Positions 1 to 64,000 of a DNA stretch of 64,000 bases are shown in pieces. A program made the translations under genes and the position numbers. The notes below the pieces were generated by a model, which worked only from the letters and a program-made list of their open reading frames with translations, did no database searches and was not told the origin of the DNA. This stretch comes from Paracidovorax avenae ATCC 19860 (lineage in GTDB: Bacteria > Pseudomonadota > Gammaproteobacteria > Burkholderiales > Burkholderiaceae_C), in NCBI RefSeq assembly GCF_000176855.2, contig NC_015138.1, positions 186,001 to 250,000 of the forward strand, given 5' to 3'. Position 1 is the stretch's first letter. The number at the start of each line of letters is the position of its first letter.

Positions 1-70
1 GCGCCCAGGCCAGGCAGGTGGTGGAGTCCTGGCCACCGGAGAAGAGGACGAGGGCGTGGCCGGCTCGCAT
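1..70 (-). CDS. queC: 7-cyano-7-deazaguanine synthase, N-terminal fragment cut by the window edge
   Basis: Only the first 23 codons are inside the window. They read as a start methionine followed shortly by [15 protein letters not shown], the N-terminal PP-loop (SGGxDS) of QueC. QueC is the ATP-dependent cytosolic enzyme that converts 7-carboxy-7-deazaguanine to preQ0 in queuosine tRNA modification. Nothing can be said about the zinc-binding C-terminus, which lies outside. The next genes on the same strand lie upstream, separated by a terminator, so queC probably has its own promoter. Assignment rests on the motif alone, but SGGQDSTTC is very characteristic of QueC as opposed to other PP-loop ATPases. 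Confidence 0.85.
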
Positions 71-110
71 GGGATGGGTCCTTGTGGAAAAAGAAAGGTG
101 GGGGCGAAAA

Positions 111-134
111 GAAAAAGCCCCGCATGCGCGGGGC
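111..134 (-). terminator. Intrinsic terminator of the small membrane protein gene
   Basis: A perfect 7-bp stem (GCCCCGC / GCGGGGC) with a 4-base loop is followed on the minus strand by TTTTTCTTTT. It lies about 28 bases past the stop of the 50-residue protein gene and before queC, so it separates the two transcripts. Confidence 0.8.
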
Positions 135-161
135 CGGCTGGCGGGGCGGTCCGGAGTGGTT

Positions 162-314
162 TCAGGCCATGTAGATGGCGATGAACGCCAGCAGCAGCAT
201 CAGGATGCCGCCCGCGATGGGCAGCACGATGGGCATGTAGGGCACCACGGCCTCCACGCCGTCGGGGGCGTGCTGCTCTCCTGCGTGCGGTGTGGTGGTG
301 GTGTCGTGGGCCAT
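162..314 (-). CDS. 50-residue single-pass membrane protein of unknown function
   Basis: Fifty codons with a clear ribosome site (AAGGAGAC) just before the ATG and a terminator just after the stop. The N-terminal half is polar and rich in Thr, His and acidic residues. The C-terminal half is one hydrophobic helix (roughly residues 27-49) ending almost at the C-terminus, so the peptide should be a tail-anchored inner-membrane protein with its N-terminus in the cytoplasm. No enzymatic motif is visible. It stands alone between queC and opgD. I do not recognise the family. Small helices of this kind are often subunits or modulators of larger membrane complexes, but no partner is evident here. Confidence 0.75.
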
Positions 315-436
315 GGCAGTCTCCTTGGGACGGGGTTGCGGATGGGATGGCCCATTCTAGCCACAGCCCCGCGGCGCCCGGGCCGCGGTTTCCTCGGTAA
401 AAACCTCAGTATCCGTGCCGGGCGGCGCGTGGCCGG

Positions 437-2041
437 TCAGGAAAGGCGGCGGTCCGCCGGGGCGGGCGGCACCCACTGGTAGAGCCATGTCTCGGTGAGC
501 GGCGCGCCGTTCTCGCCGCGCAGGAACATGCGGATGGTGATGGGCGCGGTGCTGTCGTCCTCGGGCTTGATGTCGAACATGGCGCGCCAGCCCTGGATGG
601 CGTCCTGCGGCCGGGCCGAGGTGATCTCGATCTTGCCGCGGCTCGCGGTGATCACGGGCTCGACCTTGGCGCCGCGGCCCAGCGCCACGAGGTTCTCCCC
701 GGCGAAATCGACCGCGAAACGCCAGGAGAAGTACTTGCGCGGCTGGCCGACCACGCCGCCCAGGCCCGTCCAGGTGGCCACGCAGCGCGCCAGCGGGGAC
801 TGGGCCGGCGGATGGGCGCCCCAGAACAGGCGGTAGCCGATCAGCAGTTCCTCGCCGGGCTGCGGCTTGCGGTCGGGGTTCCAGAAGGCGACGATGTTGT
901 CGAAGGTCTCGTCGATGGTGGGGATCTCCACGAGCTGGATGGAGCCCGCGCCCCAGTCGGACTTCGGCTCCACCCACAGCGAGGGCCGGCGTTCGTAGAA
1001 GACGCCGTCGTCCTGGTAGTGGTCGAAATTGCGGTCGCGCTGCACGAGGCCGAAGCCGCGCGGGCCCTGGTCGGCGAAGGCGTTGAACTGCAGCGCCGGC
1101 GGGTTCGTGAGCGGCCGCCATACCCATTCGCCGTTGCCGCGCCACATCTGCAGGCCGTCGGAGTCGTGGATCTCGGGGCGCCAGTCGTTGGCCATGCGGC
1201 GGTCGTTCTCGCCGTGCTGGAACATGCTGGTGCAGGGGGCGATCCCCAGGCGCTCGATGGCCTTGCGCGGGTAGAGGGCGGCATCGATCTCCATCACCTG
1301 CGTGTCGCCCGGCGTGATCGCGAAGCGGTAGGCGCCGGCGATGCTGGGCGAATCCAGCAGGGCCAGCACGACGACGGTGTTGGAGCCGGGCGCGGGGCGC
1401 TCCAGGTAGAAGGCGGTGAAGTCCGGGAATTCCTCCGGGCGCTGCATGCCGGTATCGATGGCCAGGCCCCGGGCGGAGAGGCCGTACTGCCATTCGCCGC
1501 CCACGGCACGGAAGTAGCTGGCGCCCAGGAAGGCGGCCACGTCGCGCACCGGGTCGGTGTGGAAGTTGAGCCGGAAGCCCGCGAAGCCCAGGTCCGGCGG
1601 CAGGTCGCCGGGCTTGAGGCCGCTCTTGCCGTAGTTGAACATCTCGGGGTCGTAGGCCAGTTCCTGGGCCTTGCCGTCGGCCAGTTCGAACATGCGCACC
1701 GGCTTCTTGAAGAACAGGCCCAGGTGGAAGAACTTGGCCTGGAAGCGCAGTTTCTCGTCGGCCCAGAGGGCGTGGTCGCCCCGGAACTGGATGGACTGGT
1801 ACTGGTCCCAGTCGAGCTTGGACACCGAGGGGGGGATGGTGTCCTTGGGCGGCTCGTAGGCCTTGGCCGCCAGGGCGCGGGCCTGGCCCTTGAGTGCCGC
1901 GAAGTCGAAGGGCTGGGCTTCGCCCAGGGGCTTGAGGGCGGCGAAGGCTTGGGTCCAGTTCAGGCCCAGGCCACCTGCGGTGGCCAGCGCGGCGCCGTGG
2001 CCGAGGGTGCGGAGGAAATGGCGTCGTTTGGGTTTCTGCAT
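437..2041 (-). CDS. opgD: Periplasmic glucan biosynthesis protein D
   Basis: The product has 534 residues, the usual length for the OpgG/OpgD family. The N-terminus carries a twin-arginine signal (KRRHFLRTLG followed by a hydrophobic stretch and a small-residue cleavage area near residue 33). This fits OpgD, which is Tat-exported, better than OpgG, which is Sec-exported. The family acts in the periplasm on osmoregulated periplasmic glucans, controlling backbone or branch structure. In several plant pathogens these glucans are needed for virulence. Conserved family stretches such as FDVWDxxL-like SKLDWDQYQSIQFR near residue 75 and the C-terminal immunoglobulin-like beta-rich region are present. 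No opgH glucosyltransferase lies in the window. Confidence 0.9.
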   Translation of the reverse strand: MQKPKRRHFLRTLGHGAALATAGGLGLNWTQAFAALKPLGEAQPFDFAALKGQARALAAKAYEPPKDTIPPSVSKLDWDQYQSIQFRGDHALWADEKLRFQAKFFHLGLFFKKPVRMFELADGKAQELAYDPEMFNYGKSGLKPGDLPPDLGFAGFRLNFHTDPVRDVAAFLGASYFRAVGGEWQYGLSARGLAIDTGMQRPEEFPDFTAFYLERPAPGSNTVVVLALLDSPSIAGAYRFAITPGDTQVMEIDAALYPRKAIERLGIAPCTSMFQHGENDRRMANDWRPEIHDSDGLQMWRGNGEWVWRPLTNPPALQFNAFADQGPRGFGLVQRDRNFDHYQDDGVFYERRPSLWVEPKSDWGAGSIQLVEIPTIDETFDNIVAFWNPDRKPQPGEELLIGYRLFWGAHPPAQSPLARCVATWTGLGGVVGQPRKYFSWRFAVDFAGENLVALGRGAKVEPVITASRGKIEITSARPQDAIQGWRAMFDIKPEDDSTAPITIRMFLRGENGAPLTETWLYQWVPPAPADRRLS

Positions 2042-2149
2042 GGGGCAGCAGTGTGCCGAAAACGACGCGGCGGTGATGCAACGCCGTGTGACTCTGTGGG
2101 CATTGACCGCAAAAGCCGCTCCAGTCCTACAGCGCGGCGGGGCGAAGGA

Positions 2150-3358
2150 TCACAGGAGATCGGCTTCCATGGACGCTGCGCGCAGGCGGGCCAGCACCTG
2201 CTGCACATGCTCGCGGCCGCGCGTCTGCAGCACGAGTTCGATCTCCACGTTCTGGGCGGCCAGCATGGTGAAGGCGCGCTGGTGGTGGACTTCCTCGATG
2301 TTGGCGCCCGCTTCGGCCACTGTGGCAGTGATGCGCGCGAGCACGCCCGGTATGTCGCGCGCGCTCACCTTGACGCGCGCCAGGCGCCCGGAGCGCACCA
2401 TGCCGCGCTCGATGATGGCCGCCAGCAGCAGCGGATCGATGTTGCCGCCGCACAGCACCAGGCCCACGCGCTTGCCGCGGAAGCGCTCCGGGTGCCGCAG
2501 CAGCGCCGCCAGGCCGGCGGCTCCGGCGCCCTCGACGAGGGTCTTCTCGATTTCCAGCAGCATCAGCACCGCCTGCTCGATGTCGCCTTCGTCCACGAGC
2601 AGCAGGTCGTCCACCAGCCGCGTGATCACCTCGCGGGTGATCTGGCCGGGCGTGCCCACGGCGATCCCCTCGGCGATGGTGGAGGTGCCCTGCGGGTGCT
2701 GCGTGCCTTTCACGGCGTTCACCATGGCCGGGAAGCGCGAGGTCTGCACGCCGATGATCTCGATGCCGGGCTTCAGGGCCTTGGCGGCGGTGGCGATGCC
2801 GGCGATGAGGCCGCCCCCGCCCACGGCGATGGCCAGGCAGTCCAGGTCCGGCACTGCCTGCAGCATTTCCAGGCCGACCGTGCCCTGGCCCGCGGCGACG
2901 GCTTCATCGTCATAGGGATGCACGAAAGTGAGCCCCCGCTCCTCGGCCAGGGCATAGGCATGCGCGCGTGCTTCCTCCAGGGTGTCTCCGTGCAGCACGA
3001 CCTCGGCGCTGAAGCCGCGCGTGCGCTCCACCTTCACGCCGGGCGTGAAGCGCGGCATGACGATCACGGCCACGAGGCCCAGGCGCTGCGCATGGTAGGC
3101 CACGCCCTGGGCGTGGTTGCCGGCGCTCATGGCGATGACGCCGCGCCGCTGCTCCTCGGGCGAAAGCTGGCTCAGCTTGTTGCAGGCGCCGCGCTCCTTG
3201 AAGGAGGCGGTGAACTGCAGGTTCTCGAACTTGAGGAACACCTGCGCGCCCACGATCTGCGAGAGCGTGCGCGATTCGACGCAGGGGGTGTCGAGCACCT
3301 GGCCCTGGAGGCGGGCGGCGGCGGCCTGGATGTCGGGGAGGGTGAGCATGGGCGCCAT
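2150..3358 (-). CDS. ilvA: Threonine ammonia-lyase with C-terminal ACT domain
   Basis: This is a PLP-dependent enzyme of about 402 residues. The PLP lysine sits in FTASFKERGACNK (about K54), and the glycine-rich phosphate loop is VGGGGLIAG. It deaminates L-threonine to 2-oxobutanoate and ammonia, the first committed step to isoleucine. It may also act on serine. The last ~75 residues form one ACT domain (ARVKVSARDIPGVLARITATV onward), as in short regulated threonine dehydratases. The long biosynthetic IlvA form instead has two ACT-like repeats. An upstream in-frame extension exists, but the ATG at 3358 gives the expected N-terminus. The ATG at 3349 is equally possible. Catabolic versus biosynthetic role cannot be decided from sequence. 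Confidence 0.85.
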   Translation of the reverse strand: MAPMLTLPDIQAAAARLQGQVLDTPCVESRTLSQIVGAQVFLKFENLQFTASFKERGACNKLSQLSPEEQRRGVIAMSAGNHAQGVAYHAQRLGLVAVIVMPRFTPGVKVERTRGFSAEVVLHGDTLEEARAHAYALAEERGLTFVHPYDDEAVAAGQGTVGLEMLQAVPDLDCLAIAVGGGGLIAGIATAAKALKPGIEIIGVQTSRFPAMVNAVKGTQHPQGTSTIAEGIAVGTPGQITREVITRLVDDLLLVDEGDIEQAVLMLLEIEKTLVEGAGAAGLAALLRHPERFRGKRVGLVLCGGNIDPLLLAAIIERGMVRSGRLARVKVSARDIPGVLARITATVAEAGANIEEVHHQRAFTMLAAQNVEIELVLQTRGREHVQQVLARLRAASMEADLL

Positions 3359-3430
3359 TGTCGCGCGTGCCGGACCGCGTGCCGCCGGCAGGCACGGGGC
3401 CGGCATTCCGGTCGGCCCTGCGGCGCGCCT

Positions 3431-6400
3431 TCAGCGCCTGCGGCGGTGGCGCGTCTTGGCGGGAGGCGGTGCCGTGCTGGACGAGGCGGCTGCAGCCGCG
3501 GCGGCGAGTTCCTGCCCACGGGTGGTGACCGTGACTTCGAACGCCTTGAGCCGCTGCATGCACTCCAGCGACGCCTTGAGCATCTTCCTGACCAGGTGGG
3601 CATTGCCGTCATCGCGCAGTTCGCGGAGGGCGAACCGGTTCTTCTCGGAGAGGTCGTTGTGGAGTAAATCGATGAGTTCGGTGCAGGCTTCCAGGTCTTT
3701 CGCCGTGCGCCGCTGCACGTCCGGGCCCAGGAACCTGGCGAGCCAGTGCGCGGCCACCTGGGCCTGGACGATGGTGCTTTCGAATTTGCCGCGCCACATC
3801 AGCATGCCGAATGCGCCTTCCATGTTCGCCTTCTCGGCCTGCGCGATGTCCGCATAGCCCGGGAGCCGGCTCTCCGCGTCCAGCCGCTGCGCCATGTGCT
3901 CCAGGCTGTCATCGATTTTCTGGGTCGCGCGCTCATAGCGGTCTGCGATGGTCATCAGGCCATCCCGGACGTCGCGGGGCCGGGTGGCCTCCCGGGCGTG
4001 GACGCCGATCGCGATCGACCGGCACTCCAGGAGGTGGCCCAGGCCATCCAGGCTCCGCTGCATCAGGGTCACCAGTCGTTCGCTCTGGCGGATGTTCGCG
4101 CCGTCGATCATGGCGGCCTGGCGGCCGCTGCGGGACGACAGCCGCATGCTGGCCTCCAGGTAGTCGCCCAGGGCACCGGCCGCGTCCTGCTGATAGGTGA
4201 GCGCTTTTCTGGCGAACTGCCGTGCGACCCGCGGCTGCTGGTCTGCCGGCGCCTGGGCGATGGCCTGCGAGGCTTCGTGGAAGAGCTGCAGCAGGCCGGA
4301 GGTGACCCGTGCGGCATAGGCCGTCTCGCTGAGGCTGTTGCGGGAGGTCTGGTAGTCCTGCGCCATCTCCGGCAAGGTGCCGGGCGGCAGCACCGGCAGC
4401 AGGGTGGCGCGCAGGTCGGTGGCGCGTTGCGCGATGGCTGCCACGCGCGCTGCCAACTCCAGGTCTTCGGGCGGGACTGCCGGGGCGGGCGAGGCCTGTG
4501 CCGATGGCGCGACCGACCCATCGTTCGTGAAATGCAGCGGCAGGTCGAAGGCCAGTTCATGGATGGACAGCATCCGGTCGCTGAGTTGGGACGTTGCGGC
4601 CTGGAGGTCTGCCTCGCTGGCCTCGCGCAGGCTGTCGATGGCCTTCATGCCGTGCAGCAGGGCGAAGCTGATGGCATCCGTCCGCAGGCCGTCGCACCAG
4701 CGCACCCAATGCTGCAATGGGATCTTGAAGGCGGAAGGAGCGGCTTCACGGGCCTGCCGGGCCGCCCTGTCCAGAGCGTCGGCACGGGCCAGGGCTTGCG
4801 CGGGGGTGTCCAGCGGCATGCGCAGGGCGTCGCCGGTCGTGGACAAGGCAGCGAATGCCCCGGCGATGGCAGCGATGTGTGCACGCTCGGGCAGTTCCGG
4901 CCCATCGATGCCATGGAGCGACCGGTGGAATTCCCCGGCTGCGGCCAAGGCCTGGGCTGCCAGGTGTTCGATGCCGGAAGGCAGCGGCTGTTGCGCGGTA
5001 TCTGCGGACAGCACAGGCACGGCGGCCCTCCAGATCTTTTCGAAGGACTGTTCCAGTGCCGAGAGGGCGGTCTCGAGCGTGGCGGTACGGGCCGTGTCGA
5101 TGCGTGCCTGCAGCGCGCCGATGGTTCCGCTGGATTCCTGGCGCTGCGCCACGGTCCAGCCGACGAGGTGCTCGCCGAGCATGGACTGCGCCTGCTGCAC
5201 GGCGTCCAGCCCCTGGCGCAGCTGTCCGACCAGGTCGCCGGGCCGTCGCCATGGCACCGATGGCAGGTTCTGCCCATCGCCGGTGGCGACGGCCGGCCGA
5301 AGTGGCTGCTCCGTCGTCGGGAACGCAGCCTCCACTGCGGCCTGCAGCGCGCTTTCCCTCCGGGCGCGGGCCTGGCCTGCGATCTCCGCGTCCATTTCCG
5401 CGGCGCTGCGCAGCGCGCCGTCGCAGGCCGTGCCGCAGAGGTATGCCAGCTGGTGCATGGCCGGGGCCATGTCTCCCCAGGCCGCCGCCCGGGCCTGTTG
5501 TCCGGCGGCCTGCAGGCGTGCCGCGTGGTCTCTCGCCTCCGCCGCCGTGCGGGGGGCGTGCATCATGTCTTCGCATGCCTGGGCGACGGCGGCGCATACC
5601 GCACTGCACCGCTCCAAGGTGAGCGGGGCCATGCTCGCATGCATTCCTGATCGTTCCAGTGCATCCCGGGCATGCCGGGCGGCCTCGGCCGCGCCGGCCA
5701 GCGCGTGCCGGGCCGTGGCCGGGTCACCATGGGGCATTGCCTGCGCTGCGTGGAGGCCTTGCCTGGCCAGGTGGCCCAGCAATTGCAGGACCACTGCCCG
5801 GCCCCGGTCCGATGCGGTCGCTTGCGCGGCGGCAATGCGCGCCTGCAGGCTGCCGATGGCATCGCGCGAGGCCTCGTGCTGCTCGGGGCTCCACGGCGCG
5901 GTGTGGGCCTCGAGCGTGCGGCCGGCGTTCTCCACGCGCTGCAGGGCGAGGTTCTGTTCGCTGAACGCTTCCAGCGCCTGCCGCCAGGGCGCCTGGGGCT
6001 GCGTGTCCTGTCGCGTGCCTTTCCGTGCGGCGGCACCTTCCTGCGGTGGCTGCAGGCCGGCCAGCAGGGGAGCCATGGTTTTGTGCAGTTCCGCTTCACG
6101 CCGCAAAGTGGCGCGGCTTTCCCGGGCTTCGGGGTGGGTCAGGGCGCTTGCCTTCATGGCAGCCTCGGGGCCGGCGCCATCGGGCGGATGCGACCAGGCC
6201 TCGAGCAAGGCGCGCGCAGCGTCTTCCAGCGCGGCGCAGGAGTGCGCGTAGGCCGTGAGCCAGGCTTCCTCGATGGCGCCGGCTTCGCGGGCATCGTTGC
6301 CCGGCGGGGGCAGGCGCGACGGGATTCCGGGCAACTTGCCGTCCGGGCCGATCGCATCCAGCAGGTCTTTCATCCGCGGGCCGATACCGGCCAGCTCCTG

Positions 6401-7081
6401 GTGGAGCGCTGCGTCGATGTCCAGGACGGCGGCTGGCAGGCCTGCCAGCGTTTCGTACCTCCGCAGGCCGCAGGCCTCGCGCAGGCGGGCTGCGGCTTCT
6501 TCGTGTGTCCGGCTTTTGCCTGCCGCGCCAGCGTAGGGGGCCTGCCGCAGAAGGAGCAGTCCCTTCAGGGTCGTTTCCTGCGCACGCAGGCGGCAGGCCA
6601 CGGTCTGCAGCTGCCAGAGTTGCTGGTCGAGCAGGTCGGGGCCTGCGTGGGGCAGCAGCATTTCGCGTGCGGACAGCGCGGCCTCATGGTGCTCCGCTGC
6701 GGCTTCCCAGGCGATTGCGGCGGCCTCGATATGCCCCAAAGCCTGCTTCACTTGCATGAAGCCATTGGACCGATGGTTGTAGGTGGGCCGCAGGGCTTGG
6801 GATATTTCCTCCCCGGTGGGCAGTGTGCTGCCCTGGGCTGCCCGGGCCAATTCCGTGGCCTGGGCCACCATGGCATCCAGGGCCTCGGGCGTGCGTGCGC
6901 TGGCCAGTGCCTGCGTGATGCCCGAGATCCGTGCCCGGCGCGCGGCCTGGATCGGGCCGTCGTCCACGATGACATCGAAGCTGGCCTCGGAATCCGTGTC
7001 CGAGTCCCAGTCGGTGTCCGGGTCCTGGTCCATCCCTGCGGGCTCCGGATCGACCGTTTCCCCAGCCCGTTGCATCAGCAT
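3431..7081 (-). CDS. Large candidate type III secretion effector behind a PIP box
   Basis: The product is about 1216 residues from the chosen start, Ala/Gln/Arg-rich and predicted almost entirely alpha-helical, with many heptad-like stretches. It has an acidic Asp/Ser-rich segment near the N-terminus, a basic C-terminal tail (KTRHRRRR), and no transmembrane helix or signal peptide. I recognise no enzymatic domain. The reason to call it an effector is the promoter: a perfect minus-strand PIP box at 7391-7415 with a suitably spaced -10. The open frame continues far upstream to 7915 but would cross that promoter, so the longest start is rejected. The true N-terminus is uncertain. Possible starts are ATG 7081, ATG 7075, or a frame-shifted leader beginning at 7305. 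The gene is divergent from a second PIP-box gene. Function unknown. Confidence 0.7.
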   Translation of the reverse strand: MLMQRAGETVDPEPAGMDQDPDTDWDSDTDSEASFDVIVDDGPIQAARRARISGITQALASARTPEALDAMVAQATELARAAQGSTLPTGEEISQALRPTYNHRSNGFMQVKQALGHIEAAAIAWEAAAEHHEAALSAREMLLPHAGPDLLDQQLWQLQTVACRLRAQETTLKGLLLLRQAPYAGAAGKSRTHEEAAARLREACGLRRYETLAGLPAAVLDIDAALHQELAGIGPRMKDLLDAIGPDGKLPGIPSRLPPPGNDAREAGAIEEAWLTAYAHSCAALEDAARALLEAWSHPPDGAGPEAAMKASALTHPEARESRATLRREAELHKTMAPLLAGLQPPQEGAAARKGTRQDTQPQAPWRQALEAFSEQNLALQRVENAGRTLEAHTAPWSPEQHEASRDAIGSLQARIAAAQATASDRGRAVVLQLLGHLARQGLHAAQAMPHGDPATARHALAGAAEAARHARDALERSGMHASMAPLTLERCSAVCAAVAQACEDMMHAPRTAAEARDHAARLQAAGQQARAAAWGDMAPAMHQLAYLCGTACDGALRSAAEMDAEIAGQARARRESALQAAVEAAFPTTEQPLRPAVATGDGQNLPSVPWRRPGDLVGQLRQGLDAVQQAQSMLGEHLVGWTVAQRQESSGTIGALQARIDTARTATLETALSALEQSFEKIWRAAVPVLSADTAQQPLPSGIEHLAAQALAAAGEFHRSLHGIDGPELPERAHIAAIAGAFAALSTTGDALRMPLDTPAQALARADALDRAARQAREAAPSAFKIPLQHWVRWCDGLRTDAISFALLHGMKAIDSLREASEADLQAATSQLSDRMLSIHELAFDLPLHFTNDGSVAPSAQASPAPAVPPEDLELAARVAAIAQRATDLRATLLPVLPPGTLPEMAQDYQTSRNSLSETAYAARVTSGLLQLFHEASQAIAQAPADQQPRVARQFARKALTYQQDAAGALGDYLEASMRLSSRSGRQAAMIDGANIRQSERLVTLMQRSLDGLGHLLECRSIAIGVHAREATRPRDVRDGLMTIADRYERATQKIDDSLEHMAQRLDAESRLPGYADIAQAEKANMEGAFGMLMWRGKFESTIVQAQVAAHWLARFLGPDVQRRTAKDLEACTELIDLLHNDLSEKNRFALRELRDDGNAHLVRKMLKASLECMQRLKAFEVTVTTRGQELAAAAAAASSSTAPPPAKTRHRRRR

Positions 7082-7305
7082 CGCCTGCAGCCGTTCATGG
7101 GCCGTGGAAGCGGAAGGCGACGGGCGCCGGGGGGCATCGAGCTGTCCGGCGCGGGCGGTGAAGAACGGGAGGCCAGGCCACCTGGTGCCTGGCGGGACGA
7201 GGGCGAGGGCGAGCGGGCACCGCGTGGTGTCCCTTGCGGCGGGACGGCGCTGGCGGCATCCGGCCGTGCTGGAGGTGAGAGGGTGCGTGCAGGGACGGGG
7301 AGCAT
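7075..7305 (-). other. Short upstream reading frame, possible displaced effector N-terminus or coupled leader
   Basis: A 76-codon frame begins 42-50 bases after the predicted start of transcription from the minus-strand PIP-box promoter. It is rich in Ser, Pro, Ala and Arg, the composition typical of type III secretion signals. It ends in TGA overlapping an ATG of the large effector frame (TGATG). Either it is the true effector N-terminus separated from the body by a one-base frameshift, or it is a translationally coupled leader, or it is chance. There is no strong ribosome site, so this stays a hypothesis. Confidence 0.35.
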
Positions 7306-7353
7306 GGAACAGGGAGAACGCCGGCGATGCGGCCGATGGCTGGTCTGCCACCC

Positions 7354-7415
7354 ATGGTGGGGCCGTGCCGCCCATGCGGTGGCAAGGCCCGCGAAGCCCC
7401 GCGCGATGGCACGAA
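7354..7415 (-). promoter_or_regulatory. PIP-box promoter (HrpX-type) for the large effector
   Basis: The minus strand reads TTCGT-N15-TTCGC (7415 to 7391), an exact match to the plant-inducible promoter consensus TTCGB-N15-TTCGB. After a 31-base spacer comes CACCAT (7359-7354), which matches the YANNNT -10 found 30-32 bases downstream of functional PIP boxes. Both the box and the spacing are right. The activator gene itself is not in the window. Confidence 0.8.
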
Positions 7416-7498
7416 GGGGAGTCAGGGCCCGCCCTCGAGGTGAGCGCCGCCACCGTGGCCGGCGCAGCGCCTGTCAGGCACGTGCAGCAGGCACGGGC

Positions 7499-7559
7499 TT
7501 CGCACAGGGGCAAAGCGGTTCGTGCCGGCCCGCCGCCCTGCACCGCGGCTTGCCAGCAT
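7499..7559 (+). promoter_or_regulatory. PIP-box promoter (HrpX-type) for the 282-residue effector
   Basis: The plus strand reads TTCGC-N15-TTCGT at 7499-7523, again an exact consensus. CAGCAT (7554-7559) follows after 30 bases and matches the YANNNT -10. The start codon at 7590 lies about 25 bases beyond the expected transcription start. This box lies back to back with the minus-strand one, 83 bases apart. Confidence 0.85.
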
Positions 7560-7589
7560 GGCGGCCATCGTCTATCTCGAGGCCACGCC

Positions 7590-8438
7590 ATGACATCCAG
7601 CATTCCGACATCCGCGTCGCTGCGCCGCACCCTGAGCCTTCCTCCGGAGCTTGCCTGCCTTCCGTCGTCGAGCGGTGGTGCCTCGCCGGCACGGCGCTCC
7701 ACCCGGCATGCGGCCTCGCCCCTGCACGGTGCCATCCGTGGCCGGGCGGCCACGGTCGATTCCGCCACCGCACGCACGCGCTCCGAAAGCCCCCGGCGCG
7801 CCCTGCCGCATGCTTTCAGTCGGCGTGCGGAGACGGAGCTTTCCCGGCAACTGCTGAGCGCCACTCCGCAGTCGCAATTGCAGCAGGTGAAAGCGATGAC
7901 CGTCGCGCAGCGCAATGCGGTGGAGGCCCAGATTCTTCATCGGCTCCATGGGGGCTCGCCGGTGGATGCAACCAGCACGACAGCGCTGTGGCTGGCGGTG
8001 CAGACGGCGCGGCTGCAGTCGGGTGCACAGGTGGTGGCGCCGGCCGGCTGGGTGCGCAGCGAGGCAGCCCAGGGGATAGATCAACTGATGGGGGCGATGA
8101 CCGGGCCGACGCTGGGAGACGCCACGCGTGCCGCCGCAGCCCGGGTACTGGGCGACCACTTGCACCACCAGGGGCCAGGGCCGTTCCTGAACGCTTTGGG
8201 CTACACCCTTTCGCTGGAACAGATTCCTGCGCCTGCGCTGGCATTCGCGGCAGAGGTGCGGCAGGCCGTGGCGGAAACACGCGGCAGCGAGACGGTGGCG
8301 CGGTTCGCCGACGCCTTGCGCCAGCACGGCATTCCCGATCAGGTGTTACCTCTGCTGGCGGCCGGCGCGGCATCGCAGGAGGAAGCGATGGCGGTCCTCG
8401 GCAGATACCAGAACGCCCTTTCCTCGCTGGCGGGTTAG
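7590..8438 (+). CDS. Candidate type III secretion effector, 282 residues
   Basis: The first ~90 residues are Ser/Thr/Ala/Arg/Pro-rich and look unstructured (MTSSIPTSASLRRTLSLPPE..., many SP and RR pairs), which is the usual make-up of a type III secretion signal. The remaining ~190 residues are alternating helices with no motif I recognise. There is no signal peptide or membrane segment. The frame is open far upstream, but the PIP box and -10 at 7499-7559 place the transcript start near 7566, which makes the ATG at 7590 the natural start. It is divergent from the large candidate effector, and each has its own PIP box, so both should respond to the same HrpX-like activator. The biochemical activity is unknown. 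Confidence 0.75.
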   Translation: MTSSIPTSASLRRTLSLPPELACLPSSSGGASPARRSTRHAASPLHGAIRGRAATVDSATARTRSESPRRALPHAFSRRAETELSRQLLSATPQSQLQQVKAMTVAQRNAVEAQILHRLHGGSPVDATSTTALWLAVQTARLQSGAQVVAPAGWVRSEAAQGIDQLMGAMTGPTLGDATRAAAARVLGDHLHHQGPGPFLNALGYTLSLEQIPAPALAFAAEVRQAVAETRGSETVARFADALRQHGIPDQVLPLLAAGAASQEEAMAVLGRYQNALSSLAG

Positions 8439-8464
8439 GCATCGCGGCGCCACCTGCGACGGCC

Positions 8465-10132
8465 TCAGTCCGGGAAAGCTCGCGCCAGGACCTGCCCGGT
8501 CTCCGCCGCGCGCAGATCGATCGCTCCGACAGTGCGCCCTGCACCGGGATCGCTCAGCCGCGTGGCGATGAACGCGTCGGCCACAGCTGCGGGCGCATGC
8601 CGGCGCAGCAGGCAGGCCTGGGCCAGCAGCACCAGCCGCTGCACCAGCAGGCGGCCCAGGGCCTCGAGGGCTTCCGGGGGCCGGGCCAGCAGCGCCTGCA
8701 GTTCGCGCAGGGCAACTGCGATGCGCGGTTCGCCCTGTGCGGCGGGAGCCAACTCTTCCAGCAGGGCATGGGCGGCCTCGGGGTCGCGGGCCAGCGCCCG
8801 CAGCACGTCCAGGCACATCACATTGCCCGACCCCTCCCAGATGGAGTTGACGGGCGCTTCGAGGAAGAGGCGGGCCATCACGCCCTCCTGCACGTAGCCG
8901 TTGCCGCCGAACACTTCCATCGCCTCGCCCGACATCTCCACGCCGCGCTTGCAGACCCAGAACTTGGCGGCCGGCGTCATCACGCGCTTCCAGGCGCGGT
9001 CGGCCGGGCTGGCGGTGCCGCCGTCGTCGCGCTCGAAGGCTTCGGCCAGGCGCATCAGCAGGGCGAGCGCGGCCTCGCTCTCCAGCGCCAGGTCGGCGAG
9101 CACGGTGCGCATCAGGGGCTGCGCGGCCAGGGCCTTGCCGAAGGCATGGCGCCGGCGCGCGTACGCGATGGCCTGCACCGTGGCCTGCCGCAGGATGGCG
9201 GCGCTGCCCGCCACGCAGTTGAGGCGGGTATACGTGGCCATCTCGATGATGGTGGGAATGCCGCGGCCCTCTTCGCCCATGAGCACGCCCCAGGCATCGT
9301 CGAACTCGACCTCGCCGCTGGCGTTGCTGCGGTTGCCCACCTTGTCCTTGAGGCGTTGCACGTGCACGCCGTTGAGCGTGCCGTCCGGAAGGCGGCGCGG
9401 CACGTAGAAGCAGGCGAAGGGGCCGCCTTCGCCCGTGCGCGCCACCACGAGGTGTGCATCGCTCTGCGGGGTGGAGAAGAACCACTTGTGGCCCCGCAGC
9501 CGGTATTCGCCGCCGCGCCCGCCTGCGCCCAGGGGCATGGCCACGGTGGTGTTGGCGCGCACGTCGGAGCCGCCCTGTTTTTCCGTCATGCCCATGCCCA
9601 GCCAGATGCCGGCTTTTTCATGCGCGGGCAGCTCGCGCGGGTCATGGGTGCGGCTGTGGAGCCGGTCGCCCAGCTGTGCCCAGAGCGCGGGCTCCTTGCG
9701 CAGCAGCGGAATCGCGGCCTGCGTCATTGTGGCGGGGCAGAGCGTGCCCTGTTCCACCTGCCCGTGCAGGTAGAAGCCCGCGGCCCAGGCGGCCCAGCGG
9801 CCGGCCCGGTCGCTGTCGAAAGGCATGGAGACCAGCCCCTGGCCGCGGTAGAGCGCCATGAGCGCGTCCCAGGCGGGATGGAACTCCACCCGGTCGATGC
9901 GCCGGCCCCGGCTGTCGAAGCGGTGCAGCGTGGGCGTGTGGCGGTTGGCCAGCTGGGCCAGGGCCTGGGTTTCGGCGCTGCCGAGCCGGCGGGCGTATTC
10001 GCCCAGCGCGGGCAGTGCATGGCCGGCGCCCGCGCGCTGCAGCGCCTCCTGCAGCGCGGCGTCGGTGGCGAGCAGGTCGTAGTCGGCCAGCTCGGCGTAT
10101 TGGTTGAAAACCTCGTGGGTGGCCTGGGCCAT
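8465..10132 (-). CDS. AidB-like acyl-CoA dehydrogenase (isovaleryl-CoA dehydrogenase-like)
   Basis: The 555 residues exceed a standard acyl-CoA dehydrogenase (~390). The extra N-terminal domain and C-terminal extension are typical of the AidB branch. Family signatures include GMGMTEKQGGSDVRANTT (FAD/acyl-binding loop), HKWFFSTPQSDAHLV, and the C-terminal FGGNGYVQEGVMARLFLEAP with NSIWEGSGNV. AidB relatives bind FAD. E. coli AidB is linked to the response to alkylating agents and binds DNA, while many homologues are thought to oxidise branched acyl-CoAs. The start follows GGAGGAGACACCC. The adjacent LysR gene is on the same strand 80 bases upstream, but its job seems tied to the divergent gentisate operon, so co-regulation is possible rather than shown. 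Confidence 0.85.
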   Translation of the reverse strand: MAQATHEVFNQYAELADYDLLATDAALQEALQRAGAGHALPALGEYARRLGSAETQALAQLANRHTPTLHRFDSRGRRIDRVEFHPAWDALMALYRGQGLVSMPFDSDRAGRWAAWAAGFYLHGQVEQGTLCPATMTQAAIPLLRKEPALWAQLGDRLHSRTHDPRELPAHEKAGIWLGMGMTEKQGGSDVRANTTVAMPLGAGGRGGEYRLRGHKWFFSTPQSDAHLVVARTGEGGPFACFYVPRRLPDGTLNGVHVQRLKDKVGNRSNASGEVEFDDAWGVLMGEEGRGIPTIIEMATYTRLNCVAGSAAILRQATVQAIAYARRRHAFGKALAAQPLMRTVLADLALESEAALALLMRLAEAFERDDGGTASPADRAWKRVMTPAAKFWVCKRGVEMSGEAMEVFGGNGYVQEGVMARLFLEAPVNSIWEGSGNVMCLDVLRALARDPEAAHALLEELAPAAQGEPRIAVALRELQALLARPPEALEALGRLLVQRLVLLAQACLLRRHAPAAVADAFIATRLSDPGAGRTVGAIDLRAAETGQVLARAFPD

Positions 10133-10212
10133 GGGTGTCTCCTCCACAGGGATGCGGCGGCGTGCGCCAGAACCCGCATGGTGCCCGCACTCGCCCGTGC
10201 ATGCACGCGCCT

Positions 10213-11139
10213 TCAGGACACGGGCGAGGACGACACTTCGCGCAAGGCGCGCAGCATGGTGGCCACGGCCGTGCGGTCGGTCGTGTTCTCGCGCCAGTAC
10301 ATCGATACCGAGCCGAAGCCCGACAGCCGCACCGGCAGCACGCGCAGCGCGCCCATGTGCGAGAAGCGCAGCGCCGCCCGGTGCGATGCCAGTCCGATCA
10401 TGTCGCTGTGGCCCAGCAGGGTGAGGTTGAGCGTGACGGAGTTGGATTCCACGCTGCCCGGCGGCAGCGCGTGGCCGGCGGCGACGAGCGCGTTCTCCAG
10501 CGCGTTGCGGATGGGCGTGCCGCGCGGCCACACCAGCCAGCGGTAGTCCATCAGGTCGGGCCAGCCGGGCGGGCTGTCCGGGCGCTGCAGCAGCGGGTGC
10601 TGCGGGCGTGCCACCAGGTGGATGGGCTCCATGTAGAGCGTCTCGGCGTGGATGTGGGTGTCGTGCAGCTCCGGGGCGGAGCGGCCCACCACCACGTCCA
10701 GCTCGCCGTTGGCCAGTTGCTGCATGAGCACATTCATGGTGCTTTCGGCCAGCCGGATCTGCGCGCGCGGCAGCCATTCCAGCAGGCGCAGCACGGCCAT
10801 GGGCACCACGTCGGAGGCGGATGCGCCCGAGGTGCCCACCACCACCAGGCCGCTGCCACCGTCGCGCAGGGCCTGCATGTCGTCGCGGGCGCTGTCCAGG
10901 TGGGCCTCGATGCGGCGGGCATGGGCGATCAGCGCCTCGCCCTGCGGGGTGGGGCGCAGGCCGCGCGCATGGCGCTCGAACAGCACCAGCCCCAGGTCGT
11001 CCTCCAGTTCCTTGAGCCACTTGGAGAGGGCGGGCTGCGCGGTATGCAGCTGCTGGGCCGACTGGCTCATGTTGCCGGTCTGCGCGAGGCTCAGGAGCAT
11101 CTGCAGCTGGCGCAGCCGCAATCGGTGGGTCCAGTCCAT
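10213..11139 (-). CDS. LysR-family regulator, probably of the divergent gentisate operon
   Basis: A 308-residue protein with an N-terminal winged helix-turn-helix (about residues 8-66, MSQSAQQLHTAQPALSKWLKELE) and a C-terminal periplasmic-binding-like ligand domain. It is transcribed away from nagI across a 112-base AT-rich gap, the classic layout for a LysR activator and its target. By position it should sense gentisate or a pathway intermediate. The effector is inferred, not visible in sequence. The frame extends 17 codons further upstream, but the ATG at 11139 gives the standard LysR N-terminus. Confidence 0.85.
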   Translation of the reverse strand: MDWTHRLRLRQLQMLLSLAQTGNMSQSAQQLHTAQPALSKWLKELEDDLGLVLFERHARGLRPTPQGEALIAHARRIEAHLDSARDDMQALRDGGSGLVVVGTSGASASDVVPMAVLRLLEWLPRAQIRLAESTMNVLMQQLANGELDVVVGRSAPELHDTHIHAETLYMEPIHLVARPQHPLLQRPDSPPGWPDLMDYRWLVWPRGTPIRNALENALVAAGHALPPGSVESNSVTLNLTLLGHSDMIGLASHRAALRFSHMGALRVLPVRLSGFGSVSMYWRENTTDRTAVATMLRALREVSSSPVS

Positions 11140-11251
11140 GGCGCGGTCCTTGGTGTCGAGGTATATCCAAAAGATTATGAATAAGACCAATAAATGATTT
11201 TACGGACTATCGCTGGCGCCGAATAATTTCCGCAAATACAGGAGACAACGC
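11140..11251. promoter_or_regulatory. Divergent LysR/gentisate promoter region
   Basis: This gap is clearly more AT-rich than its surroundings, with tracts such as AAAAGATTATGAATAAGACC and AATAAATGATTTTACGG near 11170-11205. It should hold both promoters and the LysR binding site. I could not pick out one convincing T-N11-A dyad. The nagI start is preceded by AGGAGACAACGC. Confidence 0.55.
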
Positions 11252-12325
11252 ATGGACACGACCACCCTCGCCCGGCCCGCCGCGGAAGGCGCCCAGACGT
11301 CCGCACGCCAGGCCTACTACGACCGCATTGCCCGCCATGGCATGGCGCCTTTGTGGGAGTCGCTGCACAGCCTCGTGCCGCGCGAGCCGCGCCCGCAGGC
11401 CGTGCCTGCCTTCTGGCGCTATGAAGACGTGCGCCCGCTGGTCATGCAGGCCGGCGAGCTCATCAGCGCCGAAGAGGCGGTGCGCCGCGTGCTGATCCTG
11501 GAGAACCCCGGCCTGCCAGGCCGCGCCAGCATCACGTCCACCCTGTACGCGGGCCTGCAGCTGATCCTGCCCGGCGAGGTGGCGCCCAGCCACCGCCACA
11601 CGCAGTCGGCGCTGCGCTTCATCGTGGAAGGCAAGGGGGCCTATACGGCCGTCAACGGCGAGCGCACCACCATGCACCCGGGCGACTTCATCATCACCCC
11701 GTCGTGGACCTGGCACGACCACGGCAACCCCGCGGCGGACGAGGGCGGCGAGCCCGTGGTGTGGCTGGACGGCCTGGACATTCCGCTCATCGGCCACCTG
11801 GACGCGGGCTTCGCCGAGAACTACCCCGAGGCCGTGCAGCCGGTGAACCGCGCCGAAGGCCACAGCTTCGCCACCTTCGGCCACAACATGGCACCCGTGC
11901 GCCACCGCGCGGCGGACCCGACCTCGCCGATCTTCAGCTACCCCTACGACCGCAGCCGCGAGGCGCTGGACCAGCTCTTCCGACAGGGCGAGCTGGACGC
12001 CTGGGACGGCGTGAAGCTGCGCTACGTGAACCCCGCCACCGGCGGCTGGCCCATGCCCACCATGGCCACCTTCCTGCAGTTCCTGCCCGCGGGCTTCCAG
12101 GGGCGCACCTACCGCGCCACCGATGCCACCGTGTTCAGCGTGGTCGAGGGCCAGGGCACGGCGCGCATCGGCGGCAGCACCTTCCAGTTCGGGCCGCGCG
12201 ACACCTTCGTCGCGCCGTCGTGGGTGCCGGTGCAATTGGCGGCCACGCAGGACGCGGTGCTGTTCAGCTATTCCGACCGCCCCGTGCAGATAGCCCTCAA
12301 CCTCCACCGCGAACTCCGCATGTGA
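11252..12325 (+). CDS. nagI: Gentisate 1,2-dioxygenase
   Basis: This 357-residue bicupin is the usual size for the family. The first cupin carries the iron ligands in [16 protein letters not shown] (His ~114 and ~116) and the later WTWHDHGN (His ~155 and ~157). The second cupin spans roughly residues 270-345. The enzyme opens the gentisate ring with O2 to give maleylpyruvate, using non-haem Fe(II) in the cytoplasm. It is the first gene of the nagI-nagK-nagL-transporter operon. The salicylate 5-hydroxylase at 26.9-30.1 kb supplies its substrate. A strong ribosome site (AGGAGACAACGC) precedes the ATG. The family also contains salicylate- and hydroxynaphthoate-cleaving members, but the neighbours favour gentisate. 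Confidence 0.93.
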
Positions 12326-12332
12326 CGGGGCG

Positions 12333-12428
12333 CGGTCCACAGAGCCTCCCTGGCGGCGTTGCCGCATCTTGCCGTGGCGCTGCCACTGTCTGCGATGCGG
12401 CGCCTTGCCATAGAGGCTCTGTGGACCG
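12333..12428. repeat. Long imperfect extragenic palindrome between nagI and nagK
   Basis: Two perfect 16-base arms (CGGTCCACAGAGCCTC at 12333-12348 and its exact inverse at 12413-12428) enclose a second, imperfect pairing (GGCGTTGCCGCATC with GATGCGGCGCCTTG) and a small central hairpin (GTGGCGCTGCCAC). The whole 96-base element could fold into one long hairpin. It looks like a mobile or REP-type palindrome inserted in the operon. It could also attenuate transcription or stabilise the upstream message. Confidence 0.75.
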
Positions 12429-12489
12429 CTCACGAGCGTGACCCGTCTTCCCCTTTGAACGACTGATTTCCTTAGAAAGAAAAACCATC

Positions 12490-13188
12490 ATGGCTTTCGT
12501 GTTTCCTGTTCCTCCTACCGTCGCCGTGCCTGTCGTGGGCAGCTCTGACGCTTTCGCCGTGCGCCGCGTGTACTGCGTGGGGCGCAACTACGCGGCCCAT
12601 GCGCGGGAGATGGGGTTCGATCCGGACCGCGAGCCGCCGTTCTTCTTCTGCAAGCCGGCCGATGCGGTCATTCCGGTGGCCTATGGCGAGACGCTGCGGC
12701 TGCCGTATCCGGTGCGCACCGACAACTTCCACTATGAAGCGGAGCTGGTCGTCGCCATCGGCAAGGCCGGCAGCGACATCCCGCGCGAGCAGGCGCTGGA
12801 GCACGCCTGGGGCTATGCCGTGGGCCTGGACATGACCCGCCGCGACCGTCAGATGGAGATGCGCCAGATGGGCCGCCCCTGGGAGATCGGCAAGGCCTTC
12901 GACGCCTCCGCGCCCATCGGCCCGATCCACCGCGCGAGCGACGTGGGCCACTTCGAGCAGGCCGGCCTCTGGCTCACCGTGAATGGCGCCGACCGCCAGC
13001 GCAGCGATGTCTCGCACCTGATCTGGTCGGTGGCCGAAACCATCGCCGACCTCTCCACGTATTTCCGCCTGGAGCCCGGCGACCTGATCTACACCGGCAC
13101 GCCCGAAGGCGTGGGCCCGGTGGTGCGCGGCGACCGCATGGTGGTGGGCGTGGAGCGCCTGGGCGAACTGGCGGTGGACGTGGTCTGA
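12490..13188 (+). CDS. nagK: Fumarylpyruvate hydrolase
   Basis: A 232-residue member of the fumarylacetoacetate hydrolase fold. The conserved entry motif VYCVGRNYAAHAREMG is at about residues 31-46, and the metal-binding acidic region includes NFHYEAELVVAIG. The C-terminal loop LEPGDLIYTGTPEGVGPV is diagnostic. It cleaves fumarylpyruvate to fumarate and pyruvate, the last step of the glutathione-dependent gentisate pathway. It lies between gentisate dioxygenase and maleylpyruvate isomerase, and the next gene starts 15 bases on. The 164-base gap from nagI holds a long palindrome. Alternative names in databases would be FAA hydrolase family protein. The operon context makes the specific role likely. 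Confidence 0.9.
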   Translation: MAFVFPVPPTVAVPVVGSSDAFAVRRVYCVGRNYAAHAREMGFDPDREPPFFFCKPADAVIPVAYGETLRLPYPVRTDNFHYEAELVVAIGKAGSDIPREQALEHAWGYAVGLDMTRRDRQMEMRQMGRPWEIGKAFDASAPIGPIHRASDVGHFEQAGLWLTVNGADRQRSDVSHLIWSVAETIADLSTYFRLEPGDLIYTGTPEGVGPVVRGDRMVVGVERLGELAVDVV

Positions 13189-13203
13189 AGCGATAGCTAC
13201 ACC

Positions 13204-13845
13204 ATGCAGCTCTACAGCTTCTTCAACAGCTCCACCTCGTACCGGGTGCGCATCGCGCTGGCGCTCAAGGGGCTGCCGGCCGACTACCACGGCGTGAACA
13301 TCCGCGTTGGCGAGCACCGCGCGGCGGACTATGCCGAACTGAACGCCGCGCGCGTGGTGCCCACGCTGGTGGACGGCGATTTCGCGCTGGGCCAATCGAT
13401 GGCCATCCTGGACTACCTGGAGCAGCGCCATCCCGAGCCCCGGCTGGTCCCGCTCGAACCCCGCCTGCGCGCCCGCGTGCTGGAGCTGGCGAATGTGATC
13501 GCCTGCGACATGCACCCGGTGAACAACCTGCGCATCCTGAAATACCTGCAGGGCCCGCTGGCCCTGAGCGCCGCGCAGAAGGACGCCTGGTACGCCCACT
13601 GGGCCGCGGAGGGCTTCGCCGCCGTGGAGCAGTTGCTGGCGCGGCATGGCGGCGAAGGGCCCTGGTGCTTCGGCGACGCGCCCACGCTGGCCGACGTGTG
13701 CCTGGTGCCGCAGGTGGCGAACGCCCTGCGCGCAGGCTGCGATCTCGCGCCCTACACGCGCGTGCTGGCAGTGCACGCGCATGCGGAGCAGCACCCCGCC
13801 TTCATCGCGGCGCGGCCGCAGGCGCAGCCGGACTACCAGCCATGA
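13204..13845 (+). CDS. nagL: Maleylpyruvate isomerase (zeta-class glutathione transferase)
   Basis: 213 residues with the zeta-class active-site motif FFNSSTSYRVRIAL (about residues 6-19, SSxSxRVRIAL). Next come the thioredoxin-like domain with VVPTL and QSMAI glutathione-binding stretches and an all-helical C-terminal domain containing DMHPVNNLRIL. The enzyme isomerises maleylpyruvate to fumarylpyruvate using glutathione. The close relative maleylacetoacetate isomerase has the same motif. The gentisate operon context points to maleylpyruvate. It is separated from nagK by 15 bases and from the transporter gene by 73. Confidence 0.92.
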   Translation: MQLYSFFNSSTSYRVRIALALKGLPADYHGVNIRVGEHRAADYAELNAARVVPTLVDGDFALGQSMAILDYLEQRHPEPRLVPLEPRLRARVLELANVIACDMHPVNNLRILKYLQGPLALSAAQKDAWYAHWAAEGFAAVEQLLARHGGEGPWCFGDAPTLADVCLVPQVANALRAGCDLAPYTRVLAVHAHAEQHPAFIAARPQAQPDYQP

Positions 13846-13918
13846 GTTGACAGGCCGCCACCCCACGGGCCCAGGCCACAGGCCGGGCTTCCATCCATAA
13901 GAACGGAGCGAGACAAAA

Positions 13919-15244
13919 ATGACCCCATCCATGGCCGCCGGCATTCCGGCGGCAGACCGCGCCGCTTTCGGGCCGCTGCAGCTGCGCGTGACGCTGCTGT
14001 GCGCCATCGTCGCCATGCTCGATGGCTTCGACACCCAGTCCATCGCCTACGTGGCGCCGCGCATCGCGGAAGACTGGGGCCTGAAGGCCTCGGAGTTCGG
14101 CCCCATCTTCGCGGCGGGCCTGTTCGGCCTGATGGCCGGCGCCTTTTTGCTGAGCCCGGCGGCTGACCGCTGGGGCCGCAAGAAGGTGATCCTGCTGTCC
14201 ACCTTCATCTTCGGCCTGTTCGCGCTGCTCACCGCGTGGGCGACGAGCATGAACGAACTGCTGGCCTACCGCTTCATCACCGGCGTGGGCCTGGGCGCGG
14301 CCATGCCCAACATCATCGCGCTCACCAGCGAATACGCGCCGCAGCGCCTGCGGGCCACGCTGGTCACGGTGATGTTCTGCGGATTTCCGCTGGGCTCCAC
14401 GCTGGGCGGGCTGATCTCCAGCTGGCTCATCGCGCATTTCGACTGGCACTCGGTGTTCGTGCTGGGCGGCGTGCTGCCGCTGCTGCTGTTGCCCGTGCTC
14501 GCGCTGCTGCTGCCCGAATCGCTGCGCTACCTGGCCGCCAGCGGCGCCGCGCCCGCGCGCTACGAGCCGATCGTGAAGAACGCCTACCCCGGCGAAGACC
14601 CGGCCACGGTGATGGCCGGCCTGCGCGGCGAGGCCGCGGGCGTGCAGTCCGGCTTCTCGGTGTTCGAGCTGTTCCGCCACGGCCGCCTGCCCACCACCGT
14701 GCTGCTGTGGCTGGCCTTCTTCATGAACCTGCTGGTCATGTACTTCCTGGTCAACTGGCTGCCCACGCTGCTCAAGAGCGCCGGCCTGCCGCTGGAAAAA
14801 GCCATCCTCTCCACCGCCATGCTCAACCTGGGCGGCGTGGTGGGCGCGCTCGCGCTGGGACGGCTGATCGACCGCTTCAGCGCCTACACGGTGCTGGGCG
14901 CGGCCTATGCAGCATCGGCCGGCTTCATCGCGCTGATCGCCTTCAGCGGGCAGAACCTCACGGGCCTGCTGGCGGGCGCCGCACTCTCCGGATTCGGCGT
15001 GGTGGGGGCGCAGATCGGCTGCAACGCGCTGGCCGCCGCCATCTACCCCACCCACATCCGCGCCACCGGCGTGGGCTGGGCGCTGGGCGTGGGGCGCATC
15101 GGCGCCATCGTCGGCCCGCTGGCGGGCGGCGCGCTGCTGGCCGCGGCATGGACGCCGTCGTCCATCATCCTCGTGGCTGCCGTGCCGGCGGTGCTGGCGG
15201 CCGTGGCGGTGGTGCTGCTGGGGCGCGTGCGGCGCGGCGCCTGA
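13919..15244 (+). CDS. Aromatic acid:H+ symporter of the AAHS family
   Basis: A 441-residue major facilitator protein with 12 predicted transmembrane helices. The AAHS signature aspartates are in helix 1 (MLDGFDTQSIAYVAP). The loop 2-3 motif is DRWGRKKV, and a long cytoplasmic loop separates helices 6 and 7. It should import an aromatic acid, and gentisate or salicylate are the obvious candidates because it closes the gentisate operon. Homologues such as GenK, MhbT and PcaK transport hydroxybenzoates. The exact substrate cannot be read from sequence. The ribosome site is AACGGAGCGAGAC before the ATG. Confidence 0.9.
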   Translation: MTPSMAAGIPAADRAAFGPLQLRVTLLCAIVAMLDGFDTQSIAYVAPRIAEDWGLKASEFGPIFAAGLFGLMAGAFLLSPAADRWGRKKVILLSTFIFGLFALLTAWATSMNELLAYRFITGVGLGAAMPNIIALTSEYAPQRLRATLVTVMFCGFPLGSTLGGLISSWLIAHFDWHSVFVLGGVLPLLLLPVLALLLPESLRYLAASGAAPARYEPIVKNAYPGEDPATVMAGLRGEAAGVQSGFSVFELFRHGRLPTTVLLWLAFFMNLLVMYFLVNWLPTLLKSAGLPLEKAILSTAMLNLGGVVGALALGRLIDRFSAYTVLGAAYAASAGFIALIAFSGQNLTGLLAGAALSGFGVVGAQIGCNALAAAIYPTHIRATGVGWALGVGRIGAIVGPLAGGALLAAAWTPSSIILVAAVPAVLAAVAVVLLGRVRRGA

Positions 15245-15322
15245 CAGGGATTGCCCGGGCCCGCCCACTGCCGGGCCGGCATAGCATCGCGGCTGGAGAC
15301 AAGCACCCACGAAAGGCAGCCC

Positions 15323-16261
15323 ATGGACGACGGCCTTCGCACCTGGACCACCGATTCCGTTCCCCCCGCGCAGCGGGCCGACTACTGGGTCGGCGCCGTC
15401 TGCGACTGCTTCCTCGACATGGAGGTGCAGCCCGGCCAGCGCCACGCGTTCTCAGCCACGCTCACCTCCATGCCCTGCGGGGGGCTGCGCGTCAACCGCG
15501 TGAGCGGCGGGGCGCAGCGCGTGCGCCGCACGCAGCAGGCCATCCGCCGCGGCGATGGAGACAACTTCTACTACCTGCTCTGCAAGGAGGCCGTGCCCTG
15601 CCATGTCGCGCAGGACGATGCCGGAGCCGCGCGCCTGTTGCCGGGTGACCTGGCGCTGATCGACTCGCGGCGCCGCTACCTGCTGGAGTTCCCGGACGCA
15701 GTGGACACCGTCTCCATCCAGATCCCCATCGGCTGGCTGGACACCTGGCTGCCCGCCGCCGACCGCTGGCTGGGCCGCCGCGTGGACGGCACCGCCGGCT
15801 GGGGCCGGGTGCTGAGCGCCTACGTGGGTCAGCTGCGCGCCGAGCGGCCGGAACGCCTGGGCGCGCTGCAGGCCGAGCACCTGGGCGGCCTGCTGTCGCT
15901 GGCCTGCGGCGCCGCGCTCGAAGAGCCGCCGCGCCCCGGCCTGCTGCAGCGCATAGAACACTGCGTGCGGCAGCGCTTCTGCGAGCCCGGCCTCACCGCC
16001 GCCGACGTGGCAGACGACGTGGGCGTGTCGCTGCGCACGCTGCACCGCGCGCTGTCGTCGGGAGGGACCACCTTCGCGGTGCTGCTCATGCGCGAGCGCA
16101 TGGCCGTGGCGCAGCGCATGCTGCACGCGCCCTCGCACCGGCATTTGACCGTCGCCGAGATCGGACGGCGCGCGGGCTTCCTGGACCCCTCGCATTTCGC
16201 GCGCGCCTGCCGGCAGTGGTGCGGCAGGACGCCAGCACAGGAGCGCGCCCGGGCCGCATGA
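15323..16261 (+). CDS. AraC-family transcriptional regulator
   Basis: 312 residues. The C-terminal ~100 residues form the double helix-turn-helix (LTAADVADDVGVSLRTLHRAL, then VAEIGRRAGFLDPSHFARACRQW). The N-terminal part resembles the sensor domain of FeaR/NahR-unrelated AraC activators of aromatic and amine catabolism (DYWVGAVCDCFLDMEV...). It follows the gentisate operon on the same strand by 78 bases, but may control other genes. It is convergent with the cyclodeaminase-like gene, only 9 bases apart. The frame is open 24 codons earlier. The ATG at 15323 follows AAAGGCAGCCC. Confidence 0.85.
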   Translation: MDDGLRTWTTDSVPPAQRADYWVGAVCDCFLDMEVQPGQRHAFSATLTSMPCGGLRVNRVSGGAQRVRRTQQAIRRGDGDNFYYLLCKEAVPCHVAQDDAGAARLLPGDLALIDSRRRYLLEFPDAVDTVSIQIPIGWLDTWLPAADRWLGRRVDGTAGWGRVLSAYVGQLRAERPERLGALQAEHLGGLLSLACGAALEEPPRPGLLQRIEHCVRQRFCEPGLTAADVADDVGVSLRTLHRALSSGGTTFAVLLMRERMAVAQRMLHAPSHRHLTVAEIGRRAGFLDPSHFARACRQWCGRTPAQERARAA

Positions 16262-16270
16262 ATGGGACCG

Positions 16271-17254
16271 TCACCAGGGCCAGTCCACCGGCAACCCGAG
16301 ACCGGCGGCAGCGGCCTGCTGCTGCACCAGCCGGGCCACGGTGAGGTCCTGCAGGGCCAGGCCCGTCATGTCGAACAGCGTGATGTCTTCGGGCTGCCGG
16401 TCGACGCAGGCACTGCCCCGCAGCACATCGCCGATTTCCGTGCATGCGGCCCCGGGCACCCATTGCATCTCGCCGATCTGGCGCGCCTGGGCCTCGTCAT
16501 CGACATAGATCCGGGCCTTGTCCAGCAGGCCTTGCGGTGCCTCCCGCTTGCCGCGGGTGTCCGCGCCCACGCAGTTCAGGTGCGTGCCGGGGCGCACGGC
16601 GTCCAGCTCGAAAAGCGGGCCGCCGCCCGGCGTGGCGGTGATCACCACGTCGCTCGCGGCCACGTCCGCATTGCGGTCGGTGGAATGGCGCAGCAGGCAT
16701 TGCCCCGCGAACCGCTGCTCGAACGCCGCGTCGGGACGGCCATCGGCCGTCACGTACCGCACGTCCCGCAGCTGCGGCAGCAGCCGCAGGGCGTAGGTGA
16801 GCTGCACGCCCGCCTGCACGCCCGTCCCGAACAGGCACAGCCGCTGGCTGTCCGGGCGGGCCAGCAGCGCCAGGCCGTGGCCGCCCGCGGCACCGGTGCG
16901 CGCCGTGGTGATCGCGTTGCCGTCGATCAGGCAGGTGGGCCGGCCGGTGGCGGGATCGATCAGCAGGATCGTGGCCTGGTGCGGCTCGCCGCCGAGCGCG
17001 CGGTTGGACGGCCAGAACCCCGCCGCCTTGAAACCGAGCAGGCCCTGCGAGGGCACGTCGCCGGACTTGATGCCGAAGATGCCGCCCGTCTCCAGGCGCT
17101 CGCGCACCACCGGGAACACCCGGCCTGCCCGCTCGCTGTGCAGAACGAAGGCCTCGCGCACGGCGGCCAGCACGCCCTCCGGCTGCAGCAGCTGTTCCAC
17201 ATGGTCCCTGGTGAGCAGCAGCAGCCGCGCATCTCGGGTGGTGGAGGCTGTCAT
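16271..17254 (-). CDS. Ornithine cyclodeaminase / mu-crystallin family enzyme
   Basis: 327 residues with the family nucleotide-binding motif LCLFGTGVQAGVQLT (about 143-157) and the substrate-side ITTARTGAAGG. The family covers NAD-dependent ornithine cyclodeaminases, alanine dehydrogenases, ketimine and iminosuccinate reductases, and EutC-like enzymes, so the reaction is not fixed by sequence. Its ATG overlaps the stop of the threonine-synthase-like gene (ATGA), showing tight translational coupling and a shared pathway. Pairs of this kind (a PLP beta-eliminating lyase plus a cyclodeaminase-fold reductase) act on imines released from hydroxy- or diamino acids. This is a pathway inference only. 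Confidence 0.8.
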   Translation of the reverse strand: MTASTTRDARLLLLTRDHVEQLLQPEGVLAAVREAFVLHSERAGRVFPVVRERLETGGIFGIKSGDVPSQGLLGFKAAGFWPSNRALGGEPHQATILLIDPATGRPTCLIDGNAITTARTGAAGGHGLALLARPDSQRLCLFGTGVQAGVQLTYALRLLPQLRDVRYVTADGRPDAAFEQRFAGQCLLRHSTDRNADVAASDVVITATPGGGPLFELDAVRPGTHLNCVGADTRGKREAPQGLLDKARIYVDDEAQARQIGEMQWVPGAACTEIGDVLRGSACVDRQPEDITLFDMTGLALQDLTVARLVQQQAAAAGLGLPVDWPW

Positions 17255-18378
17255 GCGAACATCTCCGCGATGGCATCGGCATTCTTGATGCCGGTGGCCG
17301 TCAGGATCACCACCGTCTCCTCGCTCTCGCGGACCGTACCGGCCTGGATCAGGTGGTCGAGTCCGGCAATCGCCGTGGCAGACGTGAGTTCGGGCAGCAG
17401 GCCCGTGCGCGCCACTTTCTTGAGCGCGCCGACGATGGCCTGCTCCTGCAGCGCCACGGTGACGCCGCCGGTGGCCTGCACCGCCGAGACGAGCTCCCGC
17501 AGCCGCAGGGGGTGCGTGATCGCCGTGCCCTCGGCCACCGTCTTGCGCACCTCGCGGGCCACCGGCGTCGTTACGCCCGCCTGGAAGCTCGCGTCGATCG
17601 GTGAGCAGTTCAGCGGCTGGCAGACGAACAGGCGCGGCATCTTCGCGATCTGGCCCGCACGCAGCAGCTCGGAAAACGCCATGAAGCACCCCAGCACATT
17701 GCTGCCGGCGCCGGCCGGCATGACGATGTTGTCCGGCGCGCGGAAGTTCAGGTCTTCCCAGATCTCGTAGCCGATCGCCTTCGTGCCCTCGAGGAAGAAC
17801 GGCTGCCAGTTGTGGCTCGAATAGAAGATGTGCTCCGATTGCCGCACCGCCTCGTCCTCGCAGGCCTGCCGCGGCCCCTCGACCAGTTGCACCTCCGCCC
17901 CGTAGGCACGCATCTGCGCGATCTTCGGTTTCGACGCATAGGCCGGCGCGAGGATCTTGACGCGCATGCCGCCCGCGGCGCCGTACGCGGACACCGACGC
18001 GCCGCCGTTGCCCGAGCTGTCCTCCAGCACCGCATCGACGCCCTGCTGGCGCAGCACGGAGAGCATCACCGTGGTGCCGCGGTCCTTGAAGCTGCTGGTC
18101 GGGTGGAACCATTCCAGCTTGAAGTACGGCCGGTGGGCGCCCCATTCCTTCTGCACGAGGGGCGTGCAGCCCTCGCCCATGGAGATCGGGCGCGCGACGT
18201 CCAGCGGCAGCGATGCCCGGTAGCGCCACTGCGAGCGGCACGTGCGGTCGATGTCATCGCGCGAGATGCCGGGCTGCGGCGTGATCAGCAGCGGCTTGCG
18301 GTCGTCGGAGCACCACCGCGGCACGTCCAGGGGGTAGGTCCGGCCGCTGGCCGGGTCGATGTAGAGCGAAGTCGTCAT
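17251..18378 (-). CDS. Threonine-synthase-like PLP-dependent lyase
   Basis: 375 residues of fold-type II PLP enzyme. The PLP lysine lies in HPTSSFKDRGTTVML (about K98), the motif of threonine synthases and related lyases. The phosphate loop is PAGAGSNVLG. The entry segment RPISMGEGCTPLV also matches threonine synthase. It is shorter than genuine biosynthetic threonine synthase of proteobacteria (~470), so another substrate is likely. It forms a two-gene operon with the cyclodeaminase-like gene (ATGA overlap) and is divergent from a YheO/DauR-type regulator, the arrangement of small amino-acid catabolic units. A D-amino acid or beta-substituted amino acid is a reasonable guess for the substrate. 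Confidence 0.8.
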   Translation of the reverse strand: MTTSLYIDPASGRTYPLDVPRWCSDDRKPLLITPQPGISRDDIDRTCRSQWRYRASLPLDVARPISMGEGCTPLVQKEWGAHRPYFKLEWFHPTSSFKDRGTTVMLSVLRQQGVDAVLEDSSGNGGASVSAYGAAGGMRVKILAPAYASKPKIAQMRAYGAEVQLVEGPRQACEDEAVRQSEHIFYSSHNWQPFFLEGTKAIGYEIWEDLNFRAPDNIVMPAGAGSNVLGCFMAFSELLRAGQIAKMPRLFVCQPLNCSPIDASFQAGVTTPVAREVRKTVAEGTAITHPLRLRELVSAVQATGGVTVALQEQAIVGALKKVARTGLLPELTSATAIAGLDHLIQAGTVRESEETVVILTATGIKNADAIAEMFA

Positions 18379-18439
18379 GTCTCGGGTTCCTGCTTTCAAT
18401 GCTGGCGTGCCGCAGCCGGGCCGCGCGCTGTGGTCAGGG

Positions 18440-18548
18440 TTGGATGATAAATCCAAAACTAGACAATATGTTTGGTTTTGGACAAAAGCTGTCCATGGCC
18501 TCCAGGAGAGAGGCCCGATCAACTGACCAATGCTGGATAAAATGTCCA
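18440..18548. promoter_or_regulatory. Three palindromic operator-like sites between divergent genes
   Basis: Three related dyads lie in this AT-rich gap: TTGGAT-N5-ATCCAA (18440-18456), TGGACA-N5-TGTCCA (18479-18495) and TGGATA-N3-TGTCCA (18534-18548). They share the half-site TGGAYA. The last one ends right before the regulator's ATG at 18550. They are the natural candidates for binding of the YheO-type regulator, controlling both itself and the lyase/cyclodeaminase operon. Confidence 0.65.
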
Positions 18549-18549
18549 G

Positions 18550-19182
18550 ATGAAAAAGAAGGCGCACACCGCGGAGCAGCAGGCCATCCTCGAGCAGGTC
18601 CAGCACATCGCCTCCGCGCTGGGAGAGACGTTCGCGCCCTTCACCGAGGTCGTGCTGCACGACCTGCGATCCCCCAAGCACGCGATCCTGGCGATCCACA
18701 ACAACCTGTCGGGCCGGCAGGTCGGCGATCCCGCGACGGAACTGGGCCTGGCCCGCATCGCGGACGACCAGTACCCCCAGGTGCTGGCCAACTACGCCAA
18801 CCAGTTCGCCGACGGCCGCCGCGCCAAGAGCACCTCGATCGGCATCAAGGACTCCGAAGGGCACTACTTCGCCGCGCTGTGCCTGAACGTGGACATGACG
18901 GTCTTCCGCGGGATCGCCACCATGATCGAGCAGTTCTCCGCCATCGGCGAAGACGGCCGCAAGGAGACGCTCGACACGGGCAATGCCGAGGCCCTGCGCG
19001 ACCGCATCGACCGCTTCGCGATGACGCTCGCCACCACGCCCCGCGCGCTGCGCACCGAGCAGCGGCGCGAACTGCTGCAGACGCTCAAGGGCGAAGGCTT
19101 CCTGGAGATCAAGCGCTCCATGGACACGGTGGCCCAGCACCTGGGCGTGTCCCGGGCCACGGTGTACAACGACATCCGGTAG
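18550..19182 (+). CDS. YheO/DauR-type transcriptional regulator (PAS-like domain plus HTH)
   Basis: 210 residues. The N-terminal YheO domain runs from about 12 to 130 (FTEVVLHDLRSPKHAILAIHNNLSGRQVG is characteristic). The C-terminal helix-turn-helix is about 165-210 (SMDTVAQHLGVSRATVYNDI). Relatives include DauR, which represses D-arginine catabolism. It is divergent from the lyase/cyclodeaminase operon, with palindromes in between. The regulator probably senses the amino acid degraded by that operon. No clear Shine-Dalgarno is visible ahead of the ATG, because an operator dyad occupies its place, so binding could block translation-start-proximal transcription. Confidence 0.88.
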   Translation: MKKKAHTAEQQAILEQVQHIASALGETFAPFTEVVLHDLRSPKHAILAIHNNLSGRQVGDPATELGLARIADDQYPQVLANYANQFADGRRAKSTSIGIKDSEGHYFAALCLNVDMTVFRGIATMIEQFSAIGEDGRKETLDTGNAEALRDRIDRFAMTLATTPRALRTEQRRELLQTLKGEGFLEIKRSMDTVAQHLGVSRATVYNDIR

Positions 19183-19282
19183 CCGGCTGGCACCTTCCGT
19201 CCGCCGGCCTGGCACGCAGCGGCCATCCGCGGCCCCGCCGCCGGGCCACCATGGGTCTCCCACCACACAAGGAGACAACGAC

Positions 19283-20011
19283 ATGGCGGACACCTACGTA
19301 CTGGTCCACGGCGCCTGGCATACCGGCGAGACCCTGGCGGCGACTGCGAAGTACCTGCGCGCGCGCGGCCACACCGTGCATTGCCCCACGCTGCCGGGCA
19401 ACCGCCCCGGCGACGGCACGGCCCCGCTGGGCCTGCAGGACGCGATCGACGGGCTGGTGCAGTTCCTGGAATCGAACGACCTGAAGGACGTGCGCCTGGT
19501 CGGCCACAGCTACGGCGGCATGCTGCTCTCCGGCGCGGCCGATCGCGTGCCCGGGCGCATCCGGCGGCTGGTGTACGTGAACGCCTTCGTGCCGCTGCCC
19601 GGCGAATCCCTGGCCGACATGGCGCCGCCCTACTACCGCGCCATGTTCGAAAACATCGCCGCCGCCAACGGCGGTGGGGTGCAACTGCCCTACGAGGTCT
19701 GGCGCGAAAGCTTCATCAACGATGCGGATGCGGAGCTGGCGCGCACCACCTATGCGTTGCTGCACCCGCAGCCGCTGCGCTGCCTGACCGACCCCATCAC
19801 CCTCTCGCAGCCCACCGCCGCGCTGGCGCTGGGCAAGTCGTACCTGAACTGCCGCGAAGACACCGCGCTGCCGCAGAGCCTGCCCTGGCACCCGCGCCTG
19901 TCGGAGCGGCTCGGCCTGTTCCGCTACGTGGAGGCGGGCGGCAGCCACGAGGCGCTGTTCACCGATCCCGAAGGCTTCGCGCGGGGCATCGAGCGCGCGG
20001 GGCGGGATTGA
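19283..20011 (+). CDS. Alpha/beta hydrolase, cytoplasmic esterase-like
   Basis: 242 residues of the compact alpha/beta hydrolase fold. The oxyanion region is YVLVHGAWHTGE, the nucleophile elbow GHSYGG (Ser ~76), and the probable catalytic histidine is in AGGSHEALF near the C-terminus. It resembles plant salicylate/jasmonate methyl-esterase-like and small bacterial esterases with this HGAWH start. No signal peptide, so it works in the cytoplasm. It starts after AAGGAGACAACGAC, the same leader seen before nagG. It sits between the YheO regulator and ompW with no obvious partner. Substrate unknown. Confidence 0.85.
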   Translation: MADTYVLVHGAWHTGETLAATAKYLRARGHTVHCPTLPGNRPGDGTAPLGLQDAIDGLVQFLESNDLKDVRLVGHSYGGMLLSGAADRVPGRIRRLVYVNAFVPLPGESLADMAPPYYRAMFENIAAANGGGVQLPYEVWRESFINDADAELARTTYALLHPQPLRCLTDPITLSQPTAALALGKSYLNCREDTALPQSLPWHPRLSERLGLFRYVEAGGSHEALFTDPEGFARGIERAGRD

Positions 20012-20053
20012 TCCGCACCAGCAGTACACGGACATCATTCAGGAGACGACACC

Positions 20054-20800
20054 ATGCAAGCCATCGCCCGCCACTCACGCGCCGCCGCTGCCTTTGCCAC
20101 CGCAGCCGCCGTCGGCAGCCTCATCGCCGCGCTGCCCGCCCAGGCACAGACGCAGTCGCAGCAGCAACAATCCGCACCGCCCGCTGCAGCGCGCACGCCA
20201 TCGACGGACTGGTCTGCGCCATCCCCCTGGCGCCTCTACGCCGGTGCCGCGCACATCGGTTTCAGCACCTCGGCCGAAGTGCGTGCCGGCGGGCAGCTGG
20301 TGCCCGGTGCCGACGCCAAGGCCGACGCCAACAACAGCCTCGGCTTCGGCGCCATCTATGACTTCCACCCGGGCTGGAGCGCCGAAATCGCCCTGGGCCT
20401 GCCGCCCACTACCGCCCTCAAGGGCACCGGCACCCTGGCCGGCGCAGGCACGCTCGGCAAGGTGAAATACGGCCCCGCCGTGCTCTCCGTGCGCCGCCAC
20501 CTGTGGGAAGGCGGCCCCGTGCGCCCCTACATCGGCGCGGGCATCAACTACACCCTGGTGCTCGAATCCCGCGATGGTTTCGTGTCGAACCTGGATGTGA
20601 AAAACGGCGTGGGCCCGGTGCTGCAGGCCGGCTTCGAGGTGCCGATCGACCAGCGCTGGAGCTTCTTCGTCGATGCGAAGAAGATCTGGCTCAAGACGAC
20701 CGCGACGGGCACGCTGCCGGTGCTGGGCGGGGCGCCTGCGCATGCGAAGGTGCGGCTGGATCCGCTGGTGGTGACGGCGGGGGTGAGCTACAGGTTCTGA
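20054..20800 (+). CDS. ompW: OmpW-family outer membrane protein
   Basis: 248 residues. The Sec signal peptide ends near residue 31 (ALPAQA). A Gln/Ser/Pro-rich linker follows, then an eight-stranded beta barrel with the family stretches WRLYAGAAHIGFST, GFGAIYDFHPGWSAEIALGLP and RPYIGAGINYT, and a terminal aromatic residue (SYRF) as the outer-membrane insertion signal. OmpW proteins form narrow hydrophobic channels for small apolar molecules. The Gln-rich linker after the signal peptide is longer than in E. coli OmpW. Monocistronic, and followed by GC-rich palindromes. Confidence 0.9.
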   Translation: MQAIARHSRAAAAFATAAAVGSLIAALPAQAQTQSQQQQSAPPAAARTPSTDWSAPSPWRLYAGAAHIGFSTSAEVRAGGQLVPGADAKADANNSLGFGAIYDFHPGWSAEIALGLPPTTALKGTGTLAGAGTLGKVKYGPAVLSVRRHLWEGGPVRPYIGAGINYTLVLESRDGFVSNLDVKNGVGPVLQAGFEVPIDQRWSFFVDAKKIWLKTTATGTLPVLGGAPAHAKVRLDPLVVTAGVSYRF

Positions 20801-20805
20801 GTCCT

Positions 20806-20857
20806 CCGCAGCGCTGCGGCCCCGCTCGCCCCCTCGGGCGGCCGGCTGGAGGCCGGC
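20806..20857. repeat. Two GC-rich palindromes after ompW
   Basis: CCGCAGCGCTGCGG (20806-20819) is a perfect palindrome. GCCGGC-TGGAG-GCCGGC (20841-20857) is a hairpin abutting the GTG of the next fragment. There is no U-run, so this is not a canonical terminator. It resembles the GC-rich intergenic palindromes scattered at gene ends in this window. Confidence 0.55.
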
Positions 20858-21109
20858 GTGGCCTGCCCCGGCTACCAGCAGTCGCTGCAATCCAGCTTGG
20901 CCGGCGCCTACGAGCGCGTGGGCATCGCCGGCACCGTGAAGGTGGAATTCCGCGTGCGGGACGGCGCGGTGGTGGAGGTGAACCCGGTGGCCAGCCCCAG
21001 CGAGTACTACCGCACCGTGCGCTCGGCCGTGCGCCGCTTCCATTGCCAGGCAAGGGGGGGGGGCGGGGATGCGCTGGTGTCGTTGGATATTGTTTTTCGG
21101 GGGGAGTAG
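20858..21109 (+). pseudogene. TonB C-terminal-like fragment with a ten-G tract
   Basis: The 83 codons read as one TonB C-terminal-like domain (AGTVKVEFRVRDGAVVEVNP, then SEYYRTVRSAVRRFHCQ). Nothing precedes it: no signal peptide, no membrane anchor, no proline-rich spacer. The only start is a GTG directly behind a hairpin. It looks like the tail of a longer gene whose 5' part was lost. A run of ten G (21054-21063) lies inside and would be unstable by slippage. It borders the lower-G+C island that follows. It could instead be a short stand-alone secreted TonB-like protein whose start I misjudge. Confidence 0.5.
21054..21063 (+). repeat. Ten-G homopolymer tract
   Basis: A run of ten G lies near the 3' end of the TonB-like fragment. 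Runs this long are prone to slipped-strand changes and would shift the last ~16 codons. Confidence 0.85.
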
Positions 21110-21510
21110 GATGGGGCGGTAGCGGTCAGTCTGGGGCGGGGTTAGCTTCGGCCTTGGCTAAGACATTGGACAAAGGCGTATCGGAAGAGGCTCCGATGCG
21201 TCCTTTTGCTTTCTGGGTCGTGGGTGCTGTTAACGGACGCGGTGTGCGGGGTTCGTTGCTATGAACGGGGTTTCGATGGCTGCTTTGCAGCGATTGCGGC
21301 CGTTGGCCTTATACATCCCAAAGACAGGACTCAGCTAAGAGCGGGCACCTGCGAAAGACCGCATCAAGGAAGTCTGCCAAACAGGTTCAATCCCGAGGAG
21401 TGTTGCCGGTGGCAGCATCGGACCACTCTGGCGGCTTGCATACGTATGATTCCACTAGCCGTTGGCTCACCGAGCCTGGCTGGACCAGTTTTTACCCCGC
21501 TGGGAGGAAG
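21110..21510. other. Gene-free left flank of the lower-G+C island
   Basis: About 400 bases with base composition drifting from the GC-rich chromosome to the more balanced composition of the following gene. No reading frame with family resemblance was seen. A GGTTCAATCCC stretch near 21383-21394 recalls a tRNA T-arm but does not pair properly. The segment presumably holds the promoter of the large nuclease gene and the left junction of an insertion. No integrase or repeat could be identified. Confidence 0.4.
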
Positions 21511-24500
21511 ATGCACAACGTGCAGTTCGAGATCACGAAACCCACTGACGACGGGGCCTTCGAAGACATGTGCGCCCGAATTTACGGGACTGTCTTCAAT
21601 GACCCACTGCCGCAGACTAACGGGCGCCGGGGTCAGAAACAAGGCGGCATCGATGTGTTCATCGATGCACCAGAAGGCCGGCTAGGCATTCAATGCAAGA
21701 AATACGCAGACGGTGCCCTGAAGTTCAAGCACGTAGAGCATGAGGTCTCAGAAGCCGACAAGGCGAACACCCCAATCGTGCGTCTCATCGTAGCTACTAC
21801 TGCCACGAGTAATGCGGTGCTCTTGCGGGAAGTGCAGGACCTGTCCGATGCCAGGGTAGCTAATGGGCAGTATCCGGTCAAGATTGAGTTCTGGCAGGAC
21901 CTCTGCCGGCACATTCGCGGCAGTTCGAAGCTCCAGAACGACTACGCTCCAAATGCACCTGGCGCCGTCTTTCACCGCTTAGATGAACAGAACTCAGGGA
22001 TTGAGGCGAACCTGCTCAGCATCAACTCCAAGCTGGAAGTTTTGACGGGCCTGCCCAGCGGCCGTGCCGACTCGGTCAACAAGTTCATTACTTCGCAACT
22101 TGACGCTGTCAACGACGTGCTTCGAGCCGCAAGGTTCAAGGATGCCTTTGAAGACTTGCAGCGTATCGGCGCCGACATGTCGCTTTTCGATGTTCACCAG
22201 CAGGCACGCTGGTACGTGCAGCGGGGCGTCTGCATGTGGCATCTGGAGACCGGCGCTGCTGCTGCCCCTGACTTCCTTCGCGCCTCCGAGCTGTATCCCG
22301 ACGACGAGAAAATCGTAGCGGCGAAGGTCAGAGGCCTCCTCTTCACTGACAAGGTTGACGAGGCACTGGCCGCAGGGGGGGAGGCACTCGCAAGGTATCC
22401 CGTATCAGTCCACGTCTGGATTGCCCATGCCAATGCCAGGATGGTCAAGGGCCAAACCCTGGCGCTCGCCGATGCACCGGCCGCGATGCGCGACGACTGC
22501 GATGTGCTGCAGCTCCTTGCGTGGTCGCGGAAGAAGGCTGGAGACCTAGCTGGCGCCGTCGAGCTGAGCGCTAAAGCACTGGCCAAACCGAACGCTGCGT
22601 TCTTTGTCAGGAACACGGCGCTGGTGCTGGCACTCGAGGCTGCTGCCTGCGACCCCGTAAAGGTCGCGCATGGTCTGGTGGGCGAAGCAGAAATCGCCGC
22701 GCTTAGGCAGGCAGTCGAGGCGCTCACACCGCGAAAAGACCAGGTTTGGGCGGTGCAATCGCCGGGCTCAGTCCAAGACACGCTGGAGCATCTTGGCTAC
22801 AGTTACCTTGTGCTGGGTGCGCCTGGTGAGACTCTGGCCCTTATCGAGGAGGCCCGGCACGCCGGCGTGCTGACCTCTCGGCTGAAGCGCGTCGCATTAG
22901 AAGCCTATCGTCGACTAGACCGCTCAGACGAGTTGGGCCAACTTGGTCGGGAGTGGCTGGAAGACCTCGAGGAAGAGGCGTTGATACTGGTCGCGGAATA
23001 TGCTTCAGGTGTGGGTGATGTTCAGCTAGTCGAGGCCGTGCAGGCGTTGGTGACGAAAAAGGGCTACCAGCAGGCAGAGGTGCCGCACTTGCTGAGCGCT
23101 ATGCGGTGGGTCGCTCTTTGGCGCTCGGGCACCGGCAAGCTGCAAGCAGTGAAGGAGGTCAAGGCAGCGGATGTTGCGAACTCAGACAGCCTCGCCGTCA
23201 TATGTGGCGGCGCCCGAATACTGCATGCGGGTAAAGACGAGTTGGCAGCCGATGCCGCGATTGAGAAGGCCTGCACCCTGGTGTCAAAGGACACTGGTCC
23301 GGCAGAGCGACTCTTGCTCGCGGACCTGCTCTTCGCCACGGATAAGCTGGAGTTTGCCGCCCGTCAGTACGAGCTACTTGCTCCACGCGGCAAGCACTCC
23401 GAGCTCCACAATCGGCTGCTTCGCTGCTATGTGCGCACGGGCGCACTCCGCAAGGCGAAGGAACTGATCTTGTCGTTCCCAGACAACTGGACAAGCGACG
23501 AACGAGCATTGAGTCTCGCAATTGACCTAGGACAGCAGGCATCGGACTGGGAATTTTTGGTTCCCCTCGCTGAGTTGCATTGCGAGCGGCGCCCCCAGGA
23601 GGCCGGCGGCTGGCTGCTACGTCTCGCGCTCGACCTCAAGATGCGCAAGATGGCCCGATTCCACCATGTGCTTGAGTCGGTTCCGGCTGACTTGTCCGGG
23701 CCACCAAGACTCCTTTCTCAGGTTGCGTCTCTTGAGCTCCGCTTTGGCCGCAAAGAGATCGGCATGCTGCGGCTGTACGGCATGTTTCGTCGCAACTTCG
23801 ACGATGTAGATGTAGCATCAGCCTACTTGATCGCCATCATTGCCGGGCCTCAAGAGCTCCCATTTATGGAAGAGGAACTGACGGAAGTTCAGCCTGGGAC
23901 AGCCGTGACGCTCAAGAACGAATTGGGCGAAACGGTGACACTTTCGCTGGACCCGGCAGGTCTGTCGGGACTCCCAGTTCGCGAAGGCATGCTTGCTCCG
24001 TCCGATGATGTAGCCCGCAGCCTACTGGGCGTGGCCGTGGGCCAGCAAGTCTCTCTACCCGGACCCTTCGGAACCGAACTGCGCTTCGTTGTCGAAGGAG
24101 TGACAAGTACCTTCCGGAGGCTGCTTCACATCGCGCAGGCACGGGTCAACTCGCCCGTTGCTTCGAACCTGCCGGTGATGTCAGTGCCTGTCCCGGAAAC
24201 AGAAAAAGGCGTCGACTTCAGCCACGTGCACGCCATGCTGAAGCGGCAATTCGAGCACTCACGGCGAGCGCTTCAAGGCTACGCGGACAGCCCCATCACG
24301 CTGGGAATTCTGGGCAAGCTGCTCGGGCGAAGCGTGGTCGACATAGTCTTGGGGTGGCCGTCTGACGCGCCTCCCTTGTTCGTGTGCGCGGGTACCAAGG
24401 AGCAACGGGAGGCTGCTGTCGAACTACTCCAACGGCATGACGCCGAGTATGTTGTTGACGCTGCGACCGTTGCCGAGCTGGCGGCACTTGACTGTCTTGC

Positions 24501-25662
24501 CGCGCTGGCGGCGCTACCTCGCGTCTACATCTCTACGAAGGCCATTGAAACTCTCGAAGCTCGACTCGAAGAGGCGAAGATCGAACGCTCCGGCGGGCAG
24601 ATGTTTGATGACAACGGCACGATGCGGTTTGTTGAGTACACGAACCAGGACAGGGAGCGGCAGACTTCGTTCATTCAAAGCATGGTTGACGCGGTCCGAC
24701 AGCACTGTGTGATTGCTCCTGCTTATGGTCCGGAAGAGATTCCGGCAGACCTGGAGCGAGCGCAGGACGTTCTCGAAGACGAGGAACTCGCTGCACTACT
24801 ACTGACTGCGGAGAAGAACGCGGCCCTGTTCACCGTTGACGGGCGACTCGCCCAGTTCGGCCTTGCATCGGCGAAGCTCAAGTCGGTGTGGCCGCAGGAG
24901 GTTCTCCGGTACGCCGTAGAAAGAGGGAAGCTGACGCCCCAGCAATACACCTACGCTGTCGTTCGGATGTTTTTGCGGAATCGCAGCTTTGTCTCGCTAG
25001 GCTCGTACGACTTGGTGTTCATGTGCTTGCAAGGAGGCTACGCGTTAACCGAGGGGCTTCAGCGGTTCAAGGACTACTTGGCCTCCAGTTCCACAGAGCT
25101 CGTGTCGGCGGTTTCTGTTGCGTTCGAGTTCCTCGAACTGCAAGCGCAGCACCCCACTCAGTTCAAGGCGTTTGCGGAACTCATGGGTCACATCGTCGAA
25201 GCGGGCCTTCGCCATCCGCACTGCAATCAGGAAGGACTCTTGAAGGTCGCGCTGGACTTTGCATGCGACATAGCAATCAAGAGCAACGGTACCTTCATAC
25301 CGTACGCCCTTGCTGAGGGCTGCAGGCAGGCACGCATGCGTGTCTACGCCAAGATTCTCGGGGAGGAGGTTGAGGCCGCCGACCGGCTCGCCAGTTCACC
25401 GCCGCGTCGACGCGCAATCAAGCTGCGTGCGTTGAAGTGTATGCAACCTCCGTATCTCACATTCGATGGTGAGGCGAGGGATCCAGTCGAGCCATCTATC
25501 CAGCAAGTGGACGCGGCGCGAGGAAAAGACTTTCAAGCCGCAGGTGGTACGACCACGTTGGGCAGCAGTCAGGCAGTGATGCTGCCCCTCGCCAACGAAG
25601 CAGATGAAAGCTCTGAAGATGTGACAACACAACAGGAGCCGCCAGGGAGCGCAGCGACCTGA
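21511..25662 (+). CDS. Multidomain nuclease: restriction-type endonuclease, helical repeats, GreA/B-C-like domain and PIN-like domain
   Basis: 1383 residues. Residues ~12-135 form a PD-(D/E)xK domain of the Mrr type: FEDM (E18), GGIDVFI (D48), GIQCKKY (Q61/K63), then the VATTATS strand and EFWQDLC. Residues ~200-780 are TPR-like helical repeats. Residues ~790-880 resemble the C-terminal domain of transcript-cleavage factors GreA/GreB (VTLKNELGETVTLSLDP ... SLLGVAVGQQVSL). Residues ~950-1165 look like a PIN RNase (VVDAAT, DEELAALL, FTVDGRLAQ as acidic positions). An all-helical tail and an acidic disordered end follow. This suggests a soluble sensor-effector that handles DNA and RNA and may contact RNA polymerase, most likely in phage defence. 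G+C is visibly lower than the neighbours and the gene stands alone, both signs of transfer. The ATG at 21511 follows GGGAGGAAG. A TTG 37 codons earlier is less likely. Confidence 0.7.
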   Translation: MHNVQFEITKPTDDGAFEDMCARIYGTVFNDPLPQTNGRRGQKQGGIDVFIDAPEGRLGIQCKKYADGALKFKHVEHEVSEADKANTPIVRLIVATTATSNAVLLREVQDLSDARVANGQYPVKIEFWQDLCRHIRGSSKLQNDYAPNAPGAVFHRLDEQNSGIEANLLSINSKLEVLTGLPSGRADSVNKFITSQLDAVNDVLRAARFKDAFEDLQRIGADMSLFDVHQQARWYVQRGVCMWHLETGAAAAPDFLRASELYPDDEKIVAAKVRGLLFTDKVDEALAAGGEALARYPVSVHVWIAHANARMVKGQTLALADAPAAMRDDCDVLQLLAWSRKKAGDLAGAVELSAKALAKPNAAFFVRNTALVLALEAAACDPVKVAHGLVGEAEIAALRQAVEALTPRKDQVWAVQSPGSVQDTLEHLGYSYLVLGAPGETLALIEEARHAGVLTSRLKRVALEAYRRLDRSDELGQLGREWLEDLEEEALILVAEYASGVGDVQLVEAVQALVTKKGYQQAEVPHLLSAMRWVALWRSGTGKLQAVKEVKAADVANSDSLAVICGGARILHAGKDELAADAAIEKACTLVSKDTGPAERLLLADLLFATDKLEFAARQYELLAPRGKHSELHNRLLRCYVRTGALRKAKELILSFPDNWTSDERALSLAIDLGQQASDWEFLVPLAELHCERRPQEAGGWLLRLALDLKMRKMARFHHVLESVPADLSGPPRLLSQVASLELRFGRKEIGMLRLYGMFRRNFDDVDVASAYLIAIIAGPQELPFMEEELTEVQPGTAVTLKNELGETVTLSLDPAGLSGLPVREGMLAPSDDVARSLLGVAVGQQVSLPGPFGTELRFVVEGVTSTFRRLLHIAQARVNSPVASNLPVMSVPVPETEKGVDFSHVHAMLKRQFEHSRRALQGYADSPITLGILGKLLGRSVVDIVLGWPSDAPPLFVCAGTKEQREAAVELLQRHDAEYVVDAATVAELAALDCLAALAALPRVYISTKAIETLEARLEEAKIERSGGQMFDDNGTMRFVEYTNQDRERQTSFIQSMVDAVRQHCVIAPAYGPEEIPADLERAQDVLEDEELAALLLTAEKNAALFTVDGRLAQFGLASAKLKSVWPQEVLRYAVERGKLTPQQYTYAVVRMFLRNRSFVSLGSYDLVFMCLQGGYALTEGLQRFKDYLASSSTELVSAVSVAFEFLELQAQHPTQFKAFAELMGHIVEAGLRHPHCNQEGLLKVALDFACDIAIKSNGTFIPYALAEGCRQARMRVYAKILGEEVEAADRLASSPPRRRAIKLRALKCMQPPYLTFDGEARDPVEPSIQQVDAARGKDFQAAGGTTTLGSSQAVMLPLANEADESSEDVTTQQEPPGSAAT

Positions 25663-25861
25663 CGGACCGCTTCGAGACGTAGAGATTTGGAAGTTGGATG
25701 ACGTTTCAGGGATGGAAGTTGCCGCTCAGTCCCACCTTGTCGAATGACAGCTACCAGCCTATAGGCGACATTGATAAGCGCCCATGCTTCATGGAAAAAG
25801 TAGCGCCCCAATAGCTCCCGAATCCCGATGGCCGAAACGACGGTGCCGCCGCGCGCCTCCC
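25663..25861. other. Right flank of the lower-G+C island, no clear gene
   Basis: About 200 bases between the end of the large nuclease gene and the NagR-like gene. On the minus strand one frame reads RELLGRYFFHEAWALINVAYRL, which looks protein-like, but it has no start, runs into the LysR frame and could be a remnant of a disrupted gene. No terminator hairpin with a T-run and no direct repeat marking an insertion end was recognised. Confidence 0.35.
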
Positions 25862-26773
25862 TCACTCCCCTTCCGCAAACATCTCCACCATCACCCCCCG
25901 CAGCCACTGGTTCCCCGGATCCCGGTGGTACTTGGTGTGCCAGAACAGATTGATCGCCACATGCGGCAGTTTGGCGGGGTGGGGCGCATACGCCAGCCCG
26001 AAGGGTTCGGCCATGCTCTGGGCCATCTTTTCGGGCACGGTGGCGACCATCTGGGTGGCCTGCAGGATGTGGCCGATGGCGACGAAATGCGGCACCGTGA
26101 GGCGCACGTCGCGGGCCACGCCCATGCGCTCCAGCAGTTCGTCCACCTTGCCGTGGCCCGTGCCTTCGGAGACGACGACCACGTGCTGCGCCTTGGCGAA
26201 GTCGTCCAGCCCGATGCGGCGGCGCTTGTGCAGCGGGTGGTCCTGGCGGAACAGGCACACATAGGGCTGGCGGAAGAGGCGGCGCTGGAAGAAGCCGGCC
26301 TTCAATTGCGGCAGCAGGCCCACGGCCAGGTCCACCTTGCCGGCCTCCATGGCGTCTTTCAGGTCGGTCGCTGAATTGCGCACAGTGGTCAGGCGCACGC
26401 CGGGCGCCACCTGGGCCAGGCGCTCCAGCAGGCGCGGCAGGAAGTAGATCTCGCCGATGTCCGTCATGCCCACCTTGAACACGCGCCGGCTGGTGGCGGG
26501 CTCGAACCCCAGCTTGTGGTTCAGGGCGCCGTGGATCATCGCGAGCGCGTACGACACGGATTCCGCGAGCTGGTCGGCGTAGGGCGTGGGCTGCATGCCG
26601 TGGGCCGTGCGCAGGAACAGTTCGTCGCCCAGCAGGCGCCGCAGCCGCGCCAGGGAATTGCTGACGGCCGGCTGCGTCAGGCCCAGGTTCTCGGCGGCCT
26701 GCGACACCTTGCGCGTGACCAGCAGCTGCTGGAAGACCACCAGCAGGTTCAGGTCGATGTCTTCCAGTTCCAC
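25862..26773 (-). CDS. nagR: NagR/NahR-like LysR regulator of salicylate catabolism
   Basis: 303 residues. The N-terminal helix-turn-helix contains [23 protein letters not shown], almost the NahR/NagR/DntR signature. The ligand domain keeps hallmark stretches such as [28 protein letters not shown] and [16 protein letters not shown]. NagR and NahR use salicylate as inducer. The gene is divergent from nagAa with repeated TATTCAT motifs in the gap, as expected for an activator of the salicylate 5-hydroxylase operon. It is downstream of the lower-G+C island but has typical local composition. Confidence 0.88.
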
Positions 26774-26783
26774 GCTGCACCTT

Positions 26784-26812
26784 TATTCATCGGAGTGATG
26801 CGATGTATTCAT
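26784..26812. promoter_or_regulatory. Direct TATTCAT repeats, likely NagR-binding region
   Basis: TATTCAT occurs at 26784-26790 and 26806-26812, 22 bases apart on the same face of the helix. GTGATGCGATG lies between, giving an ATTCATC...GATG dyad. NahR/NagR sites in related operons contain ATTCAT/ATTCAC and TGAT elements. The nagAa promoter should lie between here and the ATG at 26885. Confidence 0.5.
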
Positions 26813-26884
26813 GCCATTCTATTGGCTGATGGGTCATTCGCGGGAATGATCGGGGTCATAACGAAAACCTGGAGACAGTCCCCG

Positions 26885-27880
26885 ATGGAATTGCATATCG
26901 AGCCGCTGGGCCGCGTCCTGCCCGTGGCGCCCGGCGCCAATCTGCTGGAAGTGCTGCGCGCGCACCAGATTCCCGTGTCGTACAGCTGCATGGCCGGGCG
27001 CTGCGGCACCTGCCGCTGCAAGGTGGTCGCGGGCGAGGTGCTGGATTCCGGCCAGGCGCTGCGCATGCCGCCGCTGGGCGGCGATGGCGAGGCGCAGTAC
27101 GTGATGGCCTGCCAGACGGTGCTGAGCGAGTCCTGCACCATCGAGATCCCCGAGCCCGACGAGGTGGTGGTCCACACCGCCCGCACACTCAAGGCCACGG
27201 TGACGGCCGTGGAAACGCTCACGCACGACATCCGCCGCCTGCTTCTGAAGCCGGCCAAGCCGCTGGATTTCTCACCGGGGCAGTACGCGCAATTGCAGTT
27301 CGGACCGGGCCTGGTGCGGCCGTATTCGATGGCCGGGCTGCCGCATGACGGCGAACTCGAATTCCATGTGCGGCTGGTCGAAGGCGGGCTGGTGTCTACC
27401 CACGTCGCCAATGTGCTGGCCGTGGGCGATGCGGTGCGCGTGAGCGGGCCGCTGGGTTCGGCCTACCTGCGCCGCAAGTATGAAGGGCCGATGCTCTGCG
27501 TGGCGGGCGGCACGGGGCTGGCGCCGATCCTGTCCATCGTGCGCGGCGCGCTGGAAGCCGGCATGCCCAATCCGATCCACGTTTATGCCGGCGCGCGGTC
27601 TGCGCGCGACGTCTATGGCCTGCAGTGGCTGGCCGACCTGCAGCAGCGGCATCCGCAGTTGCAGGTGCATGCGGTGGTGGCCGCGGCCGATGCGGCGCCG
27701 GGGCAGCGCACGGGCCTGGTGACCGATGCCATTGCGCAGGACTGGCCCTCGCTGGAAGGCTGGCGCGCCTACCTGTGCGGATCGCCGCCGATGGTGGAGG
27801 CCGTGTCGCTGCTGGCGCGCCAGCGCGGCATCGCCCCCGAGCACCTGTACGCCGATGCTTTCTACGCCAGCACGCCCTGA
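26885..27880 (+). CDS. nagAa: Ferredoxin reductase component of salicylate 5-hydroxylase
   Basis: 331 residues, matching known NagAa/NahAa length. The N-terminal plant-type [2Fe-2S] domain has Cys ~35, 40, 43 and 76 ([15 protein letters not shown] ... ACQ). Next comes an FAD domain with RPYSMAGL, and an NAD domain with [14 protein letters not shown] and a C-terminal [11 protein letters not shown]. It passes electrons from NAD(P)H to the Rieske ferredoxin NagAb. It is the first gene of nagAa-G-H-Ab, read away from nagR. The frame is open much earlier, but the ATG at 26885 gives exactly the family N-terminus. GGAGAC lies 10 bases upstream. Confidence 0.93.
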
Positions 27881-27904
27881 TACGAATTCCAAGGAGACAA
27901 CGAC

Positions 27905-29173
27905 ATGAGTACGCCCCACCCCGTCTTTCCATTGCAGCCCGTCTGGGAGAGCCCTGGCACCCACCGCGTGCCGTTCGCGGCCTATACCAGCGAGGAGATC
28001 TACCGCCGCGAGCTGGAGCGGTTTTTCTACCGCGGCCACTGGTGCTACGTGGGCCTGGAGGCCGAGGTGCCGAACCCCGGCGACTTCAAGCGCACGGCGA
28101 TCGGCGAGCGCTCGGTGATCCTCACGCGCGGCGAGGACATGCAGCTGCACGTGGTGGAGAACGTCTGCGCGCACCGCGGCATGCGGTTCTGCCGCGAGCG
28201 GCACGGCAACCGCAAGGAATTCGTCTGCCCCTACCACCAGTGGAACTACAAGCTCGACGGCGCGCTGCAGGGCGTGCCGTTCCGGCGCGGCGTGAAGCAG
28301 GACGGCAAGGTGCACGGCGGCATGCCGGCGGACTTCAAGCTCGAAGAGCACAGCCTCACGCGCCTCAAGGTGGCCGTGCGCGGCGGGGTGGTGTTCGCCT
28401 CGTTCGACCACGACGTGGAATCGCTGGAGGACTTCATGGGCCCGGTGATCCTGGGCTATTTCGACCGCATGTTCAACGGGCGCAAGCTGAAGATTCTCGG
28501 CTACAACCGCCAGCGCATTCCGGGCAACTGGAAGCTGATGCAGGAGAACATCAAGGACCCATACCACCCCGGCCTGCTGCACACCTGGTTCGTCACCTTC
28601 GGCCTCTGGCGGGCGGACAACAAGTCCGAATTGAAGATGGACGCGCGCCACCGCCACGCGGCCATGGTCTCCACGCGCGGCGAGGCGAAGAAGCAGGCGT
28701 CGGACGTGTCCAACGTCTCCAGCTTCAAGGCCGGCATGCAACTGGAAGACCCGCGCTTTCTCGACATCGTGCCCGAGCCCTGGTGGGGCGGGCCGACGGC
28801 GGTGATGACCACGCTGTTCCCGAGCGTGATCCTGCAGCAGCAGGTCAACAGCGTCTCCACGCGCCACATCCAGCCCGTGGGCCACGACGCGTTCGATTTC
28901 GTGTGGACGCATTTCGGCTACGAGGACGATACCGACGAGATGACCGAGCGCCGCCTGCGCCAGTCCAACCTGTTCGGCCCGGCGGGCTTCGTCTCCGCCG
29001 ACGACGGCGAGGTGATCGAGTTTTCGCAGCAGGGCTTCGAGCAGAAGCCGTTCCACCGCGCGCTGGTGGAGCTGGGCGGCCACGGGGTGGGCGATACCGA
29101 CCACATGGTGACCGAGACGCTGATCCGCGGCATGTACGAGTACTGGCGCGGCGTGATGGAGAAGGAGGACTGA
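27905..29173 (+). CDS. nagG: Salicylate 5-hydroxylase, large oxygenase subunit
   Basis: 422 residues. The Rieske [2Fe-2S] centre is CAHRGMRFC...CPYH with Cys88/His90 and Cys108/His111. The mononuclear iron site is in ENIKDPYHPGLLHTWF (His ~221 and ~226), with a later Asp not pinpointed. With NagH it forms the hydroxylase that converts salicylate to gentisate. Related alpha subunits hydroxylate anthranilate or dinitrotoluene, but the gene order nagAa-G-H-Ab and the separate gentisate operon identify the role. The start follows AAGGAGACAACGAC. nagH begins 4 bases after the stop, so the two subunits are translated together. Confidence 0.93.
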   Translation: MSTPHPVFPLQPVWESPGTHRVPFAAYTSEEIYRRELERFFYRGHWCYVGLEAEVPNPGDFKRTAIGERSVILTRGEDMQLHVVENVCAHRGMRFCRERHGNRKEFVCPYHQWNYKLDGALQGVPFRRGVKQDGKVHGGMPADFKLEEHSLTRLKVAVRGGVVFASFDHDVESLEDFMGPVILGYFDRMFNGRKLKILGYNRQRIPGNWKLMQENIKDPYHPGLLHTWFVTFGLWRADNKSELKMDARHRHAAMVSTRGEAKKQASDVSNVSSFKAGMQLEDPRFLDIVPEPWWGGPTAVMTTLFPSVILQQQVNSVSTRHIQPVGHDAFDFVWTHFGYEDDTDEMTERRLRQSNLFGPAGFVSADDGEVIEFSQQGFEQKPFHRALVELGGHGVGDTDHMVTETLIRGMYEYWRGVMEKED

Positions 29174-29177
29174 TGCC

Positions 29178-29705
29178 ATGGACACGACCACTACGAACAC
29201 CGCCATCGCGGCCGGCACCACCGGCACGCCCTCCATCGACTTCGCCGATTTCTTCGCGCTGCAGCAGCTCTATGCCGACTACGCCTCGGCGCTGGATGCC
29301 GCCGACTGGGACCGCTGGCCGGGCTTCTTCACCGAGGACTGTGTGTACCGCCTGCAGCCGCGCGAGAACCACGAGCGCGGCCTGCCGCTGGCCACGCTGT
29401 CGTTCGACAGCCAGGGCATGCTGAAGGACCGCGTCTACGGCATCCGCGAGACGCTGTTCCACGACCCCTACTACCAGCGCCACGTGATCGGCACGCCTCG
29501 TGTGCGTGCGGCCGGCGAGGGCCGCTGGGAGTGCGAGGCGAACTACGCCGTGCTGCGCACCAAGCTGTCGGAGCCTTCCACGGTGTTCAACGTGGGCCGC
29601 TACCTCGATGTGGTGGTGCGCACGCCCGATGGGCTGCGCTTCGCCCGCAAGGAATGCATCTACGACAGCGAAATGATCCTGAATTCCATCATCTACCCCA
29701 TCTGA
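29178..29705 (+). CDS. nagH: Salicylate 5-hydroxylase, small oxygenase subunit
   Basis: 175 residues of the NTF2-like beta subunit fold of ring-hydroxylating oxygenases. The core is [32 protein letters not shown], and the C-terminal strand segment is [20 protein letters not shown]. This subunit is structural for the alpha/beta oxygenase. The first ~20 residues are Thr/Ala-rich and probably flexible. It follows nagG by 4 bases and precedes nagAb by 16. Confidence 0.92.
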
Positions 29706-29721
29706 CCCGAGGAGACACCCC

Positions 29722-30051
29722 ATGACCGCCATCGATACCCCATGGACCGAAGCCGCCGCGCTGGACGACGTGCCCCAGGACGACGTGGTGGGCGTGAACG
29801 TCGCCGGGCGCGACGTGGCGCTCTATTCGGTGGAGGGTGAGGTGTTCGCCACCGACAACCTCTGCACCCACGGCAACGCGCGGCTGTGCGACGGCTTCCT
29901 GGAGGGGCACGAGATCGAGTGCCCGCTGCACCAGGGCCGCTTCGACGTGCGCGACGGCAGTGCGCTGTGCGCGCCGCTCACGCAGGGCCTGCGCACCTAC
30001 CCCGTGCGTATCGAGCAGGGCAGGGTGTTCCTGCAGATCGAAGGGGCCTGA
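29722..30051 (+). CDS. nagAb: Rieske-type ferredoxin of salicylate 5-hydroxylase
   Basis: 109 residues with one Rieske cluster site: CTHGNARLC (Cys48, His50) and CPLHQGRFD (Cys67, His70). It shuttles electrons between NagAa and NagGH. It is the last gene of the operon. The naphthalene genes usually found further downstream in the nag operon of Ralstonia U2 are absent, so here the system starts from salicylate rather than naphthalene. GAGGAGACACCCC precedes the ATG. Confidence 0.93.
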
Positions 30052-30093
30052 GCCGGACCGGGCCGGGCCGTGGCACCGCGGTCCGGCATGGAT

Positions 30094-31560
30094 TCAGCGT
30101 GCTGCAGCGAGCAGGCGTTCGGGCTGGAACTGGAAGCCGTCCACCACGCTCCTGAGCCGGCCGGCCTGCTCCAGCAGGCTGGCCGCGGCGGCCGAGGATT
30201 GCTCCACCAGCGCCGCGTTCTGCTGGGTCATGTGGTCGAGTTCGGTCACCGAGGCGTTGACGCGGCCCAGTTCGCCCGATTGCCCTTCGACCGACGTGCT
30301 GATGGCGCCCACCACTTCGGAGGCGCGGCGTGCGCAGTCCACCACGTTCTGCATGTGTTCGCCGGCATCGGTCGCCAGCCGGCTGCCGCGCTCGGCTTTT
30401 TCCACGGAGGCGGCGATCAGCGCGCGGACTTCGCGGGCGGCTTCGGCGCTGCGTCCGGCCAGCGAGCGCACCTCGCTCGCCACCACCGCGAAACCCCGGC
30501 CCTGTTCGCCGGCGCGGGCCGCCTCCACCGCGGCGTTCAGCGCCAGGATGTTCGTCTGGAAGGCGATGCCGTCGATCACGCCCACGATGTCGGCGATGCG
30601 TCCGGCGCTGGAGTGGATGTCCTGCACGGTGGCGACGACCTCGGTCACCACGCTGCCGCAGTGCTCGGCCACCTGGGTGGCTTCCTGCGTCAGCCGGCGG
30701 GCCGCCACGGCCTCCTGCACGCTGTGCTGGACGGCGCCGTCCAGCTGGCCCATCGATGCCGCTGCGTCCTGCAGGTGGGACGCGGTGCGCTCGGTGCGCT
30801 GGCTGAGGTCGCGGTTGCCCGTGGCGATCTCGCCCGCCGCCGCCGCCAGGCCCGCAGCAGCCTGGTGGACATCGGTCACCACCCCGTTGAGCCGCAGCAA
30901 TGCGGCCTGCAGGGCCCGGGCCGCGGTGCTGTTCACCGGCACGCCGCGCACGTCCAGCGAGAGCTGGCCGTCCTGCTGGGGGCGGCAGAGGTACTGGAGT
31001 TCCGCCGATTCGATCGCATCGGCGCGGGTGCGGAAGGTGATGGCCACCTCCACGGCGGTCTGCACGACCACGAACGCGGCGTGCACCAGGATGCGCCCGA
31101 AGTCGGGTTCGGTGAGGCAGTACACCGGGCCCCCGGCCAGTTGCAGGCGATCGAACGCGATATGGTGCACGGCGATCAGCGCTGCCGCGAAGACGACGGG
31201 CCGCCAGTCGCGGTAGGCCAGCACGAAGGCCAGGAAGACGAAGACGCCGAAATGCATTTCGGTGGCACCCAGGCTGAGCTGGATGTGCAGGGCCACCATG
31301 CCGATGCCGGCCGTCACGAGCGCCAGCCGGCCCAGCAGGCTGCCGCGCACCGCCAGATAGGCCCATGCGGCCAGCGCCAGCAGGCTGCCGCCCCAGATGG
31401 CGGCGGTGCCGGGCCGGCCGTACATGAAACCGAGCCACAGCGCGACGATCGCGCCGAGGACGCAGATGGCGAGCAGCAGGCCGTCCGCCCGGCAGCCGAT
31501 GGCCTGCAGGGCCTGCTGGGCGCTCGGAGAGAGATCGCGGCGTCGTTTCGTTTCGTCCAT
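30094..31560 (-). CDS. Methyl-accepting chemotaxis protein with polytopic membrane sensor
   Basis: 488 residues. About five or six hydrophobic helices occupy residues ~25-175, with no large periplasmic domain, so the stimulus is probably sensed at or within the membrane. The cytoplasmic signalling hairpin has the conserved tip [41 protein letters not shown] is not obvious. The protein talks to CheA/CheW, none of which are in the window. It is convergent with nagAb, so chemotaxis toward aromatic acids is possible, but this is context only. The mRNA leader and codons 2-6 contain complementary 11-base sequences. Confidence 0.88.
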
Positions 31561-31647
31561 GGCAGGCTTCTGGTGAGGGTTGTCGATGGGAGGCAGCGCC
31601 GGGAAAGCCGGCCCCGTTACGTGACTCAGAATAATGCGAAACGAAAC
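31545..31647 (-). repeat. 11-base inverted repeat linking leader and start of the chemoreceptor gene
   Basis: GTTTCGTTTCG at 31545-31555 (codons 2-6 of the chemoreceptor) is exactly inverted at 31637-31647 (CGAAACGAAAC), 81 bases upstream of it in the message. Pairing would enclose the start codon in a hairpin loop. The gene also lacks a strong ribosome site. Confidence 0.5.
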
Positions 31648-31769
31648 AAAAGGAGACTTTTTGTAATTCGAAGGGGCGTGCCGAGTCCATCCGGCAGGGA
31701 GGCCCCGGGAAAGGTGTGGGGTATTCGCATCGCCGGCGGCCACATTCAGGCCCGGAGTGCCCGCAAGTG

Positions 31770-32690
31770 TCAGGGCGCCAGCAGTCCGGTTTTCGCGACG
31801 AATCCGTTCAGCGGATTCCGCCAGTAGCGGCCTCCTACCCGCAGCAGGTTGTGCCCGTCCGCACCTTCCAGCGCGGGTGCCGCGATGAACTGCGCATCGT
31901 CGCCGCCTTCGCGGAAGGCGCCGAACCACTGGCGCGGCATGTCCGGGCCCCAGTACTGGTCGTTTTCGGCATACAGCCACAGGGTGGGTACGCGCACCTG
32001 CGTGCCCAGCTGGCGGTAGAGCCCGGTGAGCACATCGGGCCGGCAGCTGTGGCCGGGGGCGGTGTCGGGCTTGCCGCCCGCGCCGCCGGAGAAGTTGACC
32101 GCGCCGACCACGCCGGGCAGGCGGCCCGCTGCCGCGGCGATGGTGGCCATGCCGCCCACGGACTGACCTTCGAGCAGGATGCGGTCGCGCCGCACCCAGG
32201 GTTGCTGCAGGGCCCAGCCGTGCACGGCCTGGACGGCGGCCGCGGCGTGCCCCGCCACCTGGGCGTAATCGGGCAGGCCCGTGCAGCCGGTGGCGCCGGC
32301 CGGCCAGCGGGCGCCGGAATTCTCGCGGTCCGGGCCCCCCGTGGCGCCGTAGCCGGGCCGGATCGGCGCGACCACGGCCACGCCCTGGCGCAGCCAGTAG
32401 GCCACGTGGCCCAGGGGCACGGGATATTGCAGCGCGGCGCGCACGGCGGGATCGGCCGAGCGGCCGTGCGAGAAGATCACCAGGGGAAAGGGGCCGGGCC
32501 CGCCGGGGCGGAAGACCTGGGTCGCCACGTCCACCTCGCGGCCGTCGATGGCCAGGTGCAGCACCTGCGTGTCGGGCTCGGGCAGGGGGGCGGCAGCGCC
32601 GGCCGGGCCCGCGGCCAGCAGGGCCGCCAGCAGTGCACCCAGGGGAAGGAGCAGGGCGCAGCGGCGCATCGATCGTGGCAGGAAGGGCAT
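31770..32690 (-). CDS. Exported alpha/beta hydrolase
   Basis: 306 residues. The Sec-type N-terminus ([27 protein letters not shown]) is cleaved near residue 34. The hydrolase core has [10 protein letters not shown], nucleophile elbow GQSVGG (Ser177), acid in LYAENDQYW (Asp244) and base in ADGHNLL (His280), so the triad is complete. It resembles dienelactone-hydrolase-like or chlorophyllase-like predicted hydrolases. Substrate unknown. The ATG at 32690 follows CGAGGTCCGC. A second ATG at 32669 would give a shorter signal peptide. Transcribed alone after the MFS gene. Confidence 0.82.
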
Positions 32691-32779
32691 GCGGACCTCG
32701 TATTGCCCGTGGCCGTGGGCAACGCGGCCATTATGGCGCTGCTCGGCAGTATGGGGAGGCGGGCCCGTGGCCGCCGCCG

Positions 32780-34114
32780 TCAGGCGGTGGCCGGTGCCGG
32801 GTGCAGGGCGGCCTGCCGCTGTGCGAGCCAGAAGACCGGCAGCGCCAGCACCGCGCAGCCCGCGAGCACGGCGAAGGCCAGCCCGAAGTGGCCCTGCGCC
32901 CCCACCACGCTGTTGGCGATGGCCGGGCTCAGCGAGGCACCGACGCCCTGCAGGGTCATGACCAGCCCGAGGGCGGTGTTGTAGCGGCCGCTGCCGCGCA
33001 CGTAGCGCTCCACCATCAGGGGGGTGGCCACGCCCAGGGCGCCGGCCGCGAGGCCGTCGAGGATCTGCACGGGGATGTTGGCCCAGGCATCGGGAATCGC
33101 CCAGGCCAGGATGCCGCGCACGGGCAGCGCCAGGATGGCGATGTAGATGAAGACCTGCAGGTCGAGGCGGCGGCTGCGCGACACCCACAGCGCCACCGGC
33201 ACCATGGTGAGCTGCGCGACGACGATGGCGATGCCGGTCCACAGCAGCGGCGCGGAATCGGGCACCGTGGCCGCCAGCCGCTGGTTGAGCAGCGGCAGCA
33301 TGGCTGCATTGCCCAGGTGGAAGAGCGCACACGCCAGCCCGAACAGCCAGAGCGCGCGGTGCGACAGGAAGGCGCGCCAGCCCTCGGGGGCGGCCGGGGC
33401 CGTGTCCATGCGCGCGGCCTCCGGGGCCGGCTCGCCGCCGCGGGCCGCCACATGGTCGATGTCGCGGTCGCGGATGGCCATCAGGCAGGCCAGGGCGCCC
33501 ACGGCCATGGCCGTCATGACGACCAGCATCCAGGGCGCGCCCAGCCAGTGCGCGAAGGCCGCCGCGCCCAGCGCGGAAACGATGTTGCCGGCATGGCTGT
33601 AGGCCTCGTTGCGGCCGGTCTGATGGCGCAGGCCCTGGCTGCGTGCCAGGCCCAGCGTGAGCGCCGCGAGCCCGGCGGCCAGCAGCGCGCCGGCCACGCC
33701 GGTGAGCACCTGCGACAGCACCAGCATGCCCGGCGACCGGGTGCCGAAGGCGATCGCGCTCGCGGCCAGGATGGCCACCGCGGCGATGGCGACCAGCATC
33801 CGCTTGGCACGGACGCGGTCCGCCCAGGCGCCGGCCAGGGGCGTGGCCAGCATGCCGGCCAGGCCACCGGCCGACATCACGACGCCGATCATGGTCTGGT
33901 CGATGCGCTGGGTCTGCAGGTAGGTGGCGAGGAAAGGACCGAGCCCGTCGCGCACGTCCGACATGAAGAACGCCATCCAGGCCAGGGCCGTGAGGGAGGC
34001 CCCGGCGGCCACCGGCGCGTTCCCGCCGGCAGACCGTTTTTCCTGGGGTGCCGGGCCTCCGAACAGCGGGGAGGGGGCGGTGTCTGCGATGGCGGGATGC
34101 GCGGCGGTGGTCAT
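32780..34114 (-). CDS. Major facilitator superfamily transporter
   Basis: 444 residues with 12 predicted membrane helices. The loop 2-3 motif is GAWADRVRAKRM, and a long central loop holds a Pro/Glu-rich stretch near residue 240. The hydrophilic N-terminal ~38 residues are longer than usual. It resembles predicted drug or metabolite exporters of unknown substrate. It begins 4 bases after the stop of the small-domain protein at 34119-34673 and so is part of that operon. The operon may be read from a sigma-54-like promoter at 35473-35488. Confidence 0.85.
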   Translation of the reverse strand: MTTAAHPAIADTAPSPLFGGPAPQEKRSAGGNAPVAAGASLTALAWMAFFMSDVRDGLGPFLATYLQTQRIDQTMIGVVMSAGGLAGMLATPLAGAWADRVRAKRMLVAIAAVAILAASAIAFGTRSPGMLVLSQVLTGVAGALLAAGLAALTLGLARSQGLRHQTGRNEAYSHAGNIVSALGAAAFAHWLGAPWMLVVMTAMAVGALACLMAIRDRDIDHVAARGGEPAPEAARMDTAPAAPEGWRAFLSHRALWLFGLACALFHLGNAAMLPLLNQRLAATVPDSAPLLWTGIAIVVAQLTMVPVALWVSRSRRLDLQVFIYIAILALPVRGILAWAIPDAWANIPVQILDGLAAGALGVATPLMVERYVRGSGRYNTALGLVMTLQGVGASLSPAIANSVVGAQGHFGLAFAVLAGCAVLALPVFWLAQRQAALHPAPATA

Positions 34115-34118
34115 GGTG

Positions 34119-34673
34119 TCACCCGTGGTGGGGTTGGGCGGGGAGGGGCTTGCCGTTGACGGTGCGGGCCTCGATCACATGGCCCTGCGCGCCGCGCAGC
34201 GGGCGGGCGGGGCCGCTGGCCTCGACCGCGTCGCCGGGCTGCAGCTGCAGCGCCGCATAGCCGTCGGGGCGCAGGTGGATGAAGTCGCCGGTGTCGAGCA
34301 CCACGCCGTTGGGCTCGCCGTGGCGCGTATGGTGGATGCGGGCCACGCGGCCTTCGGCGCGCCGCACGGCCTCTTCGGGCGCGGCAGGCTCGCCGTCGAT
34401 CGACACGAGCCGCTCGAAGACATAGACCTCGTGCGCGGCCTCGCCGTGCCGCGGGGGCGCCGCCACGCTGCCTTCGAACACGACGGCCTGGCCGGGCTTC
34501 AGGGTTTCGGCGGCGCGCACGGCGCGCTCGTCATGCTTGCCGAAGGTGAACTGCGCGGTAACGCCGTCCACGTCGATGAGCACGCCTTCCACCTCGCCGC
34601 GCGGGCTGTGGAGCAGGTGCTGGAAGCGGCCCTCGAGGGACCAGACTTCCACGGTTTCCTGGGGTTGGGTCAT
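34119..34673 (-). CDS. Cytoplasmic protein with two ~55-residue repeats, paralogous to its upstream neighbour
   Basis: 184 residues, no signal peptide. Two similar units can be aligned: residues ~14-68 (EGRFQHLLHSPRGEVEGVLI...) and ~107-155 (EGRVARIHHTRHGEPNGVVL...). Each has the pattern GxV..hhh..xxG...GhhLd.G..h.h.P.....L..GD.V...G, which suggests a small beta-barrel of the OB type. The same unit occurs twice in the next gene upstream (34713-35438). The gene lies between that paralogue and an MFS transporter, 4 bases from the latter. Function unknown. A role in sensing or binding the exported compound is only a guess. Confidence 0.7.
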   Translation of the reverse strand: MTQPQETVEVWSLEGRFQHLLHSPRGEVEGVLIDVDGVTAQFTFGKHDERAVRAAETLKPGQAVVFEGSVAAPPRHGEAAHEVYVFERLVSIDGEPAAPEEAVRRAEGRVARIHHTRHGEPNGVVLDTGDFIHLRPDGYAALQLQPGDAVEASGPARPLRGAQGHVIEARTVNGKPLPAQPHHG

Positions 34674-34712
34674 ACGGGTTTCCTGTGGGTGAGGGGGTGA
34701 AAGGAAAGGGGA

Positions 34713-35438
34713 TCAGGGCATGCGCGGCGGGCCGCCGGCCGGGCCGCGGAAGACTTCCTGCAGCGTGCTGGCGGAGGAGCCCAGCTGCGTGGCCTCCAGC
34801 GCCGTGCCCAGCGCGTTGCGCGTGCCCCAGCCGCGGGCCGACACGGTGGCGCCGGTCTGCAGCAGGTTGCCGATGGAGGCGGCCACGTGCGGCGGGAAGC
34901 GGACGATCACGCCGTTGTCGAGCAGCAGGCCATGGGCGTCGCCGCGGGTGTTGAGCAGGACGGCGGCCACGCGCCCGTCGGTCTGCAGCTCGACCAGGGC
35001 CGGGCGCTGCGGCGGGGCAGGGGGCATCTGGCCCGGGGACGGAGGCGTGTCCTGGACGGTGCGGCCCTGCGAGCTGATCGCGCTGATGCGCAGCACGGGC
35101 ACGCCGGAATAGTGCCAGCCGGCCACGTCCACGGCATCACCGGCGCGCAGCCAGGATGTCAGGGTATCGGACAGGTGCGGCGGGAAGGCCACCTGCGTGC
35201 CGTCCTGCAGCAGCAGGCCGTCGGCCTCGCCGTTGGGGTTGAGCAGCCAGCGCTGCACGGCGCCGCTGTGCGAGGCCTGCTCCACGGCGGCGGGCTGGCC
35301 GATCGGGCCGGGCGGCTGGCCTGCCACGGGGGGCGGAGGAACGGCGCCCGGGGCCGGGGGCGCGGGCTGGGCTTGTGCTCCGGCGCAGACAAGCAGGAGG
35401 GCGGCGAGGCCGGCGCGGGTCAGGGTGTTGGGTCGCAT
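34713..35438 (-). CDS. Exported protein with two OB-like repeats
   Basis: 241 residues. A signal peptide is cleaved after AGAQA (about residue 23), and a Pro-rich linker (PAPPAPGAVPPPP) follows. Two repeat units are found near residues ~56-108 (SGAVQRWLLNPNGEADGLLLQ...) and ~151-205 (DGRVAAVLLNTRGDAHGLLLD...), both with FPPH in the middle. The repeats match those of the cytoplasmic neighbour, so one domain family serves on both sides of the membrane. The ribosome site is GAAGGAGTTCTGCC. A sigma-54-like promoter lies just upstream, and a sigma-54 activator is encoded immediately beyond it. Confidence 0.72.
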   Translation of the reverse strand: MRPNTLTRAGLAALLLVCAGAQAQPAPPAPGAVPPPPVAGQPPGPIGQPAAVEQASHSGAVQRWLLNPNGEADGLLLQDGTQVAFPPHLSDTLTSWLRAGDAVDVAGWHYSGVPVLRISAISSQGRTVQDTPPSPGQMPPAPPQRPALVELQTDGRVAAVLLNTRGDAHGLLLDNGVIVRFPPHVAASIGNLLQTGATVSARGWGTRNALGTALEATQLGSSASTLQEVFRGPAGGPPRMP

Positions 35439-35472
35439 GGCAGAACTCCTTCAGGTGGTGGAGCCCTGGTAT

Positions 35473-35488
35473 CTCAAGAGACGTGCCA
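35473..35488 (-). promoter_or_regulatory. Sigma-54-like promoter for the repeat-protein/MFS operon
   Basis: The minus strand reads TGGCAC-GTCTC-TTGAG, against the consensus TGGCAC-N5-TTGCW. The -24 GG and the spacing are exact, and only the C of the -12 GC is changed to A. It lies 35 bases before the start codon of the exported repeat protein, downstream of a GAFTGA-containing activator gene. Confidence 0.45.
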
Positions 35489-35599
35489 GCATGGAATGCC
35501 TTATGAATCAATGACTTGCGTTGCAGGTTGCCGCCCATGCCTGGATGGCGCGAAGACACCCTGTCCGGATTCCCGACATCGCTGGTGCCTCCATCCGTC

Positions 35600-36960
<1,361 letters not shown>

Positions 36961-36976
<16 letters not shown>

Positions 36977-38451
36977 GGCAGCTCCAGGAGGAAGCGGGCG
37001 CCGCCGCCTTCGCGCGGCGCGTAATGCAGGTCGCCCCCGTGCGCCAGCGCCACCTCGCGCGCCAGGGCCAGGCCCAGGCCGTTGCCGTCGGTGCGGCCGG
37101 TGGCGAAGGGCTCGAAGAGCTGGGCGCGCAACGCCTCGGGCACGCCCGGGCCGTCGTCCTCCACAGAGATCACGCACAGGGAACGGGCGGCATCCACCTG
37201 GGCCGAGAGCACGGCTTCGCCTCCCTGCGGCGCATGGCGCACGGCGTTGTCCAGCAGGTTGTCGATGGCGCGCGCCGCGTGCACGGGATCGAAGACGGCC
37301 GTGGCCGGCGCGTCGCCGCGCAGCGACAGGCGCACGCCCCGGGCATCGGCCGCGGCCCGGGCGGTGTCCAGCCGTTCCTGCAGCCAGGCGGACAGGTCCA
37401 CCGGGTGGGGCTCGAGCTGCAGGGGCTGCACCAGGGTCAGCAGGCTCTGCACCAGGCCTTCCAGCCGGTCGATCTGCGTGCCGATGGCGGCCAGTGCGTC
37501 GGCATGGCGGGCGGGGGGCGCCGCCAGCGCGTTGTCGGCCTTCAGCCGCATGGCGGCGATGGGGTTGCGGATCTCGTGCGCCACCGATGCCGTCATGCGG
37601 CCCAGGGCCGTGAGGCGCATGTCGCGGTGCTGCTGGGCGAGCGCTTCGCGCAGGCGCTCGCGCGCTTCCTGCAGCCGGGCGCCGAAGCTGTTGAAGCCGT
37701 CCACGATGCGGTCGAGCTCGCGGATGCCGGTGCGCTGCAGCACGGGCACGGTGTCGCCCCCGGCCTGCGCCAGGGCGTCCTCCATGCGCTGCACCTGCCG
37801 CAGGCCACGCTGCAGCATCCACCCGAGCCAGGCGCCCGACACCACCACCAGCAGGGCCAGGATGGCGATGCCCGCGCGCAGGCTGTCCTGCGCGGCGATG
37901 GCGCCGGCATGCACGCGGGTCATGGTCCAGACGGCCGTGTCCGGGTGCGCGGACAGCGGACAGGCCGCCACGATGAGCACCTCGCGGCTGCCGCGCACCA
38001 GGTTCACCAGCGGCTGGCGCCCGGCGCTCGCCTGCCGCGCCATCTCCACGATCAGGGGCTCCTCGGCGGAGGGCACGTCGCTTTTCACGCCGCTGCCTTC
38101 GTAGGTGGGATAGGCATAGGCCAGCATCCCGCCGCTGGCGCTCCAGGCGCCGCCTTCGACGCGCGGCGCCTCCAGCAGCACCATGTGCAGGAGCACCCGC
38201 AGCAGGTCCTCGCGCGGGGCGTCGGCCACCACGTCGGGCACGGACTGGGCGTAGCGTGCGGCGACGTCGGCGCAGGCCTGCGCCACGCGGGTGCGGCCGG
38301 CGGCCACCTGCGCGCCGGAGCCCGACTGGTAGAGCACCGTGAGGACCACGGCCACCAGGGCGCAGGCGCCCAGCAGCAGGGTCCAGAAAAGGGTGAGTTG
38401 GATACGCAGGGAGCGCACGGGGGATCCGCGGGTGGGAGAAGACGTGCGCAT
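36961..38451 (-). CDS. Membrane sensor histidine kinase
   Basis: 496 residues. A transmembrane helix near 17-40, a ~140-residue periplasmic sensor, and a second helix near 190-212 are followed by a HAMP-like linker (GLRQVQRMEDAL). The H box is ASVAHEIRNPIAAM, and the catalytic ATPase has N box DNLLDNAVRHAP and G boxes EDDGPGVP and GNGLGLALAREV. It should phosphorylate the NtrC-type regulator encoded directly after it (overlap of 16 bases). The ligand is unknown. The frame's first ATG at 38451 gives a short basic cytoplasmic tail before the first helix. Confidence 0.9.
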
Positions 38452-38533
38452 CCTACGGTGCCACGGATGAGCCGGCGGTAGGAGAGCAGCCCATCCGCCA
38501 GGCCCGGAGGTCCAGAGGGCCGGCCGGGCAGGA

Positions 38534-39598
38534 TCAGGCCGCTTCGGGGTAGAACAGCCGCCGCGCCGGCACGGGCGCCACGGCGCGGCCGATGGCGGCG
38601 ATATGGTCCGGCGTGGTGCCGCAGCAGCCGCCCACGATGTTCACCAGGCCCTCGGCCGCGAACTCGTGCACCAGGCGGCTGGTGACCTCGGGCGTCTCGT
38701 CGAAGCCGGTGTCGCTCATCGGGTTGGGCAGGCCGGCATTGGGATAGCAGCTGATGAAGGTGTCTTCCGCCACCCGGTTCAGCTCCTGGATGTACGGGCG
38801 CATCAGCGTCGCGCCCAGGGCGCAGTTCAGGCCGATGGCCAGCGGGCGCGAGTGGCGCACGCTGTGCCAGAACGCCGTCACGGTCTGGCCCGAGAGGATG
38901 CGGCCGGAGGCGTCGGTGACGGTGCCGCTGATGATGAGCGGCAGGCGCTCGCCGCTCGCCTCGAAGTATTCGTCGATGGCGAAAAGGGCGGCCTTGGCGT
39001 TGAGCGTGTCGAAGATGGTTTCCACCAGCAGCACGTCGGCGCCACCCTCGACCAGCGCCTGGGTCTGCTCGTAATAGGCCGCGCGCAGCTGCTCGAAATC
39101 GACGTTGCGCGCGCCGGGGTCGTTCACGTCGGGGCTGATGCTGGCCGTCTTGGGCGTGGGGCCCAGGGCGCCGGCCACGAAGCGCGGCTTGCCCTGCGTG
39201 GAGAACTTGTCGCAGGCGGCGCGCGCCAGCCGGGCCGAGGCGAGGTTCATCTCGCGCGCCAGGTCGGCCATGTGGTAGTCCTCCTGCGCGATCGTGGTGG
39301 CGCCGAAGGTGTTGGTCTCGATCAGGTCGGCGCCCGCTGCCAGGTAGCGCTCGTGGATGTCGCGGATCACGTCGGGCCGCGTGAGCGACAGCAGCTCGTT
39401 GTTGCCCTTCACGTCCCGCGGGAAGTCCTTGAACCGGTCGCCCGCGCCACCGGGGCCGCTGTAGCCCTCGCCGCGGTACTGGGCCTCGCCCAGCTTGAAG
39501 CGCTGGATCATGGTGCCCATGGCGCCGTCGAGGATGGCGATGCGTTCGGCCAGGATGCCAGGCAGTTGTTGGGCGCGGGTGTAGTGGAGGGGTTGCAT
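38534..39598 (-). CDS. Stand-alone homocysteine methyltransferase module of methionine synthase
   Basis: 354 residues covering only the first module of cobalamin-dependent methionine synthase. The barrel starts with [17 protein letters not shown]. The zinc ligands are a Cys in GLNCALG and the pair in [13 protein letters not shown]. coli MetH has ~1227 residues with three further modules (pterin, cobalamin and activation). In many beta-proteobacteria MetH is split into this part plus a separate gene with the rest, but no partner is found in the window. This half alone binds homocysteine and zinc and needs the partner for methyl transfer. No cobalamin riboswitch was seen upstream. The ATG at 39598 was chosen for its match to the MetH N-terminus. 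Confidence 0.88.
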
Positions 39599-39666
39599 AA
39601 GCCTCCATTGTAGAAAGTGCGCCCGGCGTACCGGCCTGCCCGTGCCGGTTCTGCCGCCCTTGCCCT

Positions 39667-40029
39667 TTACTCGGCCATGGCCTTGCACAAGGCCGCCATG
39701 CTCTTCTGGCCTTCGGGTGTCCTGGCTTCCTGCATCTGGTCGCGCCGGGCGTCCGCCACGGCGGAGGCAAACGCCGGGCTCTTGCGGTACTCGGCCAGCT
39801 GGGGCGGAAGCGATGCCAGATTGGTCTGCCAGTTCTTGTCGATCTTTTTGGCAAGGTCTGGGTGCAGGGACGAGCAGTTGGCGACGGTGGCCGCATCGGT
39901 CACGTGCATCTGGCGCTCCATCGCTGCCTGCATGTCCTTCTGGGTGATCTGGTTCGCGGGCTTGGGCTGGGCGAGCACCTGCACGCTGAAGGCGACGGCG
40001 GCAAAGGCGATGAAGGATGCGATTTTCAT
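39667..40029 (-). CDS. Small exported protein of unknown function
   Basis: 120 residues. A signal peptide ([20 protein letters not shown]) is followed by a helical mature region of ~100 residues with two cysteines (in VANCSSLHP and ALCKAMAE) that could form a disulfide in the periplasm. It is Ala/Gln-rich with no motif I know. No strong ribosome site is visible. An ATG three codons earlier is also possible. It lies upstream of the homocysteine methyltransferase gene on the same strand with a 68-base gap, with no evident link. Confidence 0.72.
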
Positions 40030-40140
40030 GGCTGGCATGGGGTTGGTGGGTAATCCGGTCTGAAATCCTGCTTGCTGCCTGCCGTGGAGTTGGGTCCAGT
40101 ACCGGCCGCGAGCGTGATTATCAGGAGAACCGTGCCGCGG

Positions 40141-41028
40141 TTATCCGGCGTGGCCTGCAGCAGCCGCCACGTCCAGAAACGCCTGCAGCGCCGGATTCGC
40201 GCCCTCTTCATGCCAGGCCAGTACCCCCACCGTGGGGTGCTCCAGGTGGGCGATGGGCACGAATCGCACGCCCTGTACGGCGGCCTGCGCCATCGAGGCC
40301 GGCACCAGCGCCACGCCCATGCGCATGGCGACCAGCGCCACGACGGTCAGCCACTGGCGCGCGGCATGGCGTGTGTGCGGGTGGATGCCGGCGCGGTGGA
40401 AGAGGGCGATCACGTTGTCGTGGTTGGCCGGGGCCACGTCGCGCGCGAACATCACGAAGGTTTCCCCGGCCAGGGCGTGCAGGTCCACCGGCGCCGTGCC
40501 GGCCAGGGCATGGCCCTGGGGCAGGCAGGCCACGAAGTGGTCGTGCGCCAGCGGCAGGCTGCGCAGGGGCGCGGGCACCACGCTGGCGTTGATGAAGCCG
40601 GCATGCAGCTGGCGGTGCAGCAGCGCTTCGGTCTGCTCGCCCGAGGACATCTCGCGCAGGCTGACTTCGATGCCCGGCGCGCGCTCACTGAACGCGCGCA
40701 CGATGGCCGGCATGTCGCGATAGACCATCGATCCGGTGAAGCCGATGTCCAGCCGTCCGCGCAGGCCTGCGGCCACGGCGCGCGCCGTATCGCCCGCGCG
40801 TGCCACGCGGTCGAGTACCACGCGCACCTCGGCCAGGTAGGCCTGTCCCGCGGGCGTGAGCGCCACGTGCTTGCTGCTGCGGTCGAACAGCTTCACGCCG
40901 AGTTCATCCTCCAGCGCCTTGATGCCCGAGCTGAGCGGCGGCTGCGTGATGGCGAGCCGCTCCGCCGCGCGGCCGAAATGCAGCTCCTCGGCCAGCACGG
41001 CGAAGTAGCGCAGCAGGTGCAGTTTCAT
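40141..41028 (-). CDS. LysR-family regulator
   Basis: 295 residues. The helix-turn-helix is at ~15-60 (GRAAERLAITQPPLSSGIKALEDELGVKLF), and the ligand domain resembles that of CatR/BenM-like and other regulators (FTGSMVYRDMPAIVRAF). It lies on the same strand just after the CoA-transferase/acyl-CoA-dehydrogenase operon, behind a repeat that may terminate that operon. It could regulate those catabolic genes, but there is no divergent target to confirm it. Confidence 0.85.
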   Translation of the reverse strand: MKLHLLRYFAVLAEELHFGRAAERLAITQPPLSSGIKALEDELGVKLFDRSSKHVALTPAGQAYLAEVRVVLDRVARAGDTARAVAAGLRGRLDIGFTGSMVYRDMPAIVRAFSERAPGIEVSLREMSSGEQTEALLHRQLHAGFINASVVPAPLRSLPLAHDHFVACLPQGHALAGTAPVDLHALAGETFVMFARDVAPANHDNVIALFHRAGIHPHTRHAARQWLTVVALVAMRMGVALVPASMAQAAVQGVRFVPIAHLEHPTVGVLAWHEEGANPALQAFLDVAAAAGHAG

Positions 41029-41073
41029 GCGGGGAATGATGCCAGCCGCTGTGGGTCCGGCGATCCGGTACGC

Positions 41074-41103
41074 GGAAGCGGCGCAGCCGCTCAGGGTGAT
41101 GTC
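41074..41103 (-). repeat. Repeat with AGCGGC/GCCGCT hairpin at the 3' end of the acyl-CoA dehydrogenase gene
   Basis: A 30-base unit differing at one base from the copy at 44171-44200. Its core AGCGGCTGCGCCGCT is a perfect stem-loop on the minus strand immediately after the stop codon. It resembles a dispersed terminator-like or REP-type element. Confidence 0.6.
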
Positions 41104-42268
41104 AATACGATTTCCGCAAGCCTAAGACTTTCTCCGCGATGAAGCACAGGATCAGCTGCGGACTCACGGGCGCGAGGCGCGGGATCCACGATTCGCGCAT
41201 GTAGCGCTCCACGTGGTATTCCTTGGCGTAGCCCATGCCGCCATGGGTCAGGATGGCGCGCTCGCAGGCGTGGTAGCAGGCTTCGGCCGCGAGGTATTTG
41301 GCGGCATTGGCCTCGGCGCCGCAGGGCTGGTGCCGGTCGTAGAGCCAGGCGGCCTTCTGCACCATGAGGTGCGCGGCCTCCAGTTCCATCCACGACTGCG
41401 CCAGCGGGTGCTGGATGCCCTGGTTCTGCCCGATCGGTCGGCCGAACACCTCGCGCTCCTGCGCATAGCCGGCCGCGCGTGCCAGCGCCGCGCGGCCCAG
41501 GCCCACGGCCTCGCTCGCTATCAGGATGCGTTCGGGGTTGAGGCCGTGCAGGATGTACTGGAAGCCCTTGCCTTCCTCGCCCACGCGGTCTTCCACGGGA
41601 ATGCGCAGGCCGTCGATGAACACCTGGTTGGAATCCACGCACTTGCGGCCGAGCTTCTCGATCTCGCGCACCTCCACCGTGCTGCGGTCCAGGTCGGTGT
41701 AGAACAGGCTCAGGCCTTCGGTGCCGCGGCACTCTTCCAGCGGCGTGGTGCGCGCCAGCAGCAGGATCTTGCTGGCCACCTGCGCGGTGCTGATCCACAC
41801 CTTCTGGCCGTGCACCACGTAGTGGTCGCCCTGCCGCACGGCGCGGGTCCTGAGCTTGAGGGTGTTCAGGCCCGTGTTGGGCTCGGTCACGCCGAAGCAG
41901 GCCTTGTCGCGGCCCTGGATGAGCGGCGGCAGCCAGCGTGCCTTCTGTTCGTTGGTGCCGAACACCACCACCGGGTGCAGCCCGAAGATGTTCATGTGCA
42001 CGGCCGACGCGCCCGACAGGCCCGCGCCCGTGGCGGCGATCGTGTGCATCATCAGCGCGGCCTCGCTGATGCTCAGGCCCGCGCCGCCGTAGGCTTCGGG
42101 CATGGCGATGCCCAGCCAGCCGGCATCGGCCAGCGCCTGGTGGAAGTCGTGCGGAAAGCCGCCCTCGCGGTCCTTCGCGAGCCAGTAGTCGGCATCGAAG
42201 GGCGCGCAGACGCGCTCGATCGCATCGCGGATCTGTTCGTGTTCCGGCGAGAGGGCGAAGTCCATCAT
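41102..42268 (-). CDS. Acyl-CoA dehydrogenase
   Basis: 388 residues, standard family length. Signatures are CFGVTEPNTGLNTLKLRT (FAD/acyl loop), VHGQKVWISTAQVASKILLL and the C-terminal ILTHGGMGYAKEYHVERYMRE. It oxidises an acyl-CoA thioester with FAD, passing electrons to ETF. It overlaps the cupin gene by 4 bases and is the last gene of the operon with a CoA-transferase and a Bug solute-binding protein. Together these suggest uptake, CoA activation and oxidation of a carboxylic acid. The substrate is unknown. Confidence 0.88.
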   Translation of the reverse strand: MMDFALSPEHEQIRDAIERVCAPFDADYWLAKDREGGFPHDFHQALADAGWLGIAMPEAYGGAGLSISEAALMMHTIAATGAGLSGASAVHMNIFGLHPVVVFGTNEQKARWLPPLIQGRDKACFGVTEPNTGLNTLKLRTRAVRQGDHYVVHGQKVWISTAQVASKILLLARTTPLEECRGTEGLSLFYTDLDRSTVEVREIEKLGRKCVDSNQVFIDGLRIPVEDRVGEEGKGFQYILHGLNPERILIASEAVGLGRAALARAAGYAQEREVFGRPIGQNQGIQHPLAQSWMELEAAHLMVQKAAWLYDRHQPCGAEANAAKYLAAEACYHACERAILTHGGMGYAKEYHVERYMRESWIPRLAPVSPQLILCFIAEKVLGLRKSY

Positions 42269-42747
42269 GCGCCTTTCGCGGCCGGGCGGACCACCTTGTC
42301 GGGCGATTCGCCGTAGGGCGGGCTGTAGATCACCAGCAGCTTCACGGGCGTGTCGCTGGTCACGGTGAACACGTGCATGCGGTCGGCCGGGAAGAAGCAC
42401 ATGTCGCCCGGCACCATGTCGAAAGCCTCGCCCTCCACCTCGGCACGGGCCGTGCCTTCCAGCAGGTAGCAGGCCTGCTCGATGCCCGGGTGCGCATGCG
42501 GCAGCGCGCCGCCGCCCCTGTGCAGCGTGCCGAGCAGCACTTCCATCTGCCGCGCGCCCACGGTCTCGGGGCCGATCAGGCGCTGGTTCACGGTGTGGTG
42601 GTGGTTGGCGGGCTGGTAGCCGGGCACCTGGGCGGCGCGCACCAGGTAGCGGGAAGAGGACGGGGCGGCAGAGGTCATGGCGGTGGTCGTGTCGGTCGTC
42701 GGGGGAGGGGTTGCGGAAGAGGTCGTGGGCGCGGTGGTGGAGGTCAT
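42265..42747 (-). CDS. Single-domain cupin protein
   Basis: 160 residues. A Thr/Ser/Pro-rich stretch of ~33 residues precedes one cupin barrel. The metal-binding motif 1 is GALPHAHPGIEQACYLLEG, and motif 2 is MVPGDMCFFPADRMHVF. It may bind a metal and act as an isomerase, dioxygenase or sensor, and the family is too broad to choose. The ATG at 42747 overlaps the CoA-transferase stop (ATGA), and the stop overlaps the dehydrogenase start, so all three genes are coupled. An in-frame ATG at 42678 would remove the low-complexity part. Confidence 0.75.
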   Translation of the reverse strand: MTSTTAPTTSSATPPPTTDTTTAMTSAAPSSSRYLVRAAQVPGYQPANHHHTVNQRLIGPETVGARQMEVLLGTLHRGGGALPHAHPGIEQACYLLEGTARAEVEGEAFDMVPGDMCFFPADRMHVFTVTSDTPVKLLVIYSPPYGESPDKVVRPAAKGA

Positions 42748-44003
42748 GCGCCGTCTCCGGCGGCGCGGCAGGCGCGCTGCGCGAGCAGGGCGTCGATCTG
42801 CGCGGGCGTGTAGCCGGCCCCGGCCAGCAGGCTGCGCGTGTGTTCGCCCAGGCGCGGCGCGGGGGGCAGGTCGCGCGCCGGGGGCGTGGCGGACCAGCGC
42901 GTGGGGTGCGCCATGGCATGCATCGGCCCCTCGGTGGGGTGCTCGGTGTCGTGCACGAAGCCGGTGGCGCGCAGCTGCGGGTTCTGCAGCAGGTCGGCCG
43001 GGGAATTCATCGGCATGTTGGGCACGTCGGCCGCGTCCAGCAGCGCCTGCCATGCGGCCGTGGTGCGCGTGCGCAGGATGCGTGCCACTTCGGCATACAC
43101 GGCGTCGATGTGCGCCGCGCGCGCGCCGTGCGTGGCGAAGCGCGGGTCGTGCGCGAGGCCGCCGCTGCCGTCCTCGCCGATCGCCGCGAAGAAGCTGCGC
43201 CAGTGCTTGTCGTTGTAGATCAGCACGCAGAGCATGCCGTCGGCCGTGGCGTAGGGCTTGCGGTGGGCCGTGAGCAGGCGCGCGTAGCCGGGCTCGCCCA
43301 GCGGCGGCTCGAAGGTCAGGCCCGCCATGTGGTCGCCCAGCACGAACTGCGCCATGGCCTCGAACATCGGCACGACCACCGCCTGGCCCTGGCCGGTTTT
43401 CTCGCGGGCGTAGAGTGCCGCCGTCACGGCATAGACGGCGTGCAGTCCGGTCACCCGGTCCGACAGCGTGGTGGGCGCATACGACGGCTCCGGCGCGCCG
43501 TAGCGCTGCATGAGCCACGGGATGCCGGTGGCGCCCTGGATCAGGTCGTCGTAGGCCGGCCGCGCGGCGTCCGGCCCCTCCTGGTCGAAGCCGCAGCAGC
43601 TTACATGGATGATGCGCGGGTTGCGCGCGCGCACCGCCTCGTAGTCCAGCCCCAGCCGCGCCAGCGCCTGCGGCCGCACGTTGCTGATGAGCACGTCGCA
43701 TCCCTCGGCCAGCCGCAGCGCCGCCTCGCGCCCCTCCGGGTGCTTCAGGTCCAGCGCGATGCTCTGCTTGCCCGCGTTCGCATGCAGGAAGATGTGCCCC
43801 ATGCCCGCACTCCGCATCGGCCCCACATGCCGCATGTTGTCGCCCTCGGGCGTCTCCACCTTCACCACCTCCGCACCCAGTTGCGCGAGGATCTGCGTGG
43901 CGAACGGCCCCATGATCACCGAGGTGAGATCGAGCACGCGCACGTCCGCCAGCGGGCCGGTGCGTGAAGCGGATGGAGCAGGAGAAGAAGAGTCGTCTGT
44001 CAT
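42744..44003 (-). CDS. CaiB/BaiF family (class III) CoA-transferase
   Basis: 419 residues. The N-terminal LADVRVLDLTSVIMGPFATQILAQLGAEVVKVE and the catalytic Asp region SCCGFDQEGPDAARPAYDDLIQGATG are class III hallmarks. These enzymes move CoA between carboxylic acids without ATP. It is followed by the overlapping cupin and acyl-CoA dehydrogenase genes and preceded, after a repeat, by a Bug-type binding protein, giving a plausible carboxylate-degradation operon. The exact acyl group is unknown. Confidence 0.88.
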   Translation of the reverse strand: MTDDSSSPAPSASRTGPLADVRVLDLTSVIMGPFATQILAQLGAEVVKVETPEGDNMRHVGPMRSAGMGHIFLHANAGKQSIALDLKHPEGREAALRLAEGCDVLISNVRPQALARLGLDYEAVRARNPRIIHVSCCGFDQEGPDAARPAYDDLIQGATGIPWLMQRYGAPEPSYAPTTLSDRVTGLHAVYAVTAALYAREKTGQGQAVVVPMFEAMAQFVLGDHMAGLTFEPPLGEPGYARLLTAHRKPYATADGMLCVLIYNDKHWRSFFAAIGEDGSGGLAHDPRFATHGARAAHIDAVYAEVARILRTRTTAAWQALLDAADVPNMPMNSPADLLQNPQLRATGFVHDTEHPTEGPMHAMAHPTRWSATPPARDLPPAPRLGEHTRSLLAGAGYTPAQIDALLAQRACRAAGDGA

Positions 44004-44170
44004 GTCATGTTCCGTTGAACAGGTCCGTCCGGCAGCGCCACCCCTGTCTACGCTCGAGCTCACGGCTTTCGCGCCAGCGCGGCCCAGGCCAGCAGACGCC
44101 GTGGAACTGGCTCCGCCAGGCCACTGGCGTCGTCCCCCTTCCCGGACCGCGCAGCGGACCGAGAGAAGGG

Positions 44171-44200
44171 GGAAGCGGCGCAGCCGCTCAGGGGGATGTC
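44171..44200 (-). repeat. Second copy of the AGCGGC/GCCGCT repeat, at the 3' end of the Bug gene
   Basis: Same 30-base unit as 41074-41103 with one difference. Here it contains the stop codon of the Bug gene. Adjacent CCCCCTTC / GAAGGGGG arms (about 44138-44172) add a larger palindrome. Probably a dispersed gene-end element. Confidence 0.6.
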
Positions 44201-45174
44201 GCTTGAATCCCGGCTTGCTGGATCAAGGTCCGCCAGTGCGCCAGCTGCTGCGCCACGTACTGCGCGAATTCCTCGGGCGTCCTGCTGGGCCAGACCTGGA
44301 AGCCGATCTGCGCGAGCTTGTCCTGCGTGTCCTTGTCGGCCAGCACGGCCTGCAGCTCGGTATTCAGTCGCTGCACCACGGCGGGCGGCATGCCGGCCGG
44401 GCCGAAGATGCCGTTCCATGAGGTCAGGTCGAAGCCCTTCACCGTCTGGCCGATGGGCGGCACGCCCGGCAGCAGCGGCGAGGGCTGGGCGGTGGTGATG
44501 CCCAGAGTGCGCACCTTGTCGCCCGTGAGCATGCTCTTGCCCGAGCCCAGGTCCACCACGTAGGCCTGCACCTGCCCGCCCAGCAGGTCGGTGAGCGCCT
44601 GCGGGCTGGACTTGTAGGGCACGCCCAGGATGTCCACCTTCGCGATGTGCTTGATGCTCTCCATCGCGACCAGCGAGGTGCTGTTGGGCGTGGCGTAGCT
44701 CAGCGTGCCGGGATGGGCGCGGGCGTAGTCGAGGAACTCGGGCAGGGTCTTGACCGGCAGGGCCGGGCTCACCACGAGCGCGAAGGGCAGCTCGCCCACC
44801 CGGGCCACGGGCGTGAAATCCTTGATGGGGTCGTACTTGAGGCTGGTGTAGAGCGCCGGGTTGGCTGAGTGCGAGGTGTTCGTGGTCATGAACAGCGTGT
44901 AGCCGTCCGGCCTGGCCCGGGCCGCCAGCTGGGCGCCCACCTGGGCATTGGCGCCGGGCTTGTTGTCCACCAGCACCGGCTGCTTCAGGCGCTCGGACAG
45001 TTTCTGGCCCACGGTGCGCGCCACGGCGTCCGTGCCGCTGCCGGCGGCAAAGGGCACGATGAGGGTGATCGGAGCGTTCGGATAGGCGGGGGCCTGGGCC
45101 AGGGCTGCCGTGGCGGCGAGCGCGGCCGCGGCACCGCAGGCCCGTCGCAGGGCGCGGGGAAGGGAAAAGCGCAT
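44188..45174 (-). CDS. Bug-family tripartite tricarboxylate transporter substrate-binding protein
   Basis: 328 residues. A signal peptide is cleaved near ALAQA (residue ~27). The diagnostic [29 protein letters not shown] is followed by [15 protein letters not shown]. Bug proteins bind carboxylates in the periplasm. Many, like this one, have no adjacent membrane components, and some act as sensors. It heads the CoA-transferase/cupin/dehydrogenase genes, suggesting its ligand is the acid they degrade. Typical of Comamonadaceae and Bordetella, which carry many copies. Confidence 0.88.
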
Positions 45175-45442
45175 GGTGTCTGTCTCCTGGAAGGGCGGCC
45201 TCTGTACCCGGGCCTGGAGGGCATCTTGGGCTCGCCATCCATTCGCGTCCAATTCAATCGTTGAAGCGTGTGATAGCTTTTGCGAATGGTTGCCGCGCTT
45301 CCGGCCTGCGGGACGGAGCACAATAGGCACTTGCCTGCGTGCAGGCGCAGCGGCCCCGCCGGGATGCCGTCCTGCCCTGCACCCGCCCAGCGCCACTGCC
45401 GCGCGGGCATCCCGACGCCATCGACCAGAGAGTTCCACCGCC

Positions 45443-47305
45443 TTGTCCCCCGCGCATTTCGTCCTGCACGACGTTTTCGGCTACGAGCATTTCCGCGGCC
45501 CGCAGCAGGCCATCGTCGAACACGTGATCGCCGGCGGCGACGCGCTGGTGCTCATGCCCACGGGCGGCGGCAAGTCGCTGTGCTACCAGGTGCCGGCCAT
45601 CGTGCGGCGCGACGCGGGCCGCGGCGTGGCCATCGTGGTGTCGCCGCTGATCGCGCTCATGCACGACCAGGTGGGCGCGCTGCACGAGGCGGGCGTGGAT
45701 GCGGCCTACCTGAATTCCACGCTCGACTGGCAGCAGACGCAGGAGCTGGAGCGGCGCGTGGCGCGCGGCGACATCACCATGCTGTATGCCGCGCCCGAGC
45801 GGCTGACCACACCGCGCTTCCTGGAGCTGCTCGACGGCCTGCACCAGCGCGGGCAGCTCTCGATGTTCGCCATCGACGAGGCGCATTGCGTGAGCCAGTG
45901 GGGCCACGACTTCCGCCCCGAATACCGCGCGCTCACCGTGCTGCACGAGCGCTACCCGGGCGTGCCGCGCATCGCGCTCACCGCCACGGCCGATGCACTC
46001 ACGCGCGAGGACATCGTGGAGCGGCTGCAGCTCGAGGGTGCGCAGCACTTCGTCTCCAGCTTCGACCGGCCGAACATCCGCTACACCATCGTCGAGAAGA
46101 AAGAGCCGCTCGCGCAGCTCCTGCGCTTCATCGAGCGCGAGCACCCGGAAGATGCGGGCGTGGTCTATTGCCAGTCACGCAAGCGCGTGGAGGAGATGTC
46201 CGCCGCGCTGGTCGATGCGGGCCTGAAGTCGCTGCCCTACCACGCAGGCCTGCCGCCCGAGGTGCGCCAGGAGAACCAGGACCGCTTCCTGCGCGAGGAG
46301 GGCATCGTGATGGTCGCCACCATCGCGTTCGGCATGGGCATCGACAAGCCCGACGTGCGCTTCGTGGCCCACGTGGACATGCCGAAGAACATCGAGGGCT
46401 ACTACCAGGAAACCGGCCGCGCCGGCCGCGACGGCCTGCCCGCCGATGCCTGGATGGCCTACGGCCTGCAGGACGTGGTGAACCAGCGCCGCATGATCGA
46501 CGAGAGCCCTGCGGGCGAGGAGTTCAAGCAGGTGATGCGCGGCAAGCTCGACGCGCTGCTGGGCCTGGCCGAGGCCACGGACTGCCGGCGCGTGCGGCTG
46601 CTGGGCTACTTCGGCGAGCCGTCCGAACCCTGCGGCAACTGCGACAACTGCCTGAATCCGCCGGCGGTCTGGGACGGCACGGACGCCGCGCGCAAGCTGC
46701 TGTCCACCATCTACCGCGTGCACGAGGCGAGCGGCCTGACCTTCGGCACCGGCCACATCATGGACATCGTGCGCGGCAAGGACACAGAGAAGATCCGGCA
46801 GTTCGGCCACGACAAGCTCTCCACCTTCGGTGTGGGCAAGGAATACACCGAACCGCAGCTGCGCGGCGTGCTGCGCCAACTGCTCGCCACGGGCGCGGTG
46901 GGCCTGCACAAGGTGATGCTGGAGAGCGGCCACAGCTTCGATACGCTGAGCCTCACGGCCGGCTCCAAGCCGGTGCTCAAGGGCCAGGTGCCCGTGCAAC
47001 TGCGCGAATCCACCGCCAGCACGCCGGCCAGGCGCACCCGCCGCAGCACCGCGCCGCCGGCGGCCGCCGCCAACCTGGGCCCGGACGCCCAGGTGCGCTT
47101 CATCAACCTCAAGGCCTGGCGCGCCGAGGTGGCGCGCGAGCACAACCTGCCGGCCTACGTGATCTTCCACGACGCCACGCTGGCCGCGATCGCGGAGCGG
47201 CAGCCCGCCTCGCTGGCCGACCTGCAGGGCATCAGCGGCATGGGCGCCAAGAAGCTGGAGGCCTACGGGGCCGACGTGCTGCGCGTGTGCGCCTCGGCGG
47301 GCTGA
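45443..47305 (+). CDS. recQ: ATP-dependent DNA helicase RecQ
   Basis: 620 residues. It has Walker [16 protein letters not shown] (~36-50), DEAH box [20 protein letters not shown] and helicase motif [16 protein letters not shown]. The RecQ-C zinc site has Cys in DCRRVRL and CGNCDNC, followed by a winged helix and a C-terminal HRDC domain (~545-615). It unwinds DNA in recombination repair. The frame is open further upstream. A TTG at 45443 gives the family N-terminus [18 protein letters not shown] and is preferred, although the ribosome site (CAGAGAG) is weak. Its 3' end overlaps the convergent beta-lactamase-like gene by 43 bases. Confidence 0.92.
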
Positions 47306-48438
47306 GCGGCCGGCCGGTCCTTCAGCAGCGTGCGCGTGATCGCGCGCCCGATCTGCTCGAACAGGCGGCCCGCCTGCCGCATTTCGTCCATGCCCTCGGC
47401 ACAGGTGGCCACCACGATCGCATGCGCACCGCCATCCTGCGGATCGATCACGCCCATGTGGCAGGCGCGGTGGTACTGCGTGCCGGTTTTGTGGATGAAG
47501 CGCACGGTGCGCGGCAGCCCGGCCTCCAGCCGGTAGGCGTCGTAGGTGTCGAACTTCAGGTCCTTGTAGAGCATCTGCTGGTGCGGCGGCGTGAGCAGCT
47601 GGCCGCGCACCAGCTTCTCCAGCATGCCGCCGTATCCCGCGAGGGTGGCGGTGTTGGCGCCCCGTGCGTAGTAGCGGTCGTAGGCCTCTTCCATCGTCTT
47701 CAGCTGCAACTCGTCCTTCCTGACATGCAGCGAGCGGGCCAGGGCCTGCACGCGCTGCGGGCCCATGGGGGCGGCGGCCACGCGCACCAGGTCCATCGGC
47801 GCGATCTCCCGCGCGCGGGGATGCAGTTCGGCATACACGTCCTGGCGCACCTGGGTGAAATTGGTGAGCGGGCCGACGTTGCGCGCGCCCATCAGCGCCT
47901 GGGCGCGCGTGTTGAAGGTGTCCAGCCCGATGGTGCGGATCAGCAGGTTCGCCGCGGTGTTGTCGCTGTCCATCAGCATGCGGCGCAGCAGCGTCTCGAC
48001 GCTGTGCTGCGTGCCCACGGGCTGCCACACCAGCGCGCCGGAGCCGTCGATCTTGTCGCGCTCTTCCACGCGCAGTTCCTGGTCCAGCCGCAGGTGGCCC
48101 TGCTGCACCTCCTGCAGCACCGCGATGGCCAGCGGCAGCTTCGCCGACGATGCGAGATACCAGCGCCGGTCGGCCTCCCAGGCGAAGGTCTCGCCGTTGT
48201 CCAGGCGCTTCAAGTACAGGCCGAACTGGCCGGGCGTCTCGCGTTCGAGCTTCTGCACCTGGCTGCCCAGGGCCTCGGCCCAGGCGGGGGCGGCCAGCGC
48301 CCGCTCAGGCGTCGTCGTCCACAGCGCCGTCAGCAGGGGCAGCGCCGCCGCCAGCACCGGGCGGGCGAGCCGCCGGCGCGTCGCCCGGCGTCGTGGCGCC
48401 GGTGGAGCGGGAGGGCAGGGTGGGGCAGCGTGGTTCAT
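47263..48438 (-). CDS. Beta-lactamase-like serine hydrolase, exported (paralogue 1)
   Basis: 391 residues. An N-terminal export signal (hydrophobic ~28-42) precedes the serine penicillin-recognising fold. It has SxxK in [11 protein letters not shown] (S97/K100), SDN in [11 protein letters not shown] and KTG in IHKTGTQYH. The Glu of the class A omega loop (ExxLN) is not evident, so efficient beta-lactam hydrolysis is doubtful. A D,D-peptidase-like or other hydrolase role is possible. It overlaps the 3' end of its upstream paralogue by 134 bases and recQ by 43. The tandem pair looks like a gene duplication. Confidence 0.8.
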
Positions 48439-49603
48439 GCGATCTCCCGTCGGACAGCAGGCCCGACTGGCAGAGGGCGATGCCCACCTGCCGGAGCGCG
48501 CGATCGGACCGGGCCGTGGAAGGTTCGCCGCGCGTGCAGGCCACCACCAGCAAGCGCGGCCCCGGGTGGGAACGCGGCACGGTGACGAGCCCGGAATCGC
48601 ATGTTCGTGCGCGCTGTGTGCCGGTCTTGTGGGCGAAGCGCGCACCCGGCGGTAGTCCCGCCTTGATGCGCTGGGTGCCGGTCTTCACGCGTTCCATCAC
48701 CGACAGCAGGTAGGCCGTGTGCCGGGCATCGAGCGCCCGGCCCTCGACGAGTGCCTGGAGCAGGTCGGCATAGGCATCGAGGTGCCCGCTGTTGAGTCCG
48801 GTGGCGTAGTAGGTCTCGTAGGCGGAGGCCAGGTCCGTGGGCGCGAGGGAGCGTTCGGGCACGCGCAGCAACGTGGCCAGCGCGGACCGCGCCGCCGCGT
48901 CGCCATGCAGCCGCTGCTGCTGCCGCAGTGCCAGGAAGTCGGTGCCGGACAGGTGTGATGCCGCGGGCGTGAGCACGCCGTACACGTGGCGGCGCACGTC
49001 GGCCAGCGAGGTGATGCGCCCGAAGCCCCGTGGCACCAGCGACTGCACCACCGCGTTCACCGTGCCGATGCCGACCAGGCCGATGAGCATGTCGGTGGCG
49101 GTGTTGTCGCTGTAGATGATCATCTGCTCCAGCAGGTAGCGCACGGTCAGCGGCGTGCCAACGGGCCGGCTGTTGGTGGGGCCCGCGCCGTCCACGTAGT
49201 CGGCCGCGCGCAGGGTGAGGGGCGTCTCCAGCGTGAAGTCGCCGCGCTCCACGCCGCGGAGCACGGCGATCGCCACCGGCACCTTGACCGACGAGGCCAG
49301 GTACCACGGCTCCGTGCCGTGCAGCGATGCGGAGGCGCCCGTGTCCAGGTCGCGCACATACACGCCGATGCGCACGCCGCTGTCCGCCTCCACCCGCGCC
49401 AGCGCGCGCTCCAGCGGCTGCACCCAAGCTGGCGCGGAGGATGGAGCGGCCAGCGTGGCGGATGGCGCATCCGCGGCCTGCGCGTGCGCCGTGCCCGTGG
49501 CGATGTGCCACAGCGCGGAGGTGGCGCAGGCGAGGAGTCTCAGCTGGCGCAGGGGGCCGGCCGGACGAAAGCGGTGGAGTGTGGATGCGGGAGTCTGGGG
49601 CAT
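48305..49603 (-). CDS. Beta-lactamase-like serine hydrolase, exported (paralogue 2)
   Basis: 432 residues. The signal region ends near ATGTAHAQA (~42). It has SxxK in [11 protein letters not shown] (S104/K107), SDN in [12 protein letters not shown] and KTG in [11 protein letters not shown]. It closely resembles the downstream paralogue over the whole catalytic domain. The last ~45 residues (Pro/Gly/Ala-rich, ending DDDA) have no counterpart and are read from the region that also encodes the signal peptide of the next gene in another frame. This tail is probably an accidental extension after loss of an earlier stop. No class A omega-loop Glu is seen. Confidence 0.78.
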
Positions 49604-49714
49604 GCGGACGGTCTCGGAACGGGCACGACGGGTCCACCCTAGCGCCGGCGCGCGCGCGGCGCCGTAGGGCAATGCCCCTTGCGGGCTGCAGGGTCGTCCG
49701 GAGTGCGCCATGCA

Positions 49715-49730
49715 CTGTATTTACAATCAG
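49715..49730 (+). promoter_or_regulatory. LexA (SOS) box-like site
   Basis: CTGT-ATTTACAA-TCAG matches the CTGT-N8-ACAG consensus at seven of eight fixed positions with an AT-rich centre, in otherwise GC-rich DNA. It ends 15 bases before the ATG at 49746 of a predicted repair nuclease, where repressor binding would block transcription. Confidence 0.6.
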
Positions 49731-49745
49731 TGCTCCAATCGCGCC

Positions 49746-50663
49746 ATGCCGGACATCGCCCTCCAACGCATCCATCGCACCCGCCTCTTGCAGATCTGGC
49801 GGTCGGCGGGCTGGCCTTGCCGCGATACGGTCGAGATAGACCTGCTCGCCGCCGGCATGCTGCGCCTGGTGCCGGAGCCGGGCGGGCACGAGGTGCTCCG
49901 CCTGACCGACGCGGGCATCGCCTGCCTGGCGCAGGCGCGGCAGCGCAATGCCCGGGCGCTGAGCGCCCACGACCGGCTGGCGATGCGCTTCGCGGAGCAA
50001 TTGCTCTCGGCGGGCCGCATCGTCTGGCGGGAGCTGTCCCTGCGCGCCGCCGTGGAGGCGCTGCCACTGCCGGCCCCTGCGCCCGTGCCGCCGCTGTCTC
50101 CGGCGACACCCGGCCGTGGCACCCTGGCCGGCCTGTGGGACGGGGAAGATGCCGACACCGGCGCCTGCCTGCCGCCGCCCGCGGTGGCGCGGGTGTGGCG
50201 CATGGCCCGGCCCGACCTGTTCTCGATCCGCCACACCAGCGTGCCCGCCTACCTGCAGCCCATGGTGCACGAGGTGAAGGCGAGCCGTGCCGACCTGCTC
50301 TCCGACCTGCGGCATGCGGCCAAGCGCGAGGCCTACCAGTGGCTGTGCGAGGAGTGCTACTACGTCTTTCCCGCGGGCATCGCCGAGCTGTCGGAAATTC
50401 CCGAGCCCTTCGGCGTGTGGGTGCTGCACGGCTCCATCGAGACCGGCCGCTTCGAACTGCTGCGCCCCGCGCGCCATGCCCGGTGCCCGTTGCCCTTCGC
50501 CGTCTGGATGGCGCTGTGCCGCGCCACGCCCCTGCACGGCGAGGGCGAGCCTGCCCAGGCGCTGCTGGGCGAGGAGGGCCAGGAGGGCCGGGTGCCGGAC
50601 CCCGGGGTGCCCGCCCATGTGCCTGCAGAGGTGCCTGCGGCGGCACCCTCTGCCGCTCCCTGA
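49746..50663 (+). CDS. Putative MmcB-like DNA repair nuclease
   Basis: 305 residues. The N-terminal ~100 residues look like a winged-helix region. The C-terminal domain has a PD-(D/E)xK core, RHTSVPAYLQPMVHEVKASRADLLSDLRHAAKREAYQWLCEECYYVFP. The HEVK motif (about residues 174-177) and the SRADLxSD-type helix resemble MmcB, a LexA-regulated endonuclease-like protein. A LexA-like box precedes the start, which also argues for ATG 49746 over an ATG at 49710 that would place the box inside the gene. The downstream helicase-nuclease gene starts 38 bases later, so this is likely a DNA-damage operon. The Pro/Glu-rich C-terminus is probably disordered. Confidence 0.65.
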   Translation: MPDIALQRIHRTRLLQIWRSAGWPCRDTVEIDLLAAGMLRLVPEPGGHEVLRLTDAGIACLAQARQRNARALSAHDRLAMRFAEQLLSAGRIVWRELSLRAAVEALPLPAPAPVPPLSPATPGRGTLAGLWDGEDADTGACLPPPAVARVWRMARPDLFSIRHTSVPAYLQPMVHEVKASRADLLSDLRHAAKREAYQWLCEECYYVFPAGIAELSEIPEPFGVWVLHGSIETGRFELLRPARHARCPLPFAVWMALCRATPLHGEGEPAQALLGEEGQEGRVPDPGVPAHVPAEVPAAAPSAAP

Positions 50664-50701
50664 CCCGCCAGCCCATGCGGACGGCAGCGGAGGAATCGGC
50701 C

Positions 50702-53050
50702 ATGGAGCCCGCAGGCCCTGGAACGCCCGGCGCCGAGCCTGCGCCGCCGCAGGGTTACACCGTCGCGGTGCGCGAGCTGTGCGAGTTCACCGCCAAGCAG
50801 GGCGACCTCGACCTGCGCTTCACCCCGGCGCCCACGGCGCGGGAGGGCATGGCGGGCCATGCCGCGGTGGCGGCCCGCCGGGCGGCCGAGTCCCCGGGTT
50901 ACGAGGCCGAGGTGCCGCTGGAAGGCGTGTGCGGCCTGCTGCGCGTGCGGGGCCGTGCCGACGGATTCGACGCCGTGGCGTGCCGCGTGGACGAGGTCAA
51001 GACCTTCAAGGGCCGGCTCGACCGCCAGCCGGCCGCCCACCGCGCGCTGCACTGGGCGCAGGCCAGGGTGTACGGGTGGCTGCTGTGCGCCTCGCGCGGG
51101 CTGCCGGGGCTCACCGTCTCGCTGGTGTACCTGGACATCGGCACCCAGAAGGAAACCGTGCTGTCGGAAGACTGGACGGCGCAGGCGCTGCAGGCGCATT
51201 TCGAGGCGCTGTGCGGACGCTTCGTGGGCTGGGCCGTGCAGGAGGTGGCCCACCGGGCAGAGCGCGATGCTGCGCTGCGCAGCCTGTCCTTTCCGTTCGC
51301 GGGGGGCTTCCGCGCAGGACAGCGGCCCCTGGCCGAGGCCGTGTACCGCACTGCCGTCGCCGGCCGCTGCCTGCTCGCGCAGGCGCCCACGGGCATCGGC
51401 AAGACGGTGGGCACGCTGTTCCCGCTGCTCAAGGCCGCGCCGGGCGCGGGCATCGACAAGGTGTTCTTCCTCGCGGCCAAGACCTCGGGGAGGCAGGTGG
51501 CCCTGGACGCGCTCGCCCGCATCGCGGCGCCTTCTCCGCTGCCCCTGCGCGTGCTGGAACTGGTGGCGCGCGAGAAGTCCTGCGAATACCCGGGCAGCGC
51601 CTGCCATGGCGACGCCTGCCCGCTCGCGCGCGGCTTCTACGACCGATTGCCAGCCGCGCGGGCCGATGCGCTGCATCCGCCCGGCGGCGGGGCGCCGGCG
51701 CCGCTGGACCAGGCCCGCGTGCGCGATGCCGCCCTGCGCCACGGGGTGTGCCCCTACTACCTGGGCCAGGAGCTCGCGCGCTGGGCCGACGTGGCGGTGG
51801 GCGACTACCACTACTACTTCGACATGGGCGGCCTGTTGCACGGCCTGGCGCAGGCCAGCCAGTGGCGCGTGGCCCTGCTGGTGGACGAGGCGCACAACCT
51901 GGTGGAGCGCGGCCGGCGCATGTACAGCGCGGAACTCCTGCCGGATTCGCTCTTCCAGGCCCGCCGCTCGGCCACCGCTGCCACCGTGCCGGCCGTGAAG
52001 AAGGCCCTCGACCGCGTGCGGCGCTGCTGGGTGGCGCTGGACAGGGAGCAGCCGGGCGACTATGCCGTGCTGGAGGCTTTTCCCGGCAAGCTGCTCGCGG
52101 CGCTGCAGCAGTGCTCCCTCGCGCTGGGCGAGCACTTTGCCGAGTACCCGGAGCAGATGGATGCCGCGCTGCAGACCTTCCACCTGGAGGTGCTGCAGCT
52201 GCTGCGCATGGCCGAACTGCTGGACGCCCATTCCATCGTGGACGTGAGCCGCCCCGCGCAGGGCGCCGCCGGCAGTTCCGTGGTCTGCGTGCGCAACCTC
52301 GTGCCCGCGCCGTTCCTGGGGCCGCGCCTGCAGGCCGCGCAGTCGGGCACCCTGTTTTCCGCGACGCTGCAGCCCATGGACTACTACGCCGACCTGCTCG
52401 GCCTGCCGCAGGACCATGTCCGCACCGACGTGGCCTCTCCCTTCCAGGCAGCGCAGCTGCAGGTGCATATCGCGCGCCACATCTCCACGCGCTACGCCCA
52501 TCGCGCTGCCTCGGCGCAGCCCATCGCCGACCTCATGGCGAGCCAGTTCGCGGGCCGGCCCGGCAACTACCTGGCCTTTTTCAGCAGCTACGACTACCTG
52601 CAGCAGGTGGCGGAGGTATTCGCGCAGCGCCATCCCGGCGTGCCGCACTGGTGCCAGTCCCGCCGCATGCAGGAGGCCGGGCAGCGCGCGTTCCTGGAGC
52701 GCTTCACCGAAGACGGACAGGGCATCGGCTTCGCGGTGCTGGGCGGTGCTTTCGCCGAGGGCATCGACCTGCCCGGCCGCCGGCTGATCGGGGCCTTCCT
52801 CTCCACCCTGGGACTGCCGCAGGTGAACCCGGTGAACGAGCAGGTGCGCGAGCGCATGGACCGGCTCTTCGGGACGGGCTACGACTACACCTACCTCTAC
52901 CCGGGCCTGCAGAAGGTCGTGCAGGCCGCGGGCCGGGTGATCCGCACGCCCGAGGACGAGGGCGTGGTGCACCTCATCGACGACCGCTTCGCGCGTGCGC
53001 AGGTGCGGCGGCTGCTGCCAGCGTGGTGGGAGGTGGGCCCTGCCGCCTGA
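50702..53050 (+). CDS. DinG/XPD-like iron-sulfur helicase fused to a RecB-type nuclease
   Basis: 782 residues. Residues ~10-190 form a PD-(D/E)xK nuclease of the Cas4/RecB kind: GRADGF, then CRVDEVKTFKG (D and ExK) and HWAQARVYGWLL (QxxxY). The superfamily 2 helicase follows with Walker A QAPTGIGKTVGTLF (~228), four Cys for an Fe-S cluster (EKSCEYPGSACHGDACPL and GVCPYYLG), DEAH LLVDEAHNLVE (~393) and motif VI QAAGRVIRTPEDEG. Such proteins unwind and cut DNA in the 5'-3' polarity typical of XPD relatives. It is translated behind the LexA-controlled nuclease gene. The start follows CGGAGGAATCGGCC. An in-frame ATG at 50675 lacks such a site. Confidence 0.85.
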   Translation: MEPAGPGTPGAEPAPPQGYTVAVRELCEFTAKQGDLDLRFTPAPTAREGMAGHAAVAARRAAESPGYEAEVPLEGVCGLLRVRGRADGFDAVACRVDEVKTFKGRLDRQPAAHRALHWAQARVYGWLLCASRGLPGLTVSLVYLDIGTQKETVLSEDWTAQALQAHFEALCGRFVGWAVQEVAHRAERDAALRSLSFPFAGGFRAGQRPLAEAVYRTAVAGRCLLAQAPTGIGKTVGTLFPLLKAAPGAGIDKVFFLAAKTSGRQVALDALARIAAPSPLPLRVLELVAREKSCEYPGSACHGDACPLARGFYDRLPAARADALHPPGGGAPAPLDQARVRDAALRHGVCPYYLGQELARWADVAVGDYHYYFDMGGLLHGLAQASQWRVALLVDEAHNLVERGRRMYSAELLPDSLFQARRSATAATVPAVKKALDRVRRCWVALDREQPGDYAVLEAFPGKLLAALQQCSLALGEHFAEYPEQMDAALQTFHLEVLQLLRMAELLDAHSIVDVSRPAQGAAGSSVVCVRNLVPAPFLGPRLQAAQSGTLFSATLQPMDYYADLLGLPQDHVRTDVASPFQAAQLQVHIARHISTRYAHRAASAQPIADLMASQFAGRPGNYLAFFSSYDYLQQVAEVFAQRHPGVPHWCQSRRMQEAGQRAFLERFTEDGQGIGFAVLGGAFAEGIDLPGRRLIGAFLSTLGLPQVNPVNEQVRERMDRLFGTGYDYTYLYPGLQKVVQAAGRVIRTPEDEGVVHLIDDRFARAQVRRLLPAWWEVGPAA

Positions 53051-53104
53051 TCGCGTGTACGCCCGGAGCAGCGTAGCCGCATTGCAACAACCTGGCATGG
53101 CGGA

Positions 53105-53133
53105 TTGGCGGCTGGCTCCGGATGCCCTTATCA
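53105..53133 (+). promoter_or_regulatory. Sigma-70-like promoter of the RNA-repair cassette
   Basis: TTGGCG and TTATCA are separated by 17 bases. A transcript from here would carry a leader of about 260 bases before the RNA ligase start. Confidence 0.5.
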
Positions 53134-53177
53134 TCCGCGCCCTGCCAACCCACAACCCCTCTTCGAGCGAGATTTCC

Positions 53178-53204
53178 ATGCCCCGCCGCCTCCGTTCCTG
53201 CTGA
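53178..53204 (+). CDS. Possible 8-residue leader peptide
   Basis: ATG followed by seven codons and TGA reads MPRRLRSC. It lies about 40 bases into the predicted transcript and is preceded by GAGCGAGA at a suitable distance. It is Arg-rich, so ribosome pausing could affect the downstream leader. A chance short frame is equally possible. Confidence 0.25.
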   Translation: MPRRLRSC

Positions 53205-53401
53205 ACGACACGTCACACGAAGCCCCCGGCCTCAAGCCGCGGGTTATGCCACTCGTGTGGGCATGAGAAATCCCATCGGCGCCTGACGGCGCCCTCCGGT
53301 TCCCATCACGTCCGCCCCGATCGCCAGAGCGCGATCGCATGTTGTCTTCGGCCACAGCTCCAGGGTCCTTTCCCTGGCCAACAGCTTGCACGGAGACAGC
53401 C

Positions 53402-54271
53402 ATGTCGGACATCCTCGATCGCGAACTCGCGAAATACCCCCGTACCCCCCATCTGCAGGGGTCCCGCTACCAGCCCGGTGACAAGGGCACGCCAGCACCG
53501 TACCAGGCCCTGTCGGGCCGGTTCATCGTCGTCGAAGAGAAGTTCGACGGAGCCAACGCCGGCGTGAGCTTCGATGCGGGCGGGCAGTTGTACCTGCAGT
53601 CCCGCGGCCACTACCTCCACCTGGACACCCAGGCGGGAAGAGAGCGTGCCTTCGCCATGTTCAAGCGCTGGGCGCGGTTCCACGAGGACGGTCTGCTGGA
53701 GGTGCTCGAAGACAGATACGTGTGCTACGGCGAATACATGTACGCCAAGCACAGCCTGGCCTACAACGCCCTGCCGCACCTGTTCCTCGAATTCGATGTC
53801 TGGGACCGGTCCACCGGATCGTTTCTGGACACGGCGGCGCGCCATGCGCTCCTCGATACCCTGCCCGTCGTGTCGGTGCCCGTGCTGTATGCGGGGATCG
53901 CGCCGCCGAGGTACCAGGACCTGGTCGCCATGATCGCGCCCTCCCTGGGGCGCACCGCGACCTGGCGTGCCGACTTCGAAGCGGAAGTCCATCGCCAGAA
54001 ACTGGATCCGGGCCTGTGCTGGATGCAGACCGACCGGTCCGAACTGGCCGAAGGGCTCTACGTCAAGGTCGAGGAGGACGGCCGCACGGTGGAGCGCTAC
54101 AAGCTGGTGCGGAGCGATTTCGTGCAGACGATCCTCGACTCGGGATCGCACCACAGCACGCGGCCGATCGTTCCGAACGGGCTGCGCCCGGGAACGGACC
54201 TCTTCGCGTCCGCCGTGGACAAGCGCTGGCCCCGCGCCGGCGCCCCAGGAGAAAATCATGCAATGGAATGA
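53402..54271 (+). CDS. RNA ligase of the ATP-dependent nucleotidyltransferase family
   Basis: 289 residues. Motif I is VVEEKFDGANAGVSF with the adenylated Lys at ~47. Motif III/IIIa is within LFLEFDVWDR, motif IV is EGLYVKVEEDG and motif V is ERYKLVRSDF. The size and KFDGAN motif place it near T4 Rnl2-like RNA ligases, with no OB-fold or BRCT domain of DNA ligases. It would seal 5'-phosphate/3'-OH RNA ends. The HD-kinase gene overlaps its end by 14 bases, giving a matched healing-and-sealing pair. The start follows GGAGACAGCC. Confidence 0.85.
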   Translation: MSDILDRELAKYPRTPHLQGSRYQPGDKGTPAPYQALSGRFIVVEEKFDGANAGVSFDAGGQLYLQSRGHYLHLDTQAGRERAFAMFKRWARFHEDGLLEVLEDRYVCYGEYMYAKHSLAYNALPHLFLEFDVWDRSTGSFLDTAARHALLDTLPVVSVPVLYAGIAPPRYQDLVAMIAPSLGRTATWRADFEAEVHRQKLDPGLCWMQTDRSELAEGLYVKVEEDGRTVERYKLVRSDFVQTILDSGSHHSTRPIVPNGLRPGTDLFASAVDKRWPRAGAPGENHAME

Positions 54272-55430
54272 CCTGCGGGCACTGGTGCCCGCCCCCGGCG
54301 CCGCGCCGGACTTCGATGCCTGCCTCGATGCGTTTCCCATGTTGCGGGCCTTGGGCAGCACGCCCCAGTCGCCACGCTGGCACGCCGAAGGCGATTGCTG
54401 GATCCACACCCGGCTCGTCGTGCGCGCGCTCATCGATGGCGCAGACTACGGGGCCCTTGCCCGGGATGAGCAGGAGATCGTCTTCCTGGCCGCGCTGCTG
54501 CACGACGTGGCCAAGGCAAGCACGACGGCGATCCATCCGGAGACGGGAGACATCTCGCACCCCGGCCATTCGAAGAAGGGGGCCATCGACGCCCGCATCG
54601 CGCTGTGGGATGCCGGTGTTCCGTTCGCCGCGCGTGAAGCGGTCTGCTCGCTCATCGAGTCGCACCAGCGGCCCTTCCATGCGTTCGAGCCGTCCCGGCG
54701 CGGCATCACGCCCGAATTCAGCGTCCGGGAGTTGTCATGGCGCGTGGATCTGCACCTGCTCTGCGCGCTGGCCGAGGCCGACATGCTTGGCCGCATCTGC
54801 GAGGACCAGTGCAAGGTGCTTGATGCCATCGCGCTGTTCCGGGAGCTCGCGCAGGAGGAAGGCTGCTACAGGAGCCCGCGCGCGTTCGCCGATGCCCACA
54901 CGGCCGTCAGCTATTTCCGCGGCGCCAGCGTGCACCCGGACTTCCCGCTCTACCAGGAGCCGGGCAGCCGGGTGGTCGTCATGGCCGGCCTGCCGGCATC
55001 CGGGAAGAACCGCTGGGTGGCGAAATACCGCCCTGGTCTGCCCGTCGTGTCGTACGACGATGCCCGTGCGGAACTGGGCCTGCGGCATGGCAAGGCCGAG
55101 GGCAAGGTCGCGCACCGGGCGCTGGACAAGGCGAAGGAGTTGCTGAGGGCCAGGGAGCCCTTCGTGTGGAACGCCACCCACCTCGGCAGCCAGATGCGCA
55201 CCAAGACCCTGGACCTCTGCTATGCCTATGGCGCCGAGGTGGAGATCGTGTACCTGGAAGCCCCGCGCGCCGAGTTGCTGCGCCGCAACCGCCAGCGGGA
55301 CACATCGCTGACCGACAAGGCGCTGCTGGGGATGCTCCATCGCTGGGAGGTGCCGTCGCGCACCGAGGCGCATCGCGTGACCTACTGCGCCCTGGCAGCG
55401 GAAACCTCTCCATGGACGCACTGCCCGTGA
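54258..55430 (+). CDS. HD-domain/polynucleotide kinase fusion (RNA end healing)
   Basis: 390 residues. The N-terminal HD phosphohydrolase (~40-200) has metal ligands in CWIHTRLV (H50), ALLHDVAKAS (H82/D83), SHPGHSKKG (H104) and ESHQRP. The C-terminal P-loop kinase (~235-390) has Walker A AGLPASGKNRW and downstream NATHLGSQMR and RNRQRD segments. This architecture matches HD-Pnk from Runella, which removes 2',3'-phosphates and phosphorylates 5'-OH ends. With the ligase it forms a compact RNA-repair operon. A GGAGAAAATC ribosome site lies inside the end of the ligase gene. Confidence 0.87.
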   Translation: MQWNDLRALVPAPGAAPDFDACLDAFPMLRALGSTPQSPRWHAEGDCWIHTRLVVRALIDGADYGALARDEQEIVFLAALLHDVAKASTTAIHPETGDISHPGHSKKGAIDARIALWDAGVPFAAREAVCSLIESHQRPFHAFEPSRRGITPEFSVRELSWRVDLHLLCALAEADMLGRICEDQCKVLDAIALFRELAQEEGCYRSPRAFADAHTAVSYFRGASVHPDFPLYQEPGSRVVVMAGLPASGKNRWVAKYRPGLPVVSYDDARAELGLRHGKAEGKVAHRALDKAKELLRAREPFVWNATHLGSQMRTKTLDLCYAYGAEVEIVYLEAPRAELLRRNRQRDTSLTDKALLGMLHRWEVPSRTEAHRVTYCALAAETSPWTHCP

Positions 55431-55431
55431 A

Positions 55432-55473
55432 TTGACATACGCTCCGTATGCAAATTAGCATACGCGCCGTATG
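55432..55473. promoter_or_regulatory. Twin TetR operators overlapping promoter and start codon
   Basis: Two dyads CATACG-N3-CGTATG lie at 55436-55450 and 55459-55473, with centres 23 bases apart. The second contains the ATG of the TetR gene. A perfect -35 TTGACA (55432-55437) and a TAGCAT -10 (55456-55461) are covered by the operators. This is a strong autorepression layout. Confidence 0.75.
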
Positions 55474-56085
55474 TCAACCAGGGCACCCCTGCAGCAACGC
55501 CGGACACGGGCGGAAATGATCGAGGCCACCCGCGCCCGGCTCCTGGCCGCGGCGCGCGGCGCCTTTGCGGCCCGCGGCTATGCCCAGACGTCGATGGACG
55601 ATTTCACGGGCGAGGCCGGCCTGACGCGCGGGGCGCTCTACCACCACTTCGGCAGCAAGGAGGGCCTGCTGGCCGCGGTCATCGAGCAGATCGAAGCCGA
55701 GGTCGGCGAGCGCCTGAGCGCCGTGTCCGGGGCGGCGCCCACGCCGTGGGAGGGGTTCCGCCGCCGCTGCCGCACCTACCTGGAACTGGCGCTGGAGCCC
55801 GAAATCCGCCGCATCGTCCTGCAGGACGCCCGGGCCGTCTTCGGCGACGTGCCGCAGGCCGCGCAGTCGGCCGGCATCGCCGCGTTGGAAAGCGCGCTGC
55901 AGGGCCTGATCGAGCAGGGCACGGTGGCCCCGCTGCATGCCGGCGCCATGGCCCGGATGCTCTACGGCGTGGTCACCGAGGCCTCGTTCTGGATCGCCGA
56001 GCCGGACGGGGACCAGGCACCGCGCCTCGCGCAGGCCCTGGACGGCCTGGACCGGCTGCTGGACGGGCTGCTCGTCCGCCCCTGA
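55471..56085 (+). CDS. TetR-family repressor
   Basis: 204 residues. The N-terminal helix-turn-helix is ~18-65 (LLAAARGAFAARGYAQTSMDDFTGEAGLTRGALYHHFGSKEGL). The C-terminal all-helical ligand domain resembles AcrR-like regulators. No Shine-Dalgarno precedes the ATG, and the promoter -10 ends about 10 bases before it, so the message may be leaderless. Twin operators at the start suggest autorepression and probably control of cytochrome b561, which follows on the same strand by 34 bases. Confidence 0.88.
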   Translation: MSTRAPLQQRRTRAEMIEATRARLLAAARGAFAARGYAQTSMDDFTGEAGLTRGALYHHFGSKEGLLAAVIEQIEAEVGERLSAVSGAAPTPWEGFRRRCRTYLELALEPEIRRIVLQDARAVFGDVPQAAQSAGIAALESALQGLIEQGTVAPLHAGAMARMLYGVVTEASFWIAEPDGDQAPRLAQALDGLDRLLDGLLVRP

Positions 56086-56119
56086 TCTTTCTTTCCCGCC
56101 CGCCAAGGAGCACACCCCC

Positions 56120-56701
56120 ATGCAGTGGACCAACACCGCGACCCGTTTCGGGGCGCTCGCCAAATTCTTCCACTGGACGAGTGCCGCCGCATTCATCGGC
56201 GCCTACGTCGTCGTCTATTACGTCATCTGGTTCATGGACGACACGTCGGACGCATCCCTGCCCGTGCTCAACATCCATTGGGTGCTGGGCCTGATCGTGG
56301 GCTTCCTGGTGCTGCCGCGGCTGCTCTGGCGGCTGCTGGACGTGCAGCCCGAGGACCCGCCCGGCGCACCCCTGGAGCACGCCCTGGCCCATGCCGCGCA
56401 CTGGGGCCTCTACGGCCTGCTGGTCGCCATGCCGCTCACGGGCTACATCGGCACCGGGGCGCCCACGGATTTCGGGCTGTTCACGGTGACGGGGTTCAAC
56501 GAGACCGCACTCTTCGCCTGGATCAGCCGCACCTTCCAGGTGGGCTGGGAGGCGTTTGAGGCGCCGGTCGATGCCGTCCACCACTTCCTGGGCCAGTTCG
56601 TGGCCTGGGTCGTGGTGCTGTTGCACGTGGGGGCGGCGCTCTTCCACCACCGCGTGCGGCGCGACGACGTGCTCACCCGCATGCTGCCGGGCCGGCGCTA
56701 G
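56120..56701 (+). CDS. Cytochrome b561-family membrane protein
   Basis: 193 residues with four membrane helices. Candidate haem-ligand histidines are in FFHWTSAAAF (~18), NIHWVLG (~53), HAAHWGLYGLL and DAVHHFLGQFVAWVVVLLHVG. Family members accept electrons from quinol or donate to superoxide and other acceptors in the inner membrane. Its position behind a TetR gene suggests induction by a chemical or oxidative cue. The ribosome site is CCAAGGAGCACACC. Confidence 0.88.
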   Translation: MQWTNTATRFGALAKFFHWTSAAAFIGAYVVVYYVIWFMDDTSDASLPVLNIHWVLGLIVGFLVLPRLLWRLLDVQPEDPPGAPLEHALAHAAHWGLYGLLVAMPLTGYIGTGAPTDFGLFTVTGFNETALFAWISRTFQVGWEAFEAPVDAVHHFLGQFVAWVVVLLHVGAALFHHRVRRDDVLTRMLPGRR

Positions 56702-56843
56702 GGACCTCTGCCCTATGGTTTTCCGCTTACGCATTGCTGACAAATCAAGTGACCGAGCGCCACCCGGGGTGAATGGATTACAAATATTCACGTTTCCTCC
56801 CGGGTTCGGTATAACGGCGTGACTTTCTGTGGAGGAGAGCGCT

Positions 56844-57710
56844 TTGGTTTTCAAGCAATGGGCAGCGGTCGCGCTGCTGGCGTGCACCGCGGGTGCCCAC
56901 GCCTACGAGCCCCAGGCCGGCACCTGGGTCGTGTCGTCGGAAGTGGATGGCAAACCGGGGCGCGGCCTGTCGGTGGACGTGCAGAACGGCACGCTCGCCC
57001 TGCAGATGTATGCCTACGAGAACAGTGGCCAGCCCACGTTCTACCTCGCCGTGGGCACCGTGGCGGACAACAGGGTCACTGCGCGCCTGAACCGCTACAC
57101 CGGCGGCCGCTATTTCGGCAGCCCGGCGCAGTCGGGCACCGAGGCCGGCAGCCCCGGCAACGTGACCATCCGCTTCACCAGCGGGACGACCGGTTTCATC
57201 ACCTTCCCGAACGAGCCGGAAAAGCCCATCTCCCGCTTCAACTTCGGCTATCCGCAGAAGCCTTCCAGCCTGGCGGGCATCTGGACCTTCACCTCGGTGG
57301 GCTCCGAAGGGACCCGCGCCGATGCCGCCTTGCTGGACACGCCGCTTTCGGGCACCAGCAACGGCAATGGCCTGCTGGCGAGCAGCGACGGCCTGTTCGG
57401 CTGCGAGCACCAGGTGTCCGGCACCCTGGCGGGCAGCGTGCTGTGCGTGCGCGTCAACAGCAGCGGCACGCTGCAGCGCGTCTATGTGATGAACTACAGC
57501 ATCCACGACGGCGAGGGCTACTCGCAAGGGGCGAGCAGCAACACCCAGCAGTTCCTGGTCGCACGCCGCGTCGCCACGGCCAAGGGCGACGGCACGGGCA
57601 TCGCCCTGAAGTCGGCCGGCTCCGCGGAAGGCGCTGTGCCTCCCGCATCCCTGCAGGTTGCCCTGCGCTCCCACCTGGAAGCCGTGGCCCTGCAGGCCCC
57701 CGCGCCCTGA
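56844..57710 (+). CDS. Exported protein of unknown function
   Basis: 288 residues from a TTG start that follows GTGGAGGAGAGCGC at ideal spacing. A GTG 15 bases earlier coincides with the ribosome site and is less likely. A Sec signal peptide (VFKQWAAVALLACTAGAHA) is cleaved near residue 20. The mature part is beta-rich, starts YEPQAGTWVVSSEVDGKPGRG, and appears to have two related beta segments (GTWVVSSEVDGK... and AGIWTFTSVGSEG...). Two Cys (in FGCEHQ and VLCVRV) could form a disulfide. I do not recognise the family. It is probably periplasmic or secreted. Confidence 0.75.
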   Translation: MVFKQWAAVALLACTAGAHAYEPQAGTWVVSSEVDGKPGRGLSVDVQNGTLALQMYAYENSGQPTFYLAVGTVADNRVTARLNRYTGGRYFGSPAQSGTEAGSPGNVTIRFTSGTTGFITFPNEPEKPISRFNFGYPQKPSSLAGIWTFTSVGSEGTRADAALLDTPLSGTSNGNGLLASSDGLFGCEHQVSGTLAGSVLCVRVNSSGTLQRVYVMNYSIHDGEGYSQGASSNTQQFLVARRVATAKGDGTGIALKSAGSAEGAVPPASLQVALRSHLEAVALQAPAP

Positions 57711-57831
57711 GGCGGCGAGGCCTGGCCGTGTCGCGTCGCCGCGGGCACGCGCCGGCAGGCATGGCGCTCGCGGCCGCCAGGCCGCAGAATCCGGTCAGGC
57801 CGCCGTGCGCGGCGGGCCTTCCGGAAACGCC

Positions 57832-58926
57832 ATGCCCCCTTCATCCATCGATCCGCCGCTCCCGCCGCAGGGCGCCCTGGCGCGCCTGTTCGCGGAAGCC
57901 GCACTGCAGCGGCAGGGCATGCTGCTCGGCACCGACCGTGGCGGTGATGCAGCCCCCTCGGCCCCGGCCCCGCCGCAGGCTCCCGGCGCTGCCACGCCGC
58001 CCCCACCGTCCACTGAGCGCGTGAGCGTGTCGCCCGAGGCCCGCGCACGCGCGGATGCCGCGCTGGGCCCGGGTCCGGGCGCGGCTGCGCGCGGCGGGGC
58101 AGTGGTGCCGGGCACCACAGGCCAGGGTTCGCCGGGGGCAGGCCGCCCTCCGGCCGGGCTGCCTGGCCTGGCCGTGCCTGCGCCGGCCGCGGGCATGGCC
58201 CCGGTGGACGGCCCGGGCGAGGCCTGGCCTACCGGCGGGGTCGGCGGCCCCATGCGTTCCCTGCTGGGCATGCTGGTGCACGGCATGTCGGAGGCTGGCG
58301 GCCCGGCCCTGCGCGTGGTGTCGGCCCAGCCCTGGACGGCGGACATGGCGCGGGCGCTGCGGGCCGCTGTGTCGGCCCAGGGCGGCCCGGCCGCACTGCA
58401 GACCTGGCGGGTGGGGCAGGGCAGCGTGCAGGCGGAGGACGGCGAGCGGGGTTTCGCCTTCACGCTCCAGGTGCCATCGGCCTGGGCGGCGCGCGGTGCG
58501 GCCGCTGGAGCGTCCGCGGGCATGGCGGCATCCGCAGGCGCGCAGGCCCTGGCCATCCCGTTTCCCGGGCGGCAGGCGCGGCTGGAGCCGGGCGTGTTCG
58601 CACTGGTGCTGCAGCCGGCCCGGGACGACGCGGGTGCGCCGGGCAGGACGAGCGCGCTCCTGTCCCTGGAATTCCAGCCGCCGCCCCAGCAGGGCCTGTA
58701 CGGGCGCGAGTGGATGCAGCCCGCCCTGCGTGCCGATCCCTGGCTGCAGATGGCGGCGCTGCAGGCCAGCGGCTGGCGCCGCGAGGACGAGGAGGCCGAG
58801 GCCGCCGCGCGCCGGGGCGCGGTGCCGCCCTGCGACCAGCCGGGCTGCCCCTACGAAGGCCGGGCGCCCTGCGAGCAGCCCTTCTGCCTGGCGCTGCGGG
58901 TGCAGGCTCCCCGCTACCCGGCCTGA
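57832..58926 (+). CDS. Unknown Pro/Ala-rich protein with a C-terminal Cys cluster
   Basis: 364 residues. The first ~130 are low-complexity Pro/Ala/Gly. The folded part (~135-365) starts GPMRSLLGMLVHGM and contains PWTADMARALRAAV and a strand-rich LEPGVFALVLQPARD. Four cysteines with prolines occur near the end (CDQPGCPYEGRAPCEQPFC), spaced like a zinc or disulfide knuckle. No signal peptide. I recognise no family. A disordered N-terminus with a compact C-terminus recalls secretion-length-control proteins such as FliK, but nothing else supports that. It lies upstream of the gdhA terminator, convergent with gdhA. Confidence 0.65.
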   Translation: MPPSSIDPPLPPQGALARLFAEAALQRQGMLLGTDRGGDAAPSAPAPPQAPGAATPPPPSTERVSVSPEARARADAALGPGPGAAARGGAVVPGTTGQGSPGAGRPPAGLPGLAVPAPAAGMAPVDGPGEAWPTGGVGGPMRSLLGMLVHGMSEAGGPALRVVSAQPWTADMARALRAAVSAQGGPAALQTWRVGQGSVQAEDGERGFAFTLQVPSAWAARGAAAGASAGMAASAGAQALAIPFPGRQARLEPGVFALVLQPARDDAGAPGRTSALLSLEFQPPPQQGLYGREWMQPALRADPWLQMAALQASGWRREDEEAEAAARRGAVPPCDQPGCPYEGRAPCEQPFCLALRVQAPRYPA

Positions 58927-58985
58927 GCGGCCACGCTCCAGCGGGCGGCACGGTGCCGGGCCCGGTGGCGCGTGGCCATGCCGTG

Positions 58986-59022
58986 AAAAAAGCCGCCAGG
59001 CCCGGGTAGGGCGCTGGCGGCT
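58986..59022 (-). terminator. Intrinsic terminator of gdhA
   Basis: AGCCGCCAG (58991-58999) pairs with CTGGCGGCT (59014-59022) around a 14-base loop, and on the minus strand is followed by TTTTT. On the plus strand the stem is followed by TCTTCC, so it may also slow the opposing transcript. Confidence 0.8.
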
Positions 59023-59091
59023 TCTTCCTGCCGTGCACGCTCGGTGGGCGCGCGGGGCAGGAGGTCCGTCGGTGTTGCCGATGTCAGTGCA

Positions 59092-60393
<1,302 letters not shown>

Positions 60394-60526
60394 GCGGATG
60401 TTTCCCTTGGGTGTAGGAGGTAGGGTCAGGCAAGCGACTGTATGCCTCGCCCCACGGGCTGTCCAAGGCCTGAGTGTTTCCGGGTTATGCGGCAGATGCA
60501 TAACCGGGGTCCGCACCCCCGTGCCA

Positions 60527-61429
60527 TCACGGCTGCACGAAGCTCTTGAGCCAATCCAGGGTGGGGTTGAGTTCCCAGCCGTTGTTGCCGTAGAGGTAGC
60601 CGGAGTCCACCAGCAGGCCGGTGCACTGGGTGCCGTAGTAGCCGCCATAGCCCATGAAGCAATGGTCGGCATACCCATCCTGCACTTCGCTGTCCTTGAC
60701 GATGTACCAGCCGCTGCCGTTCCTCCCGCCGCAGGACTGCGCGCCGGGGCAGGCAAGGCCGGTCACCAGCGTGGCCGAGTCGCGGGCGATGCTCTCGTTG
60801 CCGCCGACGAACATGTCGCGCTCGCCATTGATGATGCGCAACCGGTCGCCGGGCAGCGAGTGGTTGCCGTTGGCGATGCAGCTGCCGAGGTTGTAGTAGG
60901 GGGTATAGGTCGCGCCGGTGCCCTGGCCGAAGGAAGCCACGACCCGGCTGTCATAGTCGTGCGCAAGCACCGAAATGATGGAGCCCTGGCTCAGGCCGCC
61001 GGTCACCACGCCCTTGGAACAATCCGCCTTGCCGCGCGAACAGACCTGGGCGATGGCGCTCTGGAGATTCCGGGCATCGAAGATGGCCCTTGCCCGGCTG
61101 CCGATGACGCTGCAGTCGCCGAAGCTGGTGTTGTCGTACTGGACGGACGCGGCCACGAAACCCTTGGCGGCCGCAGTGTTCACCGCGGCGAGAGACCAGT
61201 TGCTCTGGTAGGGCTCGCCGGTGCCGCCGATGTGGATGTACACCGGGTACCTGCCTGCGGCGGCGGGCTCCCGGCCGCTGATGCCATAGGTGGTGCCATA
61301 GCTGCTGTAGGACATGCTGAAACCGGTGGTGTCCGCCGCCGAAGCGGGGCCGCCGGTCGAGCCTGCGATGAGCAGGCCCAGCCATGGCAGGAACGAGCGG
61401 AACAGGGTCTTGCGTGCACGACGTTGCAT
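60527..61429 (-). CDS. Secreted alpha/beta-hydrolase-like protein with many cysteines
   Basis: 300 residues. A signal peptide ([21 protein letters not shown]) is cleaved near 31. The hydrolase core has [13 protein letters not shown] and the nucleophile elbow GGLSQGS (Ser147). The probable acid is in [10 protein letters not shown], and a histidine occurs in YADHCFMG. At least eight Cys in the mature protein (e.g. ~106, 130, 137) suggest disulfides in an extracellular enzyme. The strong start site is GGAGGTACCCACC. It may be exported through a type II system, in line with a plant-associated lifestyle, but the substrate is unknown. Confidence 0.75.
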
Positions 61430-61607
61430 GGTGGGTACCTCCGGTGGTGCCGATGTGGTTGGACAAATGGCGTGTGCCGTATGGATGAGCAACCTATGAA
61501 AATACTCAATACAAACGCATCGGTGTGATTATTTTTGTTTATGCAAATATTTGCGTCCGGTTCTGCCTTGCCTGGCCGTTCCCGCCGCGGCCTGCCTGGC
61601 GGCCGAA
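61430..61607 (-). promoter_or_regulatory. AT-rich upstream region with a 12-base palindrome
   Basis: The 61490-61555 segment is strikingly AT-rich for this window and probably contains the promoter of the secreted hydrolase gene. GCAAATATTTGC (61543-61554) is a perfect palindrome and a possible operator. No -10/-35 pair stands out with confidence. Confidence 0.45.
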
Positions 61608-62495
61608 TCATTCGATCTTGAAATGGGCCAGCGCCGGATCGCCCTCGGGATAGCGCAGGTCGAGCTTGCGCAGCACCTCCCGCAGCACGGTGGCGATCAT
61701 CAGGTTGCGGTGGGTCTTGGAGTCGGCAGGCACGATGGTCCACGGCGCCCAGGGCGTGTGCGTGGCGGCCAGCAGCGTGGCGTAGGCGCGCTGGTAGTCG
61801 TCCCACTGCTTGCGGGCCGCGATGTCGCCCATCTCGAACTTCCAGTGCTTGGCCGGATCGTCCAGCCGGGCCTGCAGGCGTTCGCGCTGCTCGTCCTTGC
61901 TGATGTGCAGCATGAACTTGACGATCACCGTGCCGGTCTCGGCCAGCATGCGCTCGAAGTCGTTGATGTGCGCCAGGCGCTGGGCGTGCTGCTCGGGCGT
62001 GATCCAGCCCTGCACCACGGGCACCAGCACGTCCTCGTAGTGGCTGCGGTTGAAGACCACGGTCTCGCCCGCCGCCGGCACCTGGGCATGGATGCGCCAG
62101 AGGTAATCGTGCGCGCGCTCGGCCTCGGTGGGGGCTTTCCAGCCCACGGCGCGCACGCCCAGGGCGCTCATGCGGCCGAACACGCCGCGGACGGTGCCGT
62201 CCTTGCCGGAGGTGTCGGTGCCCTGCAGCAGCACCAGCAGCTTGTAGCGCCGGTCGGCGTAGAACAGGTTCTGCAGCCCGTCCAGCTCCTCGGCCAGGGC
62301 TTCCACGGCGGCCTTGTCCATGGCTTTCTCGCCCGAGGAAAACGGCTTGGCGCCGGGGTCGAAGCGTTCCAGGGGCAGGGGATCGGGCAGGCCCTTGCGG
62401 AGGGCCGGGAGGCTGGCGAACTCCTTCGGTTGCCAGCCGGCCCATTGGCGGGCCAGGGCGGGGTCGATGCGGGAGAAGGGCGGGGAAAATTCCAT
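61608..62495 (-). CDS. ppk2: Polyphosphate kinase 2 family protein
   Basis: 295 residues, one PPK2 domain. Walker A is LLVLLQGTDTSGKDGTVRGVF (~87-107), Walker B-like is VVFNRSHYEDVLVPVV, and the lid region is MLHISKDEQRERLQARLDDPAKHWKF. PPK2 enzymes use polyphosphate to phosphorylate nucleoside mono- or diphosphates. The single short domain and the N-terminal ~60-residue extension fit class III or class I, able to make NDP/NTP from NMP/NDP. The start follows AGGAGACACCCACCG. Confidence 0.88.
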   Translation of the reverse strand: MEFSPPFSRIDPALARQWAGWQPKEFASLPALRKGLPDPLPLERFDPGAKPFSSGEKAMDKAAVEALAEELDGLQNLFYADRRYKLLVLLQGTDTSGKDGTVRGVFGRMSALGVRAVGWKAPTEAERAHDYLWRIHAQVPAAGETVVFNRSHYEDVLVPVVQGWITPEQHAQRLAHINDFERMLAETGTVIVKFMLHISKDEQRERLQARLDDPAKHWKFEMGDIAARKQWDDYQRAYATLLAATHTPWAPWTIVPADSKTHRNLMIATVLREVLRKLDLRYPEGDPALAHFKIE

Positions 62496-62586
62496 CGGTG
62501 GGTGTCTCCTGGGCGATGGACCACTGTACCCGGCCCCCTGCGTGCCCTGCCGTGGGAGAAACGCGCTACCGCCGGGCCGCGCGCCT

Positions 62587-64000
62587 CTATTGCGCAGCTG
62601 CCACGTGCACCTCCGGCCTTCGGCCATCGTTCCAGCGCCCGCCGAGCGCACGCTCGACCTGCGCTGCCAACTGCAGCAGCAGGCCGTCGTGGCCCTGCCG
62701 GGCCTGTGCGTGGATGCCGAAGGGCAGGCCGTGGTCCTGCGCGCCCATGGGCAGGGAGATGGCCGGAATGCCGCAGAGGTTGGACAACGGCGTATAGGCG
62801 AAGAACTGCCAGAGGTTGTCGAACCAGTCCAGCACGTCGGGGTTGCTGCTGGTGGTGAGGTATTCGGTGGTGCCCACGGGCGGCGTGGGCCGCGCGGTGA
62901 TGGGGGTGAGCATGATGTCCCACTCCTCGAAGAAGGCGCCGAAGCCGCGCGCCGTGGTGTTGAACACGGTCTGCATGCGGTGGCGCTCGGCATAGGGCAG
63001 GCCGCGGCCCGCCTCCCAGATGCGGATGTTGATGGGCTCGATCAGGCCGGCGGGCGGGCGCTCCAGGCCGCGCCGCTCCAGCAGGCCGTTGATGACCTGG
63101 GCGAAGTTGCTGATGTAGCAGGTGGTCTGGGCACGGAAGGCGGCGCGCAGGTCCACCTGCGGCAGCGCCCACTCCACCTGGTGGCCCAGGCCTTCGAGGA
63201 AGCGGCCGGCCTTCTCCAGCTCGGCCACGATGGCGGGCGTGGCGCGGTAGTCGCCCCATTCGTGCGAGAGGGCGATGCGCAGCCGTGCCGGGTCGCGCCG
63301 GATCAGTTCGGTGTAGGGCTCGGGCGCGGTCCAGTAGGGCATGAACTCGCCCGGCGCGCCGCCCCGGCAGGCATCGACGAAGGCGGCGGTGTCGCGCACC
63401 GTGCGGCTGTGGCAGCCCTGGGTGGAGACGTAGCCCGTGATGTCCGAGGCATGGGGCGCGATGGAGAACACGCCGCGCGAGGGCTTGAGGCCGACGTTGC
63501 CGTTGAAGCCCGCGGGGATGCGGATGGAGCCGCCCCCGTCGGTGGCGTGCGACATCGGCACCACGCCCGCCGCCACGATGGCCGCCGTGCCGGCGGACGA
63601 GCCGCAGGTGGTGTAGCCGGTGTTCCAGGGGTTGCGCGTGACATAGACGGCCGGGTTCTCCGCCGAGCTGCACACGCCGAACTCCGGCGTGGTGGTGCGG
63701 CCCATGAGGTTCAGGCCCGCGCGGCGCATCTGCTGCACGAGCCAGGCGTCTTCGGTGGGGCGGTGGCCGCGCATGAAGAGCGAACCCTGCTCCTGCAGCC
63801 GGCCCGCCATGGTGGGGCCCAGGTCCTTCATGAAGAAGGGCACGCCGGCCAGCGGGCCGCCGGGCTGCATGCCGGCCTGCTGCGGGTCGGCCACCGCATC
63901 GGCGAAGACCTCGACCACCGCGCCCAGGGCGGGGTTGACCTTCGCCACGCCGGCCGCCGCCTGGGCGGCCAGTTCGGCGGGGGCCACCTCGCCCCGGCGC
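62587..64000 (-). CDS. Amidase (amidase signature family), N-terminus beyond the window
   Basis: At least 466 residues are visible, with the frame open at the window end, so a short N-terminal piece is missing. The Ser-cisSer-Lys triad is present: Lys in VPFFMKDLGPT, cis-Ser in the CGSSAGTAA loop, and Ser nucleophile in HATDGGGSIRIPAG. The C-terminal FTPLSNLCGIPAISLPMG-like stretch is typical. The family hydrolyses amides such as 6-aminohexanoate oligomers, indoleacetamide or aryl amides. The specific substrate cannot be told. It lies 91 bases upstream of ppk2 on the same strand. Confidence 0.9.
   Translation of the reverse strand, partial: RRGEVAPAELAAQAAAGVAKVNPALGAVVEVFADAVADPQQAGMQPGGPLAGVPFFMKDLGPTMAGRLQEQGSLFMRGHRPTEDAWLVQQMRRAGLNLMGRTTTPEFGVCSSAENPAVYVTRNPWNTGYTTCGSSAGTAAIVAAGVVPMSHATDGGGSIRIPAGFNGNVGLKPSRGVFSIAPHASDITGYVSTQGCHSRTVRDTAAFVDACRGGAPGEFMPYWTAPEPYTELIRRDPARLRIALSHEWGDYRATPAIVAELEKAGRFLEGLGHQVEWALPQVDLRAAFRAQTTCYISNFAQVINGLLERRGLERPPAGLIEPINIRIWEAGRGLPYAERHRMQTVFNTTARGFGAFFEEWDIMLTPITARPTPPVGTTEYLTTSSNPDVLDWFDNLWQFFAYTPLSNLCGIPAISLPMGAQDHGLPFGIHAQARQGHDGLLLQLAAQVERALGGRWNDGRRPEVHVAAAQ

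Follow-up and report, generated by a model that had tools for sequence, protein, structure and literature searches.

The window analyzed here is a stretch of 64,000 nucleotides from Paracidovorax avenae ATCC 19860 (contig NC_015138.1, positions 186,001 to 250,000 of the forward strand), and all coordinates refer to it. An open reading frame on the + strand, from 21511 to 25662, comprises 1383 codons without interruption, indicating that the gene is intact. The ATG at 21511 was preferred as the start to an upstream GTG at 21400 because the sequence GGAGG is found at 21503-21507. The gene, the parts of its product, and its surroundings are as follows.

20054 to 20800, + strand: left flank, gene for an OmpW-like outer-membrane protein (named by eye), conserved
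21293 to 25755, no strand assigned: exchangeable slot holding only the TPR-GreAB-C-PIN gene, with borders drawn at the loss (21292-21309) and return (25742-25755) of homology in those sister loci that extend this far
21503 to 21507, + strand: GGAGG, ribosome-binding-like, preceding the ATG at 21511
21511 to 25662, + strand: gene of the TPR-GreAB-C-PIN family with an Mrr-type N-terminal nuclease domain, 1383 aa, the whole ORF
21511 to 21960, + strand: Mrr-type PD-(D/E)xK domain, residues ~1-150, with E18, D48, and Q61-x-K63, assigned by hhalign and conservation
22078 to 23850, + strand: helical (TPR-like) repeat array, residues ~190-780, with PDB profile matches at 237-362 and within 400-699 and presumptive outer borders
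23878 to 24099, + strand: GreA/GreB-C (Rnk/Gfh1)-like domain, residues 790-863, assigned by Pfam, profile-profile, and PDB profile matches
23995 to 24009, + strand: loop aligned to the GreA polymerase-contact loop, with A829, D832, and D833 against Gre Ser121, Ser124, and Pro125
24451 to 24858, + strand: PIN domain PF20698, residues 981-1116, with D983, E1013 or E1016, E1092, and D1110
25862 to 26773, − strand: right flank, gene for a LysR-type regulator (named by eye), conserved

The first-pass annotation had read this protein as an Mrr-type PD-(D/E)xK nuclease joined to a TPR-like array, a segment resembling the C terminus of GreA/GreB, and a PIN-like RNase with acidic residues, and it had proposed profile searches of each segment as a check. 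A family alignment was cut into domains and compared with reference sets drawn from genomes: 30 Gre stretches, 30 PIN stretches, and 29 Mrr_cat stretches, a thirtieth Mrr reference having given no usable translation. This alignment has 71 members; a 548-aa open frame (L079) and three sequences below the PF20698 cut-off (L099, L100, and L101) were excluded, and L029, also below that cut-off, was set aside. In profile-profile comparisons with hhalign, the nuclease domain matched the Mrr_cat set with a probability of 96.2%, aligned over residues 13-79, and the GreAB-C-like domain matched the 30 Gre domains with a probability of 97.7% and ten PF01272 domains of lower score, of which eight were judged Rnk-like by eye, with one of 98.0%. 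The match between the PIN domain and the 30 ordinary PIN domains was moderate (74.4%). All 24 non-cognate control pairings, which included six other protein segments, gave at most 1.03%.

Pfam also assigned residues 981-1116 to PF20698 ("PIN domain associated with the TPR-GreAB-C-PIN system"), for which the score of 72.5 bits exceeds the threshold of 27.8. The GreA_GreB Pfam match of the single sequence (residues 791-864) was sub-threshold at 13.3 against 26.9 bits. When a 37-member profile was searched against solved structures, the best 60 of 128 matches included consensus TPR structures (E = 1.8e-60, best stretch 237-362), as well as Gfh1, a GreA/Gfh1 chimera, and GreB, which aligned at 790-863/864 with E values of 7e-4 to 4e-3; no PIN or Mrr structure was among these 60. 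A PDB search with one sequence gave nothing useful, the protein itself hit no PADLOC model even when E values up to 1 were allowed, and Pfam returned no STAND ATPase match in it. These comparisons bear out the earlier domain reading in each of its parts, and both the nuclease and the PIN fold were supported; of the assignments, PIN has the weakest support when ordinary PIN domains are the reference.

In the nuclease domain, E18 is Glu in 55 of the 71 family rows (4 gaps), D48 is Asp in 68 (3 gaps), Q61 is Gln in 58 (4 gaps), and K63 is Lys in 58 and Arg in 9 (4 gaps). In most of the rows that depart from these residues, the N-terminal module is a different one or the start is truncated. In the PIN domain, Asp is found at D983 in 70 of 71 rows and at D1110 in 67, and Glu is found at E1013 in 47 rows (Asp in 15), at E1016 in 48, and at E1092 in 55. 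From the conserved acidic PIN residues and the Mrr-type D...QxK motif, we infer that the protein would have nuclease activity.

The architecture is not new. It is that of the TPR-GreAB-C-PIN family, a predicted bacterial immune system described in 2021 by Kaur, Burroughs, Iyer, and Aravind in eLife (PMC8195603), with a core of TPR, GreA/B-C, and PIN domains, one of 13 alternative N-terminal effectors (an REase among them), and genes that are mostly standalone. The protein described here shares the constant core, the variable N-terminal effector, and the standalone gene: PF20698 scores above its cut-off, the GreA/B-C domain precedes the PIN domain, and TPR repeats are present. The counter-invader role of the system is presented as a prediction in PMC8195603. 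"TPR-GreA/B-PIN systems" are named in PMC9503650 among the anti-phage systems able to carry sirtuin domains, and other PIN proteins are reported as validated in defense in PMC13092281, a paper in which the word GreA does not occur. No experimental work on the family was found in the literature searched, in which long result lists were covered in part, and no description of the system was found in the passages drawn on from PMC7159879; PMC10910872, PMC7824862, and PMC10907252 yielded no relevant passage.

The gene has a G+C content of 59.7% and the slot, which is 4.45 kb long, one of 59.5%, compared with 69.8% for the window. Among the 16 other genomes of the genus, an orthologue of the LysR gene (at least 84% identity) is present in 14 and one of the OmpW-like gene (at least 79% identity) in 10. 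On the left, three sister loci (L067, L072, and L108) lose homology at 21292-21304, and a 34-base match in L071 ends at 21309; on the right, homology resumes at 25742-25755 in L067, L071, L072, and L107, and weaker matches in L103 and L104 start at 25742 and 25746. The border stretches have no match in the other ten loci compared, where similarity ends near the flanking genes. Neither att sites nor a target duplication was seen when the border sequences were inspected and scanned for repeats.

In a survey of genomic neighborhoods, which the first-pass annotation had also suggested, the place adjoining the LysR gene in the 14 sister genomes that have it contained clear defense/conflict genes in 4, probable ones in 3, and other genes in 4, and was missing altogether in 2; this comparison concerns this one slot in each genome. 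The contents of the slot in sister species include AbiD, a type III R-M system with DarTG, and other conflict genes. For the slot gene in one genome (G013), PADLOC AAA matches were given less weight, since an ordinary ABC-transporter ATPase in the slot of another (G007) matches such models too. The low G+C content and lone position from which horizontal transfer had originally been argued are confirmed, as the exchanged segment holds one gene, and horizontal exchange of a single-gene defense candidate is supported by the comparison with sister genomes. That sister species place conflict genes in the same slot is new, and it provides independent positional support for the in silico prediction made in 2021 for this widespread family. 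This support and the doubt raised below about the assumed partner are the strongest new evidence.

PF20698 is present in 1 of the 17 genomes of the genus, in 16 of 399 genomes sampled in the family, and in 14 of 398 sampled in the phylum, 10 of these over the cut-off. A protein search that scored only the 7996 candidates with the most words in common identified 48 proteins including the query, with identities of 37-100% except for one distant match at 21%.

From the domains of the protein, the conservation of its nuclease residues, the uninterrupted ORF, a patchy distribution, the occurrence of other defense genes in the same slot, and exchangeable N-terminal modules (see below), we propose that this is probably a single-gene, horizontally exchanged, abortive-type phage-defense protein of the predicted TPR-GreAB-C-PIN system. 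At rest, the protein would be produced but auto-inhibited. Its sensor, formed by the TPR superhelix and the GreAB-C-like domain, would bind a partner specific to infection, most probably a transcription complex or else a phage protein that acts on such a complex. This contact would release the PIN domain for RNA cleavage and the N-terminal Mrr-type domain for DNA cleavage, and the infected cell would stop or die ahead of phage release. If this reading is correct, the gene encodes a single-protein system with DNase-type and RNase-type modules and a sensor derived from a transcription factor.

A published version of the sensing step has the GreA/B-C domain engage a virus-commandeered polymerase, the PIN domain cut the extruded transcript, and the N-terminal effector act as a suicide back-up (PMC8195603), and the transcription-sensing idea of the first-pass annotation is essentially the same. 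Applied to this protein, it would have the GreAB-C domain clamp the beta-prime rim helices of host RNA polymerase in the manner of Gre factors and the PIN domain cut the transcript 3' end as it is extruded through the secondary channel, with the N-terminal nuclease in reserve; this is a possible but doubtful account, one that the profile-profile and PDB profile support for a GreAB-C fold favors and the residues of the polymerase-contact loop do not. The alignment columns that we take to be the GreA mutation sites were located from the spacing of S121, S124, and L130 and from the E. coli GreA sequence. Of 30 Gre proteins, 27 have the full S121/S124/P125 triplet, and all 30 have Ser and Pro at the last two positions; of the 71 family rows (4 gapped), 1 has the full triplet, in an alignment that is unsure for the most distant rows. 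Ser is found at the S124 position in 36 of the 71 rows, and the query protein has A829, D832, and D833, so that two of its three residues are acidic. The Rnk-like domains among the ten lower-scoring ones have Ala, Ser, or Thr at the S124 position, and two are without the Pro.

Substitutions in this loop have been reported to affect binding. The S121P variant of E. coli GreA lost polymerase binding, and S121T and S124L were not among the variants classed as defective in binding (PMC7527559); M. tuberculosis Gre with S127E, at what is, judged from the primer, the Ser before the Pro of the same loop, no longer bound polymerase (PMC3132773). The sequence before residue 790, which matches TPR-like repeats to about residue 699, may also speak against Gre-like docking. 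The protein shares with GreA, GreB, Gfh1, and Rnk a profile match over the C-terminal domain, but here this domain is preceded by TPR-like repeats instead of belonging to a stand-alone small factor, and the SxxSP loop of Gre is lost in nearly all family rows.

Because these loop residues are not conserved, simple Gre-like docking on polymerase, the published mechanism, is weakened. The aligned residues suggest that the GreAB-C fold is kept and that the known polymerase contact is mostly not kept, so that the family may either dock on polymerase differently or recognize something else. Host RNA polymerase held via the rim of its secondary channel, as Kaur et al. proposed, might be the partner of the defense protein, although this is less likely than not. 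It is conceivable, if rather unlikely, that a GreAB-C-like domain without Gre-style binding serves as a recognition module for an infection-specific partner such as a phage-modified polymerase, a phage transcription factor, or another complex. An immune sensor on a Gre/Rnk fold would then unleash DNA and RNA nucleases from one polypeptide, an arrangement of which we know of no proven case. The architecture is the same as that in PMC8195603, but the lack of conservation of the polymerase-contact loop is a point absent from section 7 of that paper, and it makes the published mechanism sharply testable, as the GreAB-C partner is either host polymerase or something else. Of the interpretation first put forward for this gene, the domain reading and the horizontal exchange of a single-gene defense candidate stand, the latter through the slot comparison, and the RNA-polymerase-sensor step is hypothetical.

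In a core tree of the 71 rows (built by a quick method, with long branches flagged), a clade of seven members with a different N-terminal module nests among the Mrr-type members. Pfam scans of this module in two members gave nothing above cut-off, and a PDB scan of it in one member gave no convincing match. Homologues have still other N-terminal modules, namely DUF4365 (L087), bDLD3 (L099), and a phosphorylase (PNP, L101), the last two on proteins below the PF20698 cut-off. Judged from the tree and these architectures, N-terminal modules are exchanged within the family, and the PIN core is the constant part.

Of the 45 records found in a plasmid search, 8 have a single place covering at least 77% of the query, and 28 match no more than 10% of it, within the first 148 residues; a search of 50,697 phage records gave no match. 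An E. coli IncHI1B plasmid encodes a protein of 1040 residues that begins with the Mrr-type module and lies next to an annotated restriction endonuclease; apart from this module, the protein has no significant similarity to the query, and it gives a weak STAND match. On a conjugative plasmid of Burkholderia plantarii, residues 161-1247 are matched by a homologue whose neighborhood includes an abortive-infection family protein, a RES-domain protein, and an integrase. The module swapping within the family and the presence of the nuclease module in an otherwise unrelated E. coli plasmid protein are new findings.

These data bear on whether the Mrr-type domain might be the main effector, restricting modified or incoming DNA, with the rest of the protein a regulatory scaffold and the PIN domain in a supporting role. 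D48 and the QxK motif are intact and the same module is found in another architecture on plasmids, but it is replaced in homologues in which the PIN aspartates stay, and we consider this explanation unlikely. A housekeeping RNA-processing or transcription-quality factor is very improbable, even though GreAB-C and PIN domains are known also from housekeeping proteins, given the absence of PF20698 from 16 of 17 genomes of the genus, the lower G+C content, the exchanged slot, and the plasmid copies.

The proposed defense protein also resembles other known systems in part. Avs-type STAND proteins have an N-terminal nuclease module and a large C-terminal repeat sensor, a layout shared here, and the E. 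coli plasmid protein combines the same nuclease module with its weak STAND match, but the query protein is without a STAND ATPase match. With VapC-type PIN ribonucleases, it shares a PIN profile match and the first and last acidic residues; it differs from them in being part of a large protein and in lying in an exchanged slot without a second gene. Classical PIN domains usually have Asp at the position where the query has E1092.

When the slot, the exchangeable segment that holds only the studied gene, was compared with sister loci, homology was found to resume on its right side at the palindrome GCCTATAGGC. The features that bear on the slot and its occupants are as follows.

Window 20858-21109: 83-aa ORF, lying between the slot and the OmpW-like gene
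Window 25757-25766: palindrome, right slot border
L067:1764-4292, (-): gene for an 843-aa protein, occupying the same slot in sister genome G005
L104 2242-12574: possible conflict genes adjoining the LysR gene in sister genome G012

The palindrome is identical in sister loci L071 and L107, L067 and L072 differ by one change, and it could mark an exchange point. On the left side, the stretch from the short ORF up to about window 21300 is retained in L067, L072, and L108. This ORF is TonB-like by eye, and a Pfam search with it gave no match.

The G005 occupant has a G+C content of ∼50%, and its product has HSDR_N and AAA matches, both below their cut-offs, and no PADLOC match at E 0.001; we consider this protein a candidate. 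The G012 region encodes an adenine-methyltransferase-like protein, a fusion of PfkB and nucleoside deoxyribosyltransferase, a PRTase-CE protein, and two QueC-like ORFs (named by eye), a gene set resembling a conflict system whose theme is modified nucleotides.

In seven homologues (L076, L080, L083, L085, and P0045-P0047), the first ∼330-400 residues form a module, here called TDD-type, in place of the Mrr-type nuclease. A Pfam scan of two members (L076 and L083) gave nothing over the cut-off for this module, and a PDB search with that of L083 found no convincing match. In the core tree (71 family rows, quick method, long branches flagged), its carriers form a nested clade within the TPR-GreAB-C-PIN family.
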